NCBI GenBank assembly: GCA_025041175.1
Contig: JAKCFJ010000002.1
Span: 186,001-250,000, forward strand
DNA from: Halobacteriales archaeon YIM A00010
GTDB lineage: Archaea > Halobacteriota > Halobacteria > Halobacteriales > Haloarculaceae
Length of the DNA stretch: 64,000 nucleotides
Direction of reading: 5' to 3'
Within the stretch, counting starts at the first letter, position 1, and every line of letters begins with the position of its first letter. The translations under genes were made by a program, and so were the position numbers. The notes under the pieces were generated by a model. That model was not told the DNA's origin. It ran no database searches and saw only the letters and a program-made list of their open reading frames with translations. Below are positions 1-64,000 of this stretch, piece after piece.

Positions 1-45
1 CGTGACACCGTCGACGCTGATGATCGGCTCCGTCGAACCGGTCAT
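1..45 (-). CDS. Metal ABC transporter ATP-binding protein, N-terminal 15 residues (partial)
   Basis: Only the first 15 codons are inside the window (MTGSTEPIISVDGVT), reading off the left edge. The start has the look of an ABC ATPase N-terminus, with a first beta strand of the type IxVDGV. Its ATG overlaps the TGA of the upstream zinc-binding lipoprotein gene as ATGA, so the two are translationally coupled. By context it should be the ZnuC-type ATPase that powers zinc or manganese import; the family is inferred mainly from the neighbour. Confidence 0.6.
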   Translation of the reverse strand, partial: MTGSTEPIISVDGVT

Positions 46-1040
46 TCTGCGTCCAGAGCCGTCTCGAGCGTTTCGAGATTGACGTTTTCCATGATCTCGA
101 CGTATCCCCAGCCCTTCTCCGTCCACTCCTGTGTCTGGCCGGGAATCGGCGTCAGCGGGAGCACTTCCCTCGCGTCGGTTTCCTCGACCAGTTGGTTGGC
201 CGCCGTCTGAGATTCGAGCGGATCGACACAGACGTGTTCGAGGTCGTGTTCCGAGATGATCTGCTGGGCCCGCTCGATATCCTTGGGCGTGGGCTGCTCG
301 TCCGGAGACAGTCCGGTCAGCGTCTTCACTTCGAAACCGTACCGCTGCCCGAGATACCGAAACGCGTTGTGGCCCCCGACCAGCACGGTTTCCTTGGCCG
401 CGTTTTCGAGCGCCGACTGAAACGCGCTATCGAGTTCGTCGAGTCTGGAACGATACTCATCGGCGTTGTCGGTGTACGTGTCAGCGTTTGCGCTGTCGAC
501 ACCGGCGAACCCACTACGGATCGTGTCGACTGCTTTCTTTGCCCGTTTGGGGTCCAGCCAGAAGTGGGGATCTCCGTGGCTGTGGCCGTCGTCTTCCTCG
601 TGTTCGCCGTCGTGGCTCCCGTCACCACCGTGGTCCTCCTCGTGACTGTGATCGTGGTTGTCCTCGATGCGGTCGATCCCGCTGCCAGCAGCCACGACTT
701 CGATGTCAGCGTCGTCGCTGAGACTCCTTATGAGGTCGTCAGCCCAGGGCTGGAATCCTTCCATTCCGTAGATGAATAGATCCGATTCGAGGACGGTTCC
801 CTGAACCTGCGGCCCAGGCTCCCACCCGTGGCCGTGCTGCCCGAGGGGAACCAGCGTTTCTGCGGTTGCGGTTTCCCCCGCCACTTCGGTCGCAAAATCC
901 CCGAACACGAAAAACGAGGACTGCGCCCTCGGACCGCTGTTCGACGCGTCCGACGTGCGTGACGTGCATCCTGCCGTGGAACCGATCGTGACGGTACCAA
1001 CTCCGACTGCGAGAAATTGCCGCCGGGTGTATCGTGGCAT
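42..1040 (-). CDS. znuA: Zinc/manganese ABC transporter substrate-binding lipoprotein (ZnuA-like)
   Basis: This is the cluster A-I metal-binding protein of a zinc or manganese uptake system, anchored outside the membrane. Residues 1-25 carry a twin-arginine signal (TRRQF) ending in a lipobox with Cys25. Residues 128-157 form a His/Asp/Glu-rich loop typical of ZnuA, followed by DPHFWLDP, a family signature containing a metal-ligand His. Further ligands are expected in GGHNAFRYL and near the C-terminal CVDPLES motif. At 332 residues the length is normal. The gene overlaps the next transporter gene by four bases and should be first in a znuACB-type operon. Zinc versus manganese cannot be settled from sequence, though the His-rich loop favours zinc. 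Confidence 0.88.
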   Translation of the reverse strand: MPRYTRRQFLAVGVGTVTIGSTAGCTSRTSDASNSGPRAQSSFFVFGDFATEVAGETATAETLVPLGQHGHGWEPGPQVQGTVLESDLFIYGMEGFQPWADDLIRSLSDDADIEVVAAGSGIDRIEDNHDHSHEEDHGGDGSHDGEHEEDDGHSHGDPHFWLDPKRAKKAVDTIRSGFAGVDSANADTYTDNADEYRSRLDELDSAFQSALENAAKETVLVGGHNAFRYLGQRYGFEVKTLTGLSPDEQPTPKDIERAQQIISEHDLEHVCVDPLESQTAANQLVEETDAREVLPLTPIPGQTQEWTEKGWGYVEIMENVNLETLETALDAE

Positions 1041-1101
1041 GTTAATAATCTACTCTCTCTAGATAATAAGAGCTATGATTTTAGAATACAATGTTAATAA
1101 T
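1039..1101. promoter_or_regulatory. Upstream region of znuA with two direct repeats of ATGTTAATAAT
   Basis: The 11-mer ATGTTAATAAT occurs at 1039-1049, overlapping the znuA start codon, and again at 1091-1101, 52 bases away in the same orientation. The region between is AT-rich and would hold the TATA box. The placement suits an operator for a metal-responsive repressor, but the regulator is not in the window and the role is inferred. Confidence 0.4.
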
Positions 1102-1205
1102 ACCTCCTCGGCCCGATCACCACTTCGTGTGCCGTACACTGTGCGTGCTACTAGGCGACGAGAACGGGTTTTCAGCGCGTTCGGCTCGATCTCCAGAGCC
1201 GTGGA

Positions 1206-2456
1206 TCAGCGATCGCGCCGGAGCCTCCCGAGCAGTTCGTAGTCGTGATCTGGGGTGTACCGCCGGAACAGCAGGCTGTTCGTGAGCACCGACACCGAGG
1301 AGAACGCCATGGCCCCCGCGGCGAGCACCGGCTGGAGCAACCCGATCGAGGCGAGTGGGATCATGGCTGTGTTGTATCCCAGCGCCCAGAACAGGTTCTG
1401 CTTGATCTTCCGGAGCGTTCCCTCTGAGATCCGGATAGCCTTCACCACGCCGAGCGGATCATCACTCATCAGCGTCACGTCCGCGGCCTCGATAGCGACG
1501 TCGGTCCCCGAACCGATCGCGGTTCCGACGGCGGCTGTCGCCAGCGCGGGAGCGTCGTTGACGCCGTCACCGACCATCATTACCCGTTCGTCCCCCGTCT
1601 GAACGGCGTCAACCGCGTCGGCCTTGTCTTCGGGGAGAACGCCGGCACGAACGTATTCCGGATCGATTCCGAGGTGCTCCGCGACCGCCCGAGCGGTCCG
1701 CTCGTTGTCGCCGGTGATCATGTGGACCTCGACACCGCGCTCGAAGAGGGTACGAACAGCCGCGGCCGCGTTCTCCTTGACCGCATCAGCCACAGCGACG
1801 ACGCCAACGAGTTCGCCGCCGGTCGTGCCGGCAGGCACGCTCGTGCCAGCGGGCACGCGGGCGACGAGCATTGCGGTTTTGCCCTCCCTTTCGAGGCGTG
1901 TGAGGGCATCCTCTGCGGGCGACGGATCGATATCATTATCGCGCATGAGCTTGCGGTTGCCGACGAGCGTCGTCTGTCCGTCCACGGTCGCCCGGACCCC
2001 GTGACCAGGGACGTTCTCGAACCCGGTCGGCTCGCTCAGTTCGATGCCGCGCGCGTTCGCCCCCTCGACGATCGCCTGGGCGAGTGGGTGTTCGGAGCCG
2101 CGTTCGGCGCTCCCCGCGGTTCGAAGCACCGTTTCTTCGTCGATTTCCTGCCGGTCTTCGAACGCAGCACCGCCGTCGGAGACCAGCCCGCTGTCATCCG
2201 TGTTGGTCCCATCCACGGTGAGGACGTCCGTGAGCTCCATCTCCCCTTTCGTCAGCGTCCCGGTCTTCTCGAACACCACTGTATCCACGTCCTTGGCGCG
2301 TTCGAGAACGTCACCACCCTTGAACAGCACGCCGTTTTGTGCGCCGGTCGAGATGCCGACCATCGTCGCGGCAGGCGTTGCGAGTCCGAGCGCACACGGA
2401 CAGGCGATCAACACGGCCGAGGCGAACACCACCACCGCAAACTCGAAAGTTTGCAC
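1206..2456 (-). pseudogene. Copper-type P1B ATPase, truncated and with altered phosphorylation site
   Basis: The 416 codons cover only the second half of a CopA-type heavy-metal ATPase (full family length about 750-850): the CPC membrane motif at residues 19-21, the P and N domains, GDGVNDAPAL and the final two membrane helices. The metal-binding domains, the first membrane helices and the TGE actuator domain are absent; an in-frame TGA lies just upstream of the GTG start. The invariant DKTGT reads EKTGT at residue 63 (codon GAG), replacing the Asp that is phosphorylated in every cycle. A short Pro-Ala-Gly-Thr repeat inserted in the N domain is encoded by two hairpins. I read this as a non-functional remnant. 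Confidence 0.85.
1824..1857. repeat. Paired 16-bp hairpins inserted in the copper ATPase remnant
   Basis: Two palindromes, CGTGCCGGCAGGCACG and CGTGCCAGCGGGCACG, follow one another with an 18-bp period. They encode VPAGTSVPAGT in a loop where CopA proteins normally run straight from LVAR to ELVGVVAVAD. The insertion keeps the reading frame. It resembles the hairpin pairs near 34, 40.7 and 52 kb. Confidence 0.6.
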
Positions 2457-2485
2457 AGCTCATCCCCCGAATGTCGAGCTGTGCA
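2452..2485. repeat. 10-bp perfect inverted repeat at the copper ATPase breakpoint
   Basis: TGCACAGCTC at 2452-2461 pairs with GAGCTGTGCA at 2476-2485 across a 14-base loop. It lies exactly where similarity to CopA stops, so it may mark the site of the deletion or of a departed mobile element. It includes the GTG start of the remnant. Confidence 0.5.
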
Positions 2486-2645
2486 GTTCGTGGTGCCATA
2501 CGAGTAGATAAGGTCTGCCCGTTCAATGGCCTTGTTACTGCGATATTCAGGATTCTCTGTCCGTTTTCCTACGATGTCTCCGCTCTCGACCGGATAAAAC
2601 TCGAATTCCAAAGTAACAGTGTCGACTGAACGCTGGTATTCCCAA

Positions 2646-2969
2646 TCACTCCTCTCGTGGACTGGCAGCGTCGTCATCTCCGCTCTCTTGGTCCACGTCA
2701 AGCGCTTTCTCAGTGCTCCCATCAGTAGCGAACACGAACCCCCCTGTGTCGCCGGAGATATCCTCGGAAGAACGGTCTTCCTCGTCCCTACTGTTCGGTG
2801 TACTCTTTTCGCGCGCGCCCGTCTGATCCGTCTCCCCCCCGCGGCGGGCCGTTCGCATCCACCACCAACCCACCCCTACTCCGAGACAGAGCAGCCCAAC
2901 ACCAACGAGAAGGAGTCCGAAACTGTTGCTGGCGGACACGCCGACGGCCGGCACTTGTACCGCGTCCAT
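2646..2969 (-). CDS. Small membrane protein with acidic tail, unknown function
   Basis: The predicted 107-residue protein has a short N-terminus, one strongly hydrophobic helix at about residues 17-38 ending in WWWMRTARR, and then a hydrophilic, acidic C-terminal tail rich in Asp, Glu, Ser and Gly. That arrangement suggests a single-pass protein with the basic end of the helix and the tail in the cytoplasm. A stop codon lies a few codons upstream of the ATG. I do not recognise a family. It could be a tail fragment of a longer exported protein, because the sequence upstream also reads as low-complexity coding sequence in another frame. Confidence 0.4.
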   Translation of the reverse strand: MDAVQVPAVGVSASNSFGLLLVGVGLLCLGVGVGWWWMRTARRGGETDQTGAREKSTPNSRDEEDRSSEDISGDTGGFVFATDGSTEKALDVDQESGDDDAASPREE

Positions 2970-3189
2970 AACAGCCGTATGGAACGATCACACTACTGCA
3001 TTGTGGCTGACGCTTCTGTCCGCTCGTGCCTGTGATCCCACCGCTGCTGTCTGCCGATGCGCTCGACGCTGCCGGGCTATCGATTTCACCAAGATCTGTC
3101 CGTGGTGCGTTGTGGGTTCTGACCATCACGTATTGATACATATATTCTATAGAAAACATTAACGTGATACCTCCCGAAACCGATGAGCT

Positions 3190-3879
3190 GTGACGCGATC
3201 ACCCCGGTCGCTTGTGCTTGTGGTGGCATTCCTCGTTGTTGCGATTCCGGCGGGCGAATTCGGTACTGCTGGCCCATCAGAGACGGATTCCTCGCTTACT
3301 GCGACGGTCACGGTGGTCGTCGATGGGGAGACGGTCGGCGTTCAGTACCCGAACGGCACGACCGACAGGGTGCGGCTGTTGGGTGTCGATACGCCCGACG
3401 TACGCGACGAGAACGACCCGACAGAGTTCGAAGGGATACCGGATACGGAGGCGGGCAAACAGTGTCTCGATGACGCTGGATCGGATGCGCGCGCCGACAC
3501 GACGGCCGCGCTCGAGCCCGGCGAGCGGATCGATCTCGTGCTCGATGCGGAGGCCGATACGCGCGGGTACTACGGGCAGTTGCTCGCCTACGTCCACGAC
3601 GATGGCCGGAATCTCAACCACGAACTCGTCAGGACGGGCCACGCCCGCGTGTCCGACAGCTCGTTCAGCCGGAGTGATCGCTTTTATGCGGCAGAAGCAG
3701 TCGCTCGAGCGTTCGAACGAGGGCTGTGGCGCTGTCGGGATCCGAGTGGCGTGAGTGGGTCGTCGATCACGGAGACTCGCGCCGGTGCCGTTGGTACCCA
3801 TCCTGCGATTTCGGATGGCGTGCTCTTCGAGAACACTGATACTGCCGGACAGAGTCGGGTACGGATTGCGACGGACTAG
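3190..3879 (+). CDS. Secreted thermonuclease-like (SNase) protein with altered catalytic residue
   Basis: The 229-residue protein starts at GTG, has an N-terminal hydrophobic signal (residues 6-21) and a staphylococcal-nuclease fold from about residue 38 to 178: VVDGETVGV, RLLGVDTPDV, YYGQLLAYV and LNHELVRTGHARV are all recognisable. These enzymes cut DNA and RNA outside the cell. The first catalytic Arg is present (Arg62 of RLLGVDTP), but the second, normally in YGR(L/G)LAY, is Gln130 (codon CAG). In staphylococcal nuclease this Arg helps stabilise the transition state, so activity may be reduced. The C-terminal 50 residues are not part of the domain. Confidence 0.82.
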   Translation: MTRSPRSLVLVVAFLVVAIPAGEFGTAGPSETDSSLTATVTVVVDGETVGVQYPNGTTDRVRLLGVDTPDVRDENDPTEFEGIPDTEAGKQCLDDAGSDARADTTAALEPGERIDLVLDAEADTRGYYGQLLAYVHDDGRNLNHELVRTGHARVSDSSFSRSDRFYAAEAVARAFERGLWRCRDPSGVSGSSITETRAGAVGTHPAISDGVLFENTDTAGQSRVRIATD

Positions 3880-4008
3880 CCAGCTGCTGTCTGGCGGGTC
3901 ACCAGCAACCGATACGCAATCACCGCTGTCCGACAGTATCATCACAGTTTCAGCCGTCATTACCCACAGCATAGCGTTCGCGGCGCTCGTAGACGCGGCG
4001 ACAGTCGG

Positions 4009-4206
4009 TTAGTTGACGCTTGTGGCCGCCTCGATGGGTGGTTGCACGAACGCCCAGTCGTTGAGGTCGACGGCACAGCCAGCTCAGCGGAGTGAATCGC
4101 GACGCCAGCTGCATCAACGTCGAGCAGAAGACGGAGCTGTTCTTTCTGATCGCGGGAAAGGCGTGAAAGGTCGGGGACGATCACCGCGTCGGCGTCAGTA
4201 CCGAGG
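4009..4206 (-). pseudogene. Serine recombinase (resolvase-like) remnant
   Basis: On the minus strand the translation DADAVIVPDLSRLSRDQKEQ, continuing LRLLLDVDAAGVAIHSAEL, matches the central part of resolvase/invertase catalytic domains (the segment 'vvv.dlsRLsRd'). After a frame change it continues DLNDWAFVQPPIEAAT and ends at TAA. No N-terminal catalytic Ser segment or DNA-binding domain is visible. It is a leftover of a mobile element or integrated replicon. Confidence 0.55.
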
Positions 4207-4480
4207 TGAGCGAGTAGAACTCGATATTCCGGCTAGTCAGCGTCGAAGGCGAACGACCGTTTGCTTTCGTTTGCTCTGTTGGAAATATCATATTCTATTG
4301 TGTTCTAGAGAAAAATTCTCTCAAGAATACCTCTCAGTTGTAGGTACTAGTGGCTACGGAAGGGCCACAGTCCAAATAGGTGCCGATTCGGACGAATAGC
4401 CACAACAGCGCGGCAGTACTTCTATAACTTATCCATATACTACGATGGTTATTTTACTATGGTTCTCTTATTATCTACCG
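4207..4480. other. AT-rich intergenic stretch upstream of the phosphate permease
   Basis: No gene is convincing here. A TATA-like element (TCTATAACTT) lies at 4421-4430, suited to transcription of the permease starting near 4450. Confidence 0.4.
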
Positions 4481-5659
4481 ATGGTAGAAACCCTACTCGC
4501 AATCGGGATCGTTGCGTCTATTTTTGTCGGGTTCAATATCGGTGGCTCGTCCACCGGGATTGCGTGGGGGCCACCCGTCGGTGCTGGTATCGTCAAAAAG
4601 ACGACGGCGGCAGCACTCATGACATTTTTTGTCTTTCTCGGCGGCTGGACTGTCGGACGAAACGTGATGGACACGTTGAGCGAAGGGATCATCACGATCG
4701 ATCTCACGCTCACGGCGGGTGTCGCCGTCCTCTTCTTCATTGGACTAGGCATCCTCATCGCCAATATCTTCGGCGTCCCTGTTCCAACGTCGATGACGAC
4801 CGTCGGCGCGATAGCCGGTCTTGGACTGGCGACAGACACGCTCAACTACGCAACAATTGCCGAAATCATCTCGTGGTGGGTTGTGACGCCGGTTATTGGG
4901 TTCTGGATCGGCGGCGTTATCGGACGGTACATCTACCCAGAAGTCAACCGACGGGTACAGATCAAGAAGTCGGATGGTCCATTACTGACCCTTGATCAGG
5001 ACGGAACGATTCCGAAGCCAACGTTCGGCCCAAACACGACGTGGATAGAACTGGGTAGCACGGCAGTTGTACTCGTTATCGGCTGTTACATGGCATTCAG
5101 CGCCGGTGCAAGCAATGTACCCAACGCCGCCGCACCACTTGTCGGCGGAGCAGGCGGACTCCCTAACGATACTGCGATCATCATCGCCACGCTTGCGATC
5201 GGAATTGGTGGGTTCACCATTGCCCGCCGGACGATGGAATCAGTCGGGGGCGAACTGAGTGACATTCCGCTGCTCGCAGCCCTCTTCGTCATGGTAACTG
5301 CATCGACGATTACAACGCTTCTCTCGTGGATCGGGATTCCGATCAGTCTCGTGATGGCGACAGTGATGACGATCGTTGGCATCGGATGGGGCCGTGCAAC
5401 TCGTCCGATCACCTTCCGTGAGGCGGTCAGCCGCGACGTGGAAGACCGTGAGATCGTCCCCGGTGCAATCACCGCCGAAGAGATGGAAGGGAAACCAGCT
5501 GCGCCGATCGGTGAAGAAGAGCCAGAAGAGGTGCTCGACGCGGGTGATCTCTTCAACCCTCGGGCGGTTGTCAAGTACGTCTCAATGTGGATTATCGGCC
5601 CTTCAGTGTCTACGATCCTGGCCTACGGGTTCTTCGTTCTCCTCCCGGGCATCGCCTGA
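4481..5659 (+). CDS. pit: PiT-family inorganic phosphate permease
   Basis: This low-affinity phosphate transporter of the PiT family has about ten membrane helices in two halves. Both halves contain the family signature: FNIGGSSTGIAWGPPVGAGI near the N-terminus and FSAGASNVPNAAAPLVGG in the middle, which replace the usual GxNDxANxxG motif. A hydrophilic loop lies between. I prefer the ATG of MVETLLAIG; an in-frame ATG 12 codons upstream (4445) would add a hydrophobic stretch and is possible because a TATA box sits about 20 bases before it. The UspA remnant just downstream fits a common haloarchaeal pit-uspA arrangement. Confidence 0.88.
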   Translation: MVETLLAIGIVASIFVGFNIGGSSTGIAWGPPVGAGIVKKTTAAALMTFFVFLGGWTVGRNVMDTLSEGIITIDLTLTAGVAVLFFIGLGILIANIFGVPVPTSMTTVGAIAGLGLATDTLNYATIAEIISWWVVTPVIGFWIGGVIGRYIYPEVNRRVQIKKSDGPLLTLDQDGTIPKPTFGPNTTWIELGSTAVVLVIGCYMAFSAGASNVPNAAAPLVGGAGGLPNDTAIIIATLAIGIGGFTIARRTMESVGGELSDIPLLAALFVMVTASTITTLLSWIGIPISLVMATVMTIVGIGWGRATRPITFREAVSRDVEDREIVPGAITAEEMEGKPAAPIGEEEPEEVLDAGDLFNPRAVVKYVSMWIIGPSVSTILAYGFFVLLPGIA

Positions 5660-5697
5660 CATCGGGACTTAGATGGCTGGATGACATCTTTTGGGAT

Positions 5698-5867
5698 ATG
5701 CTCTCACGAATTCTCGTTCCGATGGACGACTCTGAACACGCCGCTTACCTGAGGCTGCCGCCGAACGTGCCGAGCCAGCTTTCGAGCGCGCCCGTGAGAT
5801 AGCCGACGAGTACGATCGGGAAATCAACACAACCTCGGCATCGGCTACCCTGCCGGAATATCCTTGA
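5698..5867 (+). pseudogene. Universal stress protein (UspA) remnant
   Basis: The reading starts MLSRILVPMDDSEHA, the classic first strand and loop of a UspA fold. After a frame change it resumes as AFERAREIADEYDREINT, the first helix and second strand, and then stops. The ATP-binding glycine motif is absent. The gene has lost most of its length and at least one frame. Confidence 0.65.
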
Positions 5868-6033
5868 GGAGTACTGCTGTCTGGATCACGCCTGATGGGA
5901 GTGGGCGGAGGAGCATCTGGATGCGTTGTATACGCTACCTGGACGCCGTCTTGGAAAATCGATGGAGTTTCGTGGGATATTTCTTCACACAGTTCAATAA
6001 TAAAAAAAGATCGAAGCGGAGAGATAACTCGTT
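5868..6033. other. Short gene-free spacer after the uspA remnant
   Basis: No start codon, domain or repeat could be supported. A few coding-like triplets may be more of the decayed uspA gene. Confidence 0.3.
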
Positions 6034-6771
6034 TCAGATCCCGCTGTAGTCCTTTGGGATCGCTTCGCCCGCAGTGACGTTCTGCCCGTCGCTACCGGGA
6101 ATCGACAGGTGTGTCTGATTTTGCTCGACGGTAAAGTGTAGGTGGGGACCGGTCGAATTCCCTGTATCACCCATCCCCCCGATCTTCTGCCCCCTCGAAA
6201 CGCTCTGTCCTTGGGAAACGTCGAAGCTGTTCAGGTGGCAGTACATCGTCTGGTAGCCGTTTTCGTGGCCGAGCTTGAGGTAGTTGCCACAGCCACCTGA
6301 TTCGAAGCTTCTGATGTCTACGACGCCGTCCCGCGCGGCGTAGATCGGCGTTCCGATGATGCCGTCGTTGCCGAAGTCGACCGCGTAGTGACCGGGACGA
6401 GCACCGTACGGGGAGGTGATATACCCGGTGATGGGCCACGTGAAGTCCGCCCCACCGCCGCCACCGCCGGTTGATGTGAGGTGGCGTTCGACCGACCAGC
6501 CCCAGACGTTGTCGTCCAGCCAGTGAACGCCCCACCACGTGTAGCCGTCTTTGTTCTCGGGTCCGTTCATGATCTCACCGACAGTTCCCGGCTCCATCGT
6601 GGCGAGGATCTCCGAGTCGGTGCCCGGTCGGTGGCGCGTGTTCAAGCTCGTCGTCGGCTCAACGCGGTCGTCCATGGCGAAGGCGCTGGCCGAACCGCTC
6701 AAGACTGTTGGGGCTGCTAGTGCTGTCGCTGCGGTGCTGAGTAGCTTCCGTCGTGTGAATTTGCGTGTCAT
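6034..6771 (-). CDS. Exported M23-type peptidoglycan endopeptidase with SH3 domain
   Basis: The 245-residue protein has a twin-arginine signal (TRRKLLSTAATALAAPTVLSGSASA), a bacterial-type SH3 domain at about residues 42-98, a polyglycine linker and a LytM/M23 metallopeptidase domain from about 112 to 240. All M23 catalytic features are present: zinc ligands His128 and Asp132 (HYAVD), His179 (YCHL) and the HLH motif with His210 and His212. M23 enzymes cut peptide cross-bridges of bacterial murein, which archaea lack, so a target in bacteria is likely. The ATG of MTRKFTRR is chosen because the upstream in-frame extension would bury the signal peptide. It lies 50 bases downstream of a transglycosylase gene with the same SH3 module, probably in one operon. 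Confidence 0.85.
   Translation of the reverse strand: MTRKFTRRKLLSTAATALAAPTVLSGSASAFAMDDRVEPTTSLNTRHRPGTDSEILATMEPGTVGEIMNGPENKDGYTWWGVHWLDDNVWGWSVERHLTSTGGGGGGADFTWPITGYITSPYGARPGHYAVDFGNDGIIGTPIYAARDGVVDIRSFESGGCGNYLKLGHENGYQTMYCHLNSFDVSQGQSVSRGQKIGGMGDTGNSTGPHLHFTVEQNQTHLSIPGSDGQNVTAGEAIPKDYSGI
6476..6660. repeat. 185-bp direct repeat encoding the SH3 module, copy 1
   Basis: This segment matches 6832-7016 at all but about two of 185 positions (offset 356 bases). It encodes the SH3 domain of the M23 protein, from NTRHRPG to WSVERHL. Confidence 0.9.
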
Positions 6772-6821
6772 CGTTTTTCGCTCCGGATATCGTTCTGTTT
6801 GATCGCCGTTCTGTGCGCCAA

Positions 6822-7550
6822 CTATGCGTGGGTGAGGTGGCGTTCGACCGACCAGCCCCAGACGTTGTCGTCCAGCCAGTGAACGCCCCACCACGTGTAG
6901 CCGTCTTTGTTCTCGGGTCCGTTCATGATCTCACCGACAGTTCCCGGCTCCATCGTGGCAAGGATCTCCGAGTCGGTGCCCGGTCGGTGGCGCGTGTTCA
7001 AGCTCGTCGTCGGTTCGATCCGATCGCCATCGTTAAATCCACCACCGCCACCGCCGCCACCGTAGCGGTCGCGGTAGACGGCGGCGGTGTCTTTGACGTG
7101 GTTGACGTAGCTCCAACTGTGGTTGTAAGCGTACAGCGCGTCGTCCCAGTTGCCGGGCGCACCCGACGCGGTGAGGTAGTTGGCGGCGCTCGGGATTGCG
7201 TCTCGGTAATCACAGATGTCCGTGACCCCGTCGTTGTTCCCGTCTACGCCGTACGCATCCCACGTCGCCGGCATGAACTGCATCGGTCCGCGTGCGCCCG
7301 CCGGGGATTCGGCACAACCATCCACATACTGACCGTGTTGGGTTTCAACCCAACCAACCCCAGCTAGATACGTCCAGTCCAATCCCCAGTTGTTCCCCGT
7401 CCGACGGTATTGATCGAGATAGTGTGACGGAATGTCACCGGTAGCGTCCGCCTTCGTGGTGCCGGTCAGTGCCGAGACGGCACCGACCGTTGCGATACCT
7501 GTACTGGCAATGGTCTTCAGAACAGTTCGTCGCTTGGGTGTATCGTTCAT
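6822..7550 (-). CDS. Exported lytic transglycosylase-like protein with SH3 domain
   Basis: The 242-residue protein has an N-terminal export signal (residues 1-35, with KRR near the start), a lysozyme-fold transglycosylase domain at about 40-165, a polyglycine linker and an SH3 domain at 180-238. GVGWVETQHG supplies the predicted catalytic Glu69. GARGPMQFMPATW and DGNNDGVTDICDYRDAIPSAANYL match lytic transglycosylases of bacterial and phage cell-wall enzymes, which cleave the glycan strands of murein. It is the first gene of a likely two-gene operon with the M23 endopeptidase. The two activities would attack both glycan and peptide parts of a bacterial wall. The substrate is inferred, since haloarchaea have no murein. 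Confidence 0.85.
   Translation of the reverse strand: MNDTPKRRTVLKTIASTGIATVGAVSALTGTTKADATGDIPSHYLDQYRRTGNNWGLDWTYLAGVGWVETQHGQYVDGCAESPAGARGPMQFMPATWDAYGVDGNNDGVTDICDYRDAIPSAANYLTASGAPGNWDDALYAYNHSWSYVNHVKDTAAVYRDRYGGGGGGGGFNDGDRIEPTTSLNTRHRPGTDSEILATMEPGTVGEIMNGPENKDGYTWWGVHWLDDNVWGWSVERHLTHA
6832..7016. repeat. 185-bp direct repeat encoding the SH3 module, copy 2
   Basis: This is the second copy of the SH3-coding segment, at the 3' end of the transglycosylase gene. Near identity at the DNA level, not only in protein, points to recent duplication or gene conversion. Confidence 0.9.
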
Positions 7551-8306
7551 CGTGTTATCATTGACGTCCTCAGGTGTCTCGTATCGTTACGATCTATGGT
7601 GGGTTTCCGCCATCCTGGTGTATGTCGACTCGTTATCGTTGCTCCCAACCCACCAGTCGATGGAGTTGTTGCAACGGCTGCGTTTTTCGTGCCTGATCCG
7701 GTCATCGACGCTGATAGCCGTATCGAAGCTGCTTGTGCAATCGCTGGCAACGTGATCTTCCCATCAGTGATCGGGATGGATTCGGTGTTTGTGGCGATCG
7801 GGTTTCTAGGGTTGTCTCAATTCCACCGAATATTCTCCGAAACAGGGGATTCTCCACTTCGTTCGGTTCGATTGGGTTCCGACGCAGCAGTCGTGCGTCG
7901 ATATCAGTAGCTGATGTTGTTGATTCACAATATGTTGTGTTTCCCCCGGGCTTACAGCCGAGCTTCAGAACCGTTTGTGGCTTCCGGTCTAGTTGGGCCT
8001 GTATCGGTTGTTTTTGCTCTTCTGTTTCACCCATACCACTTATGAAATTCTAACACCTCTTAAATCCCAACCCTAGTAATATATTGCTTTTATTGGTTTC
8101 TATGTGTGGAATTCGACCAGTGAAATTTCCACGACAGAATTCAAGGCAGAGTGACCCCGAGGCTTGCACATTCGCTGGGTCATCGCGCTCGATTACGAGG
8201 ACAGCGCGCTCAATGGAGCGATCTACGCGCACATCTGGTTATCGAAGCCGAAACCCCAAGCGCCAGCCCGACAGTTCCCCGCCCGTCAGGCTTGACGAGC
8301 CGGGCG
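7551..8306. other. Spacer of about 750 bp without a convincing gene
   Basis: A minus-strand reading of 110 codons at 7702-8034 (MGETEEQKQPIQAQLD) starts about 25 bases after a TATA-like TTTAAGA, so it may once have been expressed. Its second half loses protein character and another frame takes over, which suggests decay. I recognise no family. The rest, up to the lipoprotein stop, shows only short readings with no domain. Confidence 0.3.
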
Positions 8307-9548
8307 TCAACGAGATCGATCAGTGAATTCGAAAGACGTGATGATGCGTTCGACGCCGCGTTCTACGGAGGACGTCCAAATGCTGGCTTCAGCGATAAAT
8401 TGAACCCTGTAGCCCGTATCCTGCTTACTCGTAAAGAGCGCCCCGCCACGAAGCGGTCCCCTCTCGTCGTCCGACAGATCGTAGGTTACGTCGAGCATGA
8501 CAGCCGGTTGGCCACTCGGGAGTGTCGTTTTCTGACGGTCCGATGACTCGGTCATCACCGACTCGAGTTCCTCTATGGCATGATCGGCGAGCTCTGTGGG
8601 TGTATCCGAGCCCCTCGATCCGTCGATCTCGGTGATACGGATGACACCACTCTTGGAATTCGCAATCTCAACGGCGGACTGAGTGCTGTCGTCGATAGTC
8701 CAGTGTTCGGGGTGCTTGATACGGTAGTCCTGCCGGTCGTTGGTGTACGTCGTCAATGAGGAGAGGTCGAGCGTCTCGTTCGATGATTCATCTGTCTCCT
8801 GGTCGGGTGTGGAATCGTCGGTCGAACCCTGTTCAGTGAGGGCGAACGAATCGATGATACTGGTGGCGAGCTGCTCAGCCGCCTCCGTGTAGTTGGCGTT
8901 CCGGTAGCCAAATTCGACCTCATAGGCGCGTTCTTCGTGGAGCGTAACGAGGTATGTATTCCGCATCGTTTCCCCCGTATCGTTCGTGGTGTACCGGAAT
9001 TCGATTATGTGCGCTGGTTGTCCGCTTGAGTGTGTCACATCACGCTCGCCCAGCACTTCGACATCGTCAAATTCGTCTTTTGTATTCGTTATCACAGAAT
9101 CGACGATCTGAGGAAGAGTAGTATTCTGACCGAGTTCGTCTATGATTTCGACCAGTAGCTGACTATTCTCCGAGTCAGACGTGAAGTGGACCTGTTTGAT
9201 TCTCTCATCGACGGACCACTCTGTCGGGTACTGGATGCGGTAGTCGTATATATCGTTTCTATACGTTGTCAACTCCGGGCCACCGGCCGTGGTCGTCTGC
9301 TGGGTTGTTGTTTCGTCCGCTGTTGCTGTTGGCGTAGCTGTGGGAGTAGAATCGTCGGTCGTCGACTCAGTGGTGGCGGGCTGTTGGGTTTCTGTACTGT
9401 TGTCACCCGTAAGATCGCTACAGCCCGCGAGGAGACCGACGCTGCCCGCAAGTCCACAAAGCAACCGACGCCGGTTCGTGGAAGACACCCTCTGATCTCC
9501 ATCTTGCTTACTCGATTCGGTGTCGAAGACACGGGATTTTCTTGACAT
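8307..9548 (-). CDS. Lipoprotein with two PsbP/DcrB-like domains
   Basis: The 413-residue protein has a signal ending in a lipobox (GSVGLLAGCSD), then a Thr/Ser/Glu-rich linker, and two similar domains that each begin TYxNDxxDYRIxxPxxWxxD (about residues 92-235 and 263-405). This repeat unit resembles PsbP/DcrB-like lipoproteins of unknown ligand. The linker and its repeat are typical of haloarchaeal surface lipoproteins. The ATG at 9548 is preferred because a TATA box (GATATACTATCC) lies about 25 bases upstream, giving a leaderless message; an upstream ATG would place the TATA inside the gene. Function beyond surface location is unknown. Confidence 0.72.
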   Translation of the reverse strand: MSRKSRVFDTESSKQDGDQRVSSTNRRRLLCGLAGSVGLLAGCSDLTGDNSTETQQPATTESTTDDSTPTATPTATADETTTQQTTTAGGPELTTYRNDIYDYRIQYPTEWSVDERIKQVHFTSDSENSQLLVEIIDELGQNTTLPQIVDSVITNTKDEFDDVEVLGERDVTHSSGQPAHIIEFRYTTNDTGETMRNTYLVTLHEERAYEVEFGYRNANYTEAAEQLATSIIDSFALTEQGSTDDSTPDQETDESSNETLDLSSLTTYTNDRQDYRIKHPEHWTIDDSTQSAVEIANSKSGVIRITEIDGSRGSDTPTELADHAIEELESVMTESSDRQKTTLPSGQPAVMLDVTYDLSDDERGPLRGGALFTSKQDTGYRVQFIAEASIWTSSVERGVERIITSFEFTDRSR

Positions 9549-9770
9549 ATACTGCTGTACGCTTGGATAGTATATCTCTCCATCCATCACGAACGTGTCG
9601 GACGACGATAACTAGTATAAATGAGTTTCTATTATGGTGGTGAATGGTGCCGAAAAACGTAGTACGAGGTCGTCTTCGTCCTTCGCCTCAGCATTCATCT
9701 TACTTTCCCATATAGTATCCGTTCCATCACTCCACGAAAGTATTATATTGTCGGCAGTTTCATGGGATGT

Positions 9771-10105
9771 ATGACCGATATCCAATCATTGTACCGGGCC
9801 TATGAGGAGAGCTGGGCTAGTCAGGATTGGAATGCTTGGATGGCCACCCTCTCGCCGGACTACCAGTTTCGAATTGGTGACCGGGTGATTGGGGGTCGCG
9901 AGGAGACACTCGCTTGGAGTGAAGCCCTGTTCGCTTTCCTGATTACACCCAGGAGATCGTGTCCACGCATGTCGACGAGGGGTCCGGAACGGTGATCACC
10001 GAGGCGGTGGGGCCCGGCACCGAATCCGGCGATGTGCTGCTGCTGCCCGGCGGACTGGTGTCCGAGGCTGAAACCCACTTCGATCCACCATATATAAAAC
10101 ATTAA
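9771..10105 (+). pseudogene. SnoaL/NTF2-like protein, frameshifted
   Basis: MTDIQSLYRAYEESWASQDW and REETLAWSEALF are typical of SnoaL-like (NTF2 fold) proteins. Near 9935 the frame breaks, and the expected continuation PDYTQEIVSTHVDEGSG is found in the next frame, ending at TAA. One indel is enough to explain it. Members of this fold bind small polar ligands; the specific role is unknown. Confidence 0.65.
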
Positions 10106-10442
10106 TATTTAATGGTGGTCTGTTACGCCACGATCGACAGTATCACGACAGTACCGCAATGCTTGCTCAGCTCGGGCTGCTGTCCTCACGTATCTCGGAA
10201 AGTTCCCCTGGTGAGCCACTCGCTCACTGTCTACCGGTGTAAGGAGTCAGGAGAGTCGATCTGTTGATCGGATTTTTCCTTTCCTCTATATTCTGAGATT
10301 ATCTTTGAGATATTAGATATATAATAGAACAAACTTAAGATACTATCGTCGGTACTGCGTCGAACAATCACGACAAGTAGCGTCGATATTGGCCAAAATG
10401 CTTACGTTGGGTTGTGTTCAAATCAACATAGTTGAAAGTTCG
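10106..10442. other. AT-rich spacer, no gene seen
   Basis: The stretch contains AT-rich sequence around 10290-10345 that could hold promoters for the following broken gene. No coding region or clear repeat was found. Confidence 0.3.
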
Positions 10443-11233
10443 ATGGACGTCTCGATCAAGAAATCGTGGGTTAGAAGTCCTGCTAGTGCTATTGTTCTCA
10501 CCTGGGTGGGGATGGCACTCGCGATATATGTCGGCGCAACCCCAGGTATCGTTTATCCGAAATTTGGCTCGATCCTTATTTTCCATTTGTCGGTCAAGTG
10601 ATTAGCGGACTTGGCATCACGCTCCTTTCAATTCTGCTGATCTACGTCCTCAGAAATATCTTCGGTGGACAGGGTTGGGACGGACTCGGTCTCGAATGGA
10701 AGTGGAACAAACTTGGTGATTTCGTTGGTGGGGTTGTGCTGGGGGTTGTCTCCTTAGTTCTTGCCAACTACATTATCGTGGAGGTTGGTATTGCTAACTG
10801 GCGACCTGCCGCGGAAATCGAGGCGGAATTAGCGGTGAGTGTACTGATCAGTGGTTTCATCACAACGGTACTCGTACAAGCCCTTCCCGAGAGCTATGGT
10901 TCCGTGGTCACCTCTATGATACGCTGGCTGAGAATTACTCGTTGACCGGGGTGATCGTACTAACGTCAGTGGTGTTCGGTTCGATTCATCAATGCCACTG
11001 CCCTGGGATTCGTTCTCGTTGCTGGGCGTATTGTGACCGGCGCGATTTGGCTGCCCATCGGATTTCATGCCGGACATAATATGGTTCAGACCCGGTTTGT
11101 CGATATGCAAGCACTCGATGGGGGATCGTTTGTTGTCCCCCTGATCTGGACTGGTACCCTAGTTGCGCTAGGAGTGGTTCTACTGGCCATTCACAGCATT
11201 CGCACTCCGTCGTCTACAGTCGCTTTACGTTGA
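10443..11233 (+). pseudogene. CPBP-family intramembrane protease, multiply frameshifted
   Basis: Three frames in succession give a CPBP (CaaX protease/bacteriocin-processing) membrane protein: MDVSIKKSWVRSP with a first helix; FVGQVISGLGITLLSILLIYVLRN and IFGGQGWDGLG; RELWFRGHLYDTLAENYSL with VVFGSIHQ; then WLPIGFHAGHNMVQTRFVD. The family motif EExxxR appears as RELWFR, so the first Glu is lost as well. At least two indels separate the parts. A complete CPBP gene lies at 16.2 kb. Confidence 0.7.
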
Positions 11234-11272
11234 GTGTTCGCAATCCCAGCACAATTTCGAAATCACCTATCA

Positions 11273-14200
11273 TCAGGGTTCGACGAGCTGGGCACGCCGT
11301 TCGGTGAGTGATGCGTACAGCTCGTCGAACCCGGCCTCTTTGGCGAGGGTGACCGCCGTCTCACAATGGTCGAGGGCTGTTTCCGTCTCATCCACTGCCT
11401 CACAGACCATCATCAGCTGCTCTAAACTCCTAATGGCGTCGCGCACAGCACCCATCTCGCGGTAGATCTCGACGGCGGCCCCAAAGCGCTCACGGGCGCT
11501 AGCCGTGTGGTTCTGGGCCTGATCGACCTTGCCCAGTTCGACGAGCGTTTTCCCCTCGTCGTAGCGGTGGTCGTCCTCGCGACAGATCTCCAACGAATCC
11601 TCGAGATGGTTCTCGGCAGCCCCGAGGGCACCGCGCTCGCGCGCGACCGTTCCGAGACCACGATGAGAGCGGGCAATGCGCCGCTTGTTCTCACTCTCAC
11701 GGCTGGTGTCGAGGCTGCGTTGGAGGCACTCCGATGCGGCGTCGAGATCGCCACGATCGATCTCGATCCGCCCGAGACGGAGGACAGAGCGTCCCATCGC
11801 ATCCGTAGCCCCAGCGTCCCGTGCAACGTCGAGTCCCTGTTTGCAGTAGTCTTCGGCCTGTTCGAGGTCGCCGCGCAGCCGGGTGATTTCCCCGAGACTA
11901 GCCAACAGAAACGCCAATCGATAGCTCTGTTCGCGCTCGCGGTGAATCTCGATCCCCCGTTCGATATGCTCCGTTGCGCGGTCGAACTTTCCCCGGCGCA
12001 TAGCGATGATTCCGAGATTGTTGCGGACCCTGTCCTCCTTTTGCCACTGTCCCCCGACCTCGCGATGAGTGTCGAGCGCCTGCTCTAAGCACCGCTCTGC
12101 CCGGTTGAGATCACCTTGGTTGAGCGCGACCGTGCCAAGAATGTTGTAACAGTTCGCTTCGCTCGACCGGTCATCGATAGCGTGGTAGCGCTCTCTCGCG
12201 TGTTCGAAGTACTCCCTGGCAGTGGCAACATCGCCGTTCATGAAGGCGAACGATCCGAGATAACGGTCGGTTCGGGCGCTCACGTCCGTGAGGTCGACGG
12301 CGTGTTCCGTCTCGACGGTCTCGACGAGATCGACGGCCCGGTCGAGTTCTCGTTTTGCCCGGTCGCGGTCGCCGCGTTCGAAATACATCTCTCCACGCCA
12401 CGCCGCACAGCGGGGCTCCATCTCCGGCGAGCAAGCGGCGGGAAGTTCGATCTGTGGTCGTTCGGTTCTCCCGAAGAGCACAGCCAACCCTGGCCGATCC
12501 AGTCCGAGGTGAAAGATCCGCTCGGTGGTTCTATCGGCCCACTCCTCCGGCGCGTCGAGGATCCGGTCGATGGCAGGTGTCTTGCCTGGGACCGCCGCTG
12601 TGACGCGCTCGCGCCGTGATTCGTCGTCGACCAACGCGAGAAGAGCGCTGACACACCGTCCGAACCGGCGGCTCGCCGTCGTGGGTGCTGTCGCGTCGAG
12701 TAGGTGATCGAGAAACAGCCTCGACCACACTTCGTGGACCGTCCGATACCGAGTATCGCCGGGATCTTTTTCCACCGGCTCGAAGATGACCCGTTCTTCG
12801 AGCACCGAGAGCGCGCTGTGAACCGCCTCGATCTCCGGTTCCTCGTCGGCCAACGCGTAGACGAATGCAGGCCGGACACCGAGACCGGCCGCGTTCAGGA
12901 GATTCACGAGCACCCCGACGTCCAACGCCATCTCGCCAGCGGTGGCAAGCTCCTCGTAGGTTCGCTGAACGTCCTCGGCCAGCGTCGTTGGCGTTTGTGC
13001 GTCCTCGCCCACCAGCGGGTCGGTGTGTAACACCAATCGGTGTAACAACAGGAGGAGTTTGTGGGGTTGGGCTTGGTTTGCTGACAGTCGTTCGTCGGCC
13101 GCGGTATCGATCTCTCGGAGAAGATGCTCGACGCTAACGTCGGTCGTCGAACTGACAGTGTTCTGAAACTTCTCGACGAGTCGTTCACAGTCACGGTCGT
13201 CGAGTGCGGGAATCGACAGCGTCTCGACGTGCTCGGTGCGATCGGCATCGAGGCGCGCGTCGGGTGGGAACGCCGTCGGATTCTCCCACTCTCCTTCCCG
13301 CGCGTCGAGCAGGAACGTCACGTTCTCGGTGCCCCGAAACGCCCGCATCACTCGAAAGATCGCGTTCGCCTCCGCCCGCACGGCGTCCTCGACGACCACG
13401 AGTGCGTGCCCATCGGACGCCGCGGTCCGGATCTGCTCGCGCAGGATCGCCGGCGAGTCGAAGGTGGTTCCAGTCCCGCTCGCGCGGTAGAACACCGCGC
13501 CAAAGCCTTGCTCGTACCACCGGCAGGCCACCGTCTTACAGACCGTGCTCTTGCCCGATCCCGGCGGCCCGACGACCGCCCGGTCGGTGTCAGCGCGAAG
13601 CGAGTCGATGAGCGCTTCCGTGATGGTGTGGCGGGTTCCGTCGTGGGTTCGCTCGCGCTCGATGGCGTAGCCAGCGTGAACGTCAACCAGATCGAAGCCG
13701 GTGCGCCAGCCGGTCGCTGGTGCGGTAGGCGCACGCTGGGCGAAGTACGTTGGCGTCAGCCGGACGAACCCCTCGGCCTCGCGCTCGACGCGCCCCGGAT
13801 CCGTTACCGCCGAAAGCGCTGGAGTTGTATCACGCGGTGGTGCATCCCGCAGCGTGTCGGTGTGCTCTTTGGCTGCCGTCCGGTGGTGCTCGTAATACTC
13901 CTCGGCCCACGCGATTGCCGCCTCGCTCTGCGTGTGGATCGCCCCGTAGACCGCCCAGTGGTCGGCGTAGACGATGACCGATACCGATGCTCCAGCCGGT
14001 GTCTTGGTGAGCACCATCCCGAACGCCGGTACCTCCGTGAGAAACGCCCTGAATTCGCCGGTACGGGCGGCGGCCATCTCCGCGACAGCACCGGGGAACT
14101 CGCTCGTGAGAGTTTCGGAGAGGGCACGATCCATGATCAACTCCAACGACGCCCCACGACTCACGACCTGCCGGTGACAGCAATCGAGCAGCTGTGGATT

Positions 14201-14929
14201 CGCCAGTAACGGGAGCACCATTCGGATCTGCTCGGCCGCGTCGAGACGCTCCTGTACCCCGTTGGGGAGGCGATACGGCGCGGCCGCGTCGGTTCGCTCG
14301 GTGTCGGCCCCCGCGAGCAACGCCGGCGAAAACGGACAGTCGGCCGGGAGCTGATCGAGAACGTCCTGCGCTGCTACAACGTCCGCGAGCGTTTCGAGCG
14401 TCGTGCGGTACTGGTCGACGGTCCACCGACCGATGGGGGTCGTCGTGTAGCCGTCGGACGTTCGCTGGACGAGCCCAGCAACCTCCAACTCGCGGATGGC
14501 CCGATCCACGGTCGATCGGGAATGAGATAGTTCCTCGACGAAATCGCGCTTGTAGCGTGGAGACCGCGCGTACGTGAGTAGATCGAGACGGTCGGTGACT
14601 AACTGCAGCGCCTCCCTCTGTTCTGCGTCCGTGGCCCACAACGGATCCCCGTTCGATTCCTGCTGTGTTCCAAGGCTTGTGACGCGCGCGTCGAAGTCAT
14701 TGTAGACAGCGACGACGAGCCGGGCGAACAGTGTCGGTTCGATCCGATCTGCTTCCGGATCGAGCAACCCTAGCTCCCGGCACTCATCCAACGCGCGATC
14801 TACCGTCGACCGCGAAGATGATAAATCTTCGACAATATTGTGGTTTTCTGTTGATTCATTAAATATATATGTTAATACTGAACTACGGCGTTGAAGTGTC
14901 GACACGAGTTTTTCTGCCGTCTCTCTCAT
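11273..14929 (-). CDS. STAND-type ATPase with double winged helix, FilR1-like domain and TPR repeats
   Basis: This 1218-residue protein joins several modules. Residues 15-60 and 115-165 are two winged helices sharing the motif SxSRSTVDRA. Residues about 225-350 resemble the middle domain of haloarchaeal FilR1-like regulators (LIMDRAL, GMVLTKTPAGASVSVIVYADHWAVYGAI). A P-loop ATPase follows, with Walker A GPPGSGKST at 453-461 and Walker B LVVVEDA at 510-516. The last third, from about residue 860, is TPR-like repeats of about 40 residues (LGTVALNQGDLNRAERCLEQAL). The order sensor-ATPase-TPR is that of STAND signal proteins such as MalT, here with DNA binding at the N-terminus. It is transcribed alone. 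The ligand is unknown; a stress, metabolic or defence sensor are all possible. Confidence 0.8.
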   Translation of the reverse strand: MRETAEKLVSTLQRRSSVLTYIFNESTENHNIVEDLSSSRSTVDRALDECRELGLLDPEADRIEPTLFARLVVAVYNDFDARVTSLGTQQESNGDPLWATDAEQREALQLVTDRLDLLTYARSPRYKRDFVEELSHSRSTVDRAIRELEVAGLVQRTSDGYTTTPIGRWTVDQYRTTLETLADVVAAQDVLDQLPADCPFSPALLAGADTERTDAAAPYRLPNGVQERLDAAEQIRMVLPLLANPQLLDCCHRQVVSRGASLELIMDRALSETLTSEFPGAVAEMAAARTGEFRAFLTEVPAFGMVLTKTPAGASVSVIVYADHWAVYGAIHTQSEAAIAWAEEYYEHHRTAAKEHTDTLRDAPPRDTTPALSAVTDPGRVEREAEGFVRLTPTYFAQRAPTAPATGWRTGFDLVDVHAGYAIERERTHDGTRHTITEALIDSLRADTDRAVVGPPGSGKSTVCKTVACRWYEQGFGAVFYRASGTGTTFDSPAILREQIRTAASDGHALVVVEDAVRAEANAIFRVMRAFRGTENVTFLLDAREGEWENPTAFPPDARLDADRTEHVETLSIPALDDRDCERLVEKFQNTVSSTTDVSVEHLLREIDTAADERLSANQAQPHKLLLLLHRLVLHTDPLVGEDAQTPTTLAEDVQRTYEELATAGEMALDVGVLVNLLNAAGLGVRPAFVYALADEEPEIEAVHSALSVLEERVIFEPVEKDPGDTRYRTVHEVWSRLFLDHLLDATAPTTASRRFGRCVSALLALVDDESRRERVTAAVPGKTPAIDRILDAPEEWADRTTERIFHLGLDRPGLAVLFGRTERPQIELPAACSPEMEPRCAAWRGEMYFERGDRDRAKRELDRAVDLVETVETEHAVDLTDVSARTDRYLGSFAFMNGDVATAREYFEHARERYHAIDDRSSEANCYNILGTVALNQGDLNRAERCLEQALDTHREVGGQWQKEDRVRNNLGIIAMRRGKFDRATEHIERGIEIHREREQSYRLAFLLASLGEITRLRGDLEQAEDYCKQGLDVARDAGATDAMGRSVLRLGRIEIDRGDLDAASECLQRSLDTSRESENKRRIARSHRGLGTVARERGALGAAENHLEDSLEICREDDHRYDEGKTLVELGKVDQAQNHTASARERFGAAVEIYREMGAVRDAIRSLEQLMMVCEAVDETETALDHCETAVTLAKEAGFDELYASLTERRAQLVEP

Positions 14930-15352
14930 CTGTTCTTTCGCCTTGTATCAAGAGTATTTGCTCTGCCGTTCCATATATCTGCCGAACTACCTACATATTA
15001 CTTGATTTCGAATATAAATGAGACTGCGCTATGAACTGCCCCGGGGTCACGTCACGGGAACCGTTTCGATTTCCCGTCTCTAGCACACGTGCGATGTGCG
15101 CGACGAGGTGCTCGAGGAACTTCGCTCCTTGGAAACGCGAAGCGCGGTCTTCACCCGGTTTTCCTGTGGGCTCGATCTGGCGGCCTCGAACGGTCACAAG
15201 AGGTCGCTCTCGGGAGAAATACTCGATCAGCAGGGTTCGTCCATCTAGCGATCGATTTGACCGCTCACAGTTGCTGTAATATCTAGCCCACAATCGGTAA
15301 CCACTCCCAAGAGAATGGGCATTATTATATACTTCGTTGATGGTTGTATTTT
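14930..15352. other. Intergenic region between divergent STAND and cupin genes
   Basis: About 420 bp with promoters at both ends. A TATA-like ATTATATAC at 15324-15332 sits about 26 bases before the cupin GTG. The middle, GC-rich part shows readings on both strands but none with a recognisable domain. Confidence 0.35.
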
Positions 15353-16084
15353 GTGAAGAAAGTAACTTTCGGCCGCACGCTCGTCGACGGAACGCCGGAC
15401 GAACGCGGCCCGAAAATCGAACTGGACGCGGACAGCCCGACGCTTTCGAGGCTTCGGCAGGCATCGGGACCGCTCAGGTCGAATCCGGTAACCAGTGAAT
15501 GGGGGGCACGGCTGGTCGATGCTGAGGAAGTAAACGGGGAGTACAGTCGTAGTCTCGGCATCTTTCCACCGGGAGCGAGTGGCCCGGACGAACACGTCCA
15601 TCCAAACTGCGCGGAGACGTTCTCGGTGGTTGAAGGCGAGGTCGTGTTCACTCTCGACGGTACCGATCGAACACTCGGCGCGGGAGCATCAGTCACGGTC
15701 GAAGCCGGGACTCCCCACACGTTCAGGAACGATTCGGACTCGCTCGCGTCGTTCGAAGTGGAGATACGACCCTCCGAGGAGACGACCGGCGTCATTGACG
15801 CCCTGTTTGGAATGGCACACGAAGGCAAAGTCACCGACAGCGGCAAGCCGAAATTCCTCCACGCGATGGTGTTCGCGGACGCTACCGCAGATGACACCTA
15901 CTTCACCTCGCCGCCGCGACCCGTCATGAGATTTCTCACGACCGTCTTCGCTCCGATCGGCCGCGCGCTCGGCTATCGAGCGATCAACCCGAAATATCTC
16001 GACGAATCGTTCTGGCACGACCACGTCGAACAGCCCGACTGGGAAGAAATCGACGCCGCGAGTTCGCCCCCATCCGACGCCTGA
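15353..16084 (+). CDS. Cupin-domain protein
   Basis: The 243-residue protein has a conserved cupin barrel at about residues 60-145: GASGPDEHVHPNCAETFSVVEGEV supplies a His pair and Glu for a metal, and GAGASVTVEAGTPHTFRN the second cupin motif. The C-terminal 100 residues contain a hydrophobic stretch (VMRFLTTVFAPIGRALGY) and PKYLDESFW. Such proteins bind a metal and act on small molecules or serve as sensors; the substrate is unknown. I place the start at the GTG 26 bases after a TATA box, three codons inside an alternative TTG. Confidence 0.7.
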   Translation: MKKVTFGRTLVDGTPDERGPKIELDADSPTLSRLRQASGPLRSNPVTSEWGARLVDAEEVNGEYSRSLGIFPPGASGPDEHVHPNCAETFSVVEGEVVFTLDGTDRTLGAGASVTVEAGTPHTFRNDSDSLASFEVEIRPSEETTGVIDALFGMAHEGKVTDSGKPKFLHAMVFADATADDTYFTSPPRPVMRFLTTVFAPIGRALGYRAINPKYLDESFWHDHVEQPDWEEIDAASSPPSDA

Positions 16085-16207
16085 GGAGCACTTTCGATAT
16101 GACATCACGTGTTACACGATCCACCAATCCGGTGGGGTAACTCCCGGTGAAAGTGGGTGCCGTAGCGGTGGATATATCGTCTCGACGCGGGAATAATCAA
16201 TGGAATA

Positions 16208-16936
16208 ATGAATAACACACAACAAGCAGACGCCCCGGGCGATCAACGGACTGACTGGCGTGGTCGCGTGCGCGCGATCGTGATCGGTCTTGGATTGGTC
16301 GTCGCCGCCCTCGCGATCGGAACGCTCCTTACGATCGTTCCGGTCGCGGTGGGCGGGACCAGCCTCGTTGCGCTCACCGCAACGATCGTTCTGTCGGAAG
16401 CGGGCTACGCCATCGCCGGCTGGCTTTATCTCCGGCGGTGGTTCAGTGAGACGGTGCCGATAAAAATGCCGACGCTCCGGCAGGGCGGGTGGGTGATCGC
16501 CAGCACGCTCCTCATGCTCGGGATCGCAGCCGGCGTTGGCGTGCTCAGCACCACGTTGGGCGTTCAGCTCGGCCGCACCGATCAAGAGCTCATAGCGGGT
16601 AGTCCGACGATGGTGCTCGTGATGGCAGCGCTTTCGTTCGTACTCATTGCGCCAGCGGAGGAGTATCTGTTCCGTGGCGTGATTCAGCGGCGACTGGCGT
16701 GGAGTATGCGACCCAGTGCTGCTATCGTCGCCACCGCGTTTCTGTTCGTCATTCCGCACGCGATCGGCTATCTCGGTGGCGCAGAGGGTGTGGTCCTCCT
16801 CAGCGTCGTTCCGTTCTCGCTCGCGGTCGTGATGGGTGTTCTCTACGAACGAGTCAACAACCTGTCCGTCCCGATCCTTGCTCACGGCTGCTACAACGCG
16901 ACCCTGTTTATTTCAACGTACTTCACAGCGTTTTAA
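16208..16936 (+). CDS. CPBP-family intramembrane glutamic protease
   Basis: The 242-residue membrane protein has about seven helices and the motifs of the CPBP/Abi family: EEYLFRG with Glu151, Glu152 and Arg156, then FVIPHAIGY (FxxxH) and ILAHGCYNAT (HxxxN). In eukaryotic Rce1 these residues form the active site that cleaves CaaX proteins. Archaeal members are proposed to process peptides or act in membrane quality control; the substrate here is unknown. It is followed by a convergent carboxypeptidase gene and has a TATA-like GGATATATCG about 40 bases upstream. Confidence 0.82.
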   Translation: MNNTQQADAPGDQRTDWRGRVRAIVIGLGLVVAALAIGTLLTIVPVAVGGTSLVALTATIVLSEAGYAIAGWLYLRRWFSETVPIKMPTLRQGGWVIASTLLMLGIAAGVGVLSTTLGVQLGRTDQELIAGSPTMVLVMAALSFVLIAPAEEYLFRGVIQRRLAWSMRPSAAIVATAFLFVIPHAIGYLGGAEGVVLLSVVPFSLAVVMGVLYERVNNLSVPILAHGCYNATLFISTYFTAF

Positions 16937-16985
16937 GACAAAATCGGCTAAAAGTGAGTACAGCCCGGTCGGAGAGTCGGTCGAG

Positions 16986-19799
16986 TTACCGGACCTCACC
17001 CCACGTTCCGACGAGTTCGCCCCCGACGAAGCGACGTTGTTGGAATCCGAGCGCGTTGCAGAGCATCGTGTGGCCCATGAAAGACACCGCGTAATCCGCC
17101 ATGCCAAACGGGTGTAGCTCGCGCTGGTTGGCCGGTGGGAGGACCGAGCCGATGAGATTGATCTCGGCGTCGTCCGCTGCCAGCGATCCGGCCGCGACGC
17201 CCCCCGCATCCGGTGTCGATCCGTCGACTTCCATTCGGCCCGCGACATCCCCGCCGGCAGCTTCGAAAGCGCTGTCGTCGATGAGCGTCGTCGGTTGATC
17301 GAACGCTTCCGGCACGTACCCGATCTGCGAGCTCTTCCAGATCTCGCGTTGGAACTCCCTGATGTCCGAAAGGAGATAGTGATCGAAATCCCGGTCGATC
17401 AGGTTCACGATGCCGGTTTCGACGGTTCGAACGTCGTCCACGGAGATGTTCTCGGTCTCACCCACCTCGAGAGCGTCAAGCAAGTAGAGACCGGTGTCGG
17501 TGAGCACGAGATCGCCGCCGCTGGCGACGAACGCCTCGATCGCCGAGACGTACCGTTGGTCGTCACGACCAACGTCGTGGGAGATCACCAGCTTGTCGTA
17601 GCGTCGCTTGCCGGAGTTACCGTGCATCAGCCGGCCGACCCGCACGTCGTGGACCCGAAAACCGTCCATTTCACCGTTCTCGAGGTGGGATTCGAGGTCG
17701 GCGAAAAACTGCATCGGATTGACGACGTACTCCGTCTGTGAGTAACCAAACGCCTCCTCGGGAGCGGGATGTTCCTCGTCGGTCTCGATGGTGACGACCT
17801 CGGCCTCGATCTCGGTTCCCTCGACCTCGATCGACCACTCCCCCTGTTCGGGATCGGGGACGTAGAAACTCTCCTGGTCGGTCTCGGAACGATCGATTCG
17901 ACGGACGCGCTGGCCGCTTGGACTGACCAACTCGACGACACCCGTTTCTCTCTCGGGACCGACGAACCGCGCGGCCAACGCGTGGGTTCGGTCTTCCGTG
18001 GACGACGTTGCAGCTCTCGTTCCGGGCTGGACCGTCTCGTGACGGCGTTGGACGCGGGTAGCGCGGTCCTGTCCGGGACCGTGGCCGTTACCTGGACTCT
18101 CATCCGTGTGTGAGAGGTCCGCCGACGTTCGCGTCAGCTCCTCGGTGGTCACGTACGCGGTGTCTTGTCCGCCGGTGGCCACCGTCGCGTTGGTGTCGGC
18201 TGCGCACAGCTTCGCGTACTCGCGCATCGAGAGGCGGTAGGCCGTCGCCAGGTGGCGTTCGATGTACGGCCGCCAGGTCGTGAAATCGCGCATCGCCAGC
18301 TCCGGCGCGACCGTGATCGCCCCGAGACCGCCGAGTTCCTCGGGCTGTCCCGCCCAGCCGAGCAACCCACCGCTGATGTTGTAGCCCAGCGAGTCGTAGA
18401 TCGAACCGTAGTCCAACAGCCGGTCCGGAACGTACCCCTCGATATCGGCCGTGTCCCGACCGGCCCGGACGGTGTCCTCGGAGATCGCTGTCGGACTTCC
18501 CCAGTGATCTTCCATCGCCGCACCGATCCGTCGGTTCACCTCGTCCAGATCGTGCGTGCCGTCGTGGTCGTAGGCGGCGTTCGACTCGAGGTTCAACACC
18601 ATCGAGTCCGCCCACCCCATCATGTGATAATCACAGAGATACGCCACGTTTTCATACCCTCGAAGATGGCTGACGGTCGCCAGCGCGTCCGGAACCATCT
18701 CCTCATAGCCCACGTCGTATCCGGGGCGTCTCTCGGGCGCTTCCTCGGGTTCAGCGGGCCAGAACGCCGGGTTCGCCCATCCGATCGTCGGGTACTGTCG
18801 GTTTGTGTCGACTTCTGACGAGTTTCCCCGGTAGTGGCCGTAGAACGTTCCGTCAACGAACTCGTTGTAGGGATGTGGTCCGTAGTGGGGGTTTCGAACG
18901 GTCCACCCGTCCGGGTTGATGTAGACGTAGACGATGATGATGTCGTTGAGCAGCTGATTGATGTCGTCCGCCTCGCCCGTGGCGGCCGCTTCGAGGATGC
19001 GGCTGCCGGCCTCCACGCCGGCCCGTTCGTTGCCGTGGATACCCACGGTGAACACTGCCTTGTCCTTCTCCCGAAACGACTCCTCGTCCCGAACATCGTT
19101 GGTCAGCTCCGCCACGTAGATGTCGTGCCGATCGGGGTCTTCCCCCGTCACGAAGTTCTCCCACCCCGGTCCCTCACCAATGCGGTGGACGCGCACCCTG
19201 TTCGGGTACTCCGCTTCGAGATGATCGAGCGCCTGCCCGGCTTCCCGGTGAGAGATCCAGTCGCGGGCGTTCTCGACGTCCGGGAAGACGCCGTCGGCGT
19301 AGGGCTCTTGGAGCTTCCAGAAAGGGTTCGAACCGGGTGAGAAGTCCACGAGCTCGATGTCAGCAAACCCGAACGCGTCGTCGAGTTCGTCGGCAGTGAG
19401 AGCCGCGTGAGCCGCCGGAGTCGGCTCCGTGCGAGTGACCGCTTTCGGGGCGCGCAGCGACTCCTCGGGCGTCCAGTCGGGTTCGGCGTACTTCTCGGCA
19501 AACGTCTCCAGTCCGTCCACGTCCGCAAACTCGATCACCAGCGTCGCCTCGTACCCCTCGGGTGTCGCGTTGACGACGAACCCCGCGAGATCGGTCATCG
19601 TATCGTCGGTGACTGACGCCGATACCGTGCTCGGCAGCACGAGCGCAGCGCCCGTCGTGGCTGCCACGCGTAAGAAGCTCCGTCGGTCGATCGCGCCGCC
19701 GAAGGCGCTTTTCGGGAGCTTTGTCGCCTCCTCGTGCGTGTATCGATCCGGACCGTTCTCTACTGATCCCGTATCGTTTCCGTTTTCGTTATTTTTCAT
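16986..19799 (-). CDS. Exported M14-family zinc carboxypeptidase
   Basis: The 937-residue protein has an unusually long N-region before a twin-arginine signal (DRRSFLRVAATTGAALVLPS, residues 38-57). A peptidase M14 domain follows at about 185-540: GIHGNERAG gives zinc ligands His255 and Glu258, and CDYHMMGW supplies the third His near 397. The remaining part carries a beta-rich segment (LVSPSGQRVRRIDRSE) and a region ending in a domain that resembles a glutamine-amidotransferase-like fold (VASGGDLVLTDTGLYLLDAL). It should be secreted and cut C-terminal residues from peptides. Length and domain build-up match large haloarchaeal secreted carboxypeptidases. Confidence 0.82.
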   Translation of the reverse strand: MKNNENGNDTGSVENGPDRYTHEEATKLPKSAFGGAIDRRSFLRVAATTGAALVLPSTVSASVTDDTMTDLAGFVVNATPEGYEATLVIEFADVDGLETFAEKYAEPDWTPEESLRAPKAVTRTEPTPAAHAALTADELDDAFGFADIELVDFSPGSNPFWKLQEPYADGVFPDVENARDWISHREAGQALDHLEAEYPNRVRVHRIGEGPGWENFVTGEDPDRHDIYVAELTNDVRDEESFREKDKAVFTVGIHGNERAGVEAGSRILEAAATGEADDINQLLNDIIIVYVYINPDGWTVRNPHYGPHPYNEFVDGTFYGHYRGNSSEVDTNRQYPTIGWANPAFWPAEPEEAPERRPGYDVGYEEMVPDALATVSHLRGYENVAYLCDYHMMGWADSMVLNLESNAAYDHDGTHDLDEVNRRIGAAMEDHWGSPTAISEDTVRAGRDTADIEGYVPDRLLDYGSIYDSLGYNISGGLLGWAGQPEELGGLGAITVAPELAMRDFTTWRPYIERHLATAYRLSMREYAKLCAADTNATVATGGQDTAYVTTEELTRTSADLSHTDESPGNGHGPGQDRATRVQRRHETVQPGTRAATSSTEDRTHALAARFVGPERETGVVELVSPSGQRVRRIDRSETDQESFYVPDPEQGEWSIEVEGTEIEAEVVTIETDEEHPAPEEAFGYSQTEYVVNPMQFFADLESHLENGEMDGFRVHDVRVGRLMHGNSGKRRYDKLVISHDVGRDDQRYVSAIEAFVASGGDLVLTDTGLYLLDALEVGETENISVDDVRTVETGIVNLIDRDFDHYLLSDIREFQREIWKSSQIGYVPEAFDQPTTLIDDSAFEAAGGDVAGRMEVDGSTPDAGGVAAGSLAADDAEINLIGSVLPPANQRELHPFGMADYAVSFMGHTMLCNALGFQQRRFVGGELVGTWGEVR

Positions 19800-20066
19800 T
19801 GTCTCTTGGGCACTGAATAGAACCCATGCCTTTGATGTCGCTGGGACAGCATCTTAATAATACACATTCCGGTGATTTCTTCCCTATTGTTACATTTTAT
19901 AATAATACGTAACGGATAGACGGTTCGAGCACCCGGAGTTCGCCACGTTCGTACGGTACTCGTCCCACTGTCGAGACGAATGCGGACTTTTGCCGATGTG
20001 CTCGGAGGGTTCCCGTGAACCTCCAGAAATTGTCGGATATTTACCTGTCGCCGCACAGTCACCGGT
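19800..20066. other. Divergent promoter region between carboxypeptidase and esterase genes
   Basis: AT-rich sequence at 19850-19915 (for example TTTTATAATAATACG) can serve the carboxypeptidase on the minus strand. No gene is visible. Confidence 0.35.
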
Positions 20067-21939
20067 ATGGACGGGTTCACACGCGGCGTAGACGGCTATT
20101 ACGACGCCGAGCCCCAGCTATCGCGGTATCTCGGACAACGAGCAGCCAACCAGTTCGCCGCCGAACGCGAACGGAAGCGATCGATCGATTCGCGGGCCTC
20201 GTTCGAAGCCCATCGAAACCGGATTCGAGAGCGGTTTCTTTCGTCTATCGGCGGGCTGCCCGATCACTCGACCGGCGCGTTCGAGACGACGGGGACCATC
20301 GAGAGTGACGGATACACGATCGAGTTGGGGGTCTTCGAGAGCCTCCCGAACGTCCACGTCACGGCGAACTGTTACGTTCCCGAAGAGGATGGACCGCATC
20401 CGGGGCTGGCGTTTCTCTGTGGTCACACCGAGACTGCGAAGGCAGATCCGCTCACCCAGAAGGCGTGCATCGAACTAGCGCTAAACGGCTTCGTTGTCCT
20501 CGTCATCGACCCGATCGCACAGGGTGAACGGGAGCAGTACCGCGATCCCGGGACGGGCGAGGCGGTCGTCAGCGGGGGTGGCGGGGTGTTCGCACACTGC
20601 TATGCGGGCCAGCAGTGTTTTTATGCGGGTGCCAATCTCGCGCAGTATATGATCCACGACGCTCGGTGTGGCGTCGATCTCCTCTGTGGACGGTCCGACG
20701 TTGACAGCGATCGAATCGGAGCCGTCGGCACGTCCGGTGGCGGCGTCCAGACATCGTACCTTGCGCTCGTTGACGATCGACTCGCCGCTGTCATCCCGTG
20801 TTGTGCCGGTACCGAACGGTCGGAGTGGCTGAAAACCGGAAAGCGTATCGACGCCGAACAGGCCATCCACGGCGCGATCCCACAGGGAATCAACTACGAT
20901 GATTTCCTCACGGCGATGGCCCCACGGCCAGTGTGTGTCGGGGCGGCCACATCGGACGAGTACTTCCCGATCGAAGGCATTCACGCCGCGGTCTCGCGCG
21001 CCCGCGACATTTACGGATTGTACGACGCACGTGAGAACGTCGACCTCGTTCTCGCGGACACGACCCACTGCTCGGTGTACGAGCTAGGGGATGGGATTTT
21101 CGAGTGGGTGTGTGATCAGTTGGGCGGCTGCAAGTACGTGGCCCACGACGCCCTGTCTGTCCGGGATGCCCCTGACCTCCGGTGTACACCCGACGGAAGC
21201 GTTCGCAGTGCGTACCCCGAGGAACGAACGGTCAACGACCTGCTCCGTGAGTACGTCGGGACGAATCCGGTACCGGACGAGCGTGAACAGCACGCAAAAC
21301 GGCTGCGCCGAACCCTCATCGAGACGCTCGATCTCGACCGAGGGAGCTGTGAACTCCACCCGCGGTACACCCGAACGGATCAGTACGACGGCCAAACCGT
21401 CGAACACGTCTTTTTCAATACCGAACGCGACCCGGACATCGTCGTGACGGGCGTTCTAGTCACCGACCCGGATGTTCCCACTCGATCGCCTGCCGTGGTG
21501 CTCTACGCTGCCAACCGGGATCGCTGCACCTATCCCGCCGTGGGTTGAGGGCTACAACGACATCTACGGCACCGAGTTCAAACTCGCCTACGACGCCCTG
21601 TTGCTCGGATCGTCGCTGTTCGGGATGCGCGTGTACGACGTGATCCGCGCGATCGAGTTCCTTCGAGAGGAAACGGAGAGCGAGCGGGCGACGGTCCACG
21701 GAACGGGCGTCGGTGCGTATCACGCGCTGTACGCCGCTGCCGTCGATCGGAGCGTCGAAACGATTCGACTCCGGAATCTCGGTCCCAGCTTCCACGAAAT
21801 GGCGACGAGCCACCAGTTCCGGTATGATCCCCGACTCACCGTCTTCGACGCGATCGGAGACTGTGACGTTCCACAACTCATCGCGGCGCTCGACGATAGG
21901 GATCTCCAGATCGATCGAACTCACTGCGACACGAGCTGA
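20067..21939 (+). pseudogene. Acetylxylan-esterase-like alpha/beta hydrolase, frameshifted
   Basis: The first frame gives 493 codons of an alpha/beta hydrolase of the acetylxylan esterase/dienelactone hydrolase type: LAFLCGHTETAKADP, the nucleophile elbow GTSGGG with Ser223, AATSDEYFPIEG (acid) and DTTHCSVYE (His). It ends prematurely near 21548, and the next frame continues smoothly as EGYNDIYGTEFKLAYDALLLGSSLFGMRVYD to 21939, part of a second domain common in long members. A single indel near 21540 explains this. The catalytic domain is whole, so a shortened protein could still fold, or the indel may be a sequencing error. Confidence 0.7.
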
Positions 21940-22023
21940 TCGATCCGCATTCTATCGTGGTGGTTGATACCAATCGACAATATACCGAAGATAATAAATT
22001 GCATATATGATAATATATCGTGT

Positions 22024-22140
22024 ATGGTTGGAGGACAGTGTGGTGGTTGTGGCACGTGGAAGCCGGAGCTGGAATACCGCGAGGAAAGCGGGGTCTGGCG
22101 GGGGTACTGTGCGACATGTGGCGAGCTTATCGATCGGTAG
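22024..22140 (+). CDS. Tiny zinc-ribbon protein, 38 residues
   Basis: The reading MVGGQCGGCGTWKPELEY continues to CATCGELIDR and stop. Two CxxC pairs about 20 residues apart form a zinc ribbon. Very small zinc-finger proteins are common in haloarchaea, and some act as regulators. The upstream sequence GCATATATGATAATATATCG offers TATA elements. No partner is evident; it lies between the broken esterase and the polymerase gene. Confidence 0.6.
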   Translation: MVGGQCGGCGTWKPELEYREESGVWRGYCATCGELIDR

Positions 22141-22249
22141 CCCGTGTGGAAGCGACGTGATCTGACGGCTGTGATCAGTTTGTGTACCGAGAGGTGATGG
22201 GGTGTGATCCCAATCCTTTTCAGCCGTTTGCGCATTTTGGACGATAACC

Positions 22250-23815
22250 TTGAATCGTCGAATCCAGGTTGTAAGGACACTAGCAAGACAGGGGTACAAC
22301 GCCGACCGCGAGGCTGTAACGCTCATCACGTCGTCGGAATCGCCGGCGCACGTGATCGAAGCGACGATCGACCACCTGCCAGAGGGAACGCTGCGGATCA
22401 CGGCCGATCACGTCCGCAACGCGCTCGACGGGCTGGGCATGGAAACCGACGCGAGGGAGCCGATCACCGTCGATCCGGACAACGTTCCGGTCTCTCGGGA
22501 ATCGGACGCGGGAGCCACCACCGAACAGGAGAGCGGGAACCGGTCCACGTCCGCTCCGTCGACCGGATCGACGGCCGAAGCAGTCCACCGAGACCGTTCC
22601 ACCCACAGCGAACGCGGATCACTGACGATCACGGGGGACGTCACGGGCGAGAGCACCGGGACCGGCACGTACGAGACGTTCGTCCAGACGTTTCAGGACC
22701 GGTACCAGCAACTTTCCGGGCAGCTGCGGGGACGGCTGAACCACCGTCCGTCGGAGACGCTAGCGGAGATGCCGGGCCAGAAGGAGGCAGCGATGATCGG
22801 ATTGGTGAACGACATCCAGTCGACGAAAAACGGGCACTGGATTGTCGAACTCGAAGACACCACGGGGACGTTCAGCTGTCTCGTGATGAAAGACCGGGAG
22901 ATCGCGGACACTGTGGATGAGCTGTGTTTCGACGAGTGCATCGGTGTGGAGGGCACGCTGTCGAACGACGGTGAGATCCTGTTCGTGGACAGCATTCGTT
23001 TTCCGGACGTTCCCCACACGTACCGACCGTCGACGGCCGAGCGCCACGTCCAGGCCGCGCTCATTTCCGACATCCACGTCGGCAGCCAGGAGTTTCACGC
23101 GGCGGCGTGGGAGCAGTTCACGGAGTGGCTCCACACCGAGGAGGCCGAACGCGTCGAGTATCTGCTCATCGCGGGGGATATGGTCGAGGGGGTCGGCGTC
23201 TATCCCGAGCAGGACGAGGAGCTGTCGATCGTCGACATCTACGAGCAGTACGAGCGATTCTCCGAGCTGCTGAAAGCGGTGCCCGGCGATATGGAGATCG
23301 TCATGATCCCCGGCAACCACGACGCCGTCCGGTTGGCCGAGCCACAACCGGCGTTCGACGAGGAACTCCGGAACATCATGCGCGCCCACGACGCCCGCAT
23401 TACGGGCAACCCCTCCACGGTTACCATCGAGGGCGTGTCGATACTGTTGTACCACGGCGTGTCGCTGTACGAGATCATCATCGACACTCCCGACCTGGAT
23501 CTGGGCCACCCCCATCGCGCGATGTATCAACTGCTCAAAAAACGCCACGTCGCGCCCCAGTACGGCGGCCAGCTCCGACTCGCCCCCGAAGAGCAGGACT
23601 ATCTCGTGATCGATGAGGTCCCCGACGTGTTTCACACCGGCCACCTCCACAAGTTCGGCTGTGGTTCCTACAACAACGTGTTGGCCGTCAATTCGGGCTG
23701 CTGGCAGAAACAAACGTCCTACCAGCGCTCACAGGGGATCGATCCGGATGTCGGCTACGCGCCGATCCTCGATCTCGGTGCCCACGAGATGACGATCCGG
23801 AAGTTCACGGTCTGA
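22250..23815 (+). CDS. polB: DNA polymerase D small subunit (DP1), 3'-5' exonuclease
   Basis: This is the proofreading subunit of the archaeal replicative polymerase PolD. The 521-residue protein has an N-terminal helical domain, an acidic linker (about 85-130), an OB fold (about 185-260) and a calcineurin-like phosphoesterase domain. Metal-binding motifs are intact: ISDIHVGS, LLIAGDMVEG, IPGNHDAVR, YHGVS and HTGHLHKFG. It starts at TTG, the first possible start after an in-frame TGA 14 codons upstream. The gene is single, with no large subunit nearby, as is usual in haloarchaea. It is the clearest housekeeping gene of the window. Confidence 0.92.
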   Translation: MNRRIQVVRTLARQGYNADREAVTLITSSESPAHVIEATIDHLPEGTLRITADHVRNALDGLGMETDAREPITVDPDNVPVSRESDAGATTEQESGNRSTSAPSTGSTAEAVHRDRSTHSERGSLTITGDVTGESTGTGTYETFVQTFQDRYQQLSGQLRGRLNHRPSETLAEMPGQKEAAMIGLVNDIQSTKNGHWIVELEDTTGTFSCLVMKDREIADTVDELCFDECIGVEGTLSNDGEILFVDSIRFPDVPHTYRPSTAERHVQAALISDIHVGSQEFHAAAWEQFTEWLHTEEAERVEYLLIAGDMVEGVGVYPEQDEELSIVDIYEQYERFSELLKAVPGDMEIVMIPGNHDAVRLAEPQPAFDEELRNIMRAHDARITGNPSTVTIEGVSILLYHGVSLYEIIIDTPDLDLGHPHRAMYQLLKKRHVAPQYGGQLRLAPEEQDYLVIDEVPDVFHTGHLHKFGCGSYNNVLAVNSGCWQKQTSYQRSQGIDPDVGYAPILDLGAHEMTIRKFTV

Positions 23816-23871
23816 TGTGTGATCTGCCTCGAAGCTCGATGAAAGCCTTCGATCCCGATCTTGCTCTCGGT

Positions 23872-24588
23872 CTACGCCGGGCTATGGTTCCACTCGACAC
23901 CAACGAGGTTGGGTGGCTCGGAGCTGTTCGCCGCTTCGCGAGCAACGATTTCGAACGTTCGACCGGTGGCAGCCGGCGTAAACAGCGCAGCAACCATAAG
24001 GCGGGCGACATCTTCTCGCGGGATTGAGCCGGTCGTGGGACCACCCCCTTCGGTGAGGAGCACGTCGTCTGTCGCCGGCTCGTCGGTCAGCCATCCGGGT
24101 CGGAACACGACGTAGCCGAGCCTCGAATCGCGGAGCGCCTGTTCGGCGCGCGCTTTCTCCCGTACCGTCCATCGGAGAACGATCCAGCGCGCCCACCACG
24201 GCATTCCAAGACGTGAGCTACCGACACCGATCGAGCTTTGGAGCACAAAGGTGCTGACGCCCTCAGCAACGGCAGCTTCGACGAGATTGATCACGCCATC
24301 ACCATCAACAACGCGGCCGGGTCGAAACAGGCCGGTGGAAAGGTTTGATCCCGCAGCGAACAGAACCGCATCACAGCCCGCAACGGCGTCTCTGGCGTCT
24401 GCTGGATCCAATAAATCACCGATGACGACCTCGACAGCGCCCGCCTCGATAAGCGATTCCCGATTCGATGCCGACCGAGTGAGCGCACGCACGTGAGCAG
24501 GCGTATTGCTCAGCTCTCGGAGAATCTCTTGCCCAGTCCGGCCGCTCGCACCAGTCACGAGCACCGTCGAAGTGGTTTGTGGTGTCAT
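23872..24588 (-). CDS. NAD(P)-binding oxidoreductase-like protein (atypical SDR)
   Basis: The 238-residue protein has a Rossmann fold with the NmrA/atypical-SDR motif VTGASGRTGQEIL at residues 10-22, GDLLDPADARDAVAGCDAVLFAAGS and a FRPGWLTDEP segment. It lacks the classical YxxxK pair, so it may bind NADP as a sensor or act on a sugar or flavin-like substrate. ATG at 24588 is preferred; a GTG three codons upstream is possible. It is divergent from an HxlR regulator 140 bases away, which probably controls it in response to redox or electrophile stress. Confidence 0.78.
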   Translation of the reverse strand: MTPQTTSTVLVTGASGRTGQEILRELSNTPAHVRALTRSASNRESLIEAGAVEVVIGDLLDPADARDAVAGCDAVLFAAGSNLSTGLFRPGRVVDGDGVINLVEAAVAEGVSTFVLQSSIGVGSSRLGMPWWARWIVLRWTVREKARAEQALRDSRLGYVVFRPGWLTDEPATDDVLLTEGGGPTTGSIPREDVARLMVAALFTPAATGRTFEIVAREAANSSEPPNLVGVEWNHSPA

Positions 24589-24730
24589 GCTGCTCACAAC
24601 AGTCTTTGGCCTTCTCGGGGATATATTGTCGAGTGAATGGAATGAAAGTAACTATCCCGACGGAAAGTGACCCCAAGAAGCGAGACAGCTTCGACGGTAC
24701 GTATATGCCTCCACCGAGCGTTCTGCAACC

Positions 24731-25189
24731 ATGGACCCGTCCGATGCGGATGAACCATCGGATTCACAAATCGAACAGACAGCGTTGACCGCTCAAGAAC
24801 GCGATCCCCGAGCAACTGTGGAGGAGTATCTTTATCTACTCGACGACGCGAGCCACATCGATGACAGGCCAGCGAAAGCACACACCACGATCGTGGAACT
24901 CCTCGATCTGTTGACCAATGCGTACGCGCTCCCGATCGTGGACCACCTCTTCTGTGAGAAGCGGCCGCTGCGCTTTTCCGAATTGGAAGAGGCACTCGGT
25001 GTCTCGCCGAAAGTACTCTCACAACGGTTGACGGAACTCGCCGACGCCGGTCTCGTTTCCCGACAGTCCTACGACGAGATCCCACCGCGTGTCGAGTACG
25101 AACCCACAACCAAGGCCGAAGAACTCGGTCCCGCGTTCCAGTTTCTCTACGCGTGGGCCGAACGCTACGATCTCGATCGTGGTGACTGA
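24731..25189 (+). CDS. HxlR-family winged-helix transcriptional regulator
   Basis: The 152-residue protein has an acidic N-terminal extension and an HxlR-type winged helix at about residues 58-140: IVELLDLLTNAYALPIVDHL, LRFSELEEALGVSPKVLSQRLTELADAGLVSR and VEYEPTTKAEEL are signature segments. HxlR proteins act as dimers and often control a divergent reductase gene, which matches the NAD(P)-binding gene next door. No ligand can be predicted. Confidence 0.82.
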   Translation: MDPSDADEPSDSQIEQTALTAQERDPRATVEEYLYLLDDASHIDDRPAKAHTTIVELLDLLTNAYALPIVDHLFCEKRPLRFSELEEALGVSPKVLSQRLTELADAGLVSRQSYDEIPPRVEYEPTTKAEELGPAFQFLYAWAERYDLDRGD

Positions 25190-25237
25190 TCGACTCGGTG
25201 AGTCCTGGTGTCAGGATCGAAACCCATCAGAACCAGC

Positions 25238-25500
25238 TCACTGGCGTCGGAGCGCGAACAGCGCCGTCACGAAGAGCGCTACCACGGCTTCGCCGCCCGT
25301 GAAGCCGGGTCTGAACGAGGTGGTCCGATTTTCGTGGTTTCCTGTGGTCGTCGTGTCGGTGTTCGTGGTTTCCTGTTGATCGTCCTCGTTCTCCGCTTTG
25401 ATGTTCTGGTTCGTTGATTGTGACGTGGCGTCGATATCAGGTGTATCGGAGTCCGTCGATTCTTCCGGCGTGTCGTATCGGGCGCGTATCCAACCGATTC
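25238..25500 (-). pseudogene. Orphan PGF-CTERM tail of a surface protein
   Basis: On the minus strand a reading without start codon runs from just after a TAG at about 25507: an acidic Thr/Asn/Asp-rich linker (TNTDTTTTGNHENRTTS), then RPGFTGGEAVVALFVTALFALRRQ and TGA. PGF followed by a hydrophobic helix and an Arg cluster is the archaeosortase-recognised PGF-CTERM anchor of haloarchaeal surface proteins. The N-terminal ectodomain is missing, so it is a 3' fragment. Confidence 0.65.
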
Positions 25501-25552
25501 GACGCTAGGGATTGAGCGGGACTTTTTATGGAGCGGTTGAATAGCCCAATAC

Positions 25553-25714
25553 ATGGCTCCCGTCGACTACCGGTGTCCCTGTGGTGCCACGCTCCGATTC
25601 AAACAGGATCTCACGAAAGAGGGCGCTATTCGTCCGACGTGGAAATGCAGAGACTGTGGTACGCCGGTTCCCGGACAGGTCGCCGAGCGGCTCAGACACC
25701 AACATCCTTCGTGA
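25553..25714 (+). CDS. Small zinc-ribbon protein, 53 residues
   Basis: MAPVDYRCPCGATLRF and WKCRDCGTPVPGQ give a CxC and a CxxC pair 24 residues apart, a compact zinc ribbon, with a basic C-terminal end. A TATA-like TTTTTATGG centred about 26 bases upstream of the ATG indicates a leaderless message. Function unknown; such ribbons are found in small regulators and in nucleic-acid-binding proteins. Confidence 0.6.
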   Translation: MAPVDYRCPCGATLRFKQDLTKEGAIRPTWKCRDCGTPVPGQVAERLRHQHPS

Positions 25715-25754
25715 GCGAACCGCGTGTGGTATCCCTCAGACACGACGGTCTTGG

Positions 25755-26771
25755 CTACGGTTCTGTCCCAATGATCCGTTGAAAGCGCTCGGGAGACAGG
25801 TTCCGGCCAGAGATGGGGAGAGCTACCGTTTTGCCCCGAAGCTCCTCCCGACGCTGGCGCATCCCAGCGAGACTCGTTGCGGACGCCCCTTCCGCAACGA
25901 TCGTTTCCTCGGTGAAGAGATCCTTGACGCCGCGTTCGATGGCTGACTCGCTCACGAGCCGGAACTCCTCGAGCCGATCCCGGAGCACCGACGTGGTGAG
26001 ATAGAACGGGACCCGCGTCGCTATGCCTTCGGCGAACGTGTCCATCCGCTTGGCCGGTTCGAGATGCCCCTCCGACCACGCGTGATACATCGCTGGTGCG
26101 GCCTCCGATTGGACGCCGACTACTGTCGCCTCCGAGAGCTCACCGACAGTGAGACAGTACCCCGCCGCGCTCGAACCCCCGCCGACCGGACAGAACAGGT
26201 AGTCGATCTCGGGACACTCCTCGACGAGTTCGAGACCGGCCGTCCCGACCCCAGCGACGAGCAACGGCTCGTTCCCCGAATGCACGTACCGATACCCCTG
26301 CTCGGCAGCCATCGTTTCGGCGCGTTCGCGGGCGTCGTCGAACGCCTCGCCGTGGAACACGACCGAGGCCCCGAACCGCTCGATGGCCGTCGCTTTCGAT
26401 GGGTTGGCGTCCTCTGGAACCACGATGGTGACGGGCACGTCGAAGACACGGCCCGCGTACGCGATCGATTGGCCGTGGTTGCCCGTGCTGGCTGTGATCA
26501 CCCCGGGGTCCTGAAACTCCGAGGCCAACTGCGAGACGAGTCTGACGCCACCGCGAACCTTGAACGCGCCGGTTGGCAGAGTGTCTTCTCGTTTGAGATA
26601 CACGTCGGCATCGAATTCGGCGGACAGTGCTTCGCTCCGAACGAGCGGCGTTCGGGGGAGATACTCCTCGACAGCCCGACGAGCACGGATCACGTCGGCC
26701 GTCGTTGGCGGCGTTCGGTCGTGGTACGGAAACAGCGTCGTTTCGTCGGGTGAGTCGACCGGCTCGTACAT
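25755..26771 (-). CDS. PLP-dependent threonine/serine ammonia-lyase-like enzyme
   Basis: The 338-residue protein is a fold-type II PLP enzyme. Lys71 in TGAFKVRGG binds the cofactor, ASTGNHGQSIAYAGR holds substrate and carboxylate, CPVGGGSSAAG is the phosphate-binding glycine loop, and SESAIERGVKDLF completes the barrel. No C-terminal ACT regulatory domain is present, so it resembles catabolic threonine dehydratase or serine racemase rather than biosynthetic IlvA. The reaction expected is deamination of Thr to 2-oxobutyrate or Ser to pyruvate. It stands alone, divergent from a MOSC gene. Confidence 0.8.
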   Translation of the reverse strand: MYEPVDSPDETTLFPYHDRTPPTTADVIRARRAVEEYLPRTPLVRSEALSAEFDADVYLKREDTLPTGAFKVRGGVRLVSQLASEFQDPGVITASTGNHGQSIAYAGRVFDVPVTIVVPEDANPSKATAIERFGASVVFHGEAFDDARERAETMAAEQGYRYVHSGNEPLLVAGVGTAGLELVEECPEIDYLFCPVGGGSSAAGYCLTVGELSEATVVGVQSEAAPAMYHAWSEGHLEPAKRMDTFAEGIATRVPFYLTTSVLRDRLEEFRLVSESAIERGVKDLFTEETIVAEGASATSLAGMRQRREELRGKTVALPISGRNLSPERFQRIIGTEP

Positions 26772-26865
26772 GGCGTGCGGTGGGCGTGGTGAACACTAAA
26801 CGATTCGGGTGGCAAGGGCGTCCGGCTCCGGGATGCCTTACCGAGCGCAACGCAATCGTATTACT

Positions 26866-27330
26866 ATGAATGAAGGAGGGCAGGTCGAGCGGATTCACAT
26901 CGCACCCGAGCAGGGAGCGCCGGTCACGCCTGTCGACACAGCAGTGGCCGTCTCCCGGCGTGGGATCCGAGGCGATCGGTATTTTCGGGGGGACGGGACG
27001 TTCTCGGATCGACAGGGGTGTGACATCACGTTCATCGGATCGGAAGCCCTTGCTGCCGTGCAACACGAACTCGGCGTCAGTCTGGCGGCAGGGAGCCACC
27101 GCCGAAACGTGACGACACGCGGCATCGATCTGACCCGGCTCGTGGACGATCGGTTTCGGGTCGGCAGCGCTATCTGTGACGGCGTCGAGCGCTGTGAACC
27201 CTGTGCGTACCTGGAACAGCGTCTCGATCAGACCAGCCTTCGGAGCGCCATGGCTCACCGCGGCGGACTCCGAGCGACGATCGTCGATGGGGGTCCTATC
27301 TCGGTTGGAGACGAGATTCGGCTCCAGTGA
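26866..27330 (+). CDS. MOSC-domain protein
   Basis: The 154-residue protein is a stand-alone MOSC domain (named for the molybdenum cofactor sulfurase C-terminus). GIRGDRYF, NVTTRGIDL and the Cys motif GVERCEPCAYLEQ, followed by RGGLRATIVDGGPISVGDEI, are family signatures. Stand-alone MOSC proteins such as YiiM use molybdenum cofactor for reduction of N-hydroxylated compounds. The ATG shown follows an AT-rich tract; an upstream in-frame ATG would extend into the promoter. It lies 50 bases before the first ACWGT site, so its end is next to the ParA locus. Confidence 0.82.
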   Translation: MNEGGQVERIHIAPEQGAPVTPVDTAVAVSRRGIRGDRYFRGDGTFSDRQGCDITFIGSEALAAVQHELGVSLAAGSHRRNVTTRGIDLTRLVDDRFRVGSAICDGVERCEPCAYLEQRLDQTSLRSAMAHRGGLRATIVDGGPISVGDEIRLQ

Positions 27331-27401
27331 TGGTTCACCGAGTAGTCCCACGGAAGACATCCGTTCAGAAGCGTCTCGGTACATCAGTTCACACATCTAT
27401 A

Positions 27402-27556
27402 ACAGTGAATGAGTCTAGAACGGCGCAAACAGCTCCTACAGTATACACTGTACAAACGTTCTACTTCGGCAACAGGGTAGCTCCGGATCACACACTGCCA
27501 CCGTCAACAGTACAAGCAGCCCCAACAGTTCACACTGTACAAACAGTAGAAACAGT
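27402..27556. repeat. ACWGT pentamer cluster downstream of the ParA operon
   Basis: Eight exact ACTGT/ACAGT pentamers lie at 27402, 27438, 27447, 27507, 27525, 27534, 27543 and 27552. Six units from 27507 (one imperfect, GCAGC) are spaced at exactly 9 bp; four units at 27429-27460 keep the same period. ACWGT is its own reverse complement, so each unit is a palindromic half-site pair with a 4-base spacer. It ends 25 bases from the stop of the small partner gene. Confidence 0.8.
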
Positions 27557-27580
27557 AAAAGATGTGTGAGCGCTACCGGA

Positions 27581-27997
27581 TCAGGGAAGTTCCTCGGTGG
27601 CGTCGGGGTCGAGATCCCGCGCTTCGAGGACGAGCTGCGTCACTTCCCGCGGGTGCTCGTGAGCGAACCGCACCATCGCGTCGTGAGCTTCCCGAACCTC
27701 GAAATCGTTGTGGCCCAGCGCGATCATATCGTTCTCAACGCTGTTACACAGCACCTTGATGAACCGCGCGTTGTCCTCACTGGGGTAGATCGAGAGCTTC
27801 TCGCTCGTTTCGGCGGTGAACGCCGGACCGGCCGCGTCTTCCGTCTCTTCCGCGTCGGTCGTCTCTGCGTCGGTCGACGGATTGCTGTTTTCCGCTTCTG
27901 TAGGCTCGGTCTCGTCGGTCTGATCGTCGGCTTGCTCCTGGTCGTCCGTCCCCTCTTTCACTTGATCCAGCTGGTTTCGCAGATTACTACTGTCCAT
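27581..27997 (-). CDS. Small ParA-partner protein, 138 residues, unknown fold
   Basis: The start codon is one base after the ParA stop, so the two genes form one transcript. Residues 1-13 are polar, 14-57 are a disordered, extremely acidic linker (TDDQEQADDQTDETEPTEAE), and 60-130 form the folded part: EKLSIYPSEDNARFIKVLCNSVEND and DFEVREAHDAMVRFAHEHP. The folded part could contain a short strand followed by helices, as in ribbon-helix-helix partners of ParA, but I cannot confirm that. Position argues for a centromere-binding or adaptor protein that recognises the neighbouring ACWGT arrays. Confidence 0.7.
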   Translation of the reverse strand: MDSSNLRNQLDQVKEGTDDQEQADDQTDETEPTEAENSNPSTDAETTDAEETEDAAGPAFTAETSEKLSIYPSEDNARFIKVLCNSVENDMIALGHNDFEVREAHDAMVRFAHEHPREVTQLVLEARDLDPDATEELP

Positions 27998-27998
27998 A

Positions 27999-28862
27999 TT
28001 ACGCACGCTCCGCGACGATCTCTGCGAGTGTGTCGAAATGCTTGATCTGGTCGCACGAGGCGTCGTACTGCGCCACAGGTTCGTTGTTGGAGAACGAATC
28101 CGAAAGGGCGTCCCGTTCCCGAATGCCGGGGAGTGGGATGTCTCCCCGGCCGTTGGCGTCGATCTGCTCCCACTGCTCGTCGGTGATACGCGCATACGGG
28201 GGGAGATAGTCGGCCCAGTTCCTGTTGAGATCCTCGAGCAGACGGCGGTCGGGTTTGTTCGGCCGGATCGATTCGCTCAACATGTTCGGTGTAATCGCCA
28301 GAATGTCGGCTGCGCCGTCGGTCGCCTCGATGATCGGGAGGAGCTGTGATTCCATGATGCGTTCGAGACCACTGATGCTTCCCTGTCCAGGAATGACCGG
28401 AACGATGAAGCTCTGGGCAGCAACGAGCGCATTATCCGCCACTTTCGAGGGATCGCCGGGCGTATCCAACACAACGTACTCGTATCCATCCGCGCGCAAC
28501 GGATCGACGACCTCGTTTTTGAGGATGACGTCGGCGTTCATCTGATTTTTCATCCGATCGTTGATCGTAGACATTTCCGTGGAGCTGGGGACGACGCTGA
28601 ATCCACACTCCGTCTCGATGACGAGTTCGGATGGATGCGTGTCCCGGAAGATGACCTCTTCGAGGTGCCCGTTCTTGCTGTAAGCGTTCCCGAATCCGAG
28701 GAACTCCGTGCCGTGCCCGTTCTTGTCGACATCGACGTACACTGTTTCGCCGTAGTTCTCCTGAAGACGGTGTGCGAGGTTGATCGCGATTGTCGATTTC
28801 CCCATTCCGCCTTTCAAAATACAGACTGCAACGACGCCGTTTTGGGATGTTTGTGGTTTCAT
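27999..28862 (-). CDS. parA: ParA-family partition ATPase
   Basis: The 287-residue protein has the deviant Walker A motif KGGMGKST (residues 18-25, with the signature Lys), VYVDVDKNGHGTEFLG as the A' motif, EYVVLDTPGDPS as Walker B, and QSFIVPVIPGQGSISGLERI. ParA proteins form ATP-dependent gradients on DNA and move plasmids or chromosomes through a partner bound to a centromere. There is no N-terminal HTH, so it resembles the short, type Ib/Soj-like group. Sites GCTGT, ACTGT, ACTGT at 28877-28899 sit directly upstream of the start and may let its partner repress the operon. Confidence 0.85.
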   Translation of the reverse strand: MKPQTSQNGVVAVCILKGGMGKSTIAINLAHRLQENYGETVYVDVDKNGHGTEFLGFGNAYSKNGHLEEVIFRDTHPSELVIETECGFSVVPSSTEMSTINDRMKNQMNADVILKNEVVDPLRADGYEYVVLDTPGDPSKVADNALVAAQSFIVPVIPGQGSISGLERIMESQLLPIIEATDGAADILAITPNMLSESIRPNKPDRRLLEDLNRNWADYLPPYARITDEQWEQIDANGRGDIPLPGIRERDALSDSFSNNEPVAQYDASCDQIKHFDTLAEIVAERA

Positions 28863-28876
28863 AATGTGTGTTGAAT

Positions 28877-30044
28877 GCTGTGTATACTGTGCATACTGTG
28901 TACGAATCTTGTTGAGTACTGTATAAACGGTGTATGCCGTCGGTACATCATAATAATCCCGGTTTCCTCATCTCTCGTGCACCATACAAACAATAGTACA
29001 GTGTATACATCATACACTGTTTGAACTGTTTAGAATGTAATATACTCGTTATCCGTGACGGTTTAGAGCGTCTATACTGTTTGTACAGCATTCACATCGC
29101 AAAGAGTGTGGGAAGTTTAACTCTCATACTGCTCACACAGTAAGCGCTGTCTTTACCTGGGACAACGTGTGTACTGCGGGAGCTTCTTGTACTGTATACA
29201 CTGTATAGAACGCACGGATGTATGGAGCCACTGGTGCTACAGCTGTTTATGCAGTATAAACTGTGCTAACAGTACTGAATGCTCGTACGTTTACAAACGT
29301 GGGAACAGTCACGTGGGTAGCGATTGAGAGTGTCATAACGCTACGACAGTAAGCACTGTTTATATCGATGAGACAGTTAGTACGGTGTGTACAGTGTAGA
29401 CATCTGTCGTGTGTAGATTGGTGTTCCTTCAGTCGGCTTTCTGGGACCGACTACCGACAGTTATACTGTCGGTTATGGACCGTCGACCACGCAGTTGCCC
29501 GCTCACCACGCGTCCCATCGCCGCAACACAGACCACCGTCGCCCGCACGTCAGTATGACTGACGGTATTAACGCAGTGTGTCTGTAGTGGTGATGTGCAT
29601 ACTGTACTAGCATGGTATGTTTCTAGGTTCACAGCTGAACCGTGCATCCGGTATCTACTGTGTAAACATCTCATACAGTTAGCACAGTACTGGGGAAGTA
29701 GTACGGTCGTTCAACTGTTTGCACTGTTTATACAGTACTTAATTCGTGTACTTCTCTCTCACCCACGCATCGCCCTCATCGAGGGTATGGATTTGAAGGC
29801 GTACGGTTTACACTGTATAAACTGCTAATACTGTATGTGATTCTATCAATGTGTTCACTGTAACAGACGTTCGGACAGTGTCCTCATCGCACTTTCTATA
29901 CAGCGTTGGAGGTGGACACTGTTTCAACAGTACAAACGTTACATACTGTGAATGTGCAGTGCGCGCGGTCGTTGGGTGATACACAGTTCCCACATTGTAT
30001 ACTGTAGATACAGCACAAACTGTTTATACTGTGCTAAACGCTGT
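28877..30044. repeat. Large ACWGT array upstream of parA with 9-bp phasing
   Basis: I count 37 exact ACTGT or ACAGT pentamers here, against roughly 2-3 expected by chance. Most lie in short runs on a strict 9-bp lattice, with degenerate units (GCTGT, ACGTT, ACATC, ACGGT) filling intermediate positions. Clear runs are 28998-29038, 29242-29273, 29346-29404, 29714-29736, 29803-29834, 29918-29949 and 29983-30041 (seven units). The consensus is RCWGT with a 4-base spacer. The stretch is AT-rich and carries no credible gene, so it looks like a centromere or origin-type locus. Confidence 0.82.
29454..29564. repeat. Two perfect palindromes in the site-poor core of the array
   Basis: CCGACAGTTATACTGTCGG at 29454-29472 is a perfect palindrome with 8-bp arms. 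CGTCAGTATGACTGACG at 29548-29564 is another, with 7-bp arms. They flank a GC-richer segment (29410-29600) almost free of 9-bp lattice units. The first contains two ACWGT pentamers at 8-bp rather than 9-bp spacing. Confidence 0.65.
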
Positions 30045-30106
30045 AAGCGTATTCACATCTCACACCGGGAGAACATCATATGGACCGTACGTACCGGCTG
30101 GACAGT

Positions 30107-30516
30107 TCTAACAGATTCATTGGAATTGTTACGATATGCTTCCTGAGAGAGGCTGGTCAATCAGTGTCCACCGAGCAGATCGCGTGGCGTAGAGTCAACC
30201 GATCCCTCCGTCGGAGGGTTCGACCGGCACACTCTTCGGAGCAGTCACCACAATTCGTGCGGGGTCGGTGTGAAACACCCTACGCTCGAATATTCACCGG
30301 ACACTATCTTACTGATGAATGATGAACTCTCGGTTCTGCACACTATCCTCTGTGTTGTGGGGTGCCTGAACTAATTGTAGTCAAAGATCATTGTTCAAGA
30401 TAAATAGTGATCTCATCGAAAGCGGTATCTTACTTCTTCATGTAAAGAGACACTGCTTATCATTCGTCCAAATCTCCAGAACAGCAAGCGTCGCGTGGAT
30501 TCAGACGCTGCGTTGC
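30107..30516. other. Spacer between the array and the antiporter gene
   Basis: No gene is supported. The left end holds one last ACAGT at 30102. A small GC hairpin CCCTCCGTCGGAGGG occurs near 30210. The rest has no recognisable domain on either strand. Confidence 0.3.
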
Positions 30517-32853
30517 TTAGGTCGAACTGACCACGGCAACAGCGGTGTCGGCGTTGCGGATGATGTACTCCGACGTGTGACCCAGGAAGGCCCGCCGGGA
30601 AATCGGTCGTATGCTCGTCCCCATCACGATGAGATCGTTCTGGTGCTCGGACGCGCGGGAGACGATCTCGTCTTCGGGTTCCTGGTCGGAGACGATGACG
30701 TTCGTCCGCACCTCTGCACCCATCTGGCGCCCCAGTTGTGCCTCCTCGTCGACGATCTCCGCGCCGATCCGGCGGGCTTCTCGCAGATCGGGTTCTTCCA
30801 TGAAGCGGTCGCCAACCCGAGGTTCGTTCACCACGTAGACGATCTCGACGAGCGTGTTTTGATTGCGGGCGATCGCAAACGCCACCTCCGCAGCGTGGCG
30901 GTTGTACTCGGTCCCCGCGGTTGGCAGTAGAATACGCGATACCGTCTCCTCCTCGAGCCCTTCAACACTCTCGACGTTCGCGTGGACGGCCATCACTGGA
31001 CAGGGTGTGCCGCGAATAATCTCGTCGACCACGTTGCCCAGCGGCGGATCGTCGGCCTCGGCACCTCGCTCTGCGGTGCCGATCGTCAGGAGGTCGAAGT
31101 CCTGGGCTTCATCGAGGATCGTTTCTTTGAGAGTGGGATCCTCCTTGCGAACGATCGTCCGCAGTGATCGTTCCTCGGAGGGATCGAACTGCTTGTCCAT
31201 CCGCTCCAGACACTCGCTCGCCTTGGGAATCGGCCGCTCGCCGCTCGCCGCTGCTTTTCTATCGACGCTCCCGATCAGCGGGAGGTCGGCCAGACGCGTC
31301 CGGAGTCGCTGTAGTGGTCCCTCAATGTGGTTGTTTTCACCGGCCTGGAGATACATTGCCGTGACACCGATGTCGGTGCCGCTGGTCATGTGGCCGAGCA
31401 GTCGGGCCGCGTACTGGGAGTCCACACTGCAGCGGGTCGGCTGGAGCACCTTCGTCATCCGGCCGAGGTAGCTCTCAGCCTGCTGTTGCTCGCGTTCGAG
31501 TCGCTCGCGTTCCTCCGCGGACATCTCCAGGCGAGGGATCGTCATCCGCAACAAGGGCGGTGCCATCAACGATGTCACGATGGCGATCATGACGATGATG
31601 CTGTACATTTCGACGGTCAGAACGCCCAGTCCGAGTCCGATCATCGCCACGATGATCTCCATTGCGCCACGGGCGTTGAGTCCAGTTCCCATGGTAATAC
31701 TTTCCCAGTGGCTCATTCCTGCGCCGACCGCACCGACGTACGAACCGACGAACTTCCCGATCACGGCAACCACCAGCGCGCCCGTGCCGACCGCGAACAC
31801 GACCGGATCGGCCATCGTCGTGAGGTCGACCCGGAGTCCAGCAGTTGCGAAGAAAATCGGCGCGAACACCCCAAGAGTTACTATCTCGAACGTGTGCTCG
31901 GTCTCGTAGTCAAAGCGGTTGACCTGGCCGACGAGAATGCCGACGACGAACGCGCCTAGCACCGCTTCGAGATGCAGGTAGTGAGTAAGCGCTCCGGCCC
32001 CCAGCGCCAGAACCATCACCGTCGTGATCTTCGAGACCTGTCCCCCAATGACGTCGTCGACCCACTGAACCAACCACCGAACCAGCCGCTGCCCCGCGGT
32101 GAGTCCGATACCCAAAAAGAGCACGAGATAGATGATCGTCTGTCCGATGCTGGATAGATCGACCGTGCCGGCCTCGGCTAGCCCAGCGACGAGCGCCAGC
32201 AAGATCCAACCGAGCGTGTCGTTGATCATTCCCGCGGCGAGCTTGATCTGGCCGAAATCCCGCCTGATGACCTCCATATCCATGAGGATCTTCGCAATCA
32301 CTGGAAGCGCAGAGATCGAGAGCGCGGTCCCGACGAACAGGCTGAAGACCAGCCGTTGTCCCTCAGCGGCCAGAAAACGATCGGGAAGGACCCACGCGAA
32401 CCCGAACCCGAGCCCGAACGGGACGACGATGCTCGCTAGCGCGATGATCGTGGCGTCGACTCCCCGATTGACGATCAGGTCGAGATCCGTCTCCAATCCG
32501 GTGAGAACGATGAGCATGAGCAGCCCGAGCCAGGAGACGACCTCCAGCAGGTGAAACTGCGGGTCGACGGCCGTTCCCGACTCGAAGAGCGCGCCGAACA
32601 CCATCGACACCGCGTTGAGTAGCGATGGACCGAGAACGATGCCGGCCAGCAGCTCCCCGACGACTGCGGGAAGATCAAAACGCCGGGCGAGCTCTCCGAG
32701 CGCCCGGGCGGTGACCAACAACAGCGTCAGCATCACGAACACCCACAGCAACTGTTCGTGAGCGATCGGCTCGATTACCGCGTCCGGACCGCTCTGTAAT
32801 ACTATTCCACTACTGGACGGCTCGACCGATCTACGTGTGATAAAATTACTCAT
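30517..32853 (-). CDS. CPA2-type cation/proton antiporter with C-terminal UspA-like region
   Basis: The 778-residue protein begins with about 12 membrane helices (residues 30-430) of the monovalent cation:proton antiporter-2 family: LPAVVGELLAGIVLGPS, LSISALPVIAKIL, GMINDTLGWILL (the ND motif of the ion site) and GLNARGAMEIIVA. A charged segment (ERERLEREQQQAES) leads to a cytoplasmic region of about 300 residues holding one or two UspA-like folds, ending VMGTSIRPISRRAFLGHTSEYII, the nucleotide-binding loop of UspA. It should exchange Na+ or K+ for H+ and be gated through the Usp domain. An AsnC-type regulator lies upstream on the same strand. Confidence 0.87.
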   Translation of the reverse strand: MSNFITRRSVEPSSSGIVLQSGPDAVIEPIAHEQLLWVFVMLTLLLVTARALGELARRFDLPAVVGELLAGIVLGPSLLNAVSMVFGALFESGTAVDPQFHLLEVVSWLGLLMLIVLTGLETDLDLIVNRGVDATIIALASIVVPFGLGFGFAWVLPDRFLAAEGQRLVFSLFVGTALSISALPVIAKILMDMEVIRRDFGQIKLAAGMINDTLGWILLALVAGLAEAGTVDLSSIGQTIIYLVLFLGIGLTAGQRLVRWLVQWVDDVIGGQVSKITTVMVLALGAGALTHYLHLEAVLGAFVVGILVGQVNRFDYETEHTFEIVTLGVFAPIFFATAGLRVDLTTMADPVVFAVGTGALVVAVIGKFVGSYVGAVGAGMSHWESITMGTGLNARGAMEIIVAMIGLGLGVLTVEMYSIIVMIAIVTSLMAPPLLRMTIPRLEMSAEERERLEREQQQAESYLGRMTKVLQPTRCSVDSQYAARLLGHMTSGTDIGVTAMYLQAGENNHIEGPLQRLRTRLADLPLIGSVDRKAAASGERPIPKASECLERMDKQFDPSEERSLRTIVRKEDPTLKETILDEAQDFDLLTIGTAERGAEADDPPLGNVVDEIIRGTPCPVMAVHANVESVEGLEEETVSRILLPTAGTEYNRHAAEVAFAIARNQNTLVEIVYVVNEPRVGDRFMEEPDLREARRIGAEIVDEEAQLGRQMGAEVRTNVIVSDQEPEDEIVSRASEHQNDLIVMGTSIRPISRRAFLGHTSEYIIRNADTAVAVVSST

Positions 32854-32940
32854 CGTACAAGTGGTTTAAAATGAATTCAAGGGTGCTCGCTGCGAGCTCC
32901 GTTTCTGTGTTGTTCCTCGGACGGATCGGGGGAGCATTGT

Positions 32941-33513
32941 TCAGGGACCCTCATCGGACGAGCCACTGAACGCTCGGCGAGTTGCATCAGTAACGCCATC
33001 ACACGAGAACACCGTCACGAGGTCATCCGGTTGGAGCGTCGTGTCGCCGTGTGGTGTGAGAATCTCGGTGTCCCGCCTGATGGAGATAACGAGCGGTTCC
33101 TCATCGAGAATTCCACTCCCGACCGCTTCTGAAACGTCCATCTTTGCGATGGGGGCTTCGGACTCGACCGTCACCTCGACAACCTCGGACTCGCAACTGA
33201 CGAAATCGATCTCGATGCCTTCCTCTGACAGCGTGGTTCCGATCCGTCGAAGGTCGTCAGTGTCCCTGTTGACTGCCAGAGCGTGGAAATTCCGTCGTCC
33301 AGCCCGTTCGAAATTGACGTGCGCGCGGTAGCCCTCGATGATCCTGTCTCCTTCGAGCGAGTCGATTCGGTTCCGGACCGTTCCTTGGGAGACGCCGATG
33401 GTCTCGGCGATAGTCGGAGCTGAGTTCGATCCAGCATCGGTCATTAGCCTGTGGATGATCTGTTGATCGATTTCGTCGAGCCGGCGTTCCGAAGCTGGTG
33501 TTTGCTGACTCAC
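32941..33513 (-). CDS. Lrp/AsnC-type regulator with TrkA-C domain
   Basis: The 190-residue protein has an AsnC-type winged helix (DEIDQQIIHRLMTDAGSNSAPTIAETIGVSQGTVRNRIDSLE) at about residues 11-60, an AsnC ligand-like middle region, and a TrkA-C (RCK-C) domain at 120-178 (SIRRDTEILTPHGDTTLQPDDLVTVFS). RCK-C domains bind cyclic dinucleotides or other ligands in potassium channels and antiporters. It lies upstream of the antiporter on the same strand with an 87-bp gap, which suggests it senses the same ion or second messenger and controls that gene. Confidence 0.8.
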   Translation of the reverse strand: MSQQTPASERRLDEIDQQIIHRLMTDAGSNSAPTIAETIGVSQGTVRNRIDSLEGDRIIEGYRAHVNFERAGRRNFHALAVNRDTDDLRRIGTTLSEEGIEIDFVSCESEVVEVTVESEAPIAKMDVSEAVGSGILDEEPLVISIRRDTEILTPHGDTTLQPDDLVTVFSCDGVTDATRRAFSGSSDEGP

Positions 33514-33941
33514 TGTTTCTACTTCAGTAGATACGAGGGAGATATATAAACTAATTTTTCAATGAAAATTTATTGCCGGTATTATTTCTGGAATCGGGTA
33601 ATACCACTGCCGGGATTCTCGGTAGGGGTGTTCCGTCCCCACGGAATGCGCTCGGATCACGATCGAAAACGGACCGTTCGGCCGTTCGACACGGAATTTC
33701 GAGCGTCGCGTGTCGACGGCGAGAGGAACGGATCTCGGTCGCCTAGCAGCCGCTCACCGAGAAGAGCTGGTTCTACCGCCGACAGCGACACCGGTGTGTG
33801 TCGGTGCCTCCGGCGTGACAGGGTTGCGATCGCCGGGCAGTAGGGCGCAGCCCGTATCGAGGCCGATTAGCTGTTTGTAGGCGGTAAGCTCCCTTCCTCA
33901 ACGCCCGAACGGAGTGAGGGCGTAGGGAGGGGATACACCGT
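33514..33941. other. Spacer with a solo IS200/IS605-type end
   Basis: No intact gene. A short plus-strand reading after 33562 has no domain. The right part (33888-33932) holds the IS-end-like hairpin described separately. Confidence 0.35.
33888..33932. mobile_element. Solo tnpB-type right-end hairpin
   Basis: A structured GC-rich hairpin of the form CTTCCTCAACGCCC, loop, GGGCGTAGGGAGGGG. The same architecture occurs at 34967-35012, at the 3' end of a broken tnpB. It therefore looks like the right end and guide-RNA scaffold of a second, lost element. Confidence 0.5.
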
Positions 33942-33991
33942 TCACAAGAGCGAAGCTCTTGTGAGCGAACGAATCGCTCTGCGATTCGTTC
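33942..33991. repeat. Hairpin pair at the 5' end of the broken tnpB
   Basis: Two adjacent perfect hairpins: a 10-bp stem TCACAAGAGC with loop GAA (33942-33964) and an 11-bp stem GAACGAATCGC with loop TCT (33967-33991). They sit at the point where TnpB similarity begins. Confidence 0.85.
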
Positions 33992-34374
33992 ACGCTAGAT
34001 TGTTTTCAAACTTCGAACTCGACAAGAAGAGTGGTCAGACTGTGTTGGAACTGTCGAAACTCGCGGATATTCCACTACGAATGCACCGACCGATTCCTGA
34101 CGCGGCGAAGCTCAAAGAGGTCACGCTCAAAAAAGAGCCGACCGGTGAGTGGTTCGCCATCTTCGGCATCGAATTCGACCGAGAGCCGCCCGAACCGCCC
34201 GAGAATCCCAACAACGTCGTCGGTATCGACGTTGGGATTCTCAAATACGCGCACGACACAGATGGAACGGCGGTTGGGTCGCTCGACCTCTCCGACGAGC
34301 GTGAACGGCTCGAACGCGAACAGCGGACCCTCTCTCGGAAAGAATACGGCTCTGCCAACTGGGAGAAACAGCGT

Positions 34375-34433
34375 CACCAGAAATCTTCGATTTCTGGCTG
34401 GCGAACGAGACGCTCGCGTCTCGTTAACGCAAA
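34375..34433. repeat. 59-bp insertion of two hairpins inside tnpB
   Basis: Between codons CGT (34372-34374) and CGC (34434-34436), where TnpB proteins read Arg-Arg, lie a 9-bp stem CCAGAAATC with loop TTC (34377-34397) and a 10-bp stem AACGAGACGC with a 2-base loop (34404-34425). The 59 bases shift the frame by two. Confidence 0.85.
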
Positions 34434-34844
34434 CGCGTGGCAGAGTGTCACGATACGATCAAATGCAAACGCCGTGACTTCCTCCACAAACTATCGACCT
34501 ACTACGCTCGGGAGTACGATCTCGTCGCTGTAGAGAATTTGAACGTTGTCGGGATGATGCAGTTCAACTCGAACTCACGAAACCGAGCAGCCGCTGCATG
34601 GGGTACTTTTCTACGGATGCTCGAGTATAAATGCGAACGGGAAGGAACGCATTTCGTCCCGGTTGACCCACGGAACACCACCAAAGAGTGCGCTGCTTGC
34701 GGCGTGAAAACCGATAAACCGCTGTGGGTCCGCGAACACGCCTGTCCATCGTGTGGATTCACCACAGACAGAGACTGGAATGCAGCGTGGAACATTCTTT
34801 CTCGCGGGATCAAGCAATTAGGAGTGGGACACTCCGAAGTCACG

Positions 34845-34900
34845 TGGTCCGAGAGAGCGAAGCTCTCTCGTCATCACGAAAATCTTCGATTTTCGAACGA
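34845..34900. repeat. 56-bp insertion of two hairpins near the tnpB 3' end
   Basis: Between ACG of GVGHSEVT and CCT of PVETALP lie a 9-bp stem CGAGAGAGC with loop GAA (34850-34870) and an 8-bp stem CGAAAATC with loop TTC (34877-34895). The 56 bases again shift the frame. Confidence 0.85.
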
Positions 34901-34966
34901 CCTGTGGAGACTGCGCTCCCTACGGGAACCACGGCGGTTCCTGCAAAGCGTGTCGTGGAAACAGGA

Positions 34967-35012
34967 AGCCCCTCCCTCAAGCGCGAGCCGTCAGGCGAGC
35001 GGTAGGGTGGGG
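34967..35012. mobile_element. tnpB right-end hairpin (guide-RNA scaffold region)
   Basis: A GC-rich imperfect hairpin CCCCTCCCTCAAGCGC, loop, GCGGTAGGGTGGGG overlaps the last codons of the broken tnpB. In IS200/IS605 elements this position carries the right end and the 3' part of the guide RNA. It borders the stop codon of queC. Confidence 0.5.
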
Positions 35013-35016
35013 TCGT

Positions 35017-35703
35017 TCACGCGTAGTCCGGTCGTTGTTCGTACGTAATGGGATCGCGCACCCCGATCCGCTGGAACGCCTGGAGGCGGTAAGCACACGC
35101 GTCACACGTCCCACACGCCGGCTCGTCGCTCCGGTAACAGCTCCACGTCAGTTCGTAGGGCACGCCCCGCTCGACCCCGCGGGCCGCGATGTCGGTTTTC
35201 GACCATTCGGCGAACGGTGCTTCGACGGTGATGGCTGTCTCGTCTTTCGTGCCGGTGTCGACGAGGCGTTGAAACGCCTCGAAAAACGCCGGGCGACAGT
35301 CCGGATAGCCGGAGAAGTCCTCCGAATGCGCGCCGGTGAACACCGCGTCACAGTCGTTCGCTTCGGCGTATGCGACCGCCATCGAGAGGAGGTTGGCGTT
35401 CCGGAAGGGGACGTACGAGTCCGGCACTTCATCGCGTTCGAGGTCGGCCTCGGAAACGGCCAGCCCCTCGTCGGTGAGGCTCGATGCGCCGATCTTCGAG
35501 AGATGGTCGGTGGTCAACCGCAGGAAGTCGGTCGCGCCGAACCGTTCGGCCTGGGCCTTCGCACACTCGTACTCCTTCGATTCGGTTCGCTGTCCGTAGG
35601 AGGTGTGGAGCATGTACAGCTCGTACCCTCGTTCCTGTGCGACCGCTGCCGCTGTCGCGCTGTCCATGCCGCCCGACGCGAGCACCACTGCCCGGTCGCT
35701 CAT
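35017..35703 (-). CDS. queC: 7-cyano-7-deazaguanine synthase (QueC)
   Basis: This ATP-dependent enzyme turns 7-carboxy-7-deazaguanine into preQ0, the precursor of archaeosine in tRNA. The 228-residue protein has the PP-loop SGGMDSATA near residue 10 and the C-terminal zinc site CYRSDEPACGTCDACAYR. Length is normal. It is the last gene of a queD-queE-queC run on the minus strand, 57 bases after queE. Confidence 0.92.
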   Translation of the reverse strand: MSDRAVVLASGGMDSATAAAVAQERGYELYMLHTSYGQRTESKEYECAKAQAERFGATDFLRLTTDHLSKIGASSLTDEGLAVSEADLERDEVPDSYVPFRNANLLSMAVAYAEANDCDAVFTGAHSEDFSGYPDCRPAFFEAFQRLVDTGTKDETAITVEAPFAEWSKTDIAARGVERGVPYELTWSCYRSDEPACGTCDACAYRLQAFQRIGVRDPITYEQRPDYA

Positions 35704-35760
35704 CGTGGATCACGTATGCTTTCTATTTCTCTTATCATTCGTTTGTCGTTCATCAGTAGT

Positions 35761-36528
35761 TCACGTACCAGGTGCGTCGTTCCAGAGATCGACGTGGAGA
35801 CGGGGCGTGTACCGATAGCCGTTGTCCAACGCCAGCTGTGCCACCTCGTTCCGTCGCTCGTCGATGGCTTCTCGGGTCGTTCCCTCCGGCATCAACAGCA
35901 CGTCGCTGTCGGCGATCGTCGTCCGTGCCGCGCTTCGTACTCGGTCGACGATCCGCTCGATTTCGGGGAGATCACCGGCGTCGGTCACGACGAACTTGAG
36001 CTGGAACTCGTAGGTGTCGACGAGTGCGGCCAGCGTGTCGGGATCGACGCGCCGCTTTTCGTGGCGATCGGCCCATTCGCCGCTTCCTGTGGGGTCTTTT
36101 TGTGGTGTCGGCGTGCTCGATGCGAGCTTCGGACTGATGCTGAGGAGATCGATCGGTGCTTCTCGATGGATCGTGCCGTTCGTCTCGACCGTGGTGTGGT
36201 AGCCCAGCTCCTCGAGTCGCTCCAGCAGCGTGACTGACTCGGCGTGGACGAGCGGTTCCCCACCGGTCAGAACGACGTGGTCGGCCGCCGAATACGACTG
36301 GATCTCGGAAACGATCGCATCGAGCGAACGCTGGGCGTGGACTGGCTCCCACGACGTGTGGTAGGAGTCACAGAACCAACACCTGAGGTTACAGCCGCTG
36401 GTACGGACGAACACGCTCGCCACCCCAGCCAGCCGTCCCTCCCCCTGTATCGAGTGAAACAGCTCGTTGATCGGCAATGCCTCGCTGTCGGGTCGGTCGG
36501 GGTCGGTGATCGTGTCGTTGACGGGCAT
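35761..36528 (-). CDS. queE: 7-carboxy-7-deazaguanine synthase (QueE), radical SAM
   Basis: QueE makes 7-carboxy-7-deazaguanine from 6-carboxytetrahydropterin in the archaeosine pathway. The 255-residue protein contains the cluster motif CNLRCWFC with a preceding FVRTSGCNL, the glycine motif TGGEPL, and the family segment FHSIQGEG. It starts three bases after the queD stop, so the two are co-translated. Confidence 0.92.
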   Translation of the reverse strand: MPVNDTITDPDRPDSEALPINELFHSIQGEGRLAGVASVFVRTSGCNLRCWFCDSYHTSWEPVHAQRSLDAIVSEIQSYSAADHVVLTGGEPLVHAESVTLLERLEELGYHTTVETNGTIHREAPIDLLSISPKLASSTPTPQKDPTGSGEWADRHEKRRVDPDTLAALVDTYEFQLKFVVTDAGDLPEIERIVDRVRSAARTTIADSDVLLMPEGTTREAIDERRNEVAQLALDNGYRYTPRLHVDLWNDAPGT

Positions 36529-36531
36529 TGG

Positions 36532-36984
36532 TTACTGGACCGCTTGGGCACACAGCTCGGACGTTTCGCGGACCCGAACCGAAACGTCGGAAACGGTGTC
36601 CGGTAGCTCCTCACGGAGACGGGATTCGAGGTACACACCCATCACTTCCGCTGTCGGTGGATGGTCGAGCACGATCACGGCCTCCCCATCCCCGCTCTGC
36701 TCGAACGCCTCGATCAAGGGATCCCCCGCTTCGAGCAGAAACCGGTGGTCCCACTCTGAGATGACTGACGTAATATCACCTTTATCGACCACCCATCCTG
36801 ATTCCGTGAGTGCTCCAGTGATCTCGATGGAGATCGCGTAGTTGTGGCCGTGCGGACGGCTACACTTGCCGTCGTGGTGGAGAAGCCGATGACCCGAACT
36901 GATGCGGATCGGCCGTTCGATCCCGATTCCGAGCGTACGCTCTTTGGCGTCCAGCCGTCGTGTCGTGGATCTCTGATGTGACAT
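36532..36984 (-). CDS. queD: 6-carboxy-5,6,7,8-tetrahydropterin synthase (QueD)
   Basis: QueD converts dihydroneopterin triphosphate to 6-carboxytetrahydropterin. The 150-residue protein has the zinc His set (SGHRLLHHDGKCSRPHGHNY) and the catalytic Cys within it, VVDKGDIT, and a C-terminal Glu motif. It is the promoter-proximal gene of the archaeosine precursor operon. Confidence 0.9.
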   Translation of the reverse strand: MSHQRSTTRRLDAKERTLGIGIERPIRISSGHRLLHHDGKCSRPHGHNYAISIEITGALTESGWVVDKGDITSVISEWDHRFLLEAGDPLIEAFEQSGDGEAVIVLDHPPTAEVMGVYLESRLREELPDTVSDVSVRVRETSELCAQAVQ

Positions 36985-37094
36985 GGATATTCTACAGATA
37001 TACGCTATATATTCTTGACGGAATATGGATCCATCGGTACCTCGTTTACCAGTATTATTCTCGGTTTCTTACTACGTACCCGGTATTCATCGTC

Positions 37095-38384
37095 TTATCG
37101 TCGTTGGAGCCGTGGTTCGAGTCGGCGACGGAGGAGATACGCCCCGACGAGCAGCGTCGGGGAAACGACCAGCCCACCAGCTACGTCAGGTCCCAGCAGT
37201 TCGACCGTTGTCGATCCGAGCGGGATAGAGAGAGCGACTCCATCACTGAGTCCCATCCACACGACGGTAACGAGCGGTACGACAGCGAGGAGGTTCCAGG
37301 CGGTGGGACGAACGCGGTATCCGTAGTCGTACCGATCTCGCCACGGAACGACAGAGAGCACCCACAACGCACCGACGATACCGCCAACGAGACAGACGAG
37401 CATACCCAGTGCGAAACCGAAATTCAGCAGGCTTCCGAGGTGGAGCGGACCGGCGCGCAGCGTCGGAACCCACGGCGTTCCCTGGTTCGGTGCAACCGTC
37501 TCGACGAACGCCGAGAGCGCACTGCCCTTGCCGGCTGACGTGAACAGAACGGTAGCGCTCCCGAGCAAGCCGAGTACGAGACCGAGCCGCAGTTCTTCGG
37601 AGAGCCGATCGATCGATAGGGGCAAAATCCAGCTGAGCAGCATTCCGACTGGAACGCCGAGAACGAGACAACCGCCACAGACGACGAGCGCGTACGGGAC
37701 GACCATGAACGCGTAGAAGGTCCCTCCGCTCGGTGTGCCGGATGCGGTCGCAGCCCAGAGCAGCCCCAATCCGAGCACGTGGACCGCCAGCACGGGCCAG
37801 ATCGCAATGGGTGTCGGCGCGAACTGGGCCCGGCTCCGTGGCTCCTCGAACGGGAGCGGGGAGAGGACGCCGTATCCCGCGTAGCTCACACAGAGGCTCA
37901 CGAGGACGACCCCGAGTTCGGCGGCCGGCGACACCGCGTTGTCAACCCGGATCGTCCACACCACCGCGAGGCTGAGGACGGCCGCGACAGGGAGCCGAAC
38001 GACCGTCGGGGAACGCACCACGTCCGAGACGCCGATGGCTTGGGGCCGCAAGCGGGCGAACCCCCGCTTCGTCCGTTGAGGAATCGTTTGCAGCCGGGCA
38101 ACACCGTCCAGTATCGGTTCGATCAGTGCTCGGTCGATTCGTCTGCCGATCCCACCGGACGAACCCTCGGACTGGATATCGTGAGCCCGGTCGTACCGTT
38201 GGCGCGCTTGTGGATCTAACAGCGTTTCTTTGGCTGCTCGTATCCGCATGAACGTCTCGTCGGCACCCGGATCGTCGCTTCGATCGGGATGGTGTTCTTT
38301 CACTTTCTGCCGGTACGCCCGCTCGATCTCCTCCTCGGTGGCGTCAGGGCTGATATCGAGGACGTCGTAGTACGTATCTGTCAT
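37095..38384 (-). CDS. DnaJ-domain membrane protein
   Basis: The 429-residue protein starts with a J domain (residues 1-65) with an intact HPD at 32-34, then a basic stretch, and about ten hydrophobic helices from residue 125 to the end, including GVLLSWILPLSI-type segments. J domains recruit Hsp70 (DnaK); here they would do so at the membrane. There is no zinc-finger region of classical DnaJ. The membrane part is not recognised. Confidence 0.75.
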   Translation of the reverse strand: MTDTYYDVLDISPDATEEEIERAYRQKVKEHHPDRSDDPGADETFMRIRAAKETLLDPQARQRYDRAHDIQSEGSSGGIGRRIDRALIEPILDGVARLQTIPQRTKRGFARLRPQAIGVSDVVRSPTVVRLPVAAVLSLAVVWTIRVDNAVSPAAELGVVLVSLCVSYAGYGVLSPLPFEEPRSRAQFAPTPIAIWPVLAVHVLGLGLLWAATASGTPSGGTFYAFMVVPYALVVCGGCLVLGVPVGMLLSWILPLSIDRLSEELRLGLVLGLLGSATVLFTSAGKGSALSAFVETVAPNQGTPWVPTLRAGPLHLGSLLNFGFALGMLVCLVGGIVGALWVLSVVPWRDRYDYGYRVRPTAWNLLAVVPLVTVVWMGLSDGVALSIPLGSTTVELLGPDVAGGLVVSPTLLVGAYLLRRRLEPRLQRR

Positions 38385-38668
38385 CTGGTGTGTTGGAGTT
38401 CGAGGGGGAAACGGCGCTGGCCCACGTCTCTCCGTCGCATCGGCGTGGACTCGCCACCGGTCGCTCCGAGGACGGGTTCGCGGACTGCGTAGCTGACGTG
38501 GTCATCGATCCCAACGAGACGCGTATCTGTTCCCACTCCACATGGTAGCCATAACGAACAATATGAGATTAAATCTGTCGTCGAGTGTAGTCGTTACGCT
38601 GGAAGCGTGGACCGCGAGAAGCGTCTCCGTCGCCAGCGCGGTGCACTCTCGGCTCACGATTCTCGCGG
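38385..38668. other. Spacer between the J-domain and site-2 protease genes
   Basis: Both neighbouring genes read on the minus strand, so this holds the J-domain gene promoter. No other gene is supported. Confidence 0.3.
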
Positions 38669-39835
38669 TTAGCGGTGCAGTTCGGCGTCTGTCCGTCGAA
38701 TTGTCGGCGGCCGTCCACCGGTCTGGACGACGTTGAACGCTCGCATGAGGTCCGTTCGAGAGATGATGCCGACGAGCTGCTCGTCCGAATCGACGACCGG
38801 GAGCCGTCCGACCTCGCGCTCTTGTATCCGCTCGAACGCTTCCATCGCGTCAACACTGGGAGTGACCGTTTCGACAGGGGTCGACATCACGTCACCAACG
38901 CGGTAGGCGTCCTGTTCGACGGTCTGGATGTCCGCCGCGTCATCCAGCGTGATCACGCCGACGAGTTCTTCGCCGTTCACTACGGGATAACCGATGTGAC
39001 CGTCTTCGAACATCCGGTCCAGGAGCTCGGCGATGCTGGTGTCCTTCGAGACTGTTCTGAGGTTCTCTTTCGGTGTCATCACGTCATCCACGGTGACGCC
39101 TTCGAAGGACGCCTTGATGGAGGTCTGTTGTGCTTCTCCGGAGGCGGCAATGTAGATGAAAAACGCCAGCAGAATGAGAAACCAGTTGGTGAACACTCCG
39201 ACGATCCCCAACACGAACGCGAAGAACTTTCCGACCTCAGCGGCTTGCTGTGTCGCCTGTGCGTGGGGCTGGCTCCGGGCGAGCAGCGCCCTGAGGATTC
39301 GCCCACCGTCCATTGGGAAGCCGGGAAGCAGGTTGAACACAGCGAGCACGACGTTCAACACCGCGAGATAGCTGAAGACGAACCGAGCCGCTTCGAACGA
39401 TGCTGGAAGGAAGACGAACGCCCCATAGGAGACGACGCCGATCCCCAGGCTCACGACCGGCCCAGCGCTGGCGATCAGCAGCTCGTGGCGCCAGTCCTCG
39501 GGGAACTCCGCGAAATTGGCCACTCCACCGAGCAACCATAGCGTGATCGAATCGATTTCGTATCCATACCGCATTGCGACCACCGAATGCCCAAGCTCGT
39601 GCAACAACACACCAATGAACAGCCCGACTGCCGACGCAAAGCCCAACACCCACGGCAACCAGCCATTGGTCAGCTGTTCGGCGTTCATCGTCGTGGCAAA
39701 CACCTGATTGAGCAGCTCCACCAACTGAGCGATGTCCCACGCGATGAACGCCGCAAACAGTGGGAGCACGATCAGAAATGTCCAGTTGAGCCTGATCGGG
39801 ATAGTGAACGCCGATCCAACTCGGATTCCTCGCAT
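38669..39835 (-). CDS. Site-2 protease (M50) with CBS domain pair
   Basis: This intramembrane zinc metalloprotease has 388 residues: membrane helices with HELGH (residues 79-83), a second motif NLLPGFPMDGGR at about 168-180 giving the third ligand Asp, and a cytoplasmic CBS pair from about 240 (VDDVMTPKENLRTV, IGYPVVNGEELVGVITLDD, VGRLPVVDSDEQLVGIISRTDLMRAF). CBS domains bind adenosine nucleotides and probably gate the protease. Substrates may be membrane-bound regulators. Confidence 0.88.
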   Translation of the reverse strand: MRGIRVGSAFTIPIRLNWTFLIVLPLFAAFIAWDIAQLVELLNQVFATTMNAEQLTNGWLPWVLGFASAVGLFIGVLLHELGHSVVAMRYGYEIDSITLWLLGGVANFAEFPEDWRHELLIASAGPVVSLGIGVVSYGAFVFLPASFEAARFVFSYLAVLNVVLAVFNLLPGFPMDGGRILRALLARSQPHAQATQQAAEVGKFFAFVLGIVGVFTNWFLILLAFFIYIAASGEAQQTSIKASFEGVTVDDVMTPKENLRTVSKDTSIAELLDRMFEDGHIGYPVVNGEELVGVITLDDAADIQTVEQDAYRVGDVMSTPVETVTPSVDAMEAFERIQEREVGRLPVVDSDEQLVGIISRTDLMRAFNVVQTGGRPPTIRRTDAELHR

Positions 39836-39903
39836 ACCCTGTTGTTAGGGACGCGATGCTTAAAGAGGTGACTTGGCTGACGAAAAGAGGATGATTCGGA
39901 CGA

Positions 39904-40087
39904 ACAGCGTATACAGTGTAAACAGTACGAACAGTGCTGCGTCAACGCTGTCTCTTCCCCGCTACGCGGGCGATCCGGAGACCGCTCGAACTCGTAGAAG
40001 CCGATGGCCGAGGTGTCTCACTACAACCACAGGCCGCACAGTTCGCACGTTTTACAACGCTGGCACTGTATACGATGTCGATACTGT
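39904..40087. repeat. Second ACWGT cluster, 10 kb from the ParA locus
   Basis: Four units at 39904-39935 (ACAGC, ACAGT, ACAGT, ACAGT) and six at 40038-40087 (ACAGT, ACGTT, AACGC, ACTGT, GATGT, ACTGT) lie on 9-bp spacing. The two runs are not in the same phase. No gene occupies this interval. Confidence 0.75.
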
Positions 40088-40183
40088 GCTTATGGACCTA
40101 TAACATCACTTAGCCAATAACATAACAATAAAAATATTTTTCAAAATGACTATCTACCCCCCTGTAGACAACACTACTGTGCT

Positions 40184-40498
40184 ATGTGTGGAAAACAGCT
40201 AACGGACGTGTTCGCCGACCACGCGGAATACGAACCGTTTCCGGACGCGGAGGAGACCGACATGGGGAGAGAGATATTTAGTTTCACAAATAGTAATGGC
40301 GAATATATTATGTACCATCGGTACGATCGTGACTCGTTCATCGCAACGTACACTGACCGACAGGGAGCGTCTCACCACTACCGTGTGACACCCCAGATCA
40401 GCATTCGAGTGTCGACGTTGGTCGTGAACCGACTCGGATACACGCTGATAGACGACGCAACCGATCTCGGTTCGATGCGGGAAACGGCGGAATCGTAA
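40184..40498 (+). CDS. Small hypothetical protein, 104 residues
   Basis: The protein MCGKQLTDVFADHAEYEPFP continues with acidic and aromatic residues and a beta-rich middle (EIFSFTNSNGEYIMYHRYDRDSFIATYTDR). It lacks a signal peptide or membrane segment. I do not recognise a family. Codon use and acidity fit a haloarchaeal gene. An AT-rich leader with TATA-like sequence (AATAAAAATATTTT) precedes it. Confidence 0.45.
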   Translation: MCGKQLTDVFADHAEYEPFPDAEETDMGREIFSFTNSNGEYIMYHRYDRDSFIATYTDRQGASHHYRVTPQISIRVSTLVVNRLGYTLIDDATDLGSMRETAES

Positions 40499-40638
40499 TA
40501 CGGCAGTTGCAAGGAGTCGTATCGACGGACGATCGTCTTACAGTGCTCGAGGAGAAAATCCACAGCTTTCCAGTAGCTGTTGGTGTAAACAACTCTTCCC
40601 TCCCCCCTCGGACTTCACCGTCGATCGTTGCGAGTGTC

Positions 40639-40787
40639 GTCGGGCAAAGCCCGACTGCTTGCGGGACGTAGTCCCGCGCTGTCACCAGAAGCCAAGGCTT
40701 CTGGTTGACTCACGAGAGTGTGCTCTCGTGAATGTCGCCAGATTCCATCGGAATCTGGCTGCTAACCAGAAATCATCGATTTCTGGT
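40639..40787. repeat. Cluster of six perfect hairpins in 150 bp
   Basis: Successive perfect stems: GTCGGGC loop AAA (40639-40655); GCGGGAC loop GTA (40661-40677); ACCAGAAGCC loop AA (40684-40705); TCACGAGAG loop TGTG (40710-40731); CCAGATTCC loop ATC (40738-40758); ACCAGAAATC loop ATC (40765-40787). The last is nearly the same as the first hairpin in the tnpB insertion at 34377. They look like three hairpin pairs placed next to one another. Confidence 0.88.
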
Positions 40788-40846
40788 CAGTACGATTTGA
40801 AGTCAGGAGTTCACTGGCAAGCCAACGACTGACGCCGCTGGTAGGT

Positions 40847-41209
40847 GACACACCCCCTCGTTCGGAATGAGATAGCAACCTCTGCACCATCGTATGAGGA
40901 GTCGTATCTCCACTTGGTCAGAAGGATTACCGTGCTGAATCGTGCACAGGCGCGCTCGTCATACGATACTACCACCCTAGCTTTGAGGATAGAATTGCTG
41001 TACTTCCCGTGTTAGGCGTATTCGAGAATACTTCTAACTAGTGACGTATTCTACTTGTGGAAATATTGGAGTTACTAAGTAATAAATCCAAGAGATAGCT
41101 ACGCAACTTCTGTGATATACTAGAGTAAATGGTTAGCAGCTAGGAACAGTACAGCACTGTCGCCATACAGTCAACTATACGGGATCTCATTCCGAATCAG
41201 GGGAGTGTC
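40847..41209. mobile_element. MITE-like element with 26-27 bp terminal inverted repeats
   Basis: The left end (40847-40873, beginning GACACACCCCC and ending TTCGGAATGAGAT) and right end (41184-41209, ATCTCATTCCGAA then TCAGGGGAGTGTC) are inverted copies with 13 identical bases at the inner side and matches outside. The 363-bp interior has no gene. That is the form of a miniature inverted-repeat transposable element mobilised by some insertion sequence. I see no clear target duplication. Confidence 0.6.
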
Positions 41210-41274
41210 CGGTCCTCTGGGACAGTAACAAGCTCACTCCACATCAGCAACTACTGTTCAGCCGTGGGAGGACG

Positions 41275-42654
41275 TCAAGCGTCTACAGCGATGACGTTGC
41301 GGGGTTCAGATGGCCGATCGGCGGAGGCATCGCTGTTATCAGTGTCGACGAATTGAACATTGACAACCACGTCGTAGTCGGTTTGGTCGGCGAGCCGTCG
41401 TGCGAGCGTCGTCGCCAGCGTTGGGTACGCGGCTTCGACGGGACGGTTGACTGTCACCTCCACGTGAATCGGTGTTCGGTGTCCAGCGCCGACTACGTCG
41501 AACGCGATGGCCGTTTCACTCGATCGTACCGTCGTTGTCTGCAGCGACAGCTCCTGATACGGTTGTTCATCGAGCGTCTCACGGACGGTTGCTGTCGACT
41601 CCTGTTCGATCGTCGACTGCTGGTAGGTGAGATACGTAACGCCACCCAGAAACACCGAGAGAGCGATGAGAGCGAGGGCGAGGACACGGAGTCGGCGTCG
41701 CATCGTGGCTTTGGCTGCATCGATATCCGTCGATCGCAGGGGACGGTAATCGAGGAACCAGAACACCACGAGCGCAGCGAGGTTGATCGACAGCACGTTC
41801 ACGAACAACAGGACTCCCGAGCCGAGGCTCACGATGGGCTGTCCCCAGGCGAGTCCGATACCCACAGTCGCAGCCGGTGGAATGAGCGCCACGGTGATCA
41901 TCACCCCGACGAGCGCCACACTGGATCCGGTTGCGAGGCTGATCGCGCCGGCAACACCTGCCCCGAGCGCGACCGCGAGAGAGAGAAAAGCCGGGGCGAG
42001 CCGGCTTTGTATCTCGGGAATTTCAGTGATAGCGGTCCCGGGCGGCATCAGCCCGGTGAATCGAACGATCGTCCCGAAGACGGCTGCGCTCGTGATTGCG
42101 AGCGCGAGCCCGAACGCCTGCAACCGCACACCACGCGTTGTCAACCCCCTATCGTCGATAACAGTTCCCACGGACGCGGCCATCGCCGGACCGACCAGCG
42201 GCGCGATCACCATCGATCCGACGACAACAGCGGCCGAGTCCTGGAGAAGTCCCACGGTTGCCACCACTGCACTGACGGCGGTCATCGCCACGTACGACCA
42301 GCGCTCTGCTCGCTCGGGGGCGAGGTCTTCGGCTGCCGTTTGGAGTTCCTCCCGAGGGGTGCGTCCCGGATGGACGGCTTGAGCAGTGTCCGCTTCGCGC
42401 TGTCGTTCGAATCGGTCGGAGACGATGGTTTTGGCGTCGAGCACCACAGTCCACGCCTCCTCTGAAAGCCCGATCTCCTCGAATCGGTCGATCGTCCGTT
42501 CGATATCATCCAACGGAAGCGGAAACGACACCACCGCCTCGTATCGATCCTCGCTCGATTCGTCAGTGACAGCGTAGTCGACTCCCTCAGCATCAAGCAC
42601 GGCGAGAACGTCCTCACGCTTTCCAACCGGAATCGACACCTGCACAAAGCGCAT
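41275..42654 (-). CDS. DUF389 (TIGR00341-type) membrane protein
   Basis: The 459-residue protein has an N-terminal ferredoxin-like domain (MRFVQVSIPVGKREDVLAVLDAEGVDY) at residues 1-75, then about ten helices with the DUF389 core SAVVATVGLLQDSAAVVVGSMVIAPLVGPAMA and LATGSSVALVGVMITVALIPPAATVGIG, and a C-terminal soluble part. Function of the family is unknown. The ATG of MRFVQVS is preferred over an upstream ATG because the extension has no homology-like character. Confidence 0.8.
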   Translation of the reverse strand: MRFVQVSIPVGKREDVLAVLDAEGVDYAVTDESSEDRYEAVVSFPLPLDDIERTIDRFEEIGLSEEAWTVVLDAKTIVSDRFERQREADTAQAVHPGRTPREELQTAAEDLAPERAERWSYVAMTAVSAVVATVGLLQDSAAVVVGSMVIAPLVGPAMAASVGTVIDDRGLTTRGVRLQAFGLALAITSAAVFGTIVRFTGLMPPGTAITEIPEIQSRLAPAFLSLAVALGAGVAGAISLATGSSVALVGVMITVALIPPAATVGIGLAWGQPIVSLGSGVLLFVNVLSINLAALVVFWFLDYRPLRSTDIDAAKATMRRRLRVLALALIALSVFLGGVTYLTYQQSTIEQESTATVRETLDEQPYQELSLQTTTVRSSETAIAFDVVGAGHRTPIHVEVTVNRPVEAAYPTLATTLARRLADQTDYDVVVNVQFVDTDNSDASADRPSEPRNVIAVDA

Positions 42655-43242
42655 GGACGATCGATTGGATCGACCGGGAATAAGCCATTTTCTCGGTTGG
42701 AGTGGATTTATGATAACAATATAGTCCACAATCAGTGAAGATGAAGGATCTCGTGGCCGACCGATTTCGGATCTCCCTGGTGACTGTCGTCCGCCTAATG
42801 GGAGCCTCCGCTCGTTGCCGCAACAGCGGCTCCATCATTTTCGATGTTTCTCGCTCTCGGTTACACTCTTTCGACTACAAAAAGAACCGGGATTGCTGAT
42901 TCCTCGTCTGGCTTCGCCGATATCGCCGTCAGTTGCCCGGGGTTGTGGAGTAGAACCGTACTCGCTGTCCTCGCGTGACCGACGAGGCATCCGGGTGATC
43001 GCCAACCGCTGTCGTCGCTGTTCCCTACACACTAACCCGTGTGGGCGAACAGCTCGATGCCATCGGAAGCACCCACCGATTGCGGGATGTGGAACTCGCA
43101 GGCTGGAACATCTGGCTGACCCGAGCGGTCGGCACGGAATGCTTGCAGGGGCGGTCTGGCTCCTCGACAGCCGTTGCTCGTATGAGAAACTACCCCGTTA
43201 AAGACAGCCTTTATCAACATCCAAACTGATAAATGTAGTACT
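42655..43242. other. Gene-free stretch of about 590 bp
   Basis: Readings on both strands are short and lack domains. The last 60 bases are AT-rich and contain the symporter promoter. Nothing else was recognised. Confidence 0.3.
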
Positions 43243-44718
43243 ATGGCTGATACGGTTACTGGCTACGTAATGGTTATTATATTTTCATTCATCTTACTTG
43301 CAGTTGGTCTGTATTCGGCACGGGGCGGACGGATTGCTGATTTCGATGATTACTCCGTTGCTGGTCGATCCGTGGGTCTCGGTCTTGGAATCGGCACGCT
43401 CCTTGCGTCGTGGGTCACCGCCAGCACCATCATCGCTGCCCCACAGATAGCGTATCAGCTCGGTTATCTCGGCGCTATCGGCTACGCAATGGGTGGGTTA
43501 GGACTCGTTTTCTTTGCACCGATGGCCAAGCGGATCCGGACAATGATGCCGGACGGAACAACGGTGACTGACTTTTTCCTCGAACGATACGACAAGAAAA
43601 ACTACTACCTGTTCATGATCTTCTTCTTCACGCTGATCTTCATGAACAGCGCGCAGCTGCCCATCGCGGCGGGAACACTGTTGGACGTCGTGTTCGACAT
43701 TCCGTATCACATCGGGATGCTAATTTCGACGGTTCCCGTGATCATTTATATTCTTGCGGGTGGACTCCGGTCGTCCCTTTCGACCGACTACCTGCAAACC
43801 CTGGGCATCATCGTTCTTCTGTTGGTTTTCATTCCAATGGTTCTGTTCGCTGTCCCTCCCGGCCAGATCGCCACGGGGATGCGGGCTTCAGATCCAGCTA
43901 CCGTTTCTCTGACCGCTCCCGAAGGACTTCTGTGGGCGATCTCGGCGGTATTTTTCCTGTTCGGACTGATTCTCATGCTCAACTCGTTCTGGCAGCGGCT
44001 CTTTTCGTTCAGCGAAGAGCAGGTGACAAAGGCGTACGTCATCGCTGGCGTCTCGTGGGCAGCGATTCCACTGTTGACAGGTATCTTTGGCTTCGTCGCC
44101 CGAGCGAGGGGGATCGGTGTCGAGAACATCAATCAGGTAGCGCCGCTGGTCATCACGAATCTGTTCTCGCCCGTCGTCGCTGTGGCGTTCACCGTCCTCG
44201 TCTACCTCGCGTTTTCGAGCAGTCTCGACACACGTGTCAACGGCATGGCGGTGCTGTCGGCCCACGAGCTGTACTACAAACATTTCAATCCCACAGCGAG
44301 CAACAAGCGAATGATTCGTGCTGGACAGGGTGCAACCGCGATCTTCGGAATCTTCATCATCGCTATCGGGTGGACCCAGCCGGCGTTGATAGACATCATC
44401 GTGGTGTTGTCACCGATCAACGCTGCCTACGTTCCAGCCTTCGTGTTGGGCGTGTTCTGGAACAAAACGTCGTCAGATGCGGTGTTCGCCGGAACGCTCT
44501 TGGCTTCGCTCTTCGGAATTTACGGCACGCTCGGTCCCTTCATCGGGCTGTGGCAGCCGCCGACCCTCCCCATCAACACTGAGTACATGACCACGATGAT
44601 CTGCTTCGCCATTTCGTCGGGAATCATCATCGGGGGTTCGCTGCTGTTCCCCGAAACGTACGACTTCGACCGCCTGGCTTCGGTCAGGTCCAGTACGTCG
44701 GAGGCCACCAATGATTGA
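43243..44718 (+). CDS. Sodium/solute symporter (SSS family)
   Basis: The 491-residue protein has about 13 helices and SSS signatures: DFDDYSVAGRSVGLGLGIGTLLASWVTASTI (helix 1 and following loop), AGGLRSSLSTDYLQTLGI (sodium site region) and LAFSSSLDTRVNGMAVLSAHELY. It uses the sodium gradient to import a small solute such as an organic acid, sugar or proline; specificity cannot be set. It overlaps a tiny downstream membrane protein gene (ATG within its last codons). Confidence 0.88.
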   Translation: MADTVTGYVMVIIFSFILLAVGLYSARGGRIADFDDYSVAGRSVGLGLGIGTLLASWVTASTIIAAPQIAYQLGYLGAIGYAMGGLGLVFFAPMAKRIRTMMPDGTTVTDFFLERYDKKNYYLFMIFFFTLIFMNSAQLPIAAGTLLDVVFDIPYHIGMLISTVPVIIYILAGGLRSSLSTDYLQTLGIIVLLLVFIPMVLFAVPPGQIATGMRASDPATVSLTAPEGLLWAISAVFFLFGLILMLNSFWQRLFSFSEEQVTKAYVIAGVSWAAIPLLTGIFGFVARARGIGVENINQVAPLVITNLFSPVVAVAFTVLVYLAFSSSLDTRVNGMAVLSAHELYYKHFNPTASNKRMIRAGQGATAIFGIFIIAIGWTQPALIDIIVVLSPINAAYVPAFVLGVFWNKTSSDAVFAGTLLASLFGIYGTLGPFIGLWQPPTLPINTEYMTTMICFAISSGIIIGGSLLFPETYDFDRLASVRSSTSEATND

Positions 44719-44857
44719 CATCGCAGTGCTGGCGGTAACGGGCGGGGCCGCGTTCCTCACTGCGTGGGCTGTCGTTTCCCTGCTAGTGGTCGCCGTGACG
44801 TTCGTGATAATGCTTCGGGCCACGTACATCGAGTGGAAACACGGGTCGCTCTGGTGA
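44711..44857 (+). CDS. Symporter small accessory membrane protein, 48 residues
   Basis: MIDIAVLAVTGGAAFLTAWA continues through one hydrophobic helix to MLRATYIEWKHGSLW. The start lies eight bases inside the symporter gene, giving translational coupling. Small one-helix proteins encoded right after SSS or related transporters serve as accessory subunits in several prokaryotes. The C-terminal WKHGSLW is a short amphipathic tail. Confidence 0.65.
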   Translation: MIDIAVLAVTGGAAFLTAWAVVSLLVVAVTFVIMLRATYIEWKHGSLW

Positions 44858-44918
44858 CCGAACAGAAACCGACGGTGACGTCCGTTTGATTCCGGCGTCA
44901 GACTTGACTACAAAACGA

Positions 44919-46304
44919 TCACTCACTGCGGTCGCGTACCCGCATCGTCACTCGACCCGGATCGAGCAGCGCGTTGGGTGTCGGAGTGAGAGCATCGGAC
45001 ACGCGTTCGAACGCGAGGCGCTGCGTGAGCGTCGTGAGCGCGAGCTTCAGCTCCATCATCGCAAACCGCATTCCGATGCAGTGGCGCGGTCCTCCACCGA
45101 ACGGGAAGTACGCGTACTCGGGTCGGCTCGTGGTTCCTGCCCACCGGTCGGGAACGAACGCGTCGGGATCGTCCCACCAGCGGGGATCCCGGTGGACCGT
45201 GTACGCCGGGAACTGGAGCGTCGTTCCCCGTGGAATCCGATACCCGCCGAGATTCACCTCGCGCCGCGGCTCCCGGTAGATGAGATACACGGGGGGATAC
45301 AGCCGGAGCGCCTCCCTGATCACGCGGTCGGTGAGCGCCGGAATCGAACGGGCGTCCGGCTGATCGGATTCAACGCTCTCCAGTTCCGTCTCCAAGCGAT
45401 CGCTGACGCCGGGGTGTCCGGAAAGGAGCCACAGCGTGTAGGTGAGAGCGAGCGCAGTCGTCTCGTGACCGGCGAACAGGAACGTCACGAGCTGGTCGCG
45501 CACCGTCTCGTCCATCACGGAGTCGTCGGCCGAAAGCAACGCTGCGAGGAGGTCGTCGTGGTCGGTGGGTGTTCGGCGACGTTCGTCGATGAGTTCCTCG
45601 ATAAGTCCGTCGAGATCGGCCATCGCCCGGTCGAAACGGTGCTGGGTCGGCGTCCGGGGTGCCCACTCCGGCCAGACGTACGTGATATTGGTGATATCGG
45701 TTCGATCCCTGATCGCTGACACGGCGTCTCGAACGATCGCGCCCCGCGCTGTCGTGAGATCGATGGTGAAGAGGGTGTCAGCGAGGATCGACAGCGTCAG
45801 CTTCGAGCACGCGGCCCGGAGATCGATCGTATCCTCGGTGTGCCACTCGCTGGCAGCGGTGGCGCTGGCTGTCCGTATCGACTCCGTGTGCGAACGGAGC
45901 CGCTCGGGCGTGAAGAGAGGTTGGAGCAGGGAGCGTTGGTCGCGCCACTGCTCGCCGTCGGTGAACACCAGCCCGCTCGGAGCGAGCAGTTCCCCGAGCT
46001 CGTTCTCGAAGCGTCCCTTCCAGAACTCGTCGTTGCGCGAGACCAGCACCGATTCGATCAGTTGGGGATCAGACACTGCGACGAACTCCTCACCGAGCGC
46101 AGTGTATCGGGCCACGTCACCGTGCTGCTGTAAGCGCTCGGCAAACCCCAACCCTCCTCGGAGGAAGCCGATCGTGTTCCCGATCAGCGGGAGTCCATCC
46201 GGACCCGGTGGGCGCTCCCCGTCTCGTGATCGCTCGTCCGGTGTCTCCGTGCTGACCGCCTCCTCCGTGCTCCGATTCCTCGGACTCGTTTCCGTGTCGC
46301 TCAT
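44919..46304 (-). CDS. Cytochrome P450
   Basis: The 461-residue protein has all P450 landmarks: PPGPDGLPLIGN near the N-terminus, the I-helix oxygen motif AGHETT (residues 279-284), EALR of the K helix (331-334) and the haem loop FPFGGGPRHCIG with ligand Cys409. It is soluble by appearance, with no N-terminal anchor. It would hydroxylate a lipid, terpenoid or similar substrate with electrons from a ferredoxin. It is divergent from an HTH_10 regulator 75 bases away. Confidence 0.92.
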   Translation of the reverse strand: MSDTETSPRNRSTEEAVSTETPDERSRDGERPPGPDGLPLIGNTIGFLRGGLGFAERLQQHGDVARYTALGEEFVAVSDPQLIESVLVSRNDEFWKGRFENELGELLAPSGLVFTDGEQWRDQRSLLQPLFTPERLRSHTESIRTASATAASEWHTEDTIDLRAACSKLTLSILADTLFTIDLTTARGAIVRDAVSAIRDRTDITNITYVWPEWAPRTPTQHRFDRAMADLDGLIEELIDERRRTPTDHDDLLAALLSADDSVMDETVRDQLVTFLFAGHETTALALTYTLWLLSGHPGVSDRLETELESVESDQPDARSIPALTDRVIREALRLYPPVYLIYREPRREVNLGGYRIPRGTTLQFPAYTVHRDPRWWDDPDAFVPDRWAGTTSRPEYAYFPFGGGPRHCIGMRFAMMELKLALTTLTQRLAFERVSDALTPTPNALLDPGRVTMRVRDRSE

Positions 46305-46379
46305 CGCGTGAATACACGCGGTGGCACCCCGTGGGGATTGTCACGAAGCACTGAATGTCTTTAAACGACAACGGCGGCT

Positions 46380-47033
46380 GTGCAGTCGATCGATCTCACG
46401 CTTCGCCTGCCGGAATCGATGCAGCTGCCCGTTCCCGAGTCGGTTTCAGCAGCGGTAGTGCGCGAAGAGCTCCTCTCGTGGAGCGTTCACGAACAGTCCG
46501 AACGGGTGTGGTTTCTTTCGCTCGTCGTGGGCGATCGTGACGCCATCCGCGTGGCGGTGGAAGATATCGAGGCCGTGCGCCGCTCGGAGTTCGCGTCGAT
46601 CGATCACGAGACGTTCTACGTGTACGCCGAAATGTCGGTGCGCGATGCAGATCGCGTGCTCTGGACCGCGATCGAGCAGCCCGAGACCGTGATCGTGCCG
46701 CCCGTCGTGTACACCGACACCGGGACGGTGCAGCTGACCGTGCTCGGCGAGCAAGCCGCGCTGGGCCGGATCGTCGAGCACGTTCCGAGCGAGATCGCCG
46801 TCTCCGTCGAGCGCGTCGGCGAACACCGCCACACGAACGGATCGCTGGCTGGCCGCCTCACCCACCGCCAGCTCGAAGCGGTGACGGTCGCGCGCGCCCG
46901 TGGTTACTATGAAGTTCCACGCGACGGAACGCTTGCAGAGGTTGCAGACGCGTTGGACTGCTCTGAAAGCGCCGCCTCGACGCTGTTGCGGAACGCGGAA
47001 CGCCACCTTGTGAACGCCACGCTCGGACACTAA
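46380..47033 (+). CDS. HTH_10 (Bat-type) transcriptional regulator
   Basis: The 217-residue protein has two N-terminal alpha/beta domains and a C-terminal HTH_10 domain at about residues 160-213: LTHRQLEAVTVARARGYYEVPRDGTLAEVADALDCSESAASTLLRNAERHLV. This HTH is the one of the bacterio-opsin activator family, and regulators of this type often control a neighbouring gene, here perhaps the divergent P450. It starts at GTG about 20 bases after a TATA-like CTTTAAAC. The last 78 bases of the gene are repeated 262 bases downstream. Confidence 0.82.
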   Translation: MQSIDLTLRLPESMQLPVPESVSAAVVREELLSWSVHEQSERVWFLSLVVGDRDAIRVAVEDIEAVRRSEFASIDHETFYVYAEMSVRDADRVLWTAIEQPETVIVPPVVYTDTGTVQLTVLGEQAALGRIVEHVPSEIAVSVERVGEHRHTNGSLAGRLTHRQLEAVTVARARGYYEVPRDGTLAEVADALDCSESAASTLLRNAERHLVNATLGH

Positions 47034-47037
47034 TGCA
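46960..47037. repeat. 78-bp direct repeat, copy 1 (3' end of the HTH_10 gene)
   Basis: The end of the regulator gene, GCTCTGAAAGC through CACTAATGCA, recurs at 47222-47299 with about 75 of 78 bases identical. The stop codon lies inside the palindrome CACTAATGCATTAGTG. Confidence 0.9.
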
Positions 47038-47067
47038 TTAGTGATAGCCCATAGTTATATCTACGAT

Positions 47068-47221
47068 GTTTTTCCGCGAACAGTGCGGTCGCGGTGCGGT
47101 GAGTACACCCACCGCGAGCGCAGTTCCCGTGAGCAACGCGAGCGGGAGCAAGCGAGCGGCTTTTTTCGCCCACGTTTTTTGCGCGAGGGTGGCCGAAGGC
47201 CACCCGAGCGGAAAAAAGGTG
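47068..47221 (-). repeat. Dispersed non-coding element, copy 1
   Basis: Between the two 78-bp repeats lies a GC-rich segment with a long imperfect hairpin around GGGTGGCC, GAA, GGCCACCC flanked by T6 and A6 tracts. Its reverse complement matches 54671-54875 over most of its length. It carries no ORF of its own. Confidence 0.75.
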
Positions 47222-47299
47222 GCTCTGAAAGCGCCGCCTCGACGCTGTTGCGGAACGCGGAACGGCACCTCGTGAACGCCGCGCTCGGACACTAATGCA
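47222..47299. repeat. 78-bp direct repeat, copy 2
   Basis: Second copy of the HTH_10 gene end, including its stop codon, lying immediately after the dispersed element. It differs at about three positions. Confidence 0.9.
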
Positions 47300-47387
47300 C
47301 CCGGCTCCGCACCGACGGAGACACGGGTTTCGTTCGTGGCGTACCGTAATGCACGCGTGGCGTTTATTCGAGTCGGGAACCATAATT

Positions 47388-48470
47388 ATGCCAATGAAAG
47401 ACGAGCGACTGTCGCGCCGGCAGTGTCTCGGTGCCCTCGTGGGATTGACGGCCGGTCTCGCGGGCTGTTCGGGTCCGTTCGACGGACTGGGTACGAACTC
47501 GTCCAATGAATCGACAGCGACCCCGAGATCGCCCCAACAAACGGAGACTACGTCCGAGCCGACCGACACGGCGTACACGGGTGTCTACCGAAACGCGATC
47601 GATTCGATCGTGCAGCTGTCGGTCACCGATGCAGCCGGTCGGAACGGGCAAGGCTCGGGGTTTTTCGTCCGAGATCGCTACATCGTCACGAACGCGCACG
47701 TGGTTAGTGACACGAACGAGGTCCAAGCACGGTTTTCGGAAGGCGAGTGGCGGGCGGCGTCGATCGTGGGAGTCGATCCGTCCAGTGATCTCGCCGTCAT
47801 CACGATCGAACAGCCTCCCGACTACACGACGCCGCTCTCGCTGCGCGAAGAGCAACCCCCGGTCGGAACCGAAGTGGTCGCCATCGGCACCCCGTTCGGT
47901 TTCGAAGGGTCGCTGACGTCCGGTCTCGTCAGCGGCGTAGACCGTTTGATCCCCGCCCCGAACGACTACACCATTCCCGATGCGATCCAGACCAGCGCCC
48001 CGGTCAATCCTGGGAACTCGGGCGGGCCGCTGATGGATCTCGACGGACAGGTGGTCGGCGTCGTTACTGCTGGCGGTGGCGATAACCTCGCCTTTGCGAT
48101 CTCCACGGCGCTCCTCGATCGTGTCGTCCCGGCGCTCATCGAGGACGGGGGGTACGAGCACGCCGCCCTGGGCGTTACGGTGCAACCGGTCACTCCCGAT
48201 ATCGCCCAGCAGATCGGTCTCGACCAGCCCCGTGGGGTGGTCGTCAGAAACGTCGAGGATCCCGCTGCAGACGTCCTCCAGCAGCAGGACGTCATCGTCA
48301 GCATCAATGAAACACAAATCAACAGCCGCCAGCAACTGGCTTCGTTTCTCGCGCTCGAAGCCTCCCCTGGCGACTCCGTCCGGATCACCGTGTTCCGCGA
48401 GGGGTCGCGCCAGACTGTGACGCTCACGCTCGGCACGCGTTCCGACAGTATCGGCGTTCTCCCGCGCTGA
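47388..48470 (+). CDS. HtrA/DegP-type serine protease lipoprotein with PDZ domain
   Basis: The 360-residue protein has a Tat-like N-terminus with lipobox (SRRQCLGALVGLTAGLAGCSG, Cys27), a trypsin-like domain with His in TNAHVVSD, Asp in DPSSDLAVI and Ser in NPGNSGGPL, and one PDZ domain in the last 90 residues (AALGVTVQPVTPDIAQQIGLDQPRGVVVR). It should cleave misfolded proteins outside the cell. The ATG is placed 25 bases after a TATA-like GTTTATTC, giving a leaderless start. Confidence 0.88.
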   Translation: MPMKDERLSRRQCLGALVGLTAGLAGCSGPFDGLGTNSSNESTATPRSPQQTETTSEPTDTAYTGVYRNAIDSIVQLSVTDAAGRNGQGSGFFVRDRYIVTNAHVVSDTNEVQARFSEGEWRAASIVGVDPSSDLAVITIEQPPDYTTPLSLREEQPPVGTEVVAIGTPFGFEGSLTSGLVSGVDRLIPAPNDYTIPDAIQTSAPVNPGNSGGPLMDLDGQVVGVVTAGGGDNLAFAISTALLDRVVPALIEDGGYEHAALGVTVQPVTPDIAQQIGLDQPRGVVVRNVEDPAADVLQQQDVIVSINETQINSRQQLASFLALEASPGDSVRITVFREGSRQTVTLTLGTRSDSIGVLPR

Positions 48471-48912
48471 ACGAGTGGGACCCTCAATTCGGGCGAATCA
48501 ACGATTCGCGGACCTCGCAAACTTTCGATTTGCTCAGTGGTGGGAGACCAGCTGGTTTCTGGGATCAAGCCCTGCTGTGGGCGACGGCCTCGACCGACGG
48601 CTGGAATGTACTACAGATAATATCTGAAAATACACTCCGACGATATCCGCGCTCCTAGAACACCGATCCAGTGGATATCGACGGATTGACGGAGGATTTC
48701 CTCTTTCTGAACTCCCGGATCCGGAAACGTACCGCCGATAAACCACGAATAGACGATAAAAACAGACAATCAGGCAATGAGTGGCCAGTATATCGTGCGG
48801 ACGCCGCGTCAATCGGTGATATTCATTCCGAAATTATTTCTTCGAAATATTCAGATATTATCCTAGGTACTACGGGTCGTTCCGCATCGGTGTGCGAGCG
48901 ATCCATACCACG
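48471..48912. other. Spacer with a small hairpin pair after the HtrA gene
   Basis: A 7-bp hairpin GCGAATC loop AAC (48494-48510) and a weaker one with arms GCAAA/TTTGC (48518-48534) follow the stop codon. Beyond that no gene is supported, although a plus-strand reading of 87 codons from 48671 exists without a domain. Confidence 0.4.
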
Positions 48913-49644
48913 CTATTCGATCACGCCGAGGTAGTCGGTTTCGAACGACGAGACGATCCCCCGCTCGATCGGGGAGCGATCCAACACTGTTTCGACGATC
49001 TCGCGGGCCAACGCGCGTTTCTCGGGTGTATCGGCCTTATTCACGAGCGGTGTCACTGTCGCATGGGGTGGCGCGTGTTTACGACCCCCTTCGAGGCTGG
49101 CAAGCACCGTGCCCACCGCTCGTGGGGTGAGCGTCTCTCCGACGCACAGGTTTGTCAGCGCAGCAATGCGGCCGGGGCGGTGGACGACCGGTTCGGCCAG
49201 CGGCTCACCGACGGCAGTGACCGCAGCGACGGGAACCACGTGGGTGCTCGCCGCCGGCACCGCCGGCTCGTCCGTCCCCGGTGCTTTGAACTCCCGGCGG
49301 CGTGCTCCATCGGCTTTGACGAGCAGCCAGTCGAACGGAGCGCGCGCGAAGAGGTCACACACGGTGTCGGGTGAGAATCCGCGGAGCTTCTCGTCGGCCC
49401 GTTCGGGGTTCGCCACGCGACCGGCAGCGAACGCGACCGGCGGTTCCGTGGCCGCGAGTGGGGGGTTCTCACCGACGACCACCGGCAGACCGTCGAGCGG
49501 GGGTGTGTGGGTCGTCGTTGTGTAGCCGACGCGGAGGGCATCGGCGTCGGCGATCAGGCGCCCTATCGCCGTCTTCTTCCCGCCTGCACCGACGAAGCTG
49601 ACGAGTTCGGTGTCGCCGAGTCCGAGCGCACGCGCGAGTTCCAT
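48913..49644 (-). CDS. yqeC: YqeC-like molybdenum/selenium hydroxylase accessory protein
   Basis: The 243-residue protein has the nucleotide-binding VSFVGAGGKKTAIGRLIADA, then TTTTHTPP and VKADGARRREFKAPG, which mark the YqeC family linked to selenium-dependent molybdenum hydroxylases. It is thought to help mature such enzymes, which fits the xanthine-dehydrogenase-type genes 5 kb away. The start MELARALG is chosen because the upstream extension has no family character. Confidence 0.75.
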   Translation of the reverse strand: MELARALGLGDTELVSFVGAGGKKTAIGRLIADADALRVGYTTTTHTPPLDGLPVVVGENPPLAATEPPVAFAAGRVANPERADEKLRGFSPDTVCDLFARAPFDWLLVKADGARRREFKAPGTDEPAVPAASTHVVPVAAVTAVGEPLAEPVVHRPGRIAALTNLCVGETLTPRAVGTVLASLEGGRKHAPPHATVTPLVNKADTPEKRALAREIVETVLDRSPIERGIVSSFETDYLGVIE

Positions 49645-49764
49645 GTTCACACAGAAGCGATCGACCGCCAAGATGGTGTTGTACCGACCCATCCTAAGGG
49701 TGGCGTAACTGTTACAGAACTCGGTACTTCTAAGTAATCTCCGGTAGTATATAGTAGCACAGAA

Positions 49765-50391
49765 ATGCCCCGGTCGTATTCGGTCGGTGAATTCGCCGAT
49801 GAACTTGGTGTTCACGTTCAAACCGTCAAACGCTGGTGCCGTGACGGCGATCTCGACTATACTCGAACGCCCGGTGGCTACCGCCGCATTCCCCGGCGCG
49901 AACTCCACCGCCTCGCCGGAACCGCGCGCCCTCGCGACCGTATTGCACTCTACACGCGGGTTTCAAGCCACGGCCAGAAGAACAGCGGCGACCTCGACCG
50001 CCAACGCGACCGTCTCACGGAGTATGCCCATGACCACGGCTGGAGCGTCGAGAACACCTACTCCGACATCGGCAGCGGACTCAACGAAGACCGACGCGGC
50101 CTCCAGTCGCTTCTTGACGACGTACAAGACGCTGAATACGGCCGCGTTCTCGTCACGTACGAGGACCGGCTCACCCGCTTCGGCTTCTCATATCTCGAAC
50201 GCTACTTCGACTGCTACGGCGTCACCGTCACAGTCACCGAGAACGAAACCGACAAATCGGCACATGAAGAACTCGTTGACGACCTCATCAAACTCGTTGC
50301 GAGCTTCAGCGGCAAGCTCTATGGGATGCGTTCCAGCAAGAAACAGCAGGTAGTCGAAACCGTCGAAAACGAGGTGACTATAGATGAGTGA
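49765..50391 (+). CDS. tnpA: IS607-family serine recombinase (TnpA)
   Basis: The 208-residue protein has a MerR-like HTH (SVGEFADELGVHVQTVKRWCRDGDL) at residues 6-30 and a serine recombinase domain from 58 on. The catalytic Ser is in LYTRVSSHGQ (about residue 67), with LVTYEDRLTRFGFSYLE as the second motif. It mobilises the element by cutting and joining through a phosphoserine intermediate. Confidence 0.88.
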   Translation: MPRSYSVGEFADELGVHVQTVKRWCRDGDLDYTRTPGGYRRIPRRELHRLAGTARPRDRIALYTRVSSHGQKNSGDLDRQRDRLTEYAHDHGWSVENTYSDIGSGLNEDRRGLQSLLDDVQDAEYGRVLVTYEDRLTRFGFSYLERYFDCYGVTVTVTENETDKSAHEELVDDLIKLVASFSGKLYGMRSSKKQQVVETVENEVTIDE

Positions 50392-52210
50392 CTATCTCTC
50401 ACTACCACTCCGACTGCCCAACAGTCACCGGCAGGCACACGACTGTCTCGCTACGCTTACCCAACACGTCGCCACTCGCGTCCTCGAAAACCACTGGACA
50501 CCATCGCATCTTGACGGTATCAGCGACGCCAGCCATCAAGCGTGGAAGTACTTCAACGAACACGCTTCCTTCGACGAACTTGACGACCACGCGCTGTACG
50601 AAGCCCTGCACGAGCTACCCGCCCCAGACGACTTTGAGTTGTATTTGCCGTCGCGGTATCGCCGGTGCATCCTGCAGAAAGTCGGTGAAACATTGCGCAG
50701 TCACGTCGACCGGCGCGAAGCTTTCCAGTCCATCCAGCACGTCCTCCCCACGCACAAGATCCGCCGTATCCACCGCCGCCACATCAAAGAGGAACTGTGG
50801 GATGACGGTGACTATCTCTCGTCCGGCTACGTGGATGTCTTGATCGACCAACTCAACGGTTACTACGACCGCTACGGTGAGTACCCGGAGACGTATTTTG
50901 ACCTCCAGGACTGCCCCGAGTACAGCAATGGTGTATTGCCGTACTCAGCTGACGACGGTCCTACATCGGGACAAGCAGTCAACTATCAGTACGACAAGGA
51001 CGCGGGAGCGATGACGGTGAAGGTCAAGACACCAGACACGCTCACACCCGAGACGCAGGGCGACTGGTCGTGGGCTGAACACGGGCTAACGAGTTACGAC
51101 GCATTTGCTGACCTGCTCGCACAGGGCACTCTCTCTGCACCTGAGTTCCAACCAACCCGGCGGAAAACTGGTGACACCATCTATGAGCTCTCCTTCCCTG
51201 TCGAAATTGAACACGCAGAAACAGGTGATGACACGGAGTGCGTACTGGCACTTGATGCGGGCATGCGGAAGGATATGACGGCCATTGTGGTGAACGAGGA
51301 TGGTGAGCAACTGTCACGGCCGTCCTTCATCAGGTTTACTGACCGCGACCGAATGCGGCGTCTTCACCACGAACGCAGCCGGCTGAACGACTGTCTCGCC
51401 GAACTGCGCCGTGACGGTTGTGCCTACACGGACGAGTTCGCCCACGTACAAAGCGAGTACGAGCGAGTGAACAACAAGATCCAGCACAAACGCGGGCAAC
51501 TCACCCACGATGTGGCGAACCAAGTGGTCGCTCTTACCCTCCTATACGACGTGGACACAATCGTTCACGAGGACCTGCGCTCGCTGTCACCACCACGTGG
51601 TGAGGGAGCGTTGTCGTGGGAATTGTCGTCGTGGGCCCGCCGCGATATCATCGAGAAGATCGAATACCGCGCCGAGTGTGCTGGTGTCGATATTGAGCGG
51701 GTGTATCCGGAGGGAACGAGTCGGGTGTGTCCACGCTGCGGTTCGACGGGGCACACCTGTAAGTCACCCGACCACCACGAGGAGAAGTGGTGGGGCGGCC
51801 ACTTCCGGTGTGACAACGCCCGGTGTTCGTTCCAAGGCGACCGGGATTACGTGGGAGCACTGAACGTGGCGCGCGTGTTCTTCAGCAACGGCGACGGGCT
51901 AGATCACGGTTTCACAACCTCGTATATCGAGGATGCAGAAACCGTGCTAGCCCGCCGTTCCGCTGGTGAGCGAAGCCTCGCTTTGCGATCCTCGTCAGAC
52001 AGCAGGTCTGACGCTGGCACGCGGCTCACGTTCGGCTATGGCGTTGTTGCCTATATGCCCGGACAGGCAGGGACGACCGTTGGTGGTGGGTCGGCCAATG
52101 TGGCACCCGCCGTCGCCCTGCCCGAGTCGAACGCAGATGGTAGCGATGGACGAGGCCCAACCGCCCATCAGTGCACCTGCTTCAAACGGTGTACTACTGA
52201 AAGCTACTGA
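50384..52210 (+). CDS. tnpB: TnpB RNA-guided nuclease of the IS607-type element
   Basis: The 608-residue protein is a long TnpB: RuvC residues Asp291 (LALDAGMRKD), Glu396 (VHEDLRSLS) and Asp488 (GDRDYVGAL), and a zinc finger with CPRCG and CDNARC between them. TnpB is an RNA-guided DNA endonuclease that helps retain the element at its excision site. The frame is intact. Near the C-terminus it contains a 51-base in-frame insertion (hairpin-bearing, between two CGCTGG repeats) that adds ERSLALRSSSDSRSD. The ATG overlaps the tnpA stop. Confidence 0.87.
   Translation: MSDYLSLPLRLPNSHRQAHDCLATLTQHVATRVLENHWTPSHLDGISDASHQAWKYFNEHASFDELDDHALYEALHELPAPDDFELYLPSRYRRCILQKVGETLRSHVDRREAFQSIQHVLPTHKIRRIHRRHIKEELWDDGDYLSSGYVDVLIDQLNGYYDRYGEYPETYFDLQDCPEYSNGVLPYSADDGPTSGQAVNYQYDKDAGAMTVKVKTPDTLTPETQGDWSWAEHGLTSYDAFADLLAQGTLSAPEFQPTRRKTGDTIYELSFPVEIEHAETGDDTECVLALDAGMRKDMTAIVVNEDGEQLSRPSFIRFTDRDRMRRLHHERSRLNDCLAELRRDGCAYTDEFAHVQSEYERVNNKIQHKRGQLTHDVANQVVALTLLYDVDTIVHEDLRSLSPPRGEGALSWELSSWARRDIIEKIEYRAECAGVDIERVYPEGTSRVCPRCGSTGHTCKSPDHHEEKWWGGHFRCDNARCSFQGDRDYVGALNVARVFFSNGDGLDHGFTTSYIEDAETVLARRSAGERSLALRSSSDSRSDAGTRLTFGYGVVAYMPGQAGTTVGGGSANVAPAVALPESNADGSDGRGPTAHQCTCFKRCTTESY
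51961..52017. repeat. 51-bp in-frame hairpin insertion between CGCTGG repeats in tnpB
   Basis: CGCTGG at 51961-51966 recurs at 52012-52017. Between them are a weak hairpin AGCGA/TCGCT (51969-51982) and a strong one with arms CGTCAGAC/GTCTGACG (51993-52013). The 51-base distance is a multiple of three, so the reading frame is kept. Confidence 0.65.
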
Positions 52211-52631
52211 AAATTGGAACGGTTGTTGCAATTATACCGTCGGTCATGGGCCTTGGAACCCTCGGTTGCCTGTTCACCACGGGATCGACTGCGACTCACC
52301 CACCAAGCGATCGTAGCGTATCAATGGATATGATCGACGGTATACTTCCTTCGCTGCCCCCACATCACGGTGATTTCTATGGTTCTGAACGGAGATCGTT
52401 CGTCACTCACCGGTAACTGGTCGCAACAACCCTTACCGACACACCCCCGCACACGAGTGAAAACGCCAACACGACGAGAGAGGAAACGCCACACGTGTGG
52501 CACACGACGTGTCGTTCGGGTGTTGCCGGCGTGTTCGTGCACTGCGTGGGCGGCTCCCACCGGTTCACGACCGCTCCCGGTGACGACCCGGGACAACGGG
52601 TTTTATCACCCTGCCGGGGGATGAACAGGGT
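52211..52631. other. Spacer between the IS607 element and ridA
   Basis: It probably contains the right end of the element and its guide-RNA 3' part, then the ridA promoter. No gene is supported. Confidence 0.35.
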
Positions 52632-53012
52632 ATGAAACGCGTGATAAGCACGGAATCGGCGCCCGCCGCGGTCGGCGCGTACAGCCAGGCAACGACGAAC
52701 GGCGATGTCCTCTTCACTGCCGGGCAGCTCCCAATGACCGCCGACGGCGAGCTGCTGGACAACGAATCCGTCGCCGTCCAGACCGAGCGATCGCTGTCGA
52801 ACGTCGAGTCGATCCTCGAGGAGGAAGGACTCGATATGACCGACGTGCTCAAAGTGACCGTCTTCCTCGACGACATCGAGGATTTCGATGAGATGAACGG
52901 TGCCTACAGCGCGTTCTTTGAGCACGAACCGCCGGCCAGAAGCGCCATCGAAGTCGCAAACGTCCCGAAAGGCGCGGCCGTCGAGATCGAAGCCATCGCA
53001 ACGAACGACTGA
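52632..53012 (+). CDS. ridA: RidA-family enamine/imine deaminase
   Basis: The 126-residue protein is a full-length RidA (YjgF/UK114): AVGAYSQATTNGDVLFTAGQLPM, VTVFLDDIEDFDEMNGAYSAFF and PPARSAIEVANVPKGAAVEIEAIA contain the key Arg and Glu of the trimer interface. It hydrolyses reactive enamine/imine intermediates from PLP enzymes, or aminoacrylate from pyrimidine breakdown. It sits with purine/pyrimidine-type genes. Confidence 0.9.
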   Translation: MKRVISTESAPAAVGAYSQATTNGDVLFTAGQLPMTADGELLDNESVAVQTERSLSNVESILEEEGLDMTDVLKVTVFLDDIEDFDEMNGAYSAFFEHEPPARSAIEVANVPKGAAVEIEAIATND

Positions 53013-53135
53013 TTTTTTCGTCCCCGCGCACAGTGGGACCGTCGATCAGACAACCGAGTTGAAACACAGTTTGTGGCGTGTTTGTCGCCGGACAACATAT
53101 AAGGTGGTGTATGATATCCGTATTCACGTCACTAT

Positions 53136-54650
53136 ATGACAGGGGAGAGTAGCCGAGACGGCACCCCGACAGACGAATCGGTAGTGATCGAAGAGACGGA
53201 GACAGCGCCATCGGAGGCGGTTGGACGGTGGTTTGCCGCCTATTTCGGCTTCGAAGAACGCGGGACGGATCTCCGGACGGAGATCGTCGCCGGTGTGACG
53301 ACGTTTCTGACGATGTCGTACATCATCGTCGTCAATCCCGCGTTGCTCGCGGGCGTTCCGGGTGGGAAGCCCGGTATCGTCATGGCCGGTCATCCGCCGG
53401 CGGAGGTGCGACAGATGCTCGCCGTCACGACCATTTTAGCGGCGGCCGTGGCGATTTTCGTGATGGCGTTCTACGCGAACAGGCCCTTTGCCCAGGCACC
53501 CGGACTCGGGCTGAACGCTTTTTTCGCGTTCACGGTGGTCGGCACGCTCGGCATCTCGTGGCAAACGGGGTTGGCGGCGGTGGTGACCGAGGGCGTTCTG
53601 TTCATGGCGCTCACGGCGATCGGCGCGCGCAAACACGTCGTCGAGCTGTTTCCCCCACCGGTGAAGTTCTCGGTCGGCACCGGCATCGGGCTGTTTCTGG
53701 CCATTGTCGGATTGCAGGAGATGCGGGTCGTCGTCGCCGATCCGGAGTCGTTGGTAACGCTCGGGAGCATCGCGTCGGATCCCGTGGCGTTGCTCTCGGT
53801 GTTCGGTCTCTTTTTGACCCTCGCGCTGTACGCGAAGCGGGTTACGGGAGCGATCATCATTGGCATCCTCACAACGACGCTGGTCGGAATGGTTGTGACG
53901 CTAGCCGGCGTCTTGGAGCCGGGCGTCGTCGCGGCGGAGTTCGTCCGGAACGGTGGGTTCGATCTGGGCAGGATGGGTGGCGTCCAGTACGACATCACGC
54001 CGCTGTTCGGCGCGTTCATCGCCGGGTTCGAGGACGTCAACGGGCTCGTGTTTTCGTTGGTCATCTTCACGTTTTTCTTCGTGGACTTTTTCGACACGGC
54101 GGGGGCGCTCACCGGCGTCTCCCAAGCCGCGGGCTTTCTGGACGAGGACGGCAACCTTCCGGAGATCGAGAAACCGCTGATGGCCGACGCGGTCGGCACC
54201 ACCGTCGGAGGCGTTCTCGGAACGTCGACAGTCACCACCTACGTCGACTCGGCGACCGGTGTCAAGGAAGGCGGTCGCACGGGGATGACGGCGCTCGTCG
54301 TCGGGGTTCTGTTTCTGGCGGCGCTGGCGGTCGTGCCGCTGGTCGCTGCGATCCCGCTGTACGCTTCGCACATCGCGCTGGTGATCGTCGCGCTGTTGAT
54401 GTTGCAGAACGTGGCGGATATCGAGTGGAATGATCTCACCCACGCGGTTCCGGCCGGGATGACGATCCTGATCATGCCGCTGACGTTCTCCATCGCGTAC
54501 GGCATCGCCGCGGGCATCATCAGCTACCCGGTCGTGAAGGTCGCCCAAGGCGAGTGGCGCGACGTCAAAACCGGTCAGTGGCTGCTCGCAGCCGCGTTCG
54601 TCGTCTACTTCGGCGTCCGAACCAGCGGCCTCATGGGAATCGTTGGCTAA
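53136..54650 (+). CDS. NCS2-family purine permease (AzgA-like)
   Basis: The 504-residue protein has an acidic N-terminal tail and about 14 helices of the AzgA subgroup: EIVAGVTTFLTMSYIIVVNPALL, APGLGLNAFFAFTVV, FFFVDFFDTAGALTGVSQAAG and TSTVTTYVDSATGVKEGGRTG. AzgA-type transporters take up hypoxanthine, guanine or adenine with protons. The gene is convergent with a xanthine-dehydrogenase-type operon. Confidence 0.9.
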   Translation: MTGESSRDGTPTDESVVIEETETAPSEAVGRWFAAYFGFEERGTDLRTEIVAGVTTFLTMSYIIVVNPALLAGVPGGKPGIVMAGHPPAEVRQMLAVTTILAAAVAIFVMAFYANRPFAQAPGLGLNAFFAFTVVGTLGISWQTGLAAVVTEGVLFMALTAIGARKHVVELFPPPVKFSVGTGIGLFLAIVGLQEMRVVVADPESLVTLGSIASDPVALLSVFGLFLTLALYAKRVTGAIIIGILTTTLVGMVVTLAGVLEPGVVAAEFVRNGGFDLGRMGGVQYDITPLFGAFIAGFEDVNGLVFSLVIFTFFFVDFFDTAGALTGVSQAAGFLDEDGNLPEIEKPLMADAVGTTVGGVLGTSTVTTYVDSATGVKEGGRTGMTALVVGVLFLAALAVVPLVAAIPLYASHIALVIVALLMLQNVADIEWNDLTHAVPAGMTILIMPLTFSIAYGIAAGIISYPVVKVAQGEWRDVKTGQWLLAAAFVVYFGVRTSGLMGIVG

Positions 54651-54670
54651 TCACCCACCTTTTTCGTCCG

Positions 54671-54875
54671 CCACCTTTTTTCCGTTCGGGTGGCCTTCGG
54701 CCACCCTCACACAAAAAACGTGGGCGAAAAAAGGCCGCTCACTCGGCGAGACGGTCGCTCACTCCGCTCGCGCTGCGACTCGCCTGCTCCCACTCGCTCC
54801 GCTCGTGGGAACTTCGTTCGCGGTGAGTGTACTCACCGCTACCGCCTCCGCACCGCTCCGCACGGGAAACGTCTA
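54671..54875 (+). repeat. Dispersed non-coding element, copy 2
   Basis: Just after the NCS2 stop codon lies GCCACCTTTTTTCCG, then a strong hairpin GGGTGGCC, TTC, GGCCACCC, and ACAAAAAACGTGGGCG, matching the reverse complement of 47068-47221. This copy has an extra GC-rich stretch before the shared end (GGTGAGTGTACTCACCGC). It fills the space between two convergent genes. Confidence 0.75.
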
Positions 54876-54932
54876 CAGTGGGAGCGTTCGTCGGCTCTCA
54901 GCTGTTCACACAGCTGAGACGGCCACAAACGA

Positions 54933-57362
54933 CTACGGTTCGTCGAGCGCTCGTTTGATCTTTTCCGCGGTGATCGGCATGTCGGTGATCCGAACGCCGA
55001 CAGCCTCCCGAACCGCGTTGCTGAGCGCCGGCGGAACGGTGTTGGTGGGCACTTCGGCCACGGATTTCGCGCCGAACGGCCCGGTCGGCTCGTGGGTTTC
55101 GACGAGGATCGACTCGATCGGGGGTGACTCCGTGGCAGTCGGGAACGAATACTCCTCGTAGTCCCGTTGCTCGGCCCGGCCCTCGCTGTCGACGGTGATG
55201 CCCTCGTTGACCGCCATCTCGTAGCTCATGTGGTTTGCGCCCTCGATTTGGCCCTCGGCCATCTTGGGATTGATAGCGACGCCACAGTCGACGGCGACGA
55301 CCAGCTTGTTAACGTCGAACTCGCCGGTTTCCTCGTTCACCGTCACGTCAACGAACTGGGCGGCAAAGGGTGGCGGACTCTCTTCTGTCGAATGGGTTCC
55401 TTTCCCGAGGATGTGCTCGCGCGTCTCCTCGCCGTACACCGACTCGTAGCCGATCTCTTCGAGCGTCACGGACGCGCCCGTGCGATCGCTGTACACCTCG
55501 CTACCACAGGTGTCGAGCTGCTCGACCGGCTCATCGAGCATGTGCGATCCCCACTTGAGGATGCGTTCTTTGGCGTCCTCTGCGGCCTTCTTGACGGCCA
55601 TCCCGGAGATGTAGGTGGTCGAGGAGGCGTACGCCCCGTAATCGAACGGCGTGTTGTCGGTGTCGGACGTTTTGACGACCACGTCCGCAGGCGCACAGCC
55701 GAGCACTTCCGCAGCGATCTGGACGAACGCGGTGTCCGCGCCGGTGCCGATGTCGACGCCGCCGACCTGCAGGTGGAACGAGCCGTCCTCGTTCATCATG
55801 ATCTGGGCAGCGCCGAGTTCGTCGCCGGCCACGCCCGTTCCCTGGGCCGAAAGCGCCATACCGATCCCCCGGTGGAGCTGCTCCGCCGCCGGCTGTTCGA
55901 GATCGTCCCAGCCGACGGCCTCCTTCCCACGAGCGATGCACTCGTCCAGCCCGCACGAGCGGATGCGACGCTCTGCGCCCTCGCCGCCCATCATGCCCGC
56001 GATCGCGTCGAGATCGCCGACCTCCATGTAGTGATCCCGGCGGAACTCGATGGGATCGATCCCGAGATCGCGCGCCACCCTGTCGAGGTGGCCCTCCAGC
56101 GCGAGCGTGCCCTGTGGCGCACCGTAGCCCCGCATCGCGCCGGTCTGTGGCGTGTTGGTGTGAACGATGTCCGCCTCGAAGCGGACGTTCGGCACCTTCG
56201 AGTACAGCGGCAACGGTTTGCTGCCGACGTTGCCGGCGACGGTCATGCCGTGGCTCCCGTAGGCACCGGTGTTCGAGAGCGCGTACAGCTCGATGGCCTC
56301 GATCGTCCCGTCCGCAGTGACCGCTGACCGGGCGCGCACCCGCATCGGGTGGCGCGAGCGCATCGCGCCGAACTCCTCCTCGCGCGTGGCCTCGTACAAC
56401 ACCGGCCGACTGGCAGCCAGCGACAGGGCGAGTGCGATCGGCTCGACCACCATCGCCTGCTTGCCGCCGAACCCTCCGCCGACGCGGGGTTTCTTCACAC
56501 GGACGTCCCTGATGGGAACGTCGAACAGGTGGGCGAGCTGGCGGCGCGTGTGGTTTGGCACCTGCGTGCTGGTGATGAGTACGTGGCGCTCGTCCTCGTC
56601 GGTGTAGGCCAGTGTCGTGTGCTTCTCGACCTGGGCGTGAGACTGGCGGATGGTCGACCACTCGCTCTCGTGGACGTGCACGTCCTCTCGCTCGGTTGCC
56701 GCCGCCACCTCGCCAATCTTGCCCTCGATGTGGGCCATCCGATTGCGCGCGTAGTCGTGGCCAACGATCTCGTTGTCGACCTCATCCGCCCCGAACAGCC
56801 GGGGTGCGTCCTCGCTGAACGCCGCCTCGGGATCGACCACGTGGTCGTGCTCCTCGTATTCGATCTCGATGGCCGCAGCCGCCTCCTCTGCGGTTTCCTC
56901 GTCCACAGCGGCGACAGCGGCGACCGGATCGCCGACGTACCGGACGTGTTCGTTCAGGACTCGCATGTCCCACGGACTGGGCTCGGGGTAGGACTGGCCC
57001 GCGCTCGTGTACTTCGCGTCGGGAACCGCCTCGTCGTCGGGGGTGATGACTGCACAAACGCCGTCCATCGCTTTCGCCGCGCTCGCGTCGATGTCCACCA
57101 CGTTCCCGTGGGGGATCTCGCTCCGGACCACCTTCGCGCGGGCCAGTTCCGGAAACCGCTCGTCGTAGTCAGCGGTGTATTTCGCCTGGCCGGTGACGAG
57201 CTTCCGGTCGTCGACCTTCTCGGCCGGTTGGGAGACGCTGGTGCGCTCCTCGGGCGAGAGGTCGTTGTTCTCCTGCTCGTCCCACTCCAAGGGATGCTCG
57301 GCGTCGTCGGGAGCGCGTGGCGTCGCGGTGCCGCCGTCGGGGACGCCGTCGCGGTCAGTCAC
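54933..57362 (-). CDS. Xanthine-dehydrogenase-type molybdopterin subunit
   Basis: The catalytic subunit of a molybdenum hydroxylase, about 809 residues. It contains RLFGADEV, QVPNHTRRQLAHLFDVP, GGGFGGKQAMVVEPIA (molybdopterin binding), MRGYGAPQGTLALEGHLD and GPFGAKSVAEVPTNTV with the catalytic Glu of the GxGE region. It oxidises purines or related heterocycles. I place the start at GTG (57362) because GGAGGTGA lies just before it and it overlaps the small subunit by only 8 bases; an ATG 10 codons upstream would give a 38-base overlap. The FAD subunit expected for this family is not in the window. Confidence 0.87.
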   Translation of the reverse strand: MTDRDGVPDGGTATPRAPDDAEHPLEWDEQENNDLSPEERTSVSQPAEKVDDRKLVTGQAKYTADYDERFPELARAKVVRSEIPHGNVVDIDASAAKAMDGVCAVITPDDEAVPDAKYTSAGQSYPEPSPWDMRVLNEHVRYVGDPVAAVAAVDEETAEEAAAAIEIEYEEHDHVVDPEAAFSEDAPRLFGADEVDNEIVGHDYARNRMAHIEGKIGEVAAATEREDVHVHESEWSTIRQSHAQVEKHTTLAYTDEDERHVLITSTQVPNHTRRQLAHLFDVPIRDVRVKKPRVGGGFGGKQAMVVEPIALALSLAASRPVLYEATREEEFGAMRSRHPMRVRARSAVTADGTIEAIELYALSNTGAYGSHGMTVAGNVGSKPLPLYSKVPNVRFEADIVHTNTPQTGAMRGYGAPQGTLALEGHLDRVARDLGIDPIEFRRDHYMEVGDLDAIAGMMGGEGAERRIRSCGLDECIARGKEAVGWDDLEQPAAEQLHRGIGMALSAQGTGVAGDELGAAQIMMNEDGSFHLQVGGVDIGTGADTAFVQIAAEVLGCAPADVVVKTSDTDNTPFDYGAYASSTTYISGMAVKKAAEDAKERILKWGSHMLDEPVEQLDTCGSEVYSDRTGASVTLEEIGYESVYGEETREHILGKGTHSTEESPPPFAAQFVDVTVNEETGEFDVNKLVVAVDCGVAINPKMAEGQIEGANHMSYEMAVNEGITVDSEGRAEQRDYEEYSFPTATESPPIESILVETHEPTGPFGAKSVAEVPTNTVPPALSNAVREAVGVRITDMPITAEKIKRALDEP

Positions 57363-57891
57363 GGCGCTCACCTCCGCTGTCGAGCGTGCCACCGTCGGTC
57401 ATGGCAGTCGACTCTTCGATCCCAGCCGAGTCGTTCCGAAGCCGCTGGGCTGCGTCGAGGACCGCCTCGACGGGCTTTTGATAGCCAGTACACCGACAGA
57501 CGACGTCGTCGATCGCCTCCCGAACCTCCTGCTCGCTGGGATCGGTGGTTTCTGCGAGGAGCTGTTTGGTCTGCATGATCATGCCCGGGATGCAAAAGCC
57601 ACACTGGACGGCCAAGTGGTCGACAAAGGCCTGTTGGATCGGGTGCAAGTCGCCCTGTGACCCCAGAGCCTCGATCGTCTCGATCTCGCTTCCGGCCACC
57701 GACGCCATCGATAGCCCACACGCCATCCGCGCCTCGCCATCGATAATGACGGTCGAGGCGCCACAGACGCCACCATCACAACCACACTTGACTCCCTTGT
57801 ACCCCGCCGCGCGGAGAGTCGACGCCACGTCCGCGTCGGCGTCGGCTTCGATACGCTTCCGTTCACCGTTTACTGTAAGGGTATACTTCAC
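57355..57891 (-). CDS. Molybdenum hydroxylase [2Fe-2S] subunit
   Basis: The 178-residue protein holds two iron-sulfur clusters: plant-type ferredoxin Cys36, Cys38, Cys43 and Cys58 (KCGCDGGVCGAS...C) and the helical cluster with Cys97, Cys100, Cys132 and Cys134 (QCGFC, CRC). It passes electrons from the molybdenum centre to a flavin or other acceptor. It is promoter-proximal; TATA-like ACATATATGT lies about 55 bases upstream, shared with the divergent F420 reductase. Confidence 0.9.
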   Translation of the reverse strand: MKYTLTVNGERKRIEADADADVASTLRAAGYKGVKCGCDGGVCGASTVIIDGEARMACGLSMASVAGSEIETIEALGSQGDLHPIQQAFVDHLAVQCGFCIPGMIMQTKQLLAETTDPSEQEVREAIDDVVCRCTGYQKPVEAVLDAAQRLRNDSAGIEESTAMTDGGTLDSGGERRD

Positions 57892-58055
57892 ACTGATTCA
57901 CTCCGTTGTCGCGTCGTCCGTGAATTGCGTGATTGACACACATATATGTATGGGGGATTGGCACCGCGCGCCACAGACGGCCGGGAGCGACGGCGAACGG
58001 CCTACTGGGGGACGGAGAGGGATACGTCTTTGAGGGAGCGGTCCTCACGTGGGGT

Positions 58056-58721
58056 ATGGAGATCGCACTCCTCGGCGGAACAGGTGACATCGGCGAAGGA
58101 CTCGCGCTGCGCTGGGCACGGGACACGGACCACACCGTCGTCGTCGGCTCCCGCGATCCCGACAAAGCGGCGCGCAGGGCGGACGACTACGGAACGCTGC
58201 TCAGCGAGCGCGGCGTCGATCACGACGTGGATGGGCTGGGCAACGAGGCGGCCACGGAGAACGCTGACGTGGTCGTTCTCAGCGTTCCACCCGAATACGC
58301 CGTCTCGACCGTCGAAACGGTGTCGGACGGACTCGCGGACACCGTGCTCGTCAGCCCCGCAGCGAGCATGGACCGCGACGCGGCCGGGTTCCACGCGACC
58401 CCGCCCGAGGACGGATCGGTCGCCCAAGCCGTCGCCGCGGCTGCACCCGAGGGCGTTCCGGTGGTCGGCGCGTTCCAGAACCTCGCTGCCGGCGCACTCA
58501 GTGATTTGGACGCCGAGATCGAAACCGACACCGTGGTGACTGGCGACGATCCCGACGCCACGGCGCTCGTGCGGTCGCTCGCCGAGGAGATTCACGGACT
58601 GCGAGCGCTCGATGGGGGACCGCTCGCGGTGACGGCGCTCGTCGAAAGCGTGACGCCGCTGTTGATCAACCTCGCAATGAACAACGAGAGCATGCACGAT
58701 CTCGGCGTCCGGTTCCAGTAG
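58056..58721 (+). CDS. npdG: NADPH-dependent F420 reductase
   Basis: The 221-residue protein has MEIALLGGTGDIGEGLALRWARDTDH, a Rossmann motif of the NpdG family, VVVLSVPPEYAVSTVE, and a C-terminal substrate part (DGGPLAVTALVESVTPLLINLA). NpdG transfers hydride between NADPH and coenzyme F420, present in haloarchaea. The ATG is chosen as the last in-frame start before the motif. It is divergent from the hydroxylase genes. Confidence 0.85.
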   Translation: MEIALLGGTGDIGEGLALRWARDTDHTVVVGSRDPDKAARRADDYGTLLSERGVDHDVDGLGNEAATENADVVVLSVPPEYAVSTVETVSDGLADTVLVSPAASMDRDAAGFHATPPEDGSVAQAVAAAAPEGVPVVGAFQNLAAGALSDLDAEIETDTVVTGDDPDATALVRSLAEEIHGLRALDGGPLAVTALVESVTPLLINLAMNNESMHDLGVRFQ

Positions 58722-58813
58722 CTGATTCTCAACCCATCTGTGCCAGACGTATCGAGAAGTTCACTCGTGATGAGGGGTGGCCCGAGTGGAACGTCCGGCT
58801 GCTCGGTCGGCGG

Positions 58814-60142
58814 CTACGGCTTGAGTTTTTGTGCGGCTTCTCGCGCGTCTTCGAGGTCGAGATCGATGGCGTTCGCCTGGCTCCGGATTTTCTCGGCGTC
58901 CGCGGTCGTGAGTTCGCCCTCGCGCATGAGGACGTTCCCGTCGACCATCGAGAACTCCACGTCGTCGCCGTGGGCCGCGAACACCAGGTGGGAAAGCACG
59001 TCGTGCAGCGGCGTGGCGCGGGTACACTCAGCCGTAACGCCGACGATGTCCGCGCGCCACCCCTCCCGAAGCGCGCCCAGCCGCTCGAAGCCGGCGGCGT
59101 TGGCCCCGTTGATCGTCGCCATCTCGAAGATGTCGCGCGCCGGCGTCGCCGTCGGGTCGAGCCGGTCGACCTTCTGGAGCAGGCTCGCCTGGCGCATCTC
59201 GGTGAACGGATCGAGCGTGTTGTTACACGGCGGGCCATCGTTCCCGAGCGCCACGTTGATGTCCCGGTCGAGGTAGTCCCACACCGGTGCGATGCCCGAA
59301 GCGAGTTTCATGTTCGAGGACGGGCAGTGTGTGACGTGCGTTCCGGTTTCCGCGAGCACCTCGCGCTCGGACTCGTCGGTCCACACACAGTGGGCGAGCA
59401 CGACGTCCTCGCCGGTGAGACCCACCTCGTCGAGCCAATGGATGTTCCGCATGCCGGTGTCGCTTTCGACGGTTTCGATCTCGCTTCGGTTCTCGCTCGC
59501 GTGGGTGTGAATGCGGACGCCGTCGTAGGCGTCCGCGATCTCCCGCGCGCCCCGAAGACAGTCCTCGGTACAGGAGACCGCGAATCGGGGCGTGACGGCG
59601 TACCGGATGCGGTCCTCGAACGAGCCGTGGTACTTCCGTACGAGACGCTCGCTTTCCGCCAACGCCCGGTCGGTATCCTCTAGCAGCCCGTCGGGTGATC
59701 GCCGGTCCATCATGACCTTCCCGAGAACGGCGCGAACGCCCATCTCGCCGGCCGCCTCGAACGCCCGATCCGCGTGGGCGACCGACAGGTGGTCAATGGC
59801 GGTGGTGGTGCCGCTCTCGATCAGTTCGAGATAGCCCAGCTTGGCCGCGGTCTCCATTTCTCCGGCCGTGAGCGACTCCTCCATCGGGAGGATGTAATCG
59901 AACAGCCAATCGAGAAGCTCAGTGTCGTCGGCGATCCCCCGTCCGAGGCTCTGGACGGAGTGGACGTGCCCGCCGACCAGCCCCGGCATGAGGATACCGT
60001 ACTCCTCTTCGCGGTGGTCGGGGTACTGGTCGACCATCTCCTCGCGGTCGCCGACCGCCTCGATCTGTGCGTCACGCACGACGACGCTCCCGTCGTGGAC
60101 GATCGTCGACGAATCGACGACGATGATCCCCGATAGTATCAT
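58814..60142 (-). CDS. Amidohydrolase, guanine deaminase/TrzA type
   Basis: The 442-residue protein is a metal-dependent amidohydrolase with HVHS for the first ligand pair, HTHASE, AHCVW and GNDGPPCNN with the final Asp. Segments like LMPGLVGGHVHSVQSLGRGIADDTELLDWL, IESGTTTAIDH and THVTHCPSSNMKLASG match the guanine/SAH/5'-deoxyadenosine deaminase group. With a purine permease and hydroxylase nearby, guanine deamination to xanthine is a good guess. Isoform specificity is not visible. Confidence 0.82.
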   Translation of the reverse strand: MILSGIIVVDSSTIVHDGSVVVRDAQIEAVGDREEMVDQYPDHREEEYGILMPGLVGGHVHSVQSLGRGIADDTELLDWLFDYILPMEESLTAGEMETAAKLGYLELIESGTTTAIDHLSVAHADRAFEAAGEMGVRAVLGKVMMDRRSPDGLLEDTDRALAESERLVRKYHGSFEDRIRYAVTPRFAVSCTEDCLRGAREIADAYDGVRIHTHASENRSEIETVESDTGMRNIHWLDEVGLTGEDVVLAHCVWTDESEREVLAETGTHVTHCPSSNMKLASGIAPVWDYLDRDINVALGNDGPPCNNTLDPFTEMRQASLLQKVDRLDPTATPARDIFEMATINGANAAGFERLGALREGWRADIVGVTAECTRATPLHDVLSHLVFAAHGDDVEFSMVDGNVLMREGELTTADAEKIRSQANAIDLDLEDAREAAQKLKP

Positions 60143-60429
60143 ACCAACTCGGGTATGTCCACGCTCCGTATAAAGTCTTGTTCCACCGGGGGCGTGCTAC
60201 CGCTGACGGTTCGAGCAGGACGGCGTCCCGATCGAAAGAGCCACCGTACTGATGTGCCACAGATCCACAGTCGTGATCGATCCGTGTCACACGTGCCAGA
60301 GCACCAGCACACTCCCCACGGCAGGCGTGGGTTTATACGGGACCTCGATCACCTACCGACTGCCGCTAGCCAGACTCACGACACCGGCTCACAGCCGGAG
60401 AACGCACGACGGCTAGCCCGGAGACAACC

Positions 60430-62142
60430 ATGTACGGACGACGCTTAGCGACGATCGAAGAGATCATCACACTCGTCAGCCCGGATAGCGACGACGAACT
60501 CGCGACGCTCGAAGCGTGGGCCACGGAGCGGGATCTTCCCGTCACCACGGTCGAGGTCGGCGGCGACATCGAGAACGTCTACGACGACGGCACCGAATAC
60601 CTCGGGGTCACGCTCGGGGGTGACGGCACGTATCTCGAAGGCGTCCGGCAGTTCAGCCCGCGTGAAATCCCGTTGTTGGGTGTCAACGCCGGGACGCTCG
60701 CGTTCCTGGCGAGCGTCTCGCCCGACGATCTGCGGGCGGCCCTCGACGAGGTGGTCCGCGGACAGGCCGTGGTCGACGAGCGCCAACAGCTCCGCGTCGA
60801 AGCCGAGGGACTCGACTCCACTGGTATCAACGACGTGATGGTCGAGCCGGAACCACCGGAGAACCCCCACGACCGGAAGATCGCTCGCCTCCAGGCGTTC
60901 GTCGACGGCGAGTACGTCGGCGAATACGAGGGCAGCGGTGTCGCGGTGTCGACGCCGACCGGCTCGACGGGCGTCGCGCTGTCGGCCAACGGCCCGATCC
61001 ACCACCCGAAAAACAATGCTTCGCTCCAGATCGTTCCCCTGCACACCCACACGATGGGCGTGCGACCGCTCGTCGTCGACGCCGACACCGAGATCGAGAT
61101 CGTTGCTGGCGCGCCAGCGAGCCTGCTGGTCGACGGCGGACGCGCTCACACGCGCCTCGCTACCGACGATGTCGTCACCGTTCGGGGGTCGGACACCTCC
61201 GCGCTCGTCGTCAACACGAGCTACGACGACGACTTCCTCACCTCCGTGTCGGAGAAGCTCGGGTGGGGGATCCGAGAGGACCGCCACGACACCGGCAAAG
61301 ACGGCGTGACCGCCACCGCGGCGGATCGAGGCGAGTCGACCGCGCATCGCGCCCGTGCAGTGGCACAGGAAGCCGCCAGAGCCGCGGGACAGCCGTTGCT
61401 CGAACTCCACGGGGAGACCGAATCGATCGAGTACAAATCCAACAAAGCGGACATCGTCACCGAGGCCGACTACAAGGCGGACAACATCATCACGACCGCC
61501 ATCGCAAACGAGTTCCCCGACCACGGCATCCGATCGGAGGAGAGCGAGTCGGTCGCCGGCGAGAGCCGGTACACGTGGCTCGTCGATCCCCTCGACGGAA
61601 CGGGGAACTTCGCCCACGGGAACCCCAACTACGCCGTCTCGATCGCGCTGCTCGAAGACGATCGGCCCGTGATGGGCGTCGTGTACGCCCCTGAGACCGA
61701 CGAGATGTTCAGCGCTGTCCGCGGGGAGCAAGCGGTGCTCAACGGCGTGGGGATCTCGACGACCGACCGGACGTTGCTCGATGAGTGCATGCTCCTCTCG
61801 GGGTACGATCCCGACGGGGCGTTCCTCACCCACTGCTACCGCGAAACGCGCGGCGTCCGGCGGCTCGGTTCGGCCGCGATGAACCTCTGCTACCTCGCGT
61901 CCGGAAGTGCGGACGCCGCGTGGGAGTACGACACCCATCCGTGGGATGTCGCGGCCGGAGTCGTGATCGCTCGAGCCGCCGGCGCAACGATCACCAGCGC
62001 CGACGGTAGCCCCTACGATCCGCTCGCCGAGGCGTCGCGCACCGAACTCATCGGATCGAACGGCGCGGTCCACGACACCCTGCTGGACCACATCGCAGAC
62101 GAACAGGAACTGCAAGTGACCGAACCAGGAACCGCCGACTGA
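60430..62142 (+). CDS. NAD kinase fused to inositol-monophosphatase-type phosphatase
   Basis: The 570-residue protein joins a NAD kinase (residues 1-275: GGDGT at 63-67, TPTGSTGVALSANG at 175-188, FVDGEYVGEYEG) with an IMPase-type phosphatase (about 305-560: SEESESVAG, WLVDPLDGTGNFAHG at 383-397, HPWDVAAGVVIARAAGA). Such fusions can both make NADP and remove its 2'-phosphate, as known for a methanogen enzyme; there the phosphatase domain comes first, here it is last. Both active-site signatures are intact. It starts at ATG after a GC-rich leader. Confidence 0.87.
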   Translation: MYGRRLATIEEIITLVSPDSDDELATLEAWATERDLPVTTVEVGGDIENVYDDGTEYLGVTLGGDGTYLEGVRQFSPREIPLLGVNAGTLAFLASVSPDDLRAALDEVVRGQAVVDERQQLRVEAEGLDSTGINDVMVEPEPPENPHDRKIARLQAFVDGEYVGEYEGSGVAVSTPTGSTGVALSANGPIHHPKNNASLQIVPLHTHTMGVRPLVVDADTEIEIVAGAPASLLVDGGRAHTRLATDDVVTVRGSDTSALVVNTSYDDDFLTSVSEKLGWGIREDRHDTGKDGVTATAADRGESTAHRARAVAQEAARAAGQPLLELHGETESIEYKSNKADIVTEADYKADNIITTAIANEFPDHGIRSEESESVAGESRYTWLVDPLDGTGNFAHGNPNYAVSIALLEDDRPVMGVVYAPETDEMFSAVRGEQAVLNGVGISTTDRTLLDECMLLSGYDPDGAFLTHCYRETRGVRRLGSAAMNLCYLASGSADAAWEYDTHPWDVAAGVVIARAAGATITSADGSPYDPLAEASRTELIGSNGAVHDTLLDHIADEQELQVTEPGTAD

Positions 62143-62147
62143 GGGGG

Positions 62148-63485
62148 TTAGGAACGCGTATCGCGCGCCAGGAATGCCCCGTCACCAGGGGTCGACAACA
62201 CCTCGTGGTCGCGGGCGGCGATCTCCCCGTTGGCGATGACGGTGTCGGCGACGGCCGACCACTCACACCCTTCGTACGGCGTCCACCCTCCGTTGTACGC
62301 GAGCTGCTCGGCCGACACCGTCCACTCCTCTTCGCGGAGCAACACGATGTCGGCGTCGGTGCCCGCTCGGATCGCGCCTTTCTGCGGGTAGACGCCCATC
62401 TCGCGCGCCGGCCGGGCACAGACAAGCTCACAGAGGCGTGGCCACGAGAGGCGACCCGTGTGGACGCCCTCGCTGACCAGGAACTCCAGATTGCTCTCGA
62501 CCGTCGGAAGACCGGCGTACGGCTCCCAAATGTCCTCCCAGCCGCGTTCGCGGTTCTCGCGGTGGATGGGGAAGTGGTCGCTGGCGATGAGGTCGATAGT
62601 GCCGTCCTGAACGGCGTCCCAGAGGCGCCCCCGTTCGGTCGGTGATTTGAGCGATGGATTCACCTTCAGAAACGGGCCTTTCTCCGGAACGTCTGCTGTC
62701 GAGAACGCGAGGTACTGCGGGCACGTTTCGAGCGTGATCGGCGTGGTGGCGCGGGCCTTGAACCGCGCCCCTTCCCGCGCCCCCTGTCCGCTCGAGATGT
62801 GAACCACGTGCAACGGACAGTCGGCGTACTCCGCGAACCACCCCATCTGGTCGATCGCCGCCAGCTCGGCCTCCAGCGGGCGAGAATCGGGGTACAGCTC
62901 GGGCGCGTCGCCCTCGATCCCGGCCCGCGCGTGATCCATGAGTCCCTGCGTTTCACAGTGCACCCGGACCGTGCTGCCGGCGTCGCCGACCCGGTCCATC
63001 AGATCGACGATGGTACGATCGTCGGCACAGTAGGGATCGGCGGTGAACGTCTTGAACCCGGCCGTTCCCGCCCCGACGAGACCGTCGGCGTCGAGATCCG
63101 CGTCCCGAACGTTGCCGACAACGAGACCGAAATCTACGTGGGCCAAACGTTCGCACGCCTCTCGCTTCTCGCGGAACGCGGACACAGTGGTGACGGGTGT
63201 CTGAGTCGGGAGCTCCACGACGGTCGTAACGCCGCCGGCGACGGCGCTCGCCGTCTGCGTGGCGAAATCGATGTCCTCGGGGAACAGCGCCGGGTCGTGC
63301 ATGTGACAGTGGACATCCACCATCCCCGGAAGCGCAACCCGTCCGTCGGCGTCGATGACCGACGACGGTTCACCTGAGAGATCAGCTCCGACCGCGACGA
63401 TCTCCGCTCCGTCGATAGCGATGTCCCCCCGCTGAACGCGGCTCGGACCGACGATCCGCGCGTCGGTGATGAGGTGGTCTACCAT
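62148..63485 (-). CDS. Allantoinase/dihydroorotase-type cyclic amidohydrolase
   Basis: The 445-residue protein has DVHCHMHDP (first metal ligands), GFKTFTADPY with the carboxylated Lys region, RVHCET, HVVHISSG and SDHFP with the final Asp. It belongs to the allantoinase/hydantoinase/dihydroorotase group. In this purine gene setting allantoinase (opening allantoin) is more likely than dihydroorotase, but no uricase or allantoicase is seen. The ATG of MVDHLITDARIV is chosen; the in-frame upstream extension is not family-like. Confidence 0.83.
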   Translation of the reverse strand: MVDHLITDARIVGPSRVQRGDIAIDGAEIVAVGADLSGEPSSVIDADGRVALPGMVDVHCHMHDPALFPEDIDFATQTASAVAGGVTTVVELPTQTPVTTVSAFREKREACERLAHVDFGLVVGNVRDADLDADGLVGAGTAGFKTFTADPYCADDRTIVDLMDRVGDAGSTVRVHCETQGLMDHARAGIEGDAPELYPDSRPLEAELAAIDQMGWFAEYADCPLHVVHISSGQGAREGARFKARATTPITLETCPQYLAFSTADVPEKGPFLKVNPSLKSPTERGRLWDAVQDGTIDLIASDHFPIHRENRERGWEDIWEPYAGLPTVESNLEFLVSEGVHTGRLSWPRLCELVCARPAREMGVYPQKGAIRAGTDADIVLLREEEWTVSAEQLAYNGGWTPYEGCEWSAVADTVIANGEIAARDHEVLSTPGDGAFLARDTRS

Positions 63486-63757
63486 GGCTCGACCGTCCGC
63501 GACGACGGACAAAACAGTTACTCCCGCCCGCTGCCACGCCGCCCGCCACACACTGTGTGCCACCACGCGGTCTCCACCGGGCACGGTCCCAACGCAGTGC
63601 GAACGATTCGTCCACGCACTCATCGAAACGCGATCGACGGATGATTTACACCCTAAGCGTGTTAACCACAGCGATGGATCGAGACCGACCGAGGAGGTTC
63701 GGTACTGAGCGTGTACGCTCCGTTACCGTTAATAGCGTCGCTCGGGAATCGGAACCA

Positions 63758-64000
63758 ATGGGTTCCTACGACGGCTGTAAAGTCGACCGTGCGATCGAGC
63801 AGTACGATCTGGACGCGGTCGAGCCGCGCCACGCGAGCCTCGATCGCGGGCTGTTGGCCCGGTGGCGCGGTGAAGACGGACACGACGCCGTCGGCTACCG
63901 ACGGTTGACGGAGTGGTTCAACAAACGGTTGTTACGGCGGATGTTCGACGAGCACGGGCGGGACACGCTCGGCGATCGGGTCGCCCACGACCACGCGGCG
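63758..64000 (+). CDS. RdfA-like protein, N-terminal part (partial)
   Basis: The 81 visible residues begin MGSYDGCKVDRAIEQYDLD and continue LLARWRGEDGHDAVGYRRLTEWFNKRLLRRMFDEHG. GCKV near the start, RW.G, and RxLTEWFNKRLL match rod-determining factor RdfA and its paralogues, haloarchaeal proteins needed for rod-shaped cells or with related regulatory roles. The gene runs off the right edge. Confidence 0.6.
   Translation, partial: MGSYDGCKVDRAIEQYDLDAVEPRHASLDRGLLARWRGEDGHDAVGYRRLTEWFNKRLLRRMFDEHGRDTLGDRVAHDHAA

Follow-up and report, generated by a model that had tools for sequence, protein, structure and literature searches.

The window analysed, a stretch of 64,000 nucleotides, covers positions 186001-250000 of contig C2 of strain YIM A00010 (G000), whose genome comprises 5,969,888 bases on 7 contigs. 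Two adjacent genes on the minus strand encode predicted murein hydrolases. Gene 1 (6822..7550) codes for a Tat-type lytic transglycosylase (SLT) of 242 aa with a C-terminal SH3 module. Gene 2 (6034..6771) codes for a Tat-type SH3-M23 endopeptidase of 245 aa. They are separated by a spacer of 50 nt (6772..6821).

Lytic transglycosylases cut glycan strands and leave 1,6-anhydro-MurNAc ends. The gene 1 product matches the Pfam families SLT_2 (E=1.9e-13, 50.8 bits, cut-off 24.3) and SLT (E=6.3e-07). Pfam, homologue alignment and PDB matches place the catalytic domain at residues 38-163 (7062..7439), with SltB3 and MltB/Slt35 as the nearest PDB structures. Glu69 (codon 7344-7346) sits in 'GVGWVETQHG' and is invariant in an alignment of 15 haloarchaeal homologues. 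Having the family score as well as the catalytic glutamate, the predicted protein is a putative SLT_2 lytic transglycosylase. It scores 39.8 and 40.7 bits against the MltB equivalogs TIGR02282 and TIGR02283, below both cut-offs (281.4 and 248.45). The signal region (7443..7550, MNDTPKRRTVLKTIASTG...KADA) contains the presumptive twin-arginine motif KRRTVLK, recognised by eye and by pattern, and its RR is invariant among homologues. Upstream, within a small frame on the minus strand (7702-8034), a 21-nt repeat (7963-7983) resembles the start of gene 1 (7515-7535, 86%). It is perhaps a decayed duplicate or a chance match.

The gene 2 product matches Peptidase_M23 (E=5.7e-29, 100.6 bits, cut-off 28.7). 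Its catalytic domain, assigned by Pfam and homologue alignment, comprises residues 108-245 (6037..6450) and holds the complete HxxxD, H and HxH motifs of peptidase family M23. The five residues (H128xxxD132, H179, H210-L-H212) are all invariant in 18 haloarchaeal homologues. The signal region (6676..6771, MTRKFTRRKLLS...SASAFA) has an apparent twin-arginine motif, TRRKLLS, found in the same manner and likewise with an RR invariant among homologues. A longer frame from GTG 6894 was rejected: it runs into gene 1, and the ATG at 6771 opens directly at the twin-arginine signal. The original prediction had described neighbouring genes for Tat-type enzymes with complete catalytic motifs. Pfam scores over cut-off, the invariance of Glu69 and the five M23 residues, and the twin-arginine motifs all agree with this description.

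A single SH3 module had been proposed for both proteins, and the two copies are indeed 97% identical in DNA across 195 nt. In gene 1, DNA repeat and profile comparison locate the module at residues 171-242 (6825..7040, core repeat 6832-7026). In gene 2 it occupies residues 31-102 (6466..6681, core repeat 6476-6670). Among the window proteins, Pfam SH3_4 gave 14.5 bits in P0002 (cut-off 24.1), and P0001 had no SH3 match. Relatives exceed the SH3_3 cut-off of 27 (L112, 49.6; L111, 40.9). The best PDB match of the SH3 profile is 4krt, an SH3 repeat of autolytic lysozyme (E=1.3e-4). From such sequence profiles the module is assigned a probable SH3b fold. Most likely, it would hold both enzymes on bacterial murein; its ligand could instead be an archaeal surface glycan.

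The same module type was collected from 392 haloarchaeal genomes, yielding 82 non-redundant proteins, nearly all with twin-arginine motifs. Thirty-three of these lack SLT and M23 domains, and 28 of the 33 carry Amidase_2 or glucosaminidase domains (representatives confirmed by Pfam). The other five comprise two proteins with a domain of no assigned family, one alpha/beta-hydrolase from contig C3 of the present genome, one SH3-SH3 protein and one probable frame artefact. The pair thus appears to belong to a set of SH3-tagged haloarchaeal murein hydrolases with SLT, M23, Amidase_2 or glucosaminidase domains. Two SH3 proteins (L107 1207-2259 and L109 1060-1833) have a conserved C-terminal domain that is SleB-like by eye. 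Pfam assigned L109 to no family, and so the SleB identity was dropped and both were kept out of the hydrolase count. The alpha/beta-hydrolase on C3 (L003 358-1740) is exported, DUF900-like and of basic pI (9.07), and has two SH3 modules; in YIM 93972 and in G006 a hydrolase resembling it is joined to SH3s and Amidase_2 in one protein (855 aa). Three adjoining SH3-tagged hydrolases, a glucosaminidase, an M23 protein and an amidase, form one cluster directed at three bond types in another genome (L028, G067). A second exported neighbouring pair, Amidase_2 and a glucosaminidase without SH3, occurs on contig C4 of the present genome (L332 8770-10065). This glucosaminidase is 81% identical to an SH3-tagged glucosaminidase of the Halocatena genome G003.

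Halocatena SH3 copies are closer within a genome than between species (89% vs at most 78% in G005; 88% vs 83% in G006). Trees that place all SLT-SH3 or all M23-SH3 copies in one clade were rejected (AU p=0.0003 and 0.0002, respectively). Together, these results indicate a homogenisation of the module within genomes, presumably by gene conversion or repeated swapping.

Order and spacing of the two genes are kept in all five Halocatena genomes examined (G000 and G003-G006), with spacers of 37-50 nt; G002 was left out of this count, as it repeats the 3,915,224-bp contig and the coordinates of G003. Given these spacers in four other Halocatena genomes, the two genes probably form one short transcription unit or operon. 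Among the 392 genomes of the order, the SLT-SH3 protein was found in 18 and a close SH3-M23 protein in 23. Both occur together in 17 genomes vs about 1 expected, a figure inflated by kinship. In family f17 no SLT gene was found within a few kilobases of an M23 gene. A 397-aa SLT-SH3-M23 fusion is present in a genome of another haloarchaeal family (G355, family f7). Its SLT domain groups with the Halocatena SLTs in a supported clade, so that a transfer between families with a subsequent fusion is likely. Halocatena salina (G005) carries the pair on a megaplasmid (NZ_CP096020, 532,509 bp).

Phylogeny had been suggested as a means to recognise a bacterial origin. Among the matches listed, bacterial SLT relatives show 50-53% identity (Rubrobacter, a Virgibacillus plasmid, Planobispora). 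In a quick tree with long branches, the haloarchaeal SLTs form one clade among bacterial sequences (SH-aLRT 99), for which a single acquisition by haloarchaea is the simplest reading. The suggestion held in this respect, but the tree singles out no donor lineage. A viral origin was rejected: viral contigs and phages gave distant relatives only (about 53% at best, in the catalytic part only), and no copy was found in a halovirus. The patchy distribution and the bacterial relatives would also suit laterally acquired genes that persist as a legacy under no selection. This explanation is hardly credible, since the catalytic residues are invariant across genera, gene order and spacing are conserved, GC3 resembles that of other genes of the genome, the pI is acidic, and the haloarchaeal sequences form one clade. 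Beside the pair, the window contains genes for a homologue of staphylococcal nuclease that seems to be exported, and for a PHO4 phosphate transporter (3190-3879 and 4445-5659). A phosphate transporter is found near the pair in H. salina as well. The neighbours possibly help to recover phosphate from cells that have been lysed.

In 2025, two modular murein hydrolases from a single archaeal species, Woldo and Danwoldo, were described as killing bacteria (PMC12352652). Killing was demonstrated for both, and its dependence on catalysis for Woldo only. That study defined its hydrolase set by catalytic domains combined with binding domains, both as given by Pfam; a signal peptide was common, not required. 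The catalytic domains of the pair (SLT_2/SLT and Peptidase_M23, over cut-off) correspond to this definition. The SH3 of the window scores under the Pfam cut-off and places the pair outside the set if gathering cut-offs were applied, while relatives pass SH3_3. Consequently, the SH3 group was probably missed by the survey. From name, length and architecture, NF052336 (named for HSB1_00310) is taken to represent Woldo, and NF052335 Danwoldo. Gene 2 scores 191.7 bits against NF052336 in the M23 half only and does not reach the whole-protein cut-off of 500 bits. Over 138 aa, its M23 domain shares 86% identity with the corresponding domain of L079, a protein from another haloarchaeon that has two PG_binding_1 domains and reaches 568.6 bits with NF052336 (cut-off 500). 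The glucosaminidase half of L049 obtained 263 bits with NF052335.

AnmK is the kinase for 1,6-anhydro-MurNAc, the end produced by a lytic transglycosylase, and was searched for this reason. It is encoded at C2:573 kb (322 bits; NCBIfam equivalog NF007148, 424.6 vs 387). AnmK relatives include levoglucosan kinase. The surrounding region (C2:547-576 kb, within L330, C2:545000-563000, and L331, C2:563001-582000) harbors two NamZ exo-muramidases (255.6 and 243.9 bits, N domain) and an AmlB-type beta-lactamase-like gene. In addition, it encodes an exported SH3-NlpC/P60 protein, an exported amidase (Amidase_2), an exported GH18 protein, an IclR-like regulator and peptide ABC importers. NamZ together with AnmK served to recognise a murein/MurNAc catabolic locus, and both occur in this genome, outside the window. 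About 356 kb of the same replicon separates the pair from the locus. Tat motifs were read by pattern on the hydrolases and on neither NamZ nor AnmK, as expected if digestion took place outside and catabolism inside the cell. MurQ was not found in the genome (a single partial match of 34 bits vs a cut-off of 302), nor was NagZ on the scanned part of C2. The catabolic route is thus incomplete as read. An enolase-family gene of the locus could encode an L-Ala-D/L-Glu epimerase; it scores better to other subfamilies. Between NamZ and AmlB, most loci encode a conserved protein of no Pfam family (L330 10136-11320, minus strand), which may be a new glycosidase involved in breaking down muropeptides. 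An incomplete search of the literature returned no account of murein catabolism in haloarchaea.

AnmK was detected in 26 of 392 haloarchaeal genomes. NamZ is close by in 18 of the 20 neighbourhoods read, and an NagZ-type GH3 also in 16. Genomes with the SLT contain AnmK more often than others (12/18 vs 14/374, p=6e-12), an association confounded by relatedness. It is weaker after splitting, with p=0.011 outside family f17 and p=0.041 within the listed f17 genomes. The candidate catabolic locus is a finding separate from the pair and makes it more probable that some haloarchaea use bacterial walls as food.

PMC12352652 asked whether bacteria are rivals or food, and left scavenging possible. The pair might serve scavenging only, digesting dead walls as food and leaving living cells intact. 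The clustering of NamZ, AnmK, the AmlB-like gene, amidase, NlpC/P60 and peptide importers, and a full set of extracellular bond-cleaving enzymes in the genome, point in this direction. Such an exclusive use is nevertheless unlikely, as enzymes with catalytic domains of these families are lethal to Halalkalibacterium halodurans (PMC12352652). Furthermore, three Halocatena genomes (G004, G005 and G006) have the pair but no AnmK, and feeding through AnmK thus does not generally accompany it. The same three genomes are in accordance with bacteriolytic antagonism alone, like that of Woldo and Danwoldo, in which the murein-catabolic genes elsewhere would have no connection to the pair. The Woldo-type M23 domain of gene 2, the patchy distribution, and the megaplasmid of H. 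salina, matching the plasmid bias of archaeal hydrolases (PMC12352652), fit this possibility too. It is somewhat doubtful, because 20 of the 26 AnmK genomes possess SH3-tagged hydrolases, and an SH3-tagged glucosaminidase is located inside the NamZ/AnmK locus of Halocatena G003.

In Streptomyces, comparable enzymes are employed in development. YIM A00010 forms hyphae and spores (PMC10067837), and the pair might remodel an archaeal surface polymer during this life cycle. As main use, self-development was rejected, and a self-directed role is very unlikely: the pair is absent from YIM 93972 (G001), the best-studied hyphal strain, and related genes in family f17 fall outside the genus. The walls are S-layers (PMC10067837), and the domains joined to the SH3 module elsewhere are murein-specific. 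MurB is absent from the 5.97 Mb genome, in line with the earlier view of an archaeon lacking murein.

Degradation of foreign murein by the exported pair, for attack and in this strain probably also for feeding, is the preferred explanation, with a probability of roughly three quarters. Following Tat export, the lytic transglycosylase would cleave glycan strands and the M23 endopeptidase peptide cross-links, while SH3b would anchor both to bacterial murein. Jointly, the enzymes would dismantle a polymer that the archaeon itself does not have. Attack on bacterial walls would be the main use, the catalytic domains being in part common to the bactericidal Woldo and Danwoldo. Fragments would in this strain probably also be eaten by way of a locus elsewhere that encodes NamZ, AnmK, NlpC/P60 and peptide importers. 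The original prediction of an antibacterial two-enzyme weapon is favoured in part, by the complementary murein hydrolase chemistry, the intact catalytic residues, the shared SH3 module, the conserved pairing, the bacterial relatives and the M23 likeness to a Woldo-type protein. Its motive needs to be widened, however: given AnmK, two NamZ and the other murein-catabolic genes of the genome, food would be no weaker a motive than combat. It may even be, at odds a little short of even, that some haloarchaea without own murein live partly on bacteria. They would apply secreted, commonly targeted hydrolases together with import and breakdown by NamZ, NagZ, AmlB, AnmK and peptide transporters. The group is a new form of the archaeal murein hydrolases reported in 2025, set apart by its presumed SH3 binding module and its operon of two chemistries. 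A possible pathway to catabolise the products of the pair is encoded in the same genomes, which makes the published question of weapon or food directly testable.

Several known systems resemble the pair in part. Like Woldo (M23 and two PG_binding_1 domains, Halogranum salarium B-1), gene 2 encodes a predicted Tat-type archaeal M23 murein hydrolase. It differs in an SH3 module on the N-terminal side, replacing PG_binding_1, and in a transglycosylase as operon partner. Danwoldo (glucosaminidase and two PG_binding_1 domains) likewise forms, with Woldo, a two-enzyme arsenal with one common type of binding module, and its glucosaminidase type is also found on an SH3 chassis (L049). The partner in the window would instead cleave glycan by another chemistry, that of a lytic transglycosylase, and has no PG_binding_1. 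Gene 1 shares the catalytic glutamate and the GPMQFMPATW core with SLT_2 enzymes of the MltB/Slt35 type, but is a short exported single domain with SH3, under the equivalog cut-offs. Its nearest relatives among the matches listed, SLT-NlpC/P60 proteins from plasmids of Gram-positive bacteria and actinobacterial SLTs, have other architectures, without an SH3 of the window type and without the Tat pair. Bacillus subtilis reportedly possesses a MurNAc/NamZ catabolic cluster. The haloarchaeal loci similarly group NamZ, NagZ, an AmlB-like gene and a MurNAc-sugar kinase. They differ in AnmK, which replaces MurP/MurQ, in peptide ABC importers and an IclR regulator, and in their host, which is free of murein.

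Follow-up and report, generated by a model that had tools for sequence, protein, structure and literature searches.

A haloarchaeal parA gene pair flanked by palindromic units on a 9-bp lattice: a candidate partition module with a predicted centromere

INTRODUCTION

The ParA partition systems of type Ib, such as delta-omega of pSM19035 and ParF-ParG of TP228, combine a ParA without an N-terminal DNA-binding domain with a small partner protein encoded directly downstream, which has a flexible N-terminus and a folded C-terminal domain. Short tandem repeats stand upstream of the operon, and the centromeres overlap promoters. In pSM19035, each site consists of 7 to 10 non-palindromic repeats of 7 bp (PMC9499535). 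Among archaea, the SegAB system of the Sulfolobales pairs a ParA with a small DNA-binding partner, SegB, whose sites are scattered over the replicon. Each site is a single 13-bp palindrome, TCTAGASTCTAGA, and most are located within genes (PMC12284271). The archaeal plasmid pNOB8 has a three-protein system, AspA-ParB-ParA, in which a single 23-bp palindrome is the nucleation site and AspA spreads on the DNA (PMC5120986). A review from 2016 counted among the open questions how halophilic archaea segregate their many replicons together and what form archaeal centromeres take (PMC5120986). Our own search of the open-access literature found no account of haloarchaeal ParA centromeres.

Here we analyze a window of 64,000 bp (bases 186001 to 250000 of the 1.02-Mb contig C2) from the genome of Halobacteriales archaeon YIM A00010, which comprises 5.97 Mb in seven contigs. 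The window contains a parA gene and a small partner gene between arrays of ACWGT pentamers. The locus shares the type Ib traits listed above, with the flexible N-terminus and the folded C-terminal domain of the partner and the centromere role of the repeats being predictions here. It differs from pSM19035 in its 9-bp units, which are palindromic in many groups, extend over 1.2 kb and into satellites, and have many different cores, and it differs from type Ib in general because the partner is not recognizable as a ribbon-helix-helix protein by any Pfam or PDB match. With SegAB it has in common an archaeal ParA, a small partner (here predicted to bind DNA) and sites scattered over the replicon, but SegAB has no lattice, whereas here R.ACWGT.Y units rather than TCTAGASTCTAGA stand at 9-bp phase in mostly intergenic arrays. 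The pNOB8 system is likewise an archaeal plasmid partition system with a ParA, but the present module has two genes and repeated sites. Unlike type Ia and chromosomal ParABS systems, it has no partner of the ParB family (CTPase, HTH) by any Pfam or NCBIfam match. The module probably belongs with tandem-repeat ParA partition, and there is a substantial chance that its partner represents a new class.

RESULTS

The parA gene (27999..28862, minus strand) encodes a ParA/Soj-like deviant Walker A ATPase of 287 amino acids that matches the Pfam family AAA_31 (1.2e-25). Its deviant Walker A motif, KGGMGKS, is already reached at about residues 17 to 23 of 287, leaving no N-terminal DNA-binding extension. 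The partner gene (27581..27997, minus strand; 138 amino acids) begins 1 bp past the parA stop. An earlier reading based on the sequence alone (the sequence-only reading) had described a Soj-like ParA and a 138-residue partner in a tight operon, and the AAA_31 match, the 1-bp gap and the common strand agree with this. An Rfam search of the array and par region gave zero matches. Most likely, the genes and arrays form the ParA-type partition module of the 1.02-Mb secondary replicon. Close ParA orthologs are found in Halocatena and on chromosome 2 of 'Actinarchaeum halophilum' YIM 93972. The record of the latter (CP071307.1, locus L010) is titled Actinarchaeum halophilum, and its chromosome 2 ParA is 91% identical to the ParA of the Halocatena-like genome studied here; name and relationship seem to be at odds.

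Between positions 26900 and 30500 there are 48 exact ACWGT units, an approximately fivefold excess over 300 dinucleotide shuffles (mean, 10.0; maximum, 18). All but 2 lie outside parA and the partner gene, and the 46 outside correspond well to the roughly 45 pentamers that had been reported to flank the operon on both sides. The exact 9-bp spacing also held against shuffled sequence, with 14 pairs at lag 9, whereas the shuffles averaged 0.013 and never exceeded 1; an excess was also present at lags 18 and 27, and of the 44 spacings between successive units, 28 are divisible by 9 (binomial p = 1.3e-16). At 9 and 18 bp from the units, the A, C, G and T positions keep the consensus base in 51 to 69% of cases. 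As A-C-x-G-T is kept in most cases at these offsets, degenerate units occupy the intervening positions of the lattice, again as proposed. When centered, the unit is a 9-bp near-palindrome, R.ACWGT.Y.

A lattice scan located a downstream array at 27382..27567, with 8 exact ACWGT units and 6 of 7 spacings that are multiples of 9, and an upstream array of about 1.2 kb at 28875..30079, which abuts the parA start, contains 37 exact units in a series of sub-arrays and is the predicted centromere and operator. The extent given in the sequence-only reading was thus confirmed, except that the scan sets slightly wider limits and further arrays are present elsewhere on the replicon. The upstream array includes a non-lattice block, AAACCGGGATTATTATGATGTACC (28942..28965, minus strand), which resembles a promoter element and is a candidate parA promoter. 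Its core, CCGGGATTATTATGATGT, is found in most Halocatena orthologs and was not seen in the L011/L018 pair. Another local excess of ACWGT, at 41000-41500 of the window (6 per 500 bp), was not flagged by the lattice scan.

We scanned all of C2 with a symmetric profile, using reversed C2 and Markov sequence as nulls. The par arrays scored 26 to 61 and other arrays on C2 scored 27 to 53, while the nulls reached at most 25 (reversed C2) and 21 (Markov sequence). One such satellite is in the window, in intergenic DNA 10 kb from the par locus, and consists of two halves (39902..39937, score 34, and 40036..40089, score 31); others are found at C2 positions 441620-441682, 447282-447362 and 1001297-1001388. 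Satellites sit between genes or at a gene end and are mostly intergenic, and one is located just upstream of an acyl-CoA dehydrogenase-like gene. Apart from the par locus, triples of ACWGT are present at 4 places on C2 (1.02 Mb), at 1 place on the 2.86-Mb chromosome and at 1 place on C3. A satellite shared by two related species, located about 22.6 kb from the par locus, retains all four of its units; 20 of 20 aligned core bases are identical, while the spacers differ and the intergenic surroundings hardly align. The gene that precedes the satellite at C2 1001297 apparently also precedes satellites in two other species, as the C-terminal protein sequences match.

The lattice is conserved among close relatives. 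All ten orthologous loci (L009 to L018) carry an ACWGT lattice with peaks at lags 9, 18 and 27, although they represent fewer than ten independent cases, because one is the window's own locus once more and some others are two records of a single species. The expectation that haloarchaeal relatives of the partner would be accompanied by ACWGT(N4) runs was borne out at every Halocatena ortholog examined. In pairwise upstream alignments, the AC.GT core bases are 68 to 95% identical compared to 39 to 76% for the center and spacer positions, which can be taken as supporting evidence only, because the aligner may anchor on the cores.

To this we added 60 further ParA loci from across the window's order. 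Distant homologs, with 26 to 34% partner identity, have no ACWGT lattice, and base-identity autocorrelation upstream of these genes appears at 9, 18, 27 and 36 bp. The sequence-only reading had named homologous ParA pairs without such arrays as evidence against it; such pairs did not turn up in the form foreseen, as the distant homologs lack ACWGT but have a 9-bp lattice with another core. ACWGT was accordingly rejected as the general motif, most distant homologs having other cores. Upstream of parA, lag 9 was the best among lags 5 to 17 in 84 of the 94 scorable distinct loci, with a mean score of 6.1 versus at most 1.5 at any other lag (1.5 at lag 6 and no more than 0.8 elsewhere). A second method, in which a repeat unit of fixed width is learned, gave width 9 as the best in 77 of 91 loci; 77 of the 91 loci also scored above the highest null score, and the median score was 114 at width 9 compared to 27 to 52 at widths 7, 8 and 10 to 12 and 33 for the null. 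Coding periodicity as the cause was rejected, since random C2 segments raise lags 6, 9, 12 and 15 jointly, whereas upstream of parA lag 9 is far higher than any other.

The learned repeat unit is dyad symmetric (median r of 0.73 versus 0.34 for the null). Dyad symmetry is low in the RPFYAR group and in part of the RPLYAR group, for which the picture of a symmetric dimer may fail. Cores vary by subfamily and include ACnGT, CTnAG, CTAnnnTAG, CTATTC and others; the learned unit is R.AC.GT.Y in the KKTVYV group, RSA.WATSY-like in the MHGFYV group, CTA...TAG in one RPLYAR group and ACCTnAGGT at locus L206. On plasmid pNRC100 of Halobacterium salinarum, CTATTCNNN stands at 9-bp phase upstream of the ParA gene. 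The 9-bp lattice module is common in haloarchaea and occurs on a Halobacterium plasmid, and the shared spacing with differing palindromes suggests a class of archaeal centromere that has not been described before. Lag and upstream examination showed slight or no lattice at L157, L180, L190 and L216. Several RPFYAR loci that seemingly had no lattice turned out to reflect a start-codon artifact, as the lattice is located between the picked and the annotated start (for example, in pNRC100). Among 295 genomes sampled from the phylum, matches to the partner profile were confined to the window's order, apart from one marginal match.

The partner, which is acidic at 91 of 96 loci, has a predicted layout of an N-terminal helix (residues 4 to 15), a disordered acidic linker (about 19 to 53) and a C-terminal helical domain (57 to 138), in which an extended segment (about 64 to 73) is followed by a helix (74 to 93; AlphaFold2, mean pLDDT of 95). 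Searches against Pfam and NCBIfam gave zero matches, no relative was found in the PDB by sequence or fold, and Foldseek, run with the full-length partner and with the domain, matched no known DNA-binding fold. The extended segment with its following helices and the alternate strand residues that track the motif would suit the ribbon-helix-helix protein hinted at earlier, but this assignment has no Pfam or PDB match behind it. The majority N-terminal consensus of the partners is PFxDL and not an arginine-rich tail, so activation of ParA may differ from that in type Ib. K or R is present within the first 18 residues in 46 of 91 partners and in none of the other 45, indicating that the arginine-finger mechanism of type Ib may not apply.

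We set the similarity of motifs between loci against residue identity per alignment column, corrected for overall identity, at four redundancy levels, the strictest of which retained 19 representatives. Partner columns 69 and 67 rank top at all four levels, and column 65 joins them at the looser ones. Family-wise p values for the partner columns were 0.002 to 0.04 at three levels and at least 0.26 at the strictest (19 representatives), and these values are indicative only, because the shared ancestry of the loci is corrected only in part. Among ParA columns there was no consistent winner across levels, column 207 being significant at two of the four. Residues 65, 67 and 69 are alternate positions on the predicted extended strand before helix 74-93. 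Loci with S or T at position 69 mostly have ACnGT-like units, and those with Q67 and A or P at 69 mostly have CTA- or CTnAG-like units. Ribbon-helix-helix proteins read DNA via alternate strand residues in the major groove. That motif and strand residues co-vary speaks for the partner as the protein that reads the array.

DISCUSSION

The lattice described here is conserved and has diversified, and it co-varies with residues on one strand of the partner. We consider it highly probable that the locus is a ParA partition module in which the partner binds the 9-bp lattice as the centromere and probably also as the operator. The sequence-only reading had likewise proposed a partition system, and the comparative tests favor it, with partner binding, centromere activity and autoregulation as its predicted components. 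Binding, dimer geometry, stimulation of ParA, segregation and autorepression are what we infer, in the following way. A partner dimer would occupy each unit, and neighbors would stack side by side every 9 bp. DNA has about 10.5 bp per turn, so that by geometry each 9-bp step would rotate the next dimer by about -51 degrees, and about seven steps would take the dimers once round the DNA. The stacked dimers would coat the arrays to build the partition complex, both at the par locus and at a small number of satellites. The acidic flexible linker and the N-terminal segment could then reach nucleoid-bound ParA-ATP and trigger its release, by which the replicon would move. As the array adjoins the start of parA, partner bound there would be expected to act as a repressor of the operon as well. 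Other haloarchaeal replicons would share the 9-bp architecture but have cores of their own, recognized by strands that have diverged, which would allow the replicons of one cell to avoid cross-reaction.

The array might instead be an operator only, where the partner autorepresses the parA operon and regulates a few other genes and segregation proceeds via another site. The array adjoins parA, the satellites are mostly intergenic (such as the one upstream of the acyl-CoA dehydrogenase-like gene), and type Ib partner proteins double as repressors (PMC5016525). However, 1.2 kb with dozens of units flanking the operon is more than an operator needs, one of the conserved satellites is at a gene's 3' end, and the outside triples are concentrated on the par replicon, with 4 places in its 1.02 Mb and a single one in the 2.86 Mb of the chromosome; we regard this explanation as unlikely. 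It is highly unlikely that the array is read by ParA itself or by an unlinked host protein. Column 207 of ParA would fit such a reader at two of four redundancy levels, but the ParA signals shift between levels, whereas partner columns 69 and 67 come first or second at all four, and ParA has no N-terminal extension for DNA binding. The least likely explanation, to which we give hardly any weight, is that the lattice is a replication origin. The nearest Orc1/Cdc6 gene on the window's replicon is about 31 kb away, the motif tracks residues of the partner, and the period is constant at 9 bp with a variable core, even though repeat arrays beside plasmid maintenance genes are often iterons and the Cdc6 gene of pNRC100 is located 2.7 kb from parA.

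If the partner does bind the lattice as the centromere of a partition module, the locus is a candidate answer to the questions of how halophilic archaea segregate their replicons and what their centromeres are, and one that can be read from the sequence in many haloarchaeal genomes. It is possible, with somewhat less than an even chance in our estimation, that haloarchaea have a ParA partition class of their own, with an unclassified partner family, a DNA-binding dimer absent from solved structures, an invariant 9-bp lattice and a specificity code in the strand residues that separates replicons. The lattice extends to a genetic model, H. salinarum, through pNRC100. The loci also offer a natural series of related candidate DNA readers together with their targets, in which the period is fixed and the core is varied, which could serve to work out the recognition code between strand and bases and replicon incompatibility.

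The partner profile identifies four modules in the genome studied here, on C2, on C3 and twice on C6. Their motifs score 165, 140, 57 and 79 on their own arrays and at most 27 on the others, and motifs that fail to match each other in this way would be needed for specific partition of replicons that share a cell. Three further ParA-family matches are found on C4 and C7 (L004, L006 and L008), where the scan showed no open reading frame with KGGxGK. The 219-kb contig C6 has two complete par modules (at 26838 and 166424) whose lattice motifs differ, suggesting a fused replicon. At L003 on C6 (880-1120), a CTnAG-like 9-bp pattern runs on into the part of the partner gene that encodes the acidic linker, and this DNA may therefore double as part of the array.

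What the first reader, a model, noticed from the sequence alone, without database searches (positions are those of the whole stretch)
33942..34900. Frame-breaking insertions of paired perfect hairpins in a tnpB gene
Insertions of 59 and 56 bases interrupt tnpB at places where the protein is otherwise continuous, and a third pair sits at its truncated 5' edge. Each consists of two adjacent perfect hairpins (stems 8-11 bp, mostly 3-base loops such as GAA/TTC) with unrelated stem sequences. The shared architecture with changing sequence suggests a micro-element or a mutational process that copies hairpins, not a classical IS.
Basis: partly seen in the sequence, partly recalled or inferred. Interest (0 to 1): 0.82.

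Follow-up and report, generated by a model that had tools for sequence, protein, structure and literature searches.

The report
Paired-hairpin insertions, a haloarchaeal micro-element
The odd inserts in this broken tnpB gene are copies of a tiny (about 50-60 bp) dispersed DNA element made of two perfect hairpins, spread widely through salt-loving archaea and also found in frame inside essential genes, but what moves it is unknown.

Summary
Three pairs of perfect hairpins sit in a decayed IS605-type tnpB element (window 33867-35020), and tnpB relatives without them show that two are true 56-bp insertions. They belong to a large dispersed family. A 2.03-Mb sample of this genome holds 83 hairpin pairs or arrays against 3 in a Markov control, and the family recurs throughout Halobacteria. 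Sixty-eight insertions have a clean empty counterpart. Two-hairpin inserts are 46-60 bp (mode 57), make no fixed target duplication, and 52 of 68 fit insertion directly after a G with the insert starting TC. Spacers are conserved. Stems change on both arms together, and 77% of three-base loops are GNA or TNC, the compact DNA hairpin cap. Arrays grow by tandem or nested insertion. They also lie in frame in host genes (PEP carboxylase, acyl-CoA ligase, valyl-tRNA synthetase), absent or of other length in relatives. Best reading: a non-autonomous REP-like element moved as single-stranded hairpin DNA. The enzyme is unproven; presence of a Y1 (IS200) transposase does not predict copy number. Nearest known: bacterial GTAG/CGTC REPs and Haloquadratum "SMR-A" repeats. 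New variant of a known kind; not described in haloarchaea in the papers I could search.

The parts
33867..35020 (+). Decayed IS200/IS605-type (tnpB-only) element that carries the three hairpin pairs; ends TTAGCTG...GTTCAC
   Evidence: Ends taken from two copies in the same genome that are 99.1% identical over 1626 bp with different flanks; Pfam OrfB_IS605 / Cas12f1-like_TNB and NCBIfam guided_TnpB on the pieces
33941..33994 (+). Paired-hairpin insert 1, T-hp-GC-hp-ACG, at the recurrent site GGGGATACACCG^; the following sequence (from 33995) is mid-tnpB, so a deletion adjoins it
   Evidence: the same site is filled or empty in other species
34374..34429 (+). Paired-hairpin insert 2 (56 bp): TCA-CCAGAAATC(ttc)GATTTCTGG-ctggcg-AACGAGACGC(tc)GCGTCTCGTT-AACG, inserted after AGCG
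   Evidence: Empty site in L046 and others; DNA fold z -5.3
34845..34900 (+). Paired-hairpin insert 3 (56 bp): TGGTC-CGAGAGAGC(gaa)GCTCTCTCG-tcatca-CGAAAATC(ttc)GATTTTCG-AACGA, between tnpB codons EVT and PVETALP
   Evidence: Empty sites in L046, L053, L066, L051; other tnpB copies carry pairs with other stems at the same site
33995..34373 (+). tnpB fragment 1
   Evidence: PF01385
34430..34844 (+). tnpB fragment 2 (catalytic C-terminal part, TNB domain)
   Evidence: PF07282, PF01385; NF040570
34901..35012 (+). tnpB fragment 3 (PVETALP...VVETGSPSLK tail) in a shifted frame
   Evidence: Sequence read directly; alignment
40639..40787 (.). Second locus of the same family in the window: array of six hairpins

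Best explanation
A family of very small non-autonomous mobile DNA elements, each two adjacent perfect hairpins about 26-28 bp apart. SHOWN: dispersed copies; insertion without a fixed target duplication, mostly directly 3' of a G with the insert starting TC (NYG^TC-hp1-spacer-hp2-RAYG^); the end of the element resembles its own target, so repeated insertion gives tandem and nested arrays; spacers are conserved while the two arms of a stem change together; loops are mostly C(GNA)G or its complement C(TNC)G. INFERRED: what is recognised is the folded single-stranded DNA, which leaves stem sequence free to vary as long as it pairs, and the element moves through a single-stranded intermediate cut and joined in trans, as IS200/IS605 and REP elements do. 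A Y1 (HUH) transposase is the natural candidate but not shown. Copies in the dying tnpB are landings in a dispensable multi-copy gene; those with 45- or 57-bp units can persist in frame in host genes as a Ser/Glu/Gln/Gly-rich linker.
For: 83 arrays in 2.03 Mb vs 3 in a Markov control; 208 of 243 loops are 3 nt, 160 of those GNA or TNC (77%; 12.5% by chance); closing pair C-G in 224 of 243. 68 filled/empty pairs; junction microhomology 0 in 20 and up to 5 in others; 52 of 68 fit G^TC; mode length 57 bp. Near-identical flanks in two sister species, one filled (L125) and one empty (L133, 99-100%): CTCTGACG^[TCC..hp..hp..GAACG]CTGTGAGG. Covariation in 24 distinct stems: 98.3% of cells paired, 7 of 10 pairs with double changes, 0 of 500 shuffles reach it; 33 of 35 CCAGAA-NN hairpins paired at NN although not asked for. 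Nested insertion of one type inside another's spacer in several Halorubrum and others. In-frame copies: PEP carboxylase, absent in 28 relatives; acyl-CoA ligase; valyl-tRNA synthetase with two 45-bp units in G003, one in G005, none in other genus members. Older in-gene copies have mismatched stems, so perfect ones look young.
Against: No encoding gene found. Y1 presence does not predict copies: Fisher p 0.13; complete genomes without Y1 (e.g. G106) still hold perfect pairs. A quarter of the insertions do not fit G^TC, and the types (F1-F4) differ in ends, so more than one system may be lumped. No excision or transposition was observed. The IS605 element in this genome has other ends (TTAG......TTCAC), so the enzyme would need another target guide.
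Confidence: 0.72

Rival explanations
1. Ends-only derivatives of IS605-type elements (PATE/SMR-like): the pairs are the left and right hairpins of core-deleted IS elements, moved by IS200 TnpA.
For: Haloquadratum has 52-bp ends-only PATEs that may move and ~110-bp SMR-A repeats with inverted ends, no duplication and preference for IS605 elements (PMC3119063); our four-hairpin inserts are 102-117 bp; 18 of 83 arrays abut tnpA/tnpB.
Against: Ends of the resident IS do not resemble the hairpins; no full-length IS bounded by them was seen; no significant Y1 association.
Confidence: 0.2
2. A mutational process: fold-back template switching during replication makes or copies hairpins in place.
For: Perfect arms changing together; GAA and TTC loops on the same stem.
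Against: Conserved spacers and end sequences across genera; precise insertions at shared sites; shared in-gene copies decay instead of being corrected.
Confidence: 0.07
3. A host-functional structured RNA or protein-binding DNA array (regulatory or chromosomal).
For: Covarying stems; many arrays outside tnp genes.
Against: No Rfam match; copies in frame inside enzymes and in pseudogenes, patchy between sister species; caps fit DNA triloops rather than the usual RNA tetraloops.
Confidence: 0.05
4. Chance palindromes in GC-rich DNA or ancestral coding sequence of tnpB.
For: None found.
Against: 83 vs 3 in controls; empty tnpB copies.
Confidence: 0.01

Closest known systems
CGTC-tagged REPs of bacteria (Di Nocera et al. 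2013, PMC3733652)
   Same: 8-9 bp palindromes with an unpaired CGTC or TGTC tag at one end, dimers and clusters, some in frame inside genes, no dedicated transposase
   Different: Loops 4-5 nt and a CCA tail there, head-to-head dimers; here 3-nt GNA/TNC loops, no CCA tail, tag made half by target (G) and half by insert (TC); that survey names no archaeon
GTAG REPs / BIMEs / REPINs with RAYT (TnpA_REP)
   Same: Paired hairpins, dispersed, array-forming, single-strand enzymology proposed
   Different: No GTAG tag; no RAYT: archaea are reported to hold only Y1 subclass 1.1, the IS200 type (PMC6006769)
SMR-A and PATE repeats of Haloquadratum walsbyi (PMC3119063)
   Same: Haloarchaeal, no target duplication, preference for IS605-type elements; ~110 bp is the length of our four-hairpin inserts
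   Different: Described as inverted-repeat elements in one species; the passages I read do not mention hairpin pairs or stem covariation; sequences are in supplements I could not read, so identity is untested
Rickettsia palindromic elements and double-hairpin elements of fungal mtDNA
   Same: In-frame or intergenic palindromic inserts; double-hairpin architecture (recalled, apart from RPE as cited in PMC3733652)
   Different: Other domain or organelle; no sequence relation tested

Membership tests
CGTC REP superfamily | CGTC/TGTC tag next to the palindrome | tested here: inconclusive
   YGTC precedes most first hairpins, but filled/empty pairs put the cut inside the tag (G^TC)
CGTC REP superfamily | Loop 4-5 nt, stem starts with AT pairs, CCA tail | tested here: not met
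   208 of 243 loops are 3 nt; stems mostly start RCC or CGA; tails often RAYG
GTAG REP / REPIN | GTAG tag and linked RAYT gene | tested here: not met
   No GTAG tag at the feet; Y1 presence not associated; archaeal Y1 reported as IS200 type only
IS200/IS605-derived miniature element | Hairpin ends, insertion 3' of a short target, no target duplication | tested here: met
IS200/IS605-derived miniature element | Ends shared with a full IS that encodes TnpA | tested here: inconclusive
   The resident tnpB-only IS has different ends; only that one IS type was checked
MITE | Terminal inverted repeats and fixed-length target duplication | tested here: not met
   Junction microhomology 0-5, zero in 20 of 68
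SMR-A (Haloquadratum) | Sequence identity to HqIRS42/43/55 | not testable with these tools
   Sequences only in supplementary files; two H. walsbyi loci do carry the CCAGAAATC hairpin
Known structured RNA | Match to an Rfam family | tested here: not met
   no match at E<=1 in 33500-41500

The most novel reading that the evidence does not exclude
A class of archaeal micro-transposons recognised by DNA shape alone (two C-GNA-G capped hairpins, stem sequence free), moved by an enzyme that is not a Y1/RAYT transposase and is still unidentified.
Probability: 0.25. Interest if true: 0.85.

Novelty: new variant of a known kind. Interest (0 to 1): 0.62.

Why it matters
It adds an abundant REP-like mobile element to haloarchaea, where I found no such description, with dozens of mapped insertion points that make its target rule and engine testable. 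It shows in-frame growth of essential enzymes by hairpin arrays. It also bears on the open question of how CGTC-type REPs, which lack a known transposase, move: here the insertion point falls inside the tag.

Tried and rejected
Rfam search: nothing. Idea that purine-rich 5' arms give an orientation: wrong, since a hairpin keeps that property on both strands; orientation must be read from spacers. Idea of a 3-4 bp target duplication (acyl-CoA ligase site): rejected once other sites showed 0-5 bp microhomology and ends that differ from the target. Idea that presence of a Y1 transposase explains the spread: no significant association. Open-frame calls are naive and were not used as evidence of coding.

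Full report
What is there. The window is G000:C2:186001-250000 of a 5.97-Mb haloarchaeal genome. By shared coordinates, relatives G001 and G003 match plasmid records of Actinarchaeum halophilum and Halocatena salina, so the genome is probably a Halocatena; that naming is inference. Three pairs of perfect hairpins lie at 33942-33991, 34377-34425 and 34850-34895. They sit in a tnpB-only IS605-type element whose ends, TTAGCTG and GTTCAC, I took from two other copies 99.1% identical over 1626 bp, which gives 33867-35020 here. Pfam and NCBIfam recognise the tnpB pieces.

Insertions, not ancestral sequence. tnpB relatives without the hairpins align straight through. The insert boundaries are 34374-34429 and 34845-34900, both 56 bp and so frame-shifting. 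The first pair sits at GGGGATACACCG^, a site that is empty in some species and filled with other pairs in others, and a deletion joins it to mid-tnpB. Other tnpB copies carry pairs with other stems at the third site, so that position is a recurrent target.

A dispersed family. A search of the own genome with this stretch hits the insert sequences at dozens of separate places, and 29 of 30 relatives have matches to the query, many of them to the inserts alone. A hairpin-chain scan of 2.03 Mb found 83 pairs or arrays of up to nine hairpins against 3 in a Markov control. The pattern CCAGAANNC-loop-GNNTTCTGG occurs 63 times in this genome and in 79 of 146 genomes of the order, with almost none for the reversed control. 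One exact form was in Halobacteria in 78 of 80 listed genome loci; the list was truncated.

Anatomy. Pairs have recurring spacer and end types: F1 TC-hp-tgcta-hp-GATG; F2 T(G/C)GTC-hp-tcatca-hp-AACGA; F3 TCAA-hp-gtatcca-hp-GCGA; F4 TCC-hp-tgtgcga-hp-CAACG; and arrays with a 45-bp two-hairpin period. Of 243 loops 208 are three bases, and 160 of these are GNA or TNC; the closing pair is C-G in 224. The inserts fold far better than shuffles as single-stranded DNA. Stems vary on both arms together (unbiased check). With one hairpin of a pair and the spacers given, the partner was perfect in 180 of 242 cases over four types; part of the remainder is background matches of the spacer pattern.

Insertion rule. 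For 68 sites a clean empty counterpart was in hand. Two-hairpin inserts are 46-60 bp, mode 57. Bases shared between target and insert end range from 0 (20 sites) to 5, so there is no fixed target duplication. In 52 of 68 an insertion point directly after G with the insert starting TC is possible on one strand; I estimate about one in ten by chance, allowing for shifts and both strands. The ends (AACG, GATG) resemble the targets, which explains tandem arrays, and F1 is nested in the F2 spacer at its GATG in several genera. The cleanest case is L125 against L133, with flanks 99-100% identical.

Host genes. In frame and absent from relatives: seven hairpins in PEP carboxylase and a 57-bp pair in an acyl-CoA ligase. 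In frame, absence not tested: another AMP-dependent ligase and a GH3 glycosidase, and a glycosidase in G002; the last names rest on reading the sequence, with Pfam just below cut-off for GH3. Valyl-tRNA synthetase holds two 45-bp units in G003, one in G005 and none in other genus members. The 45-bp unit reads DSEEQSSSGSRPQAG without stops on one strand. The shared older units in valS have mismatched stems, so stems decay once in place and perfect copies are likely young.

Mechanism. Insertion without duplication next to a short target, hairpins with single-strand caps and tolerance of stem sequence are what IS200/IS605 and REP systems show, where a Y1 enzyme works on single-stranded DNA. I infer the same kind of movement. 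The enzyme is not shown: Y1 presence and hairpin number are not significantly linked over 146 genomes, and a complete genome without Y1 still has perfect pairs.

Known or new. Membership fails for GTAG REPs (tag, RAYT), for CGTC REPs (loop length, stem start, tail) and for MITEs (duplication). A 2018 survey reports only the IS200-type Y1 subclass in archaea (PMC6006769). The CGTC survey's text mentions archaea only in its reference list (PMC3733652), and a 2025 REP survey includes no haloarchaeon (PMC12306157). SMR-A of Haloquadratum (PMC3119063) may be the four-hairpin form; its sequences were out of reach. I therefore call it a new variant of a known kind, REP-like miniature elements, with the caution that only open-access papers were searched.

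Noticed in passing
window 47187-47205 and 54688-54706: Two single hairpins with the same stem GGGTGGCC and loops GAA / TTC; perhaps single-hairpin relatives of the family.
   Followed up: no
G000:C3:929738-929830 (L184, near 9778): A core-deleted IS with the same left end as the window element (97% over 93 bp), three hairpins in its middle and the IS right end after them, like a PATE.
   Followed up: partly
L224:3801-4010: A probable GH3 glycosidase gene with at least eight hairpins in frame, giving a long Ser/Glu/Gln-rich insert.
   Followed up: partly
G002 and G006: These two relatives give identical match coordinates on C1; G006 is larger and 9% contaminated, so it probably contains the G002 genome.
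   Followed up: no
L040:8105 and L226:7984: An F2 pair with about 130 bp of shared flank occurs at two distant places, so larger segments carrying pairs are duplicated too.
   Followed up: no
window 35017-36984 (- strand): Three genes that read like queC, queE and queD (archaeosine pathway) lie next to the IS remnant; judged by eye only.
   Followed up: no

Follow-up and report, generated by a model that had tools for sequence, protein, structure and literature searches.

Chromosomal ParABS systems of bacteria combine several 16-bp parS sites with a ParB/CTPase, and in Streptomyces many parS sites help to divide the DNA among spores. In the delta/omega system of pSM19035, a pairing of ParA with a ribbon-helix-helix (RHH) ParB, at least four contiguous repeats are needed to activate ParA (PMC9499535). 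Among archaeal systems, SegB acts through scattered sites that are able to compact and loop a chromosome (PMC12284271), and the features and placing of archaeal centromeres were counted among the outstanding questions in a 2016 review (PMC5120986). The sharing-out of several large replicons in haloarchaea is an open question, which the candidate system described below addresses.

The DNA analysed here (the window) is a stretch of 64,000 nucleotides, bases 186001-250000 of the 1,019,753-bp contig C2 in the 5,969,888-bp genome (G000) of Halobacteriales archaeon YIM A00010. The hyphal haloarchaea are, to our knowledge, the only archaea with hyphae and spores. Two chromosomes are reported in all six sequenced strains of these organisms, with a genome size of 5.97 Mb for YIM A00010 (PMC10067837). 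C2 is likely to represent the minor chromosome of Halocatena/Actinarchaeum.

The window contains two elements of a ParA-type (type I) partition system, namely a Walker ATPase and a repeated cis site beside the par genes (Table 1). The ATPase carries a deviant Walker A motif, KGGMGKST, and its gene is 90-92% identical in congeners. The second gene encodes a small protein, hereafter the partner, with an acidic N-terminal tail and a C-terminal domain of ~80 aa bearing the motif R-E-x-H-D-A, which is matched by no Pfam or NCBIfam model. Close relatives of the partner are found in Halocatena pleomorpha, in Actinarchaeum halophilum YIM 93972, where chromosome 2, of 844,905 bp, carries the gene, and in Halobacteriales archaeon YIM A00013; more widely, 136 of 391 genomes in a sample of the class yield a match. 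Wherever the surroundings of a relative were inspected, its gene comes directly after parA, and on named plasmids it is annotated as a hypothetical protein beside ParA. Two scans of viral contigs recovered no relatives, one of 12 relatives matches an unnamed family in PHROGs, and a literature search, with most subscription papers outside its reach, found no description of the partner or of its DNA repeat. In some relatives the coding region of the acidic tail itself displays a 9-bp repeat pattern (L103:5126-5188, L115:4704-4941). AlphaFold models of the whole partner and of the C-terminal domain, built on an alignment of four rows, consist of helices preceded by a short segment at the N-terminus (pLDDT 62 and 70); being monomer models, they cannot display a dimer ribbon. 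The best Foldseek/VIA-align scores of these models (Z of 5.9 and 5.6, to a spliceosome chain) lie within the range quoted as common, and no ribbon-helix-helix or other DNA-binding fold is present among the few matches that Foldseek returned for these low- to middling-confidence monomers. A comparison of the partner profile with PDB chains, in which homology to SegB was sought, gave no match except two chance ones near E=4.

Table 1. Positions, in the window, of the par genes, the lattices beside them and the target site with its neighbours
Feature	Position	Strand	Remarks
parA, ParA/MinD-type Walker ATPase	27999..28862	-	PF13614 (AAA_31), E=1e-25
Partner gene, 138 aa	27581..27997	-	directly downstream of parA
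Main lattice upstream of parA, 1.2 kb	28877..30077	.	begins 15 bp upstream of the parA start codon
Main lattice downstream of the partner gene	27420..27565	.	
Satellite lattice run 1	39904..39935	.	four 9-bp ACWGT-N4 units
Satellite lattice run 2	40029..40087	.	seven units of 9 bp, partly decayed
M50 (site-2 protease type) peptidase with two CBS domains	38669..39835	-	Pfam PF02163, PF00571
104-aa ORF without family	40184..40498	+	adjoins the satellite in 3 of 5 genomes

The repeated site is a lattice of 9-bp units in runs of 3-13, that is, of contiguous short repeats as are known for centromere-binding proteins of the omega/RHH type. The training sites give the consensus GT-D-Y-R-H-AC-W, in which each unit has a dyad at the central W and a second dyad falls on the Y-R step between units; a reading with an 18-bp period was dropped, since this is a harmonic of 9. 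Three separate measures show that the excess of the lattice over chance is very large: 1) in the window, pairs of ACWGT at spacings of 9, 18 and 27 bp number 16, 15 and 9, and any other spacing up to 30 bp has 0-4. 2) Three-unit matches with at most two mismatches occur 30 times in the window, against 0.06 expected. 3) A position weight matrix trained on the parA-side sites scores run 1 at 36.6 bits and run 2 at 26.1 bits; an order-3 Markov simulation of 12 Mb, fitted to the window, yields no score of 22 or more, and in 8 Mb of sequence simulated from low-GC pieces a score of 26 is attained 0.125 times per Mb and a score of 30 never.

The cluster around positions 39904-40087, which an earlier sequence-only reading had described as a second occurrence of the parA-type lattice, is real, and lies 9.8 kb from the end of the last parA-side lattice at 30077. 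That reading had delimited run 1 correctly (39904-39935) and had begun run 2 one unit too late, at 40038 instead of 40029. The four units of run 1 (ACAGC-GTAT-ACAGT-GTAA-ACAGT-ACGA-ACAGT) keep register with an exact 9-bp spacing, and three have a perfect ACWGT; the units of run 2 are ACAGG/ACAGT/ACGTT/AACGC/ACTGT/GATGT/ACTGT, three of the seven being perfect. The two runs are out of phase with each other, with an offset of 125 bp. The intergenic placement away from any par gene likewise holds, with the gene for the M50-CBS protease (-) on one side and the 104-aa ORF (+) on the other.

A dispersed repeat of ~110 bp with inverted ends (ACTGTCGGT...), MITE-like and present in ~30 copies on C1, C2 and C3, has copies inside the parA lattice (29453-29574 of the window) and at C2:441711-441819, beside a satellite lattice 441 kb along C2. 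Together with the fact that iterons are a common cause of short-period repeats, these two copies might suggest that the arrays consist of iterons of a replication origin or of relics of a mobile repeat, and that transposition or rearrangement left the satellites behind as copies. We regard this as very improbable: no orc1/cdc6 or rep gene lies within the arrays, the nearest orc1 of C2 being 31 kb from parA; the dispersed repeat, unlike the lattice, is spread over C1, C2 and C3; and the satellites share only core and period, with no longer sequence in common, and are conserved at orthologous places.

To map the lattice we used a model, R1, trained on 43 sites beside parA, taken from five genomes, with no satellite among them. 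The sequence-only reading would have been contradicted by an even scatter over the genome, and none is seen: at E<=1, 29 of the 32 matches in the own genome fall on C2, the replicon of parA, one falls on C4 (36228) and the others at a single place on C3 (both strands), with none on the 2.86-Mb C1. At E<=0.05 the satellites are C2:225904, 441649, 447329 and 1001299 and C4:36228, and the two best R1 loci genome-wide include C2:1001299 and the target, C2:225904 (E=0.001). We did not count C4:36228 as proof, its lattice being weak; it lies at the 3' end of a gene for alcohol dehydrogenase, with a shortened Cdc6 gene as its neighbour (L082:7229-7269), and may be a trace of past exchange between replicons. 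The C3 place (711868) was rejected as a weakly scoring match inside a transporter gene. G183:C1:1916091 (L125:5091-5158) was rejected as a coding 9-bp tandem repeat in a Ser/Ala/Asp-rich frame on the main chromosome of that genome. Two congeners, G183 and G392, carry six satellites each on the second replicon, and at least five of the pairs are orthologous by their flanking sequence. For the replicon bias, binomial tests give tail probabilities of 0.004 (G000), 0.0008 (G183) and 0.00007 (G392), from samples that are small and mutually related, congeners and orthologous sites not being independent of each other. The enrichment around parA for which the sequence-only reading had proposed a check is also seen: the densest arrays flank parA, and in both of these related congeners, again with small samples, 4 of 6 satellites are no more than 50 kb away from it (p 0.002 in G183 and 0.004 in G392), as against 1 of 4 in the own genome. 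In G391 the lattice is confined to parA, with no satellite at E<=0.05, and G277, a congener without a close partner, has no R1 match, as would fit the missing partner.

Satellites that are single, small and spread across hundreds of kb might also be used by a protein with a nucleoid-organising or silencing role in the minor replicon, just as Sulfolobus SegB compacts and loops DNA via scattered sites (PMC12284271); the parA array would then merely be its strongest site, and partition secondary or absent. This appears distinctly improbable, for the partner gene is always beside parA and the densest arrays always flank parA.

Five genomes have kept a satellite on the 5' side of the M50-CBS gene, at a distance of 7-10 kb from parA; they are all the genomes with a close partner and a contig long enough to show the region. 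They share the order QueC-QueE-QueD, DnaJ protein, M50-CBS protease, satellite, with parA on the other side; the 104-aa ORF is absent from G183 and G392, in which a different gene comes next. In the alignment with the orthologous region in H. pleomorpha (L075:18673-18731) each unit of run 2 has its counterpart and run 1 has none; hence, run 1 is either younger or was lost in H. pleomorpha. The leader of the 104-aa ORF (40088-40183 of the window, CAAAATGACTATCTA...CACTACTGT) is strongly kept in H. pleomorpha, more so than the satellite. Elsewhere in the window, a TnpB-type transposon protein, broken or frame-split, is encoded between the genes for an Lrp-type regulator and QueC (33961-35048); its ORF at 34437-35048 carries a zinc motif C-x2-C...C-x2-C, and a similar sequence is found in G392 (L090).

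Placement upstream of genes raises the question of regulation. Run 1 sits 69-100 bp upstream of the start codon of the M50-CBS protease gene, a TTTAAG box is found ~30 bp before that codon, and most satellites precede a gene by 60-280 bp. Moreover, the parA operon is probably autoregulated, because the dense arrays overlap its promoter, with the main lattice beginning 15 bp from parA. The lattice might accordingly be a set of operators for a transcription regulator, either the partner or another protein, that controls genes of C2 and, at the target, would be placed just upstream of the core promoter of the M50-CBS protease gene and/or the 104-aa ORF. Several observations make this unlikely, if less so than the two alternatives above: 1) The distance to the M50 start varies, from 61 bp (G183, G392) through 69 (run 1 of the window) and 131 (G338) to 150 (G361). 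2) The neighbours of the satellites are unrelated, and include acyl-CoA dehydrogenase, malectin/MFS, aldo-keto reductase/MFS, subtilase, thioesterase and methyltransferase genes. 3) One satellite, conserved in four genomes (L079, L088, L089, L124), comes right after one stop codon and faces the end of the next gene, which differs in two of the four; between two convergent genes promoter control is unlikely. 4) Neither the restriction to one replicon nor the 1.2-kb array at parA would be explained. We therefore favour partition or replicon organisation over a regulon, because one satellite is conserved between convergent genes and the neighbours have no function in common; a mixed role, as site and in regulation, is possible at the M50 gene.

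To look beyond the genus we used a motif-free test of which period from 6 to 20 best explains the repeated 5-mers upstream of parA. Period 9 is best in 17 of 25 parA loci (five of them from congeners), against 6 out of 37 stretches used as controls; it is also best in 9 of the 10 named plasmids that form a second set, and in 2 of 3 members of a further set, including pHME505 of Haloferax mediterranei; no 9-bp lattice was detected at the nearest partners outside the genus (L093, L097, L098). The core letters differ between lineages: ACWGT here, CCTATT in many Natrialbaceae, AAATT in Haloferax and others, and GAWTC, CTACT or CTTAG elsewhere. Core and partner clade co-vary: a tree built from the partner domain requires 10 core changes against a shuffled mean of 16.7, a value as low being reached in 0 of 200 shuffles, although near relatives help this clustering. 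The segment before the first long helix varies together with the core (EKLSIYP with ACWGT, QRPLYAR with CCTATT, TAKSIYVR with AAATT). The ribbon of ribbon-helix-helix proteins reads DNA, and by analogy this segment of the partner may do the same. CCTATT satellites, though few, are found in the intergenic DNA of Halostagnicola larsenii plasmid 2 (64881-64913, ~20 kb from parA) and Haloterrigena turkmenica pHTUR02 (271369-271410, ~117 kb), and in G213 (~51 kb), and control patterns gave none in these three. GAWTC was dropped as a satellite marker in G326, being too common in coding sequence.

With a probability of roughly 0.7, we propose from these sequence comparisons that the partner is a centromere-binding protein, the lattice its centromere, and the target a satellite on the same replicon that possibly also affects the protease promoter. 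The two-gene system would serve C2, its own replicon. Partner dimers would line up head to tail on the lattice, one dimer per 9-bp unit, as omega does on its 7-bp repeats, and in this state would touch ParA. The dense arrays around parA would form the main centromere, and single runs of ~4-7 units, such as those at 39904-40087, would be secondary sites for loading or bridging, through which remote parts of the replicon join the partition complex. The sequence-only reading had offered two possibilities, satellite sites of a chromosomal partition system or sites of a nucleoid or gene-regulatory protein; the first is supported by the replicon bias and by the conserved convergent satellite. More tentatively, and at slightly less than even odds, ParA, the unnamed lattice-binding partner and a 9-bp lattice whose clade-specific core serves as the address of the replicon might constitute a widespread partition family of the haloarchaea's own; in the hyphal, spore-forming haloarchaea, satellite centromeres spread over the second chromosome might then play a role like that of parS in Streptomyces. 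This would be a candidate type of archaeal centromere, undescribed so far and now testable: the analysis provides a protein family without a database model, its candidate DNA site, a rule for reading the address from sequence, and defined satellites. The family occurs both in the hyphal, spore-forming archaea and in the genetically tractable Haloferax mediterranei.

Among the described systems, bacterial chromosomal ParABS shares with the present one the satellite sites around parA on the same replicon, and differs in its ParB/CTPase, for which the locus here has no gene, and in its 16-bp parS in place of short lattice units. The AspA-ParB-ParA system of pNOB8 is comparable as a partition system of an archaeal replicon with a protein that spreads along DNA (PMC5120986), but it has three genes and a 23-bp palindrome as opposed to two genes and an array. 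SegAB of the Sulfolobales likewise pairs an archaeal ParA-like ATPase with a small protein, encoded after it, that binds DNA, a property that is putative for the partner, and combines palindromic sites upstream of the operon with scattered ones, many of them near the locus (PMC12284271, PMC5120986). However, the SegB site is a 13-bp palindrome mostly located inside genes, whereas the tandem 9-bp lattice is mostly intergenic, and the sites here are ACWGT lattices rather than palindromes of the form TCTAGA-S-TCTAGA (motif from PMC12284271). The pSM19035 system has a 7-bp unit as against a 9-bp unit with a W-centred dyad core; no sequence relation of the partner is detectable, and the sites described here extend over a replicon as large as a chromosome, at distances of up to hundreds of kb. 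Both nevertheless place a small second gene beside a ParA-type ATPase and have a centromere, proposed in the present case, of short contiguous repeats; there are several separate sites, and repeats overlap the par promoters (PMC9499535), and the minimum of four repeats in pSM19035 equals the number of units in run 1.
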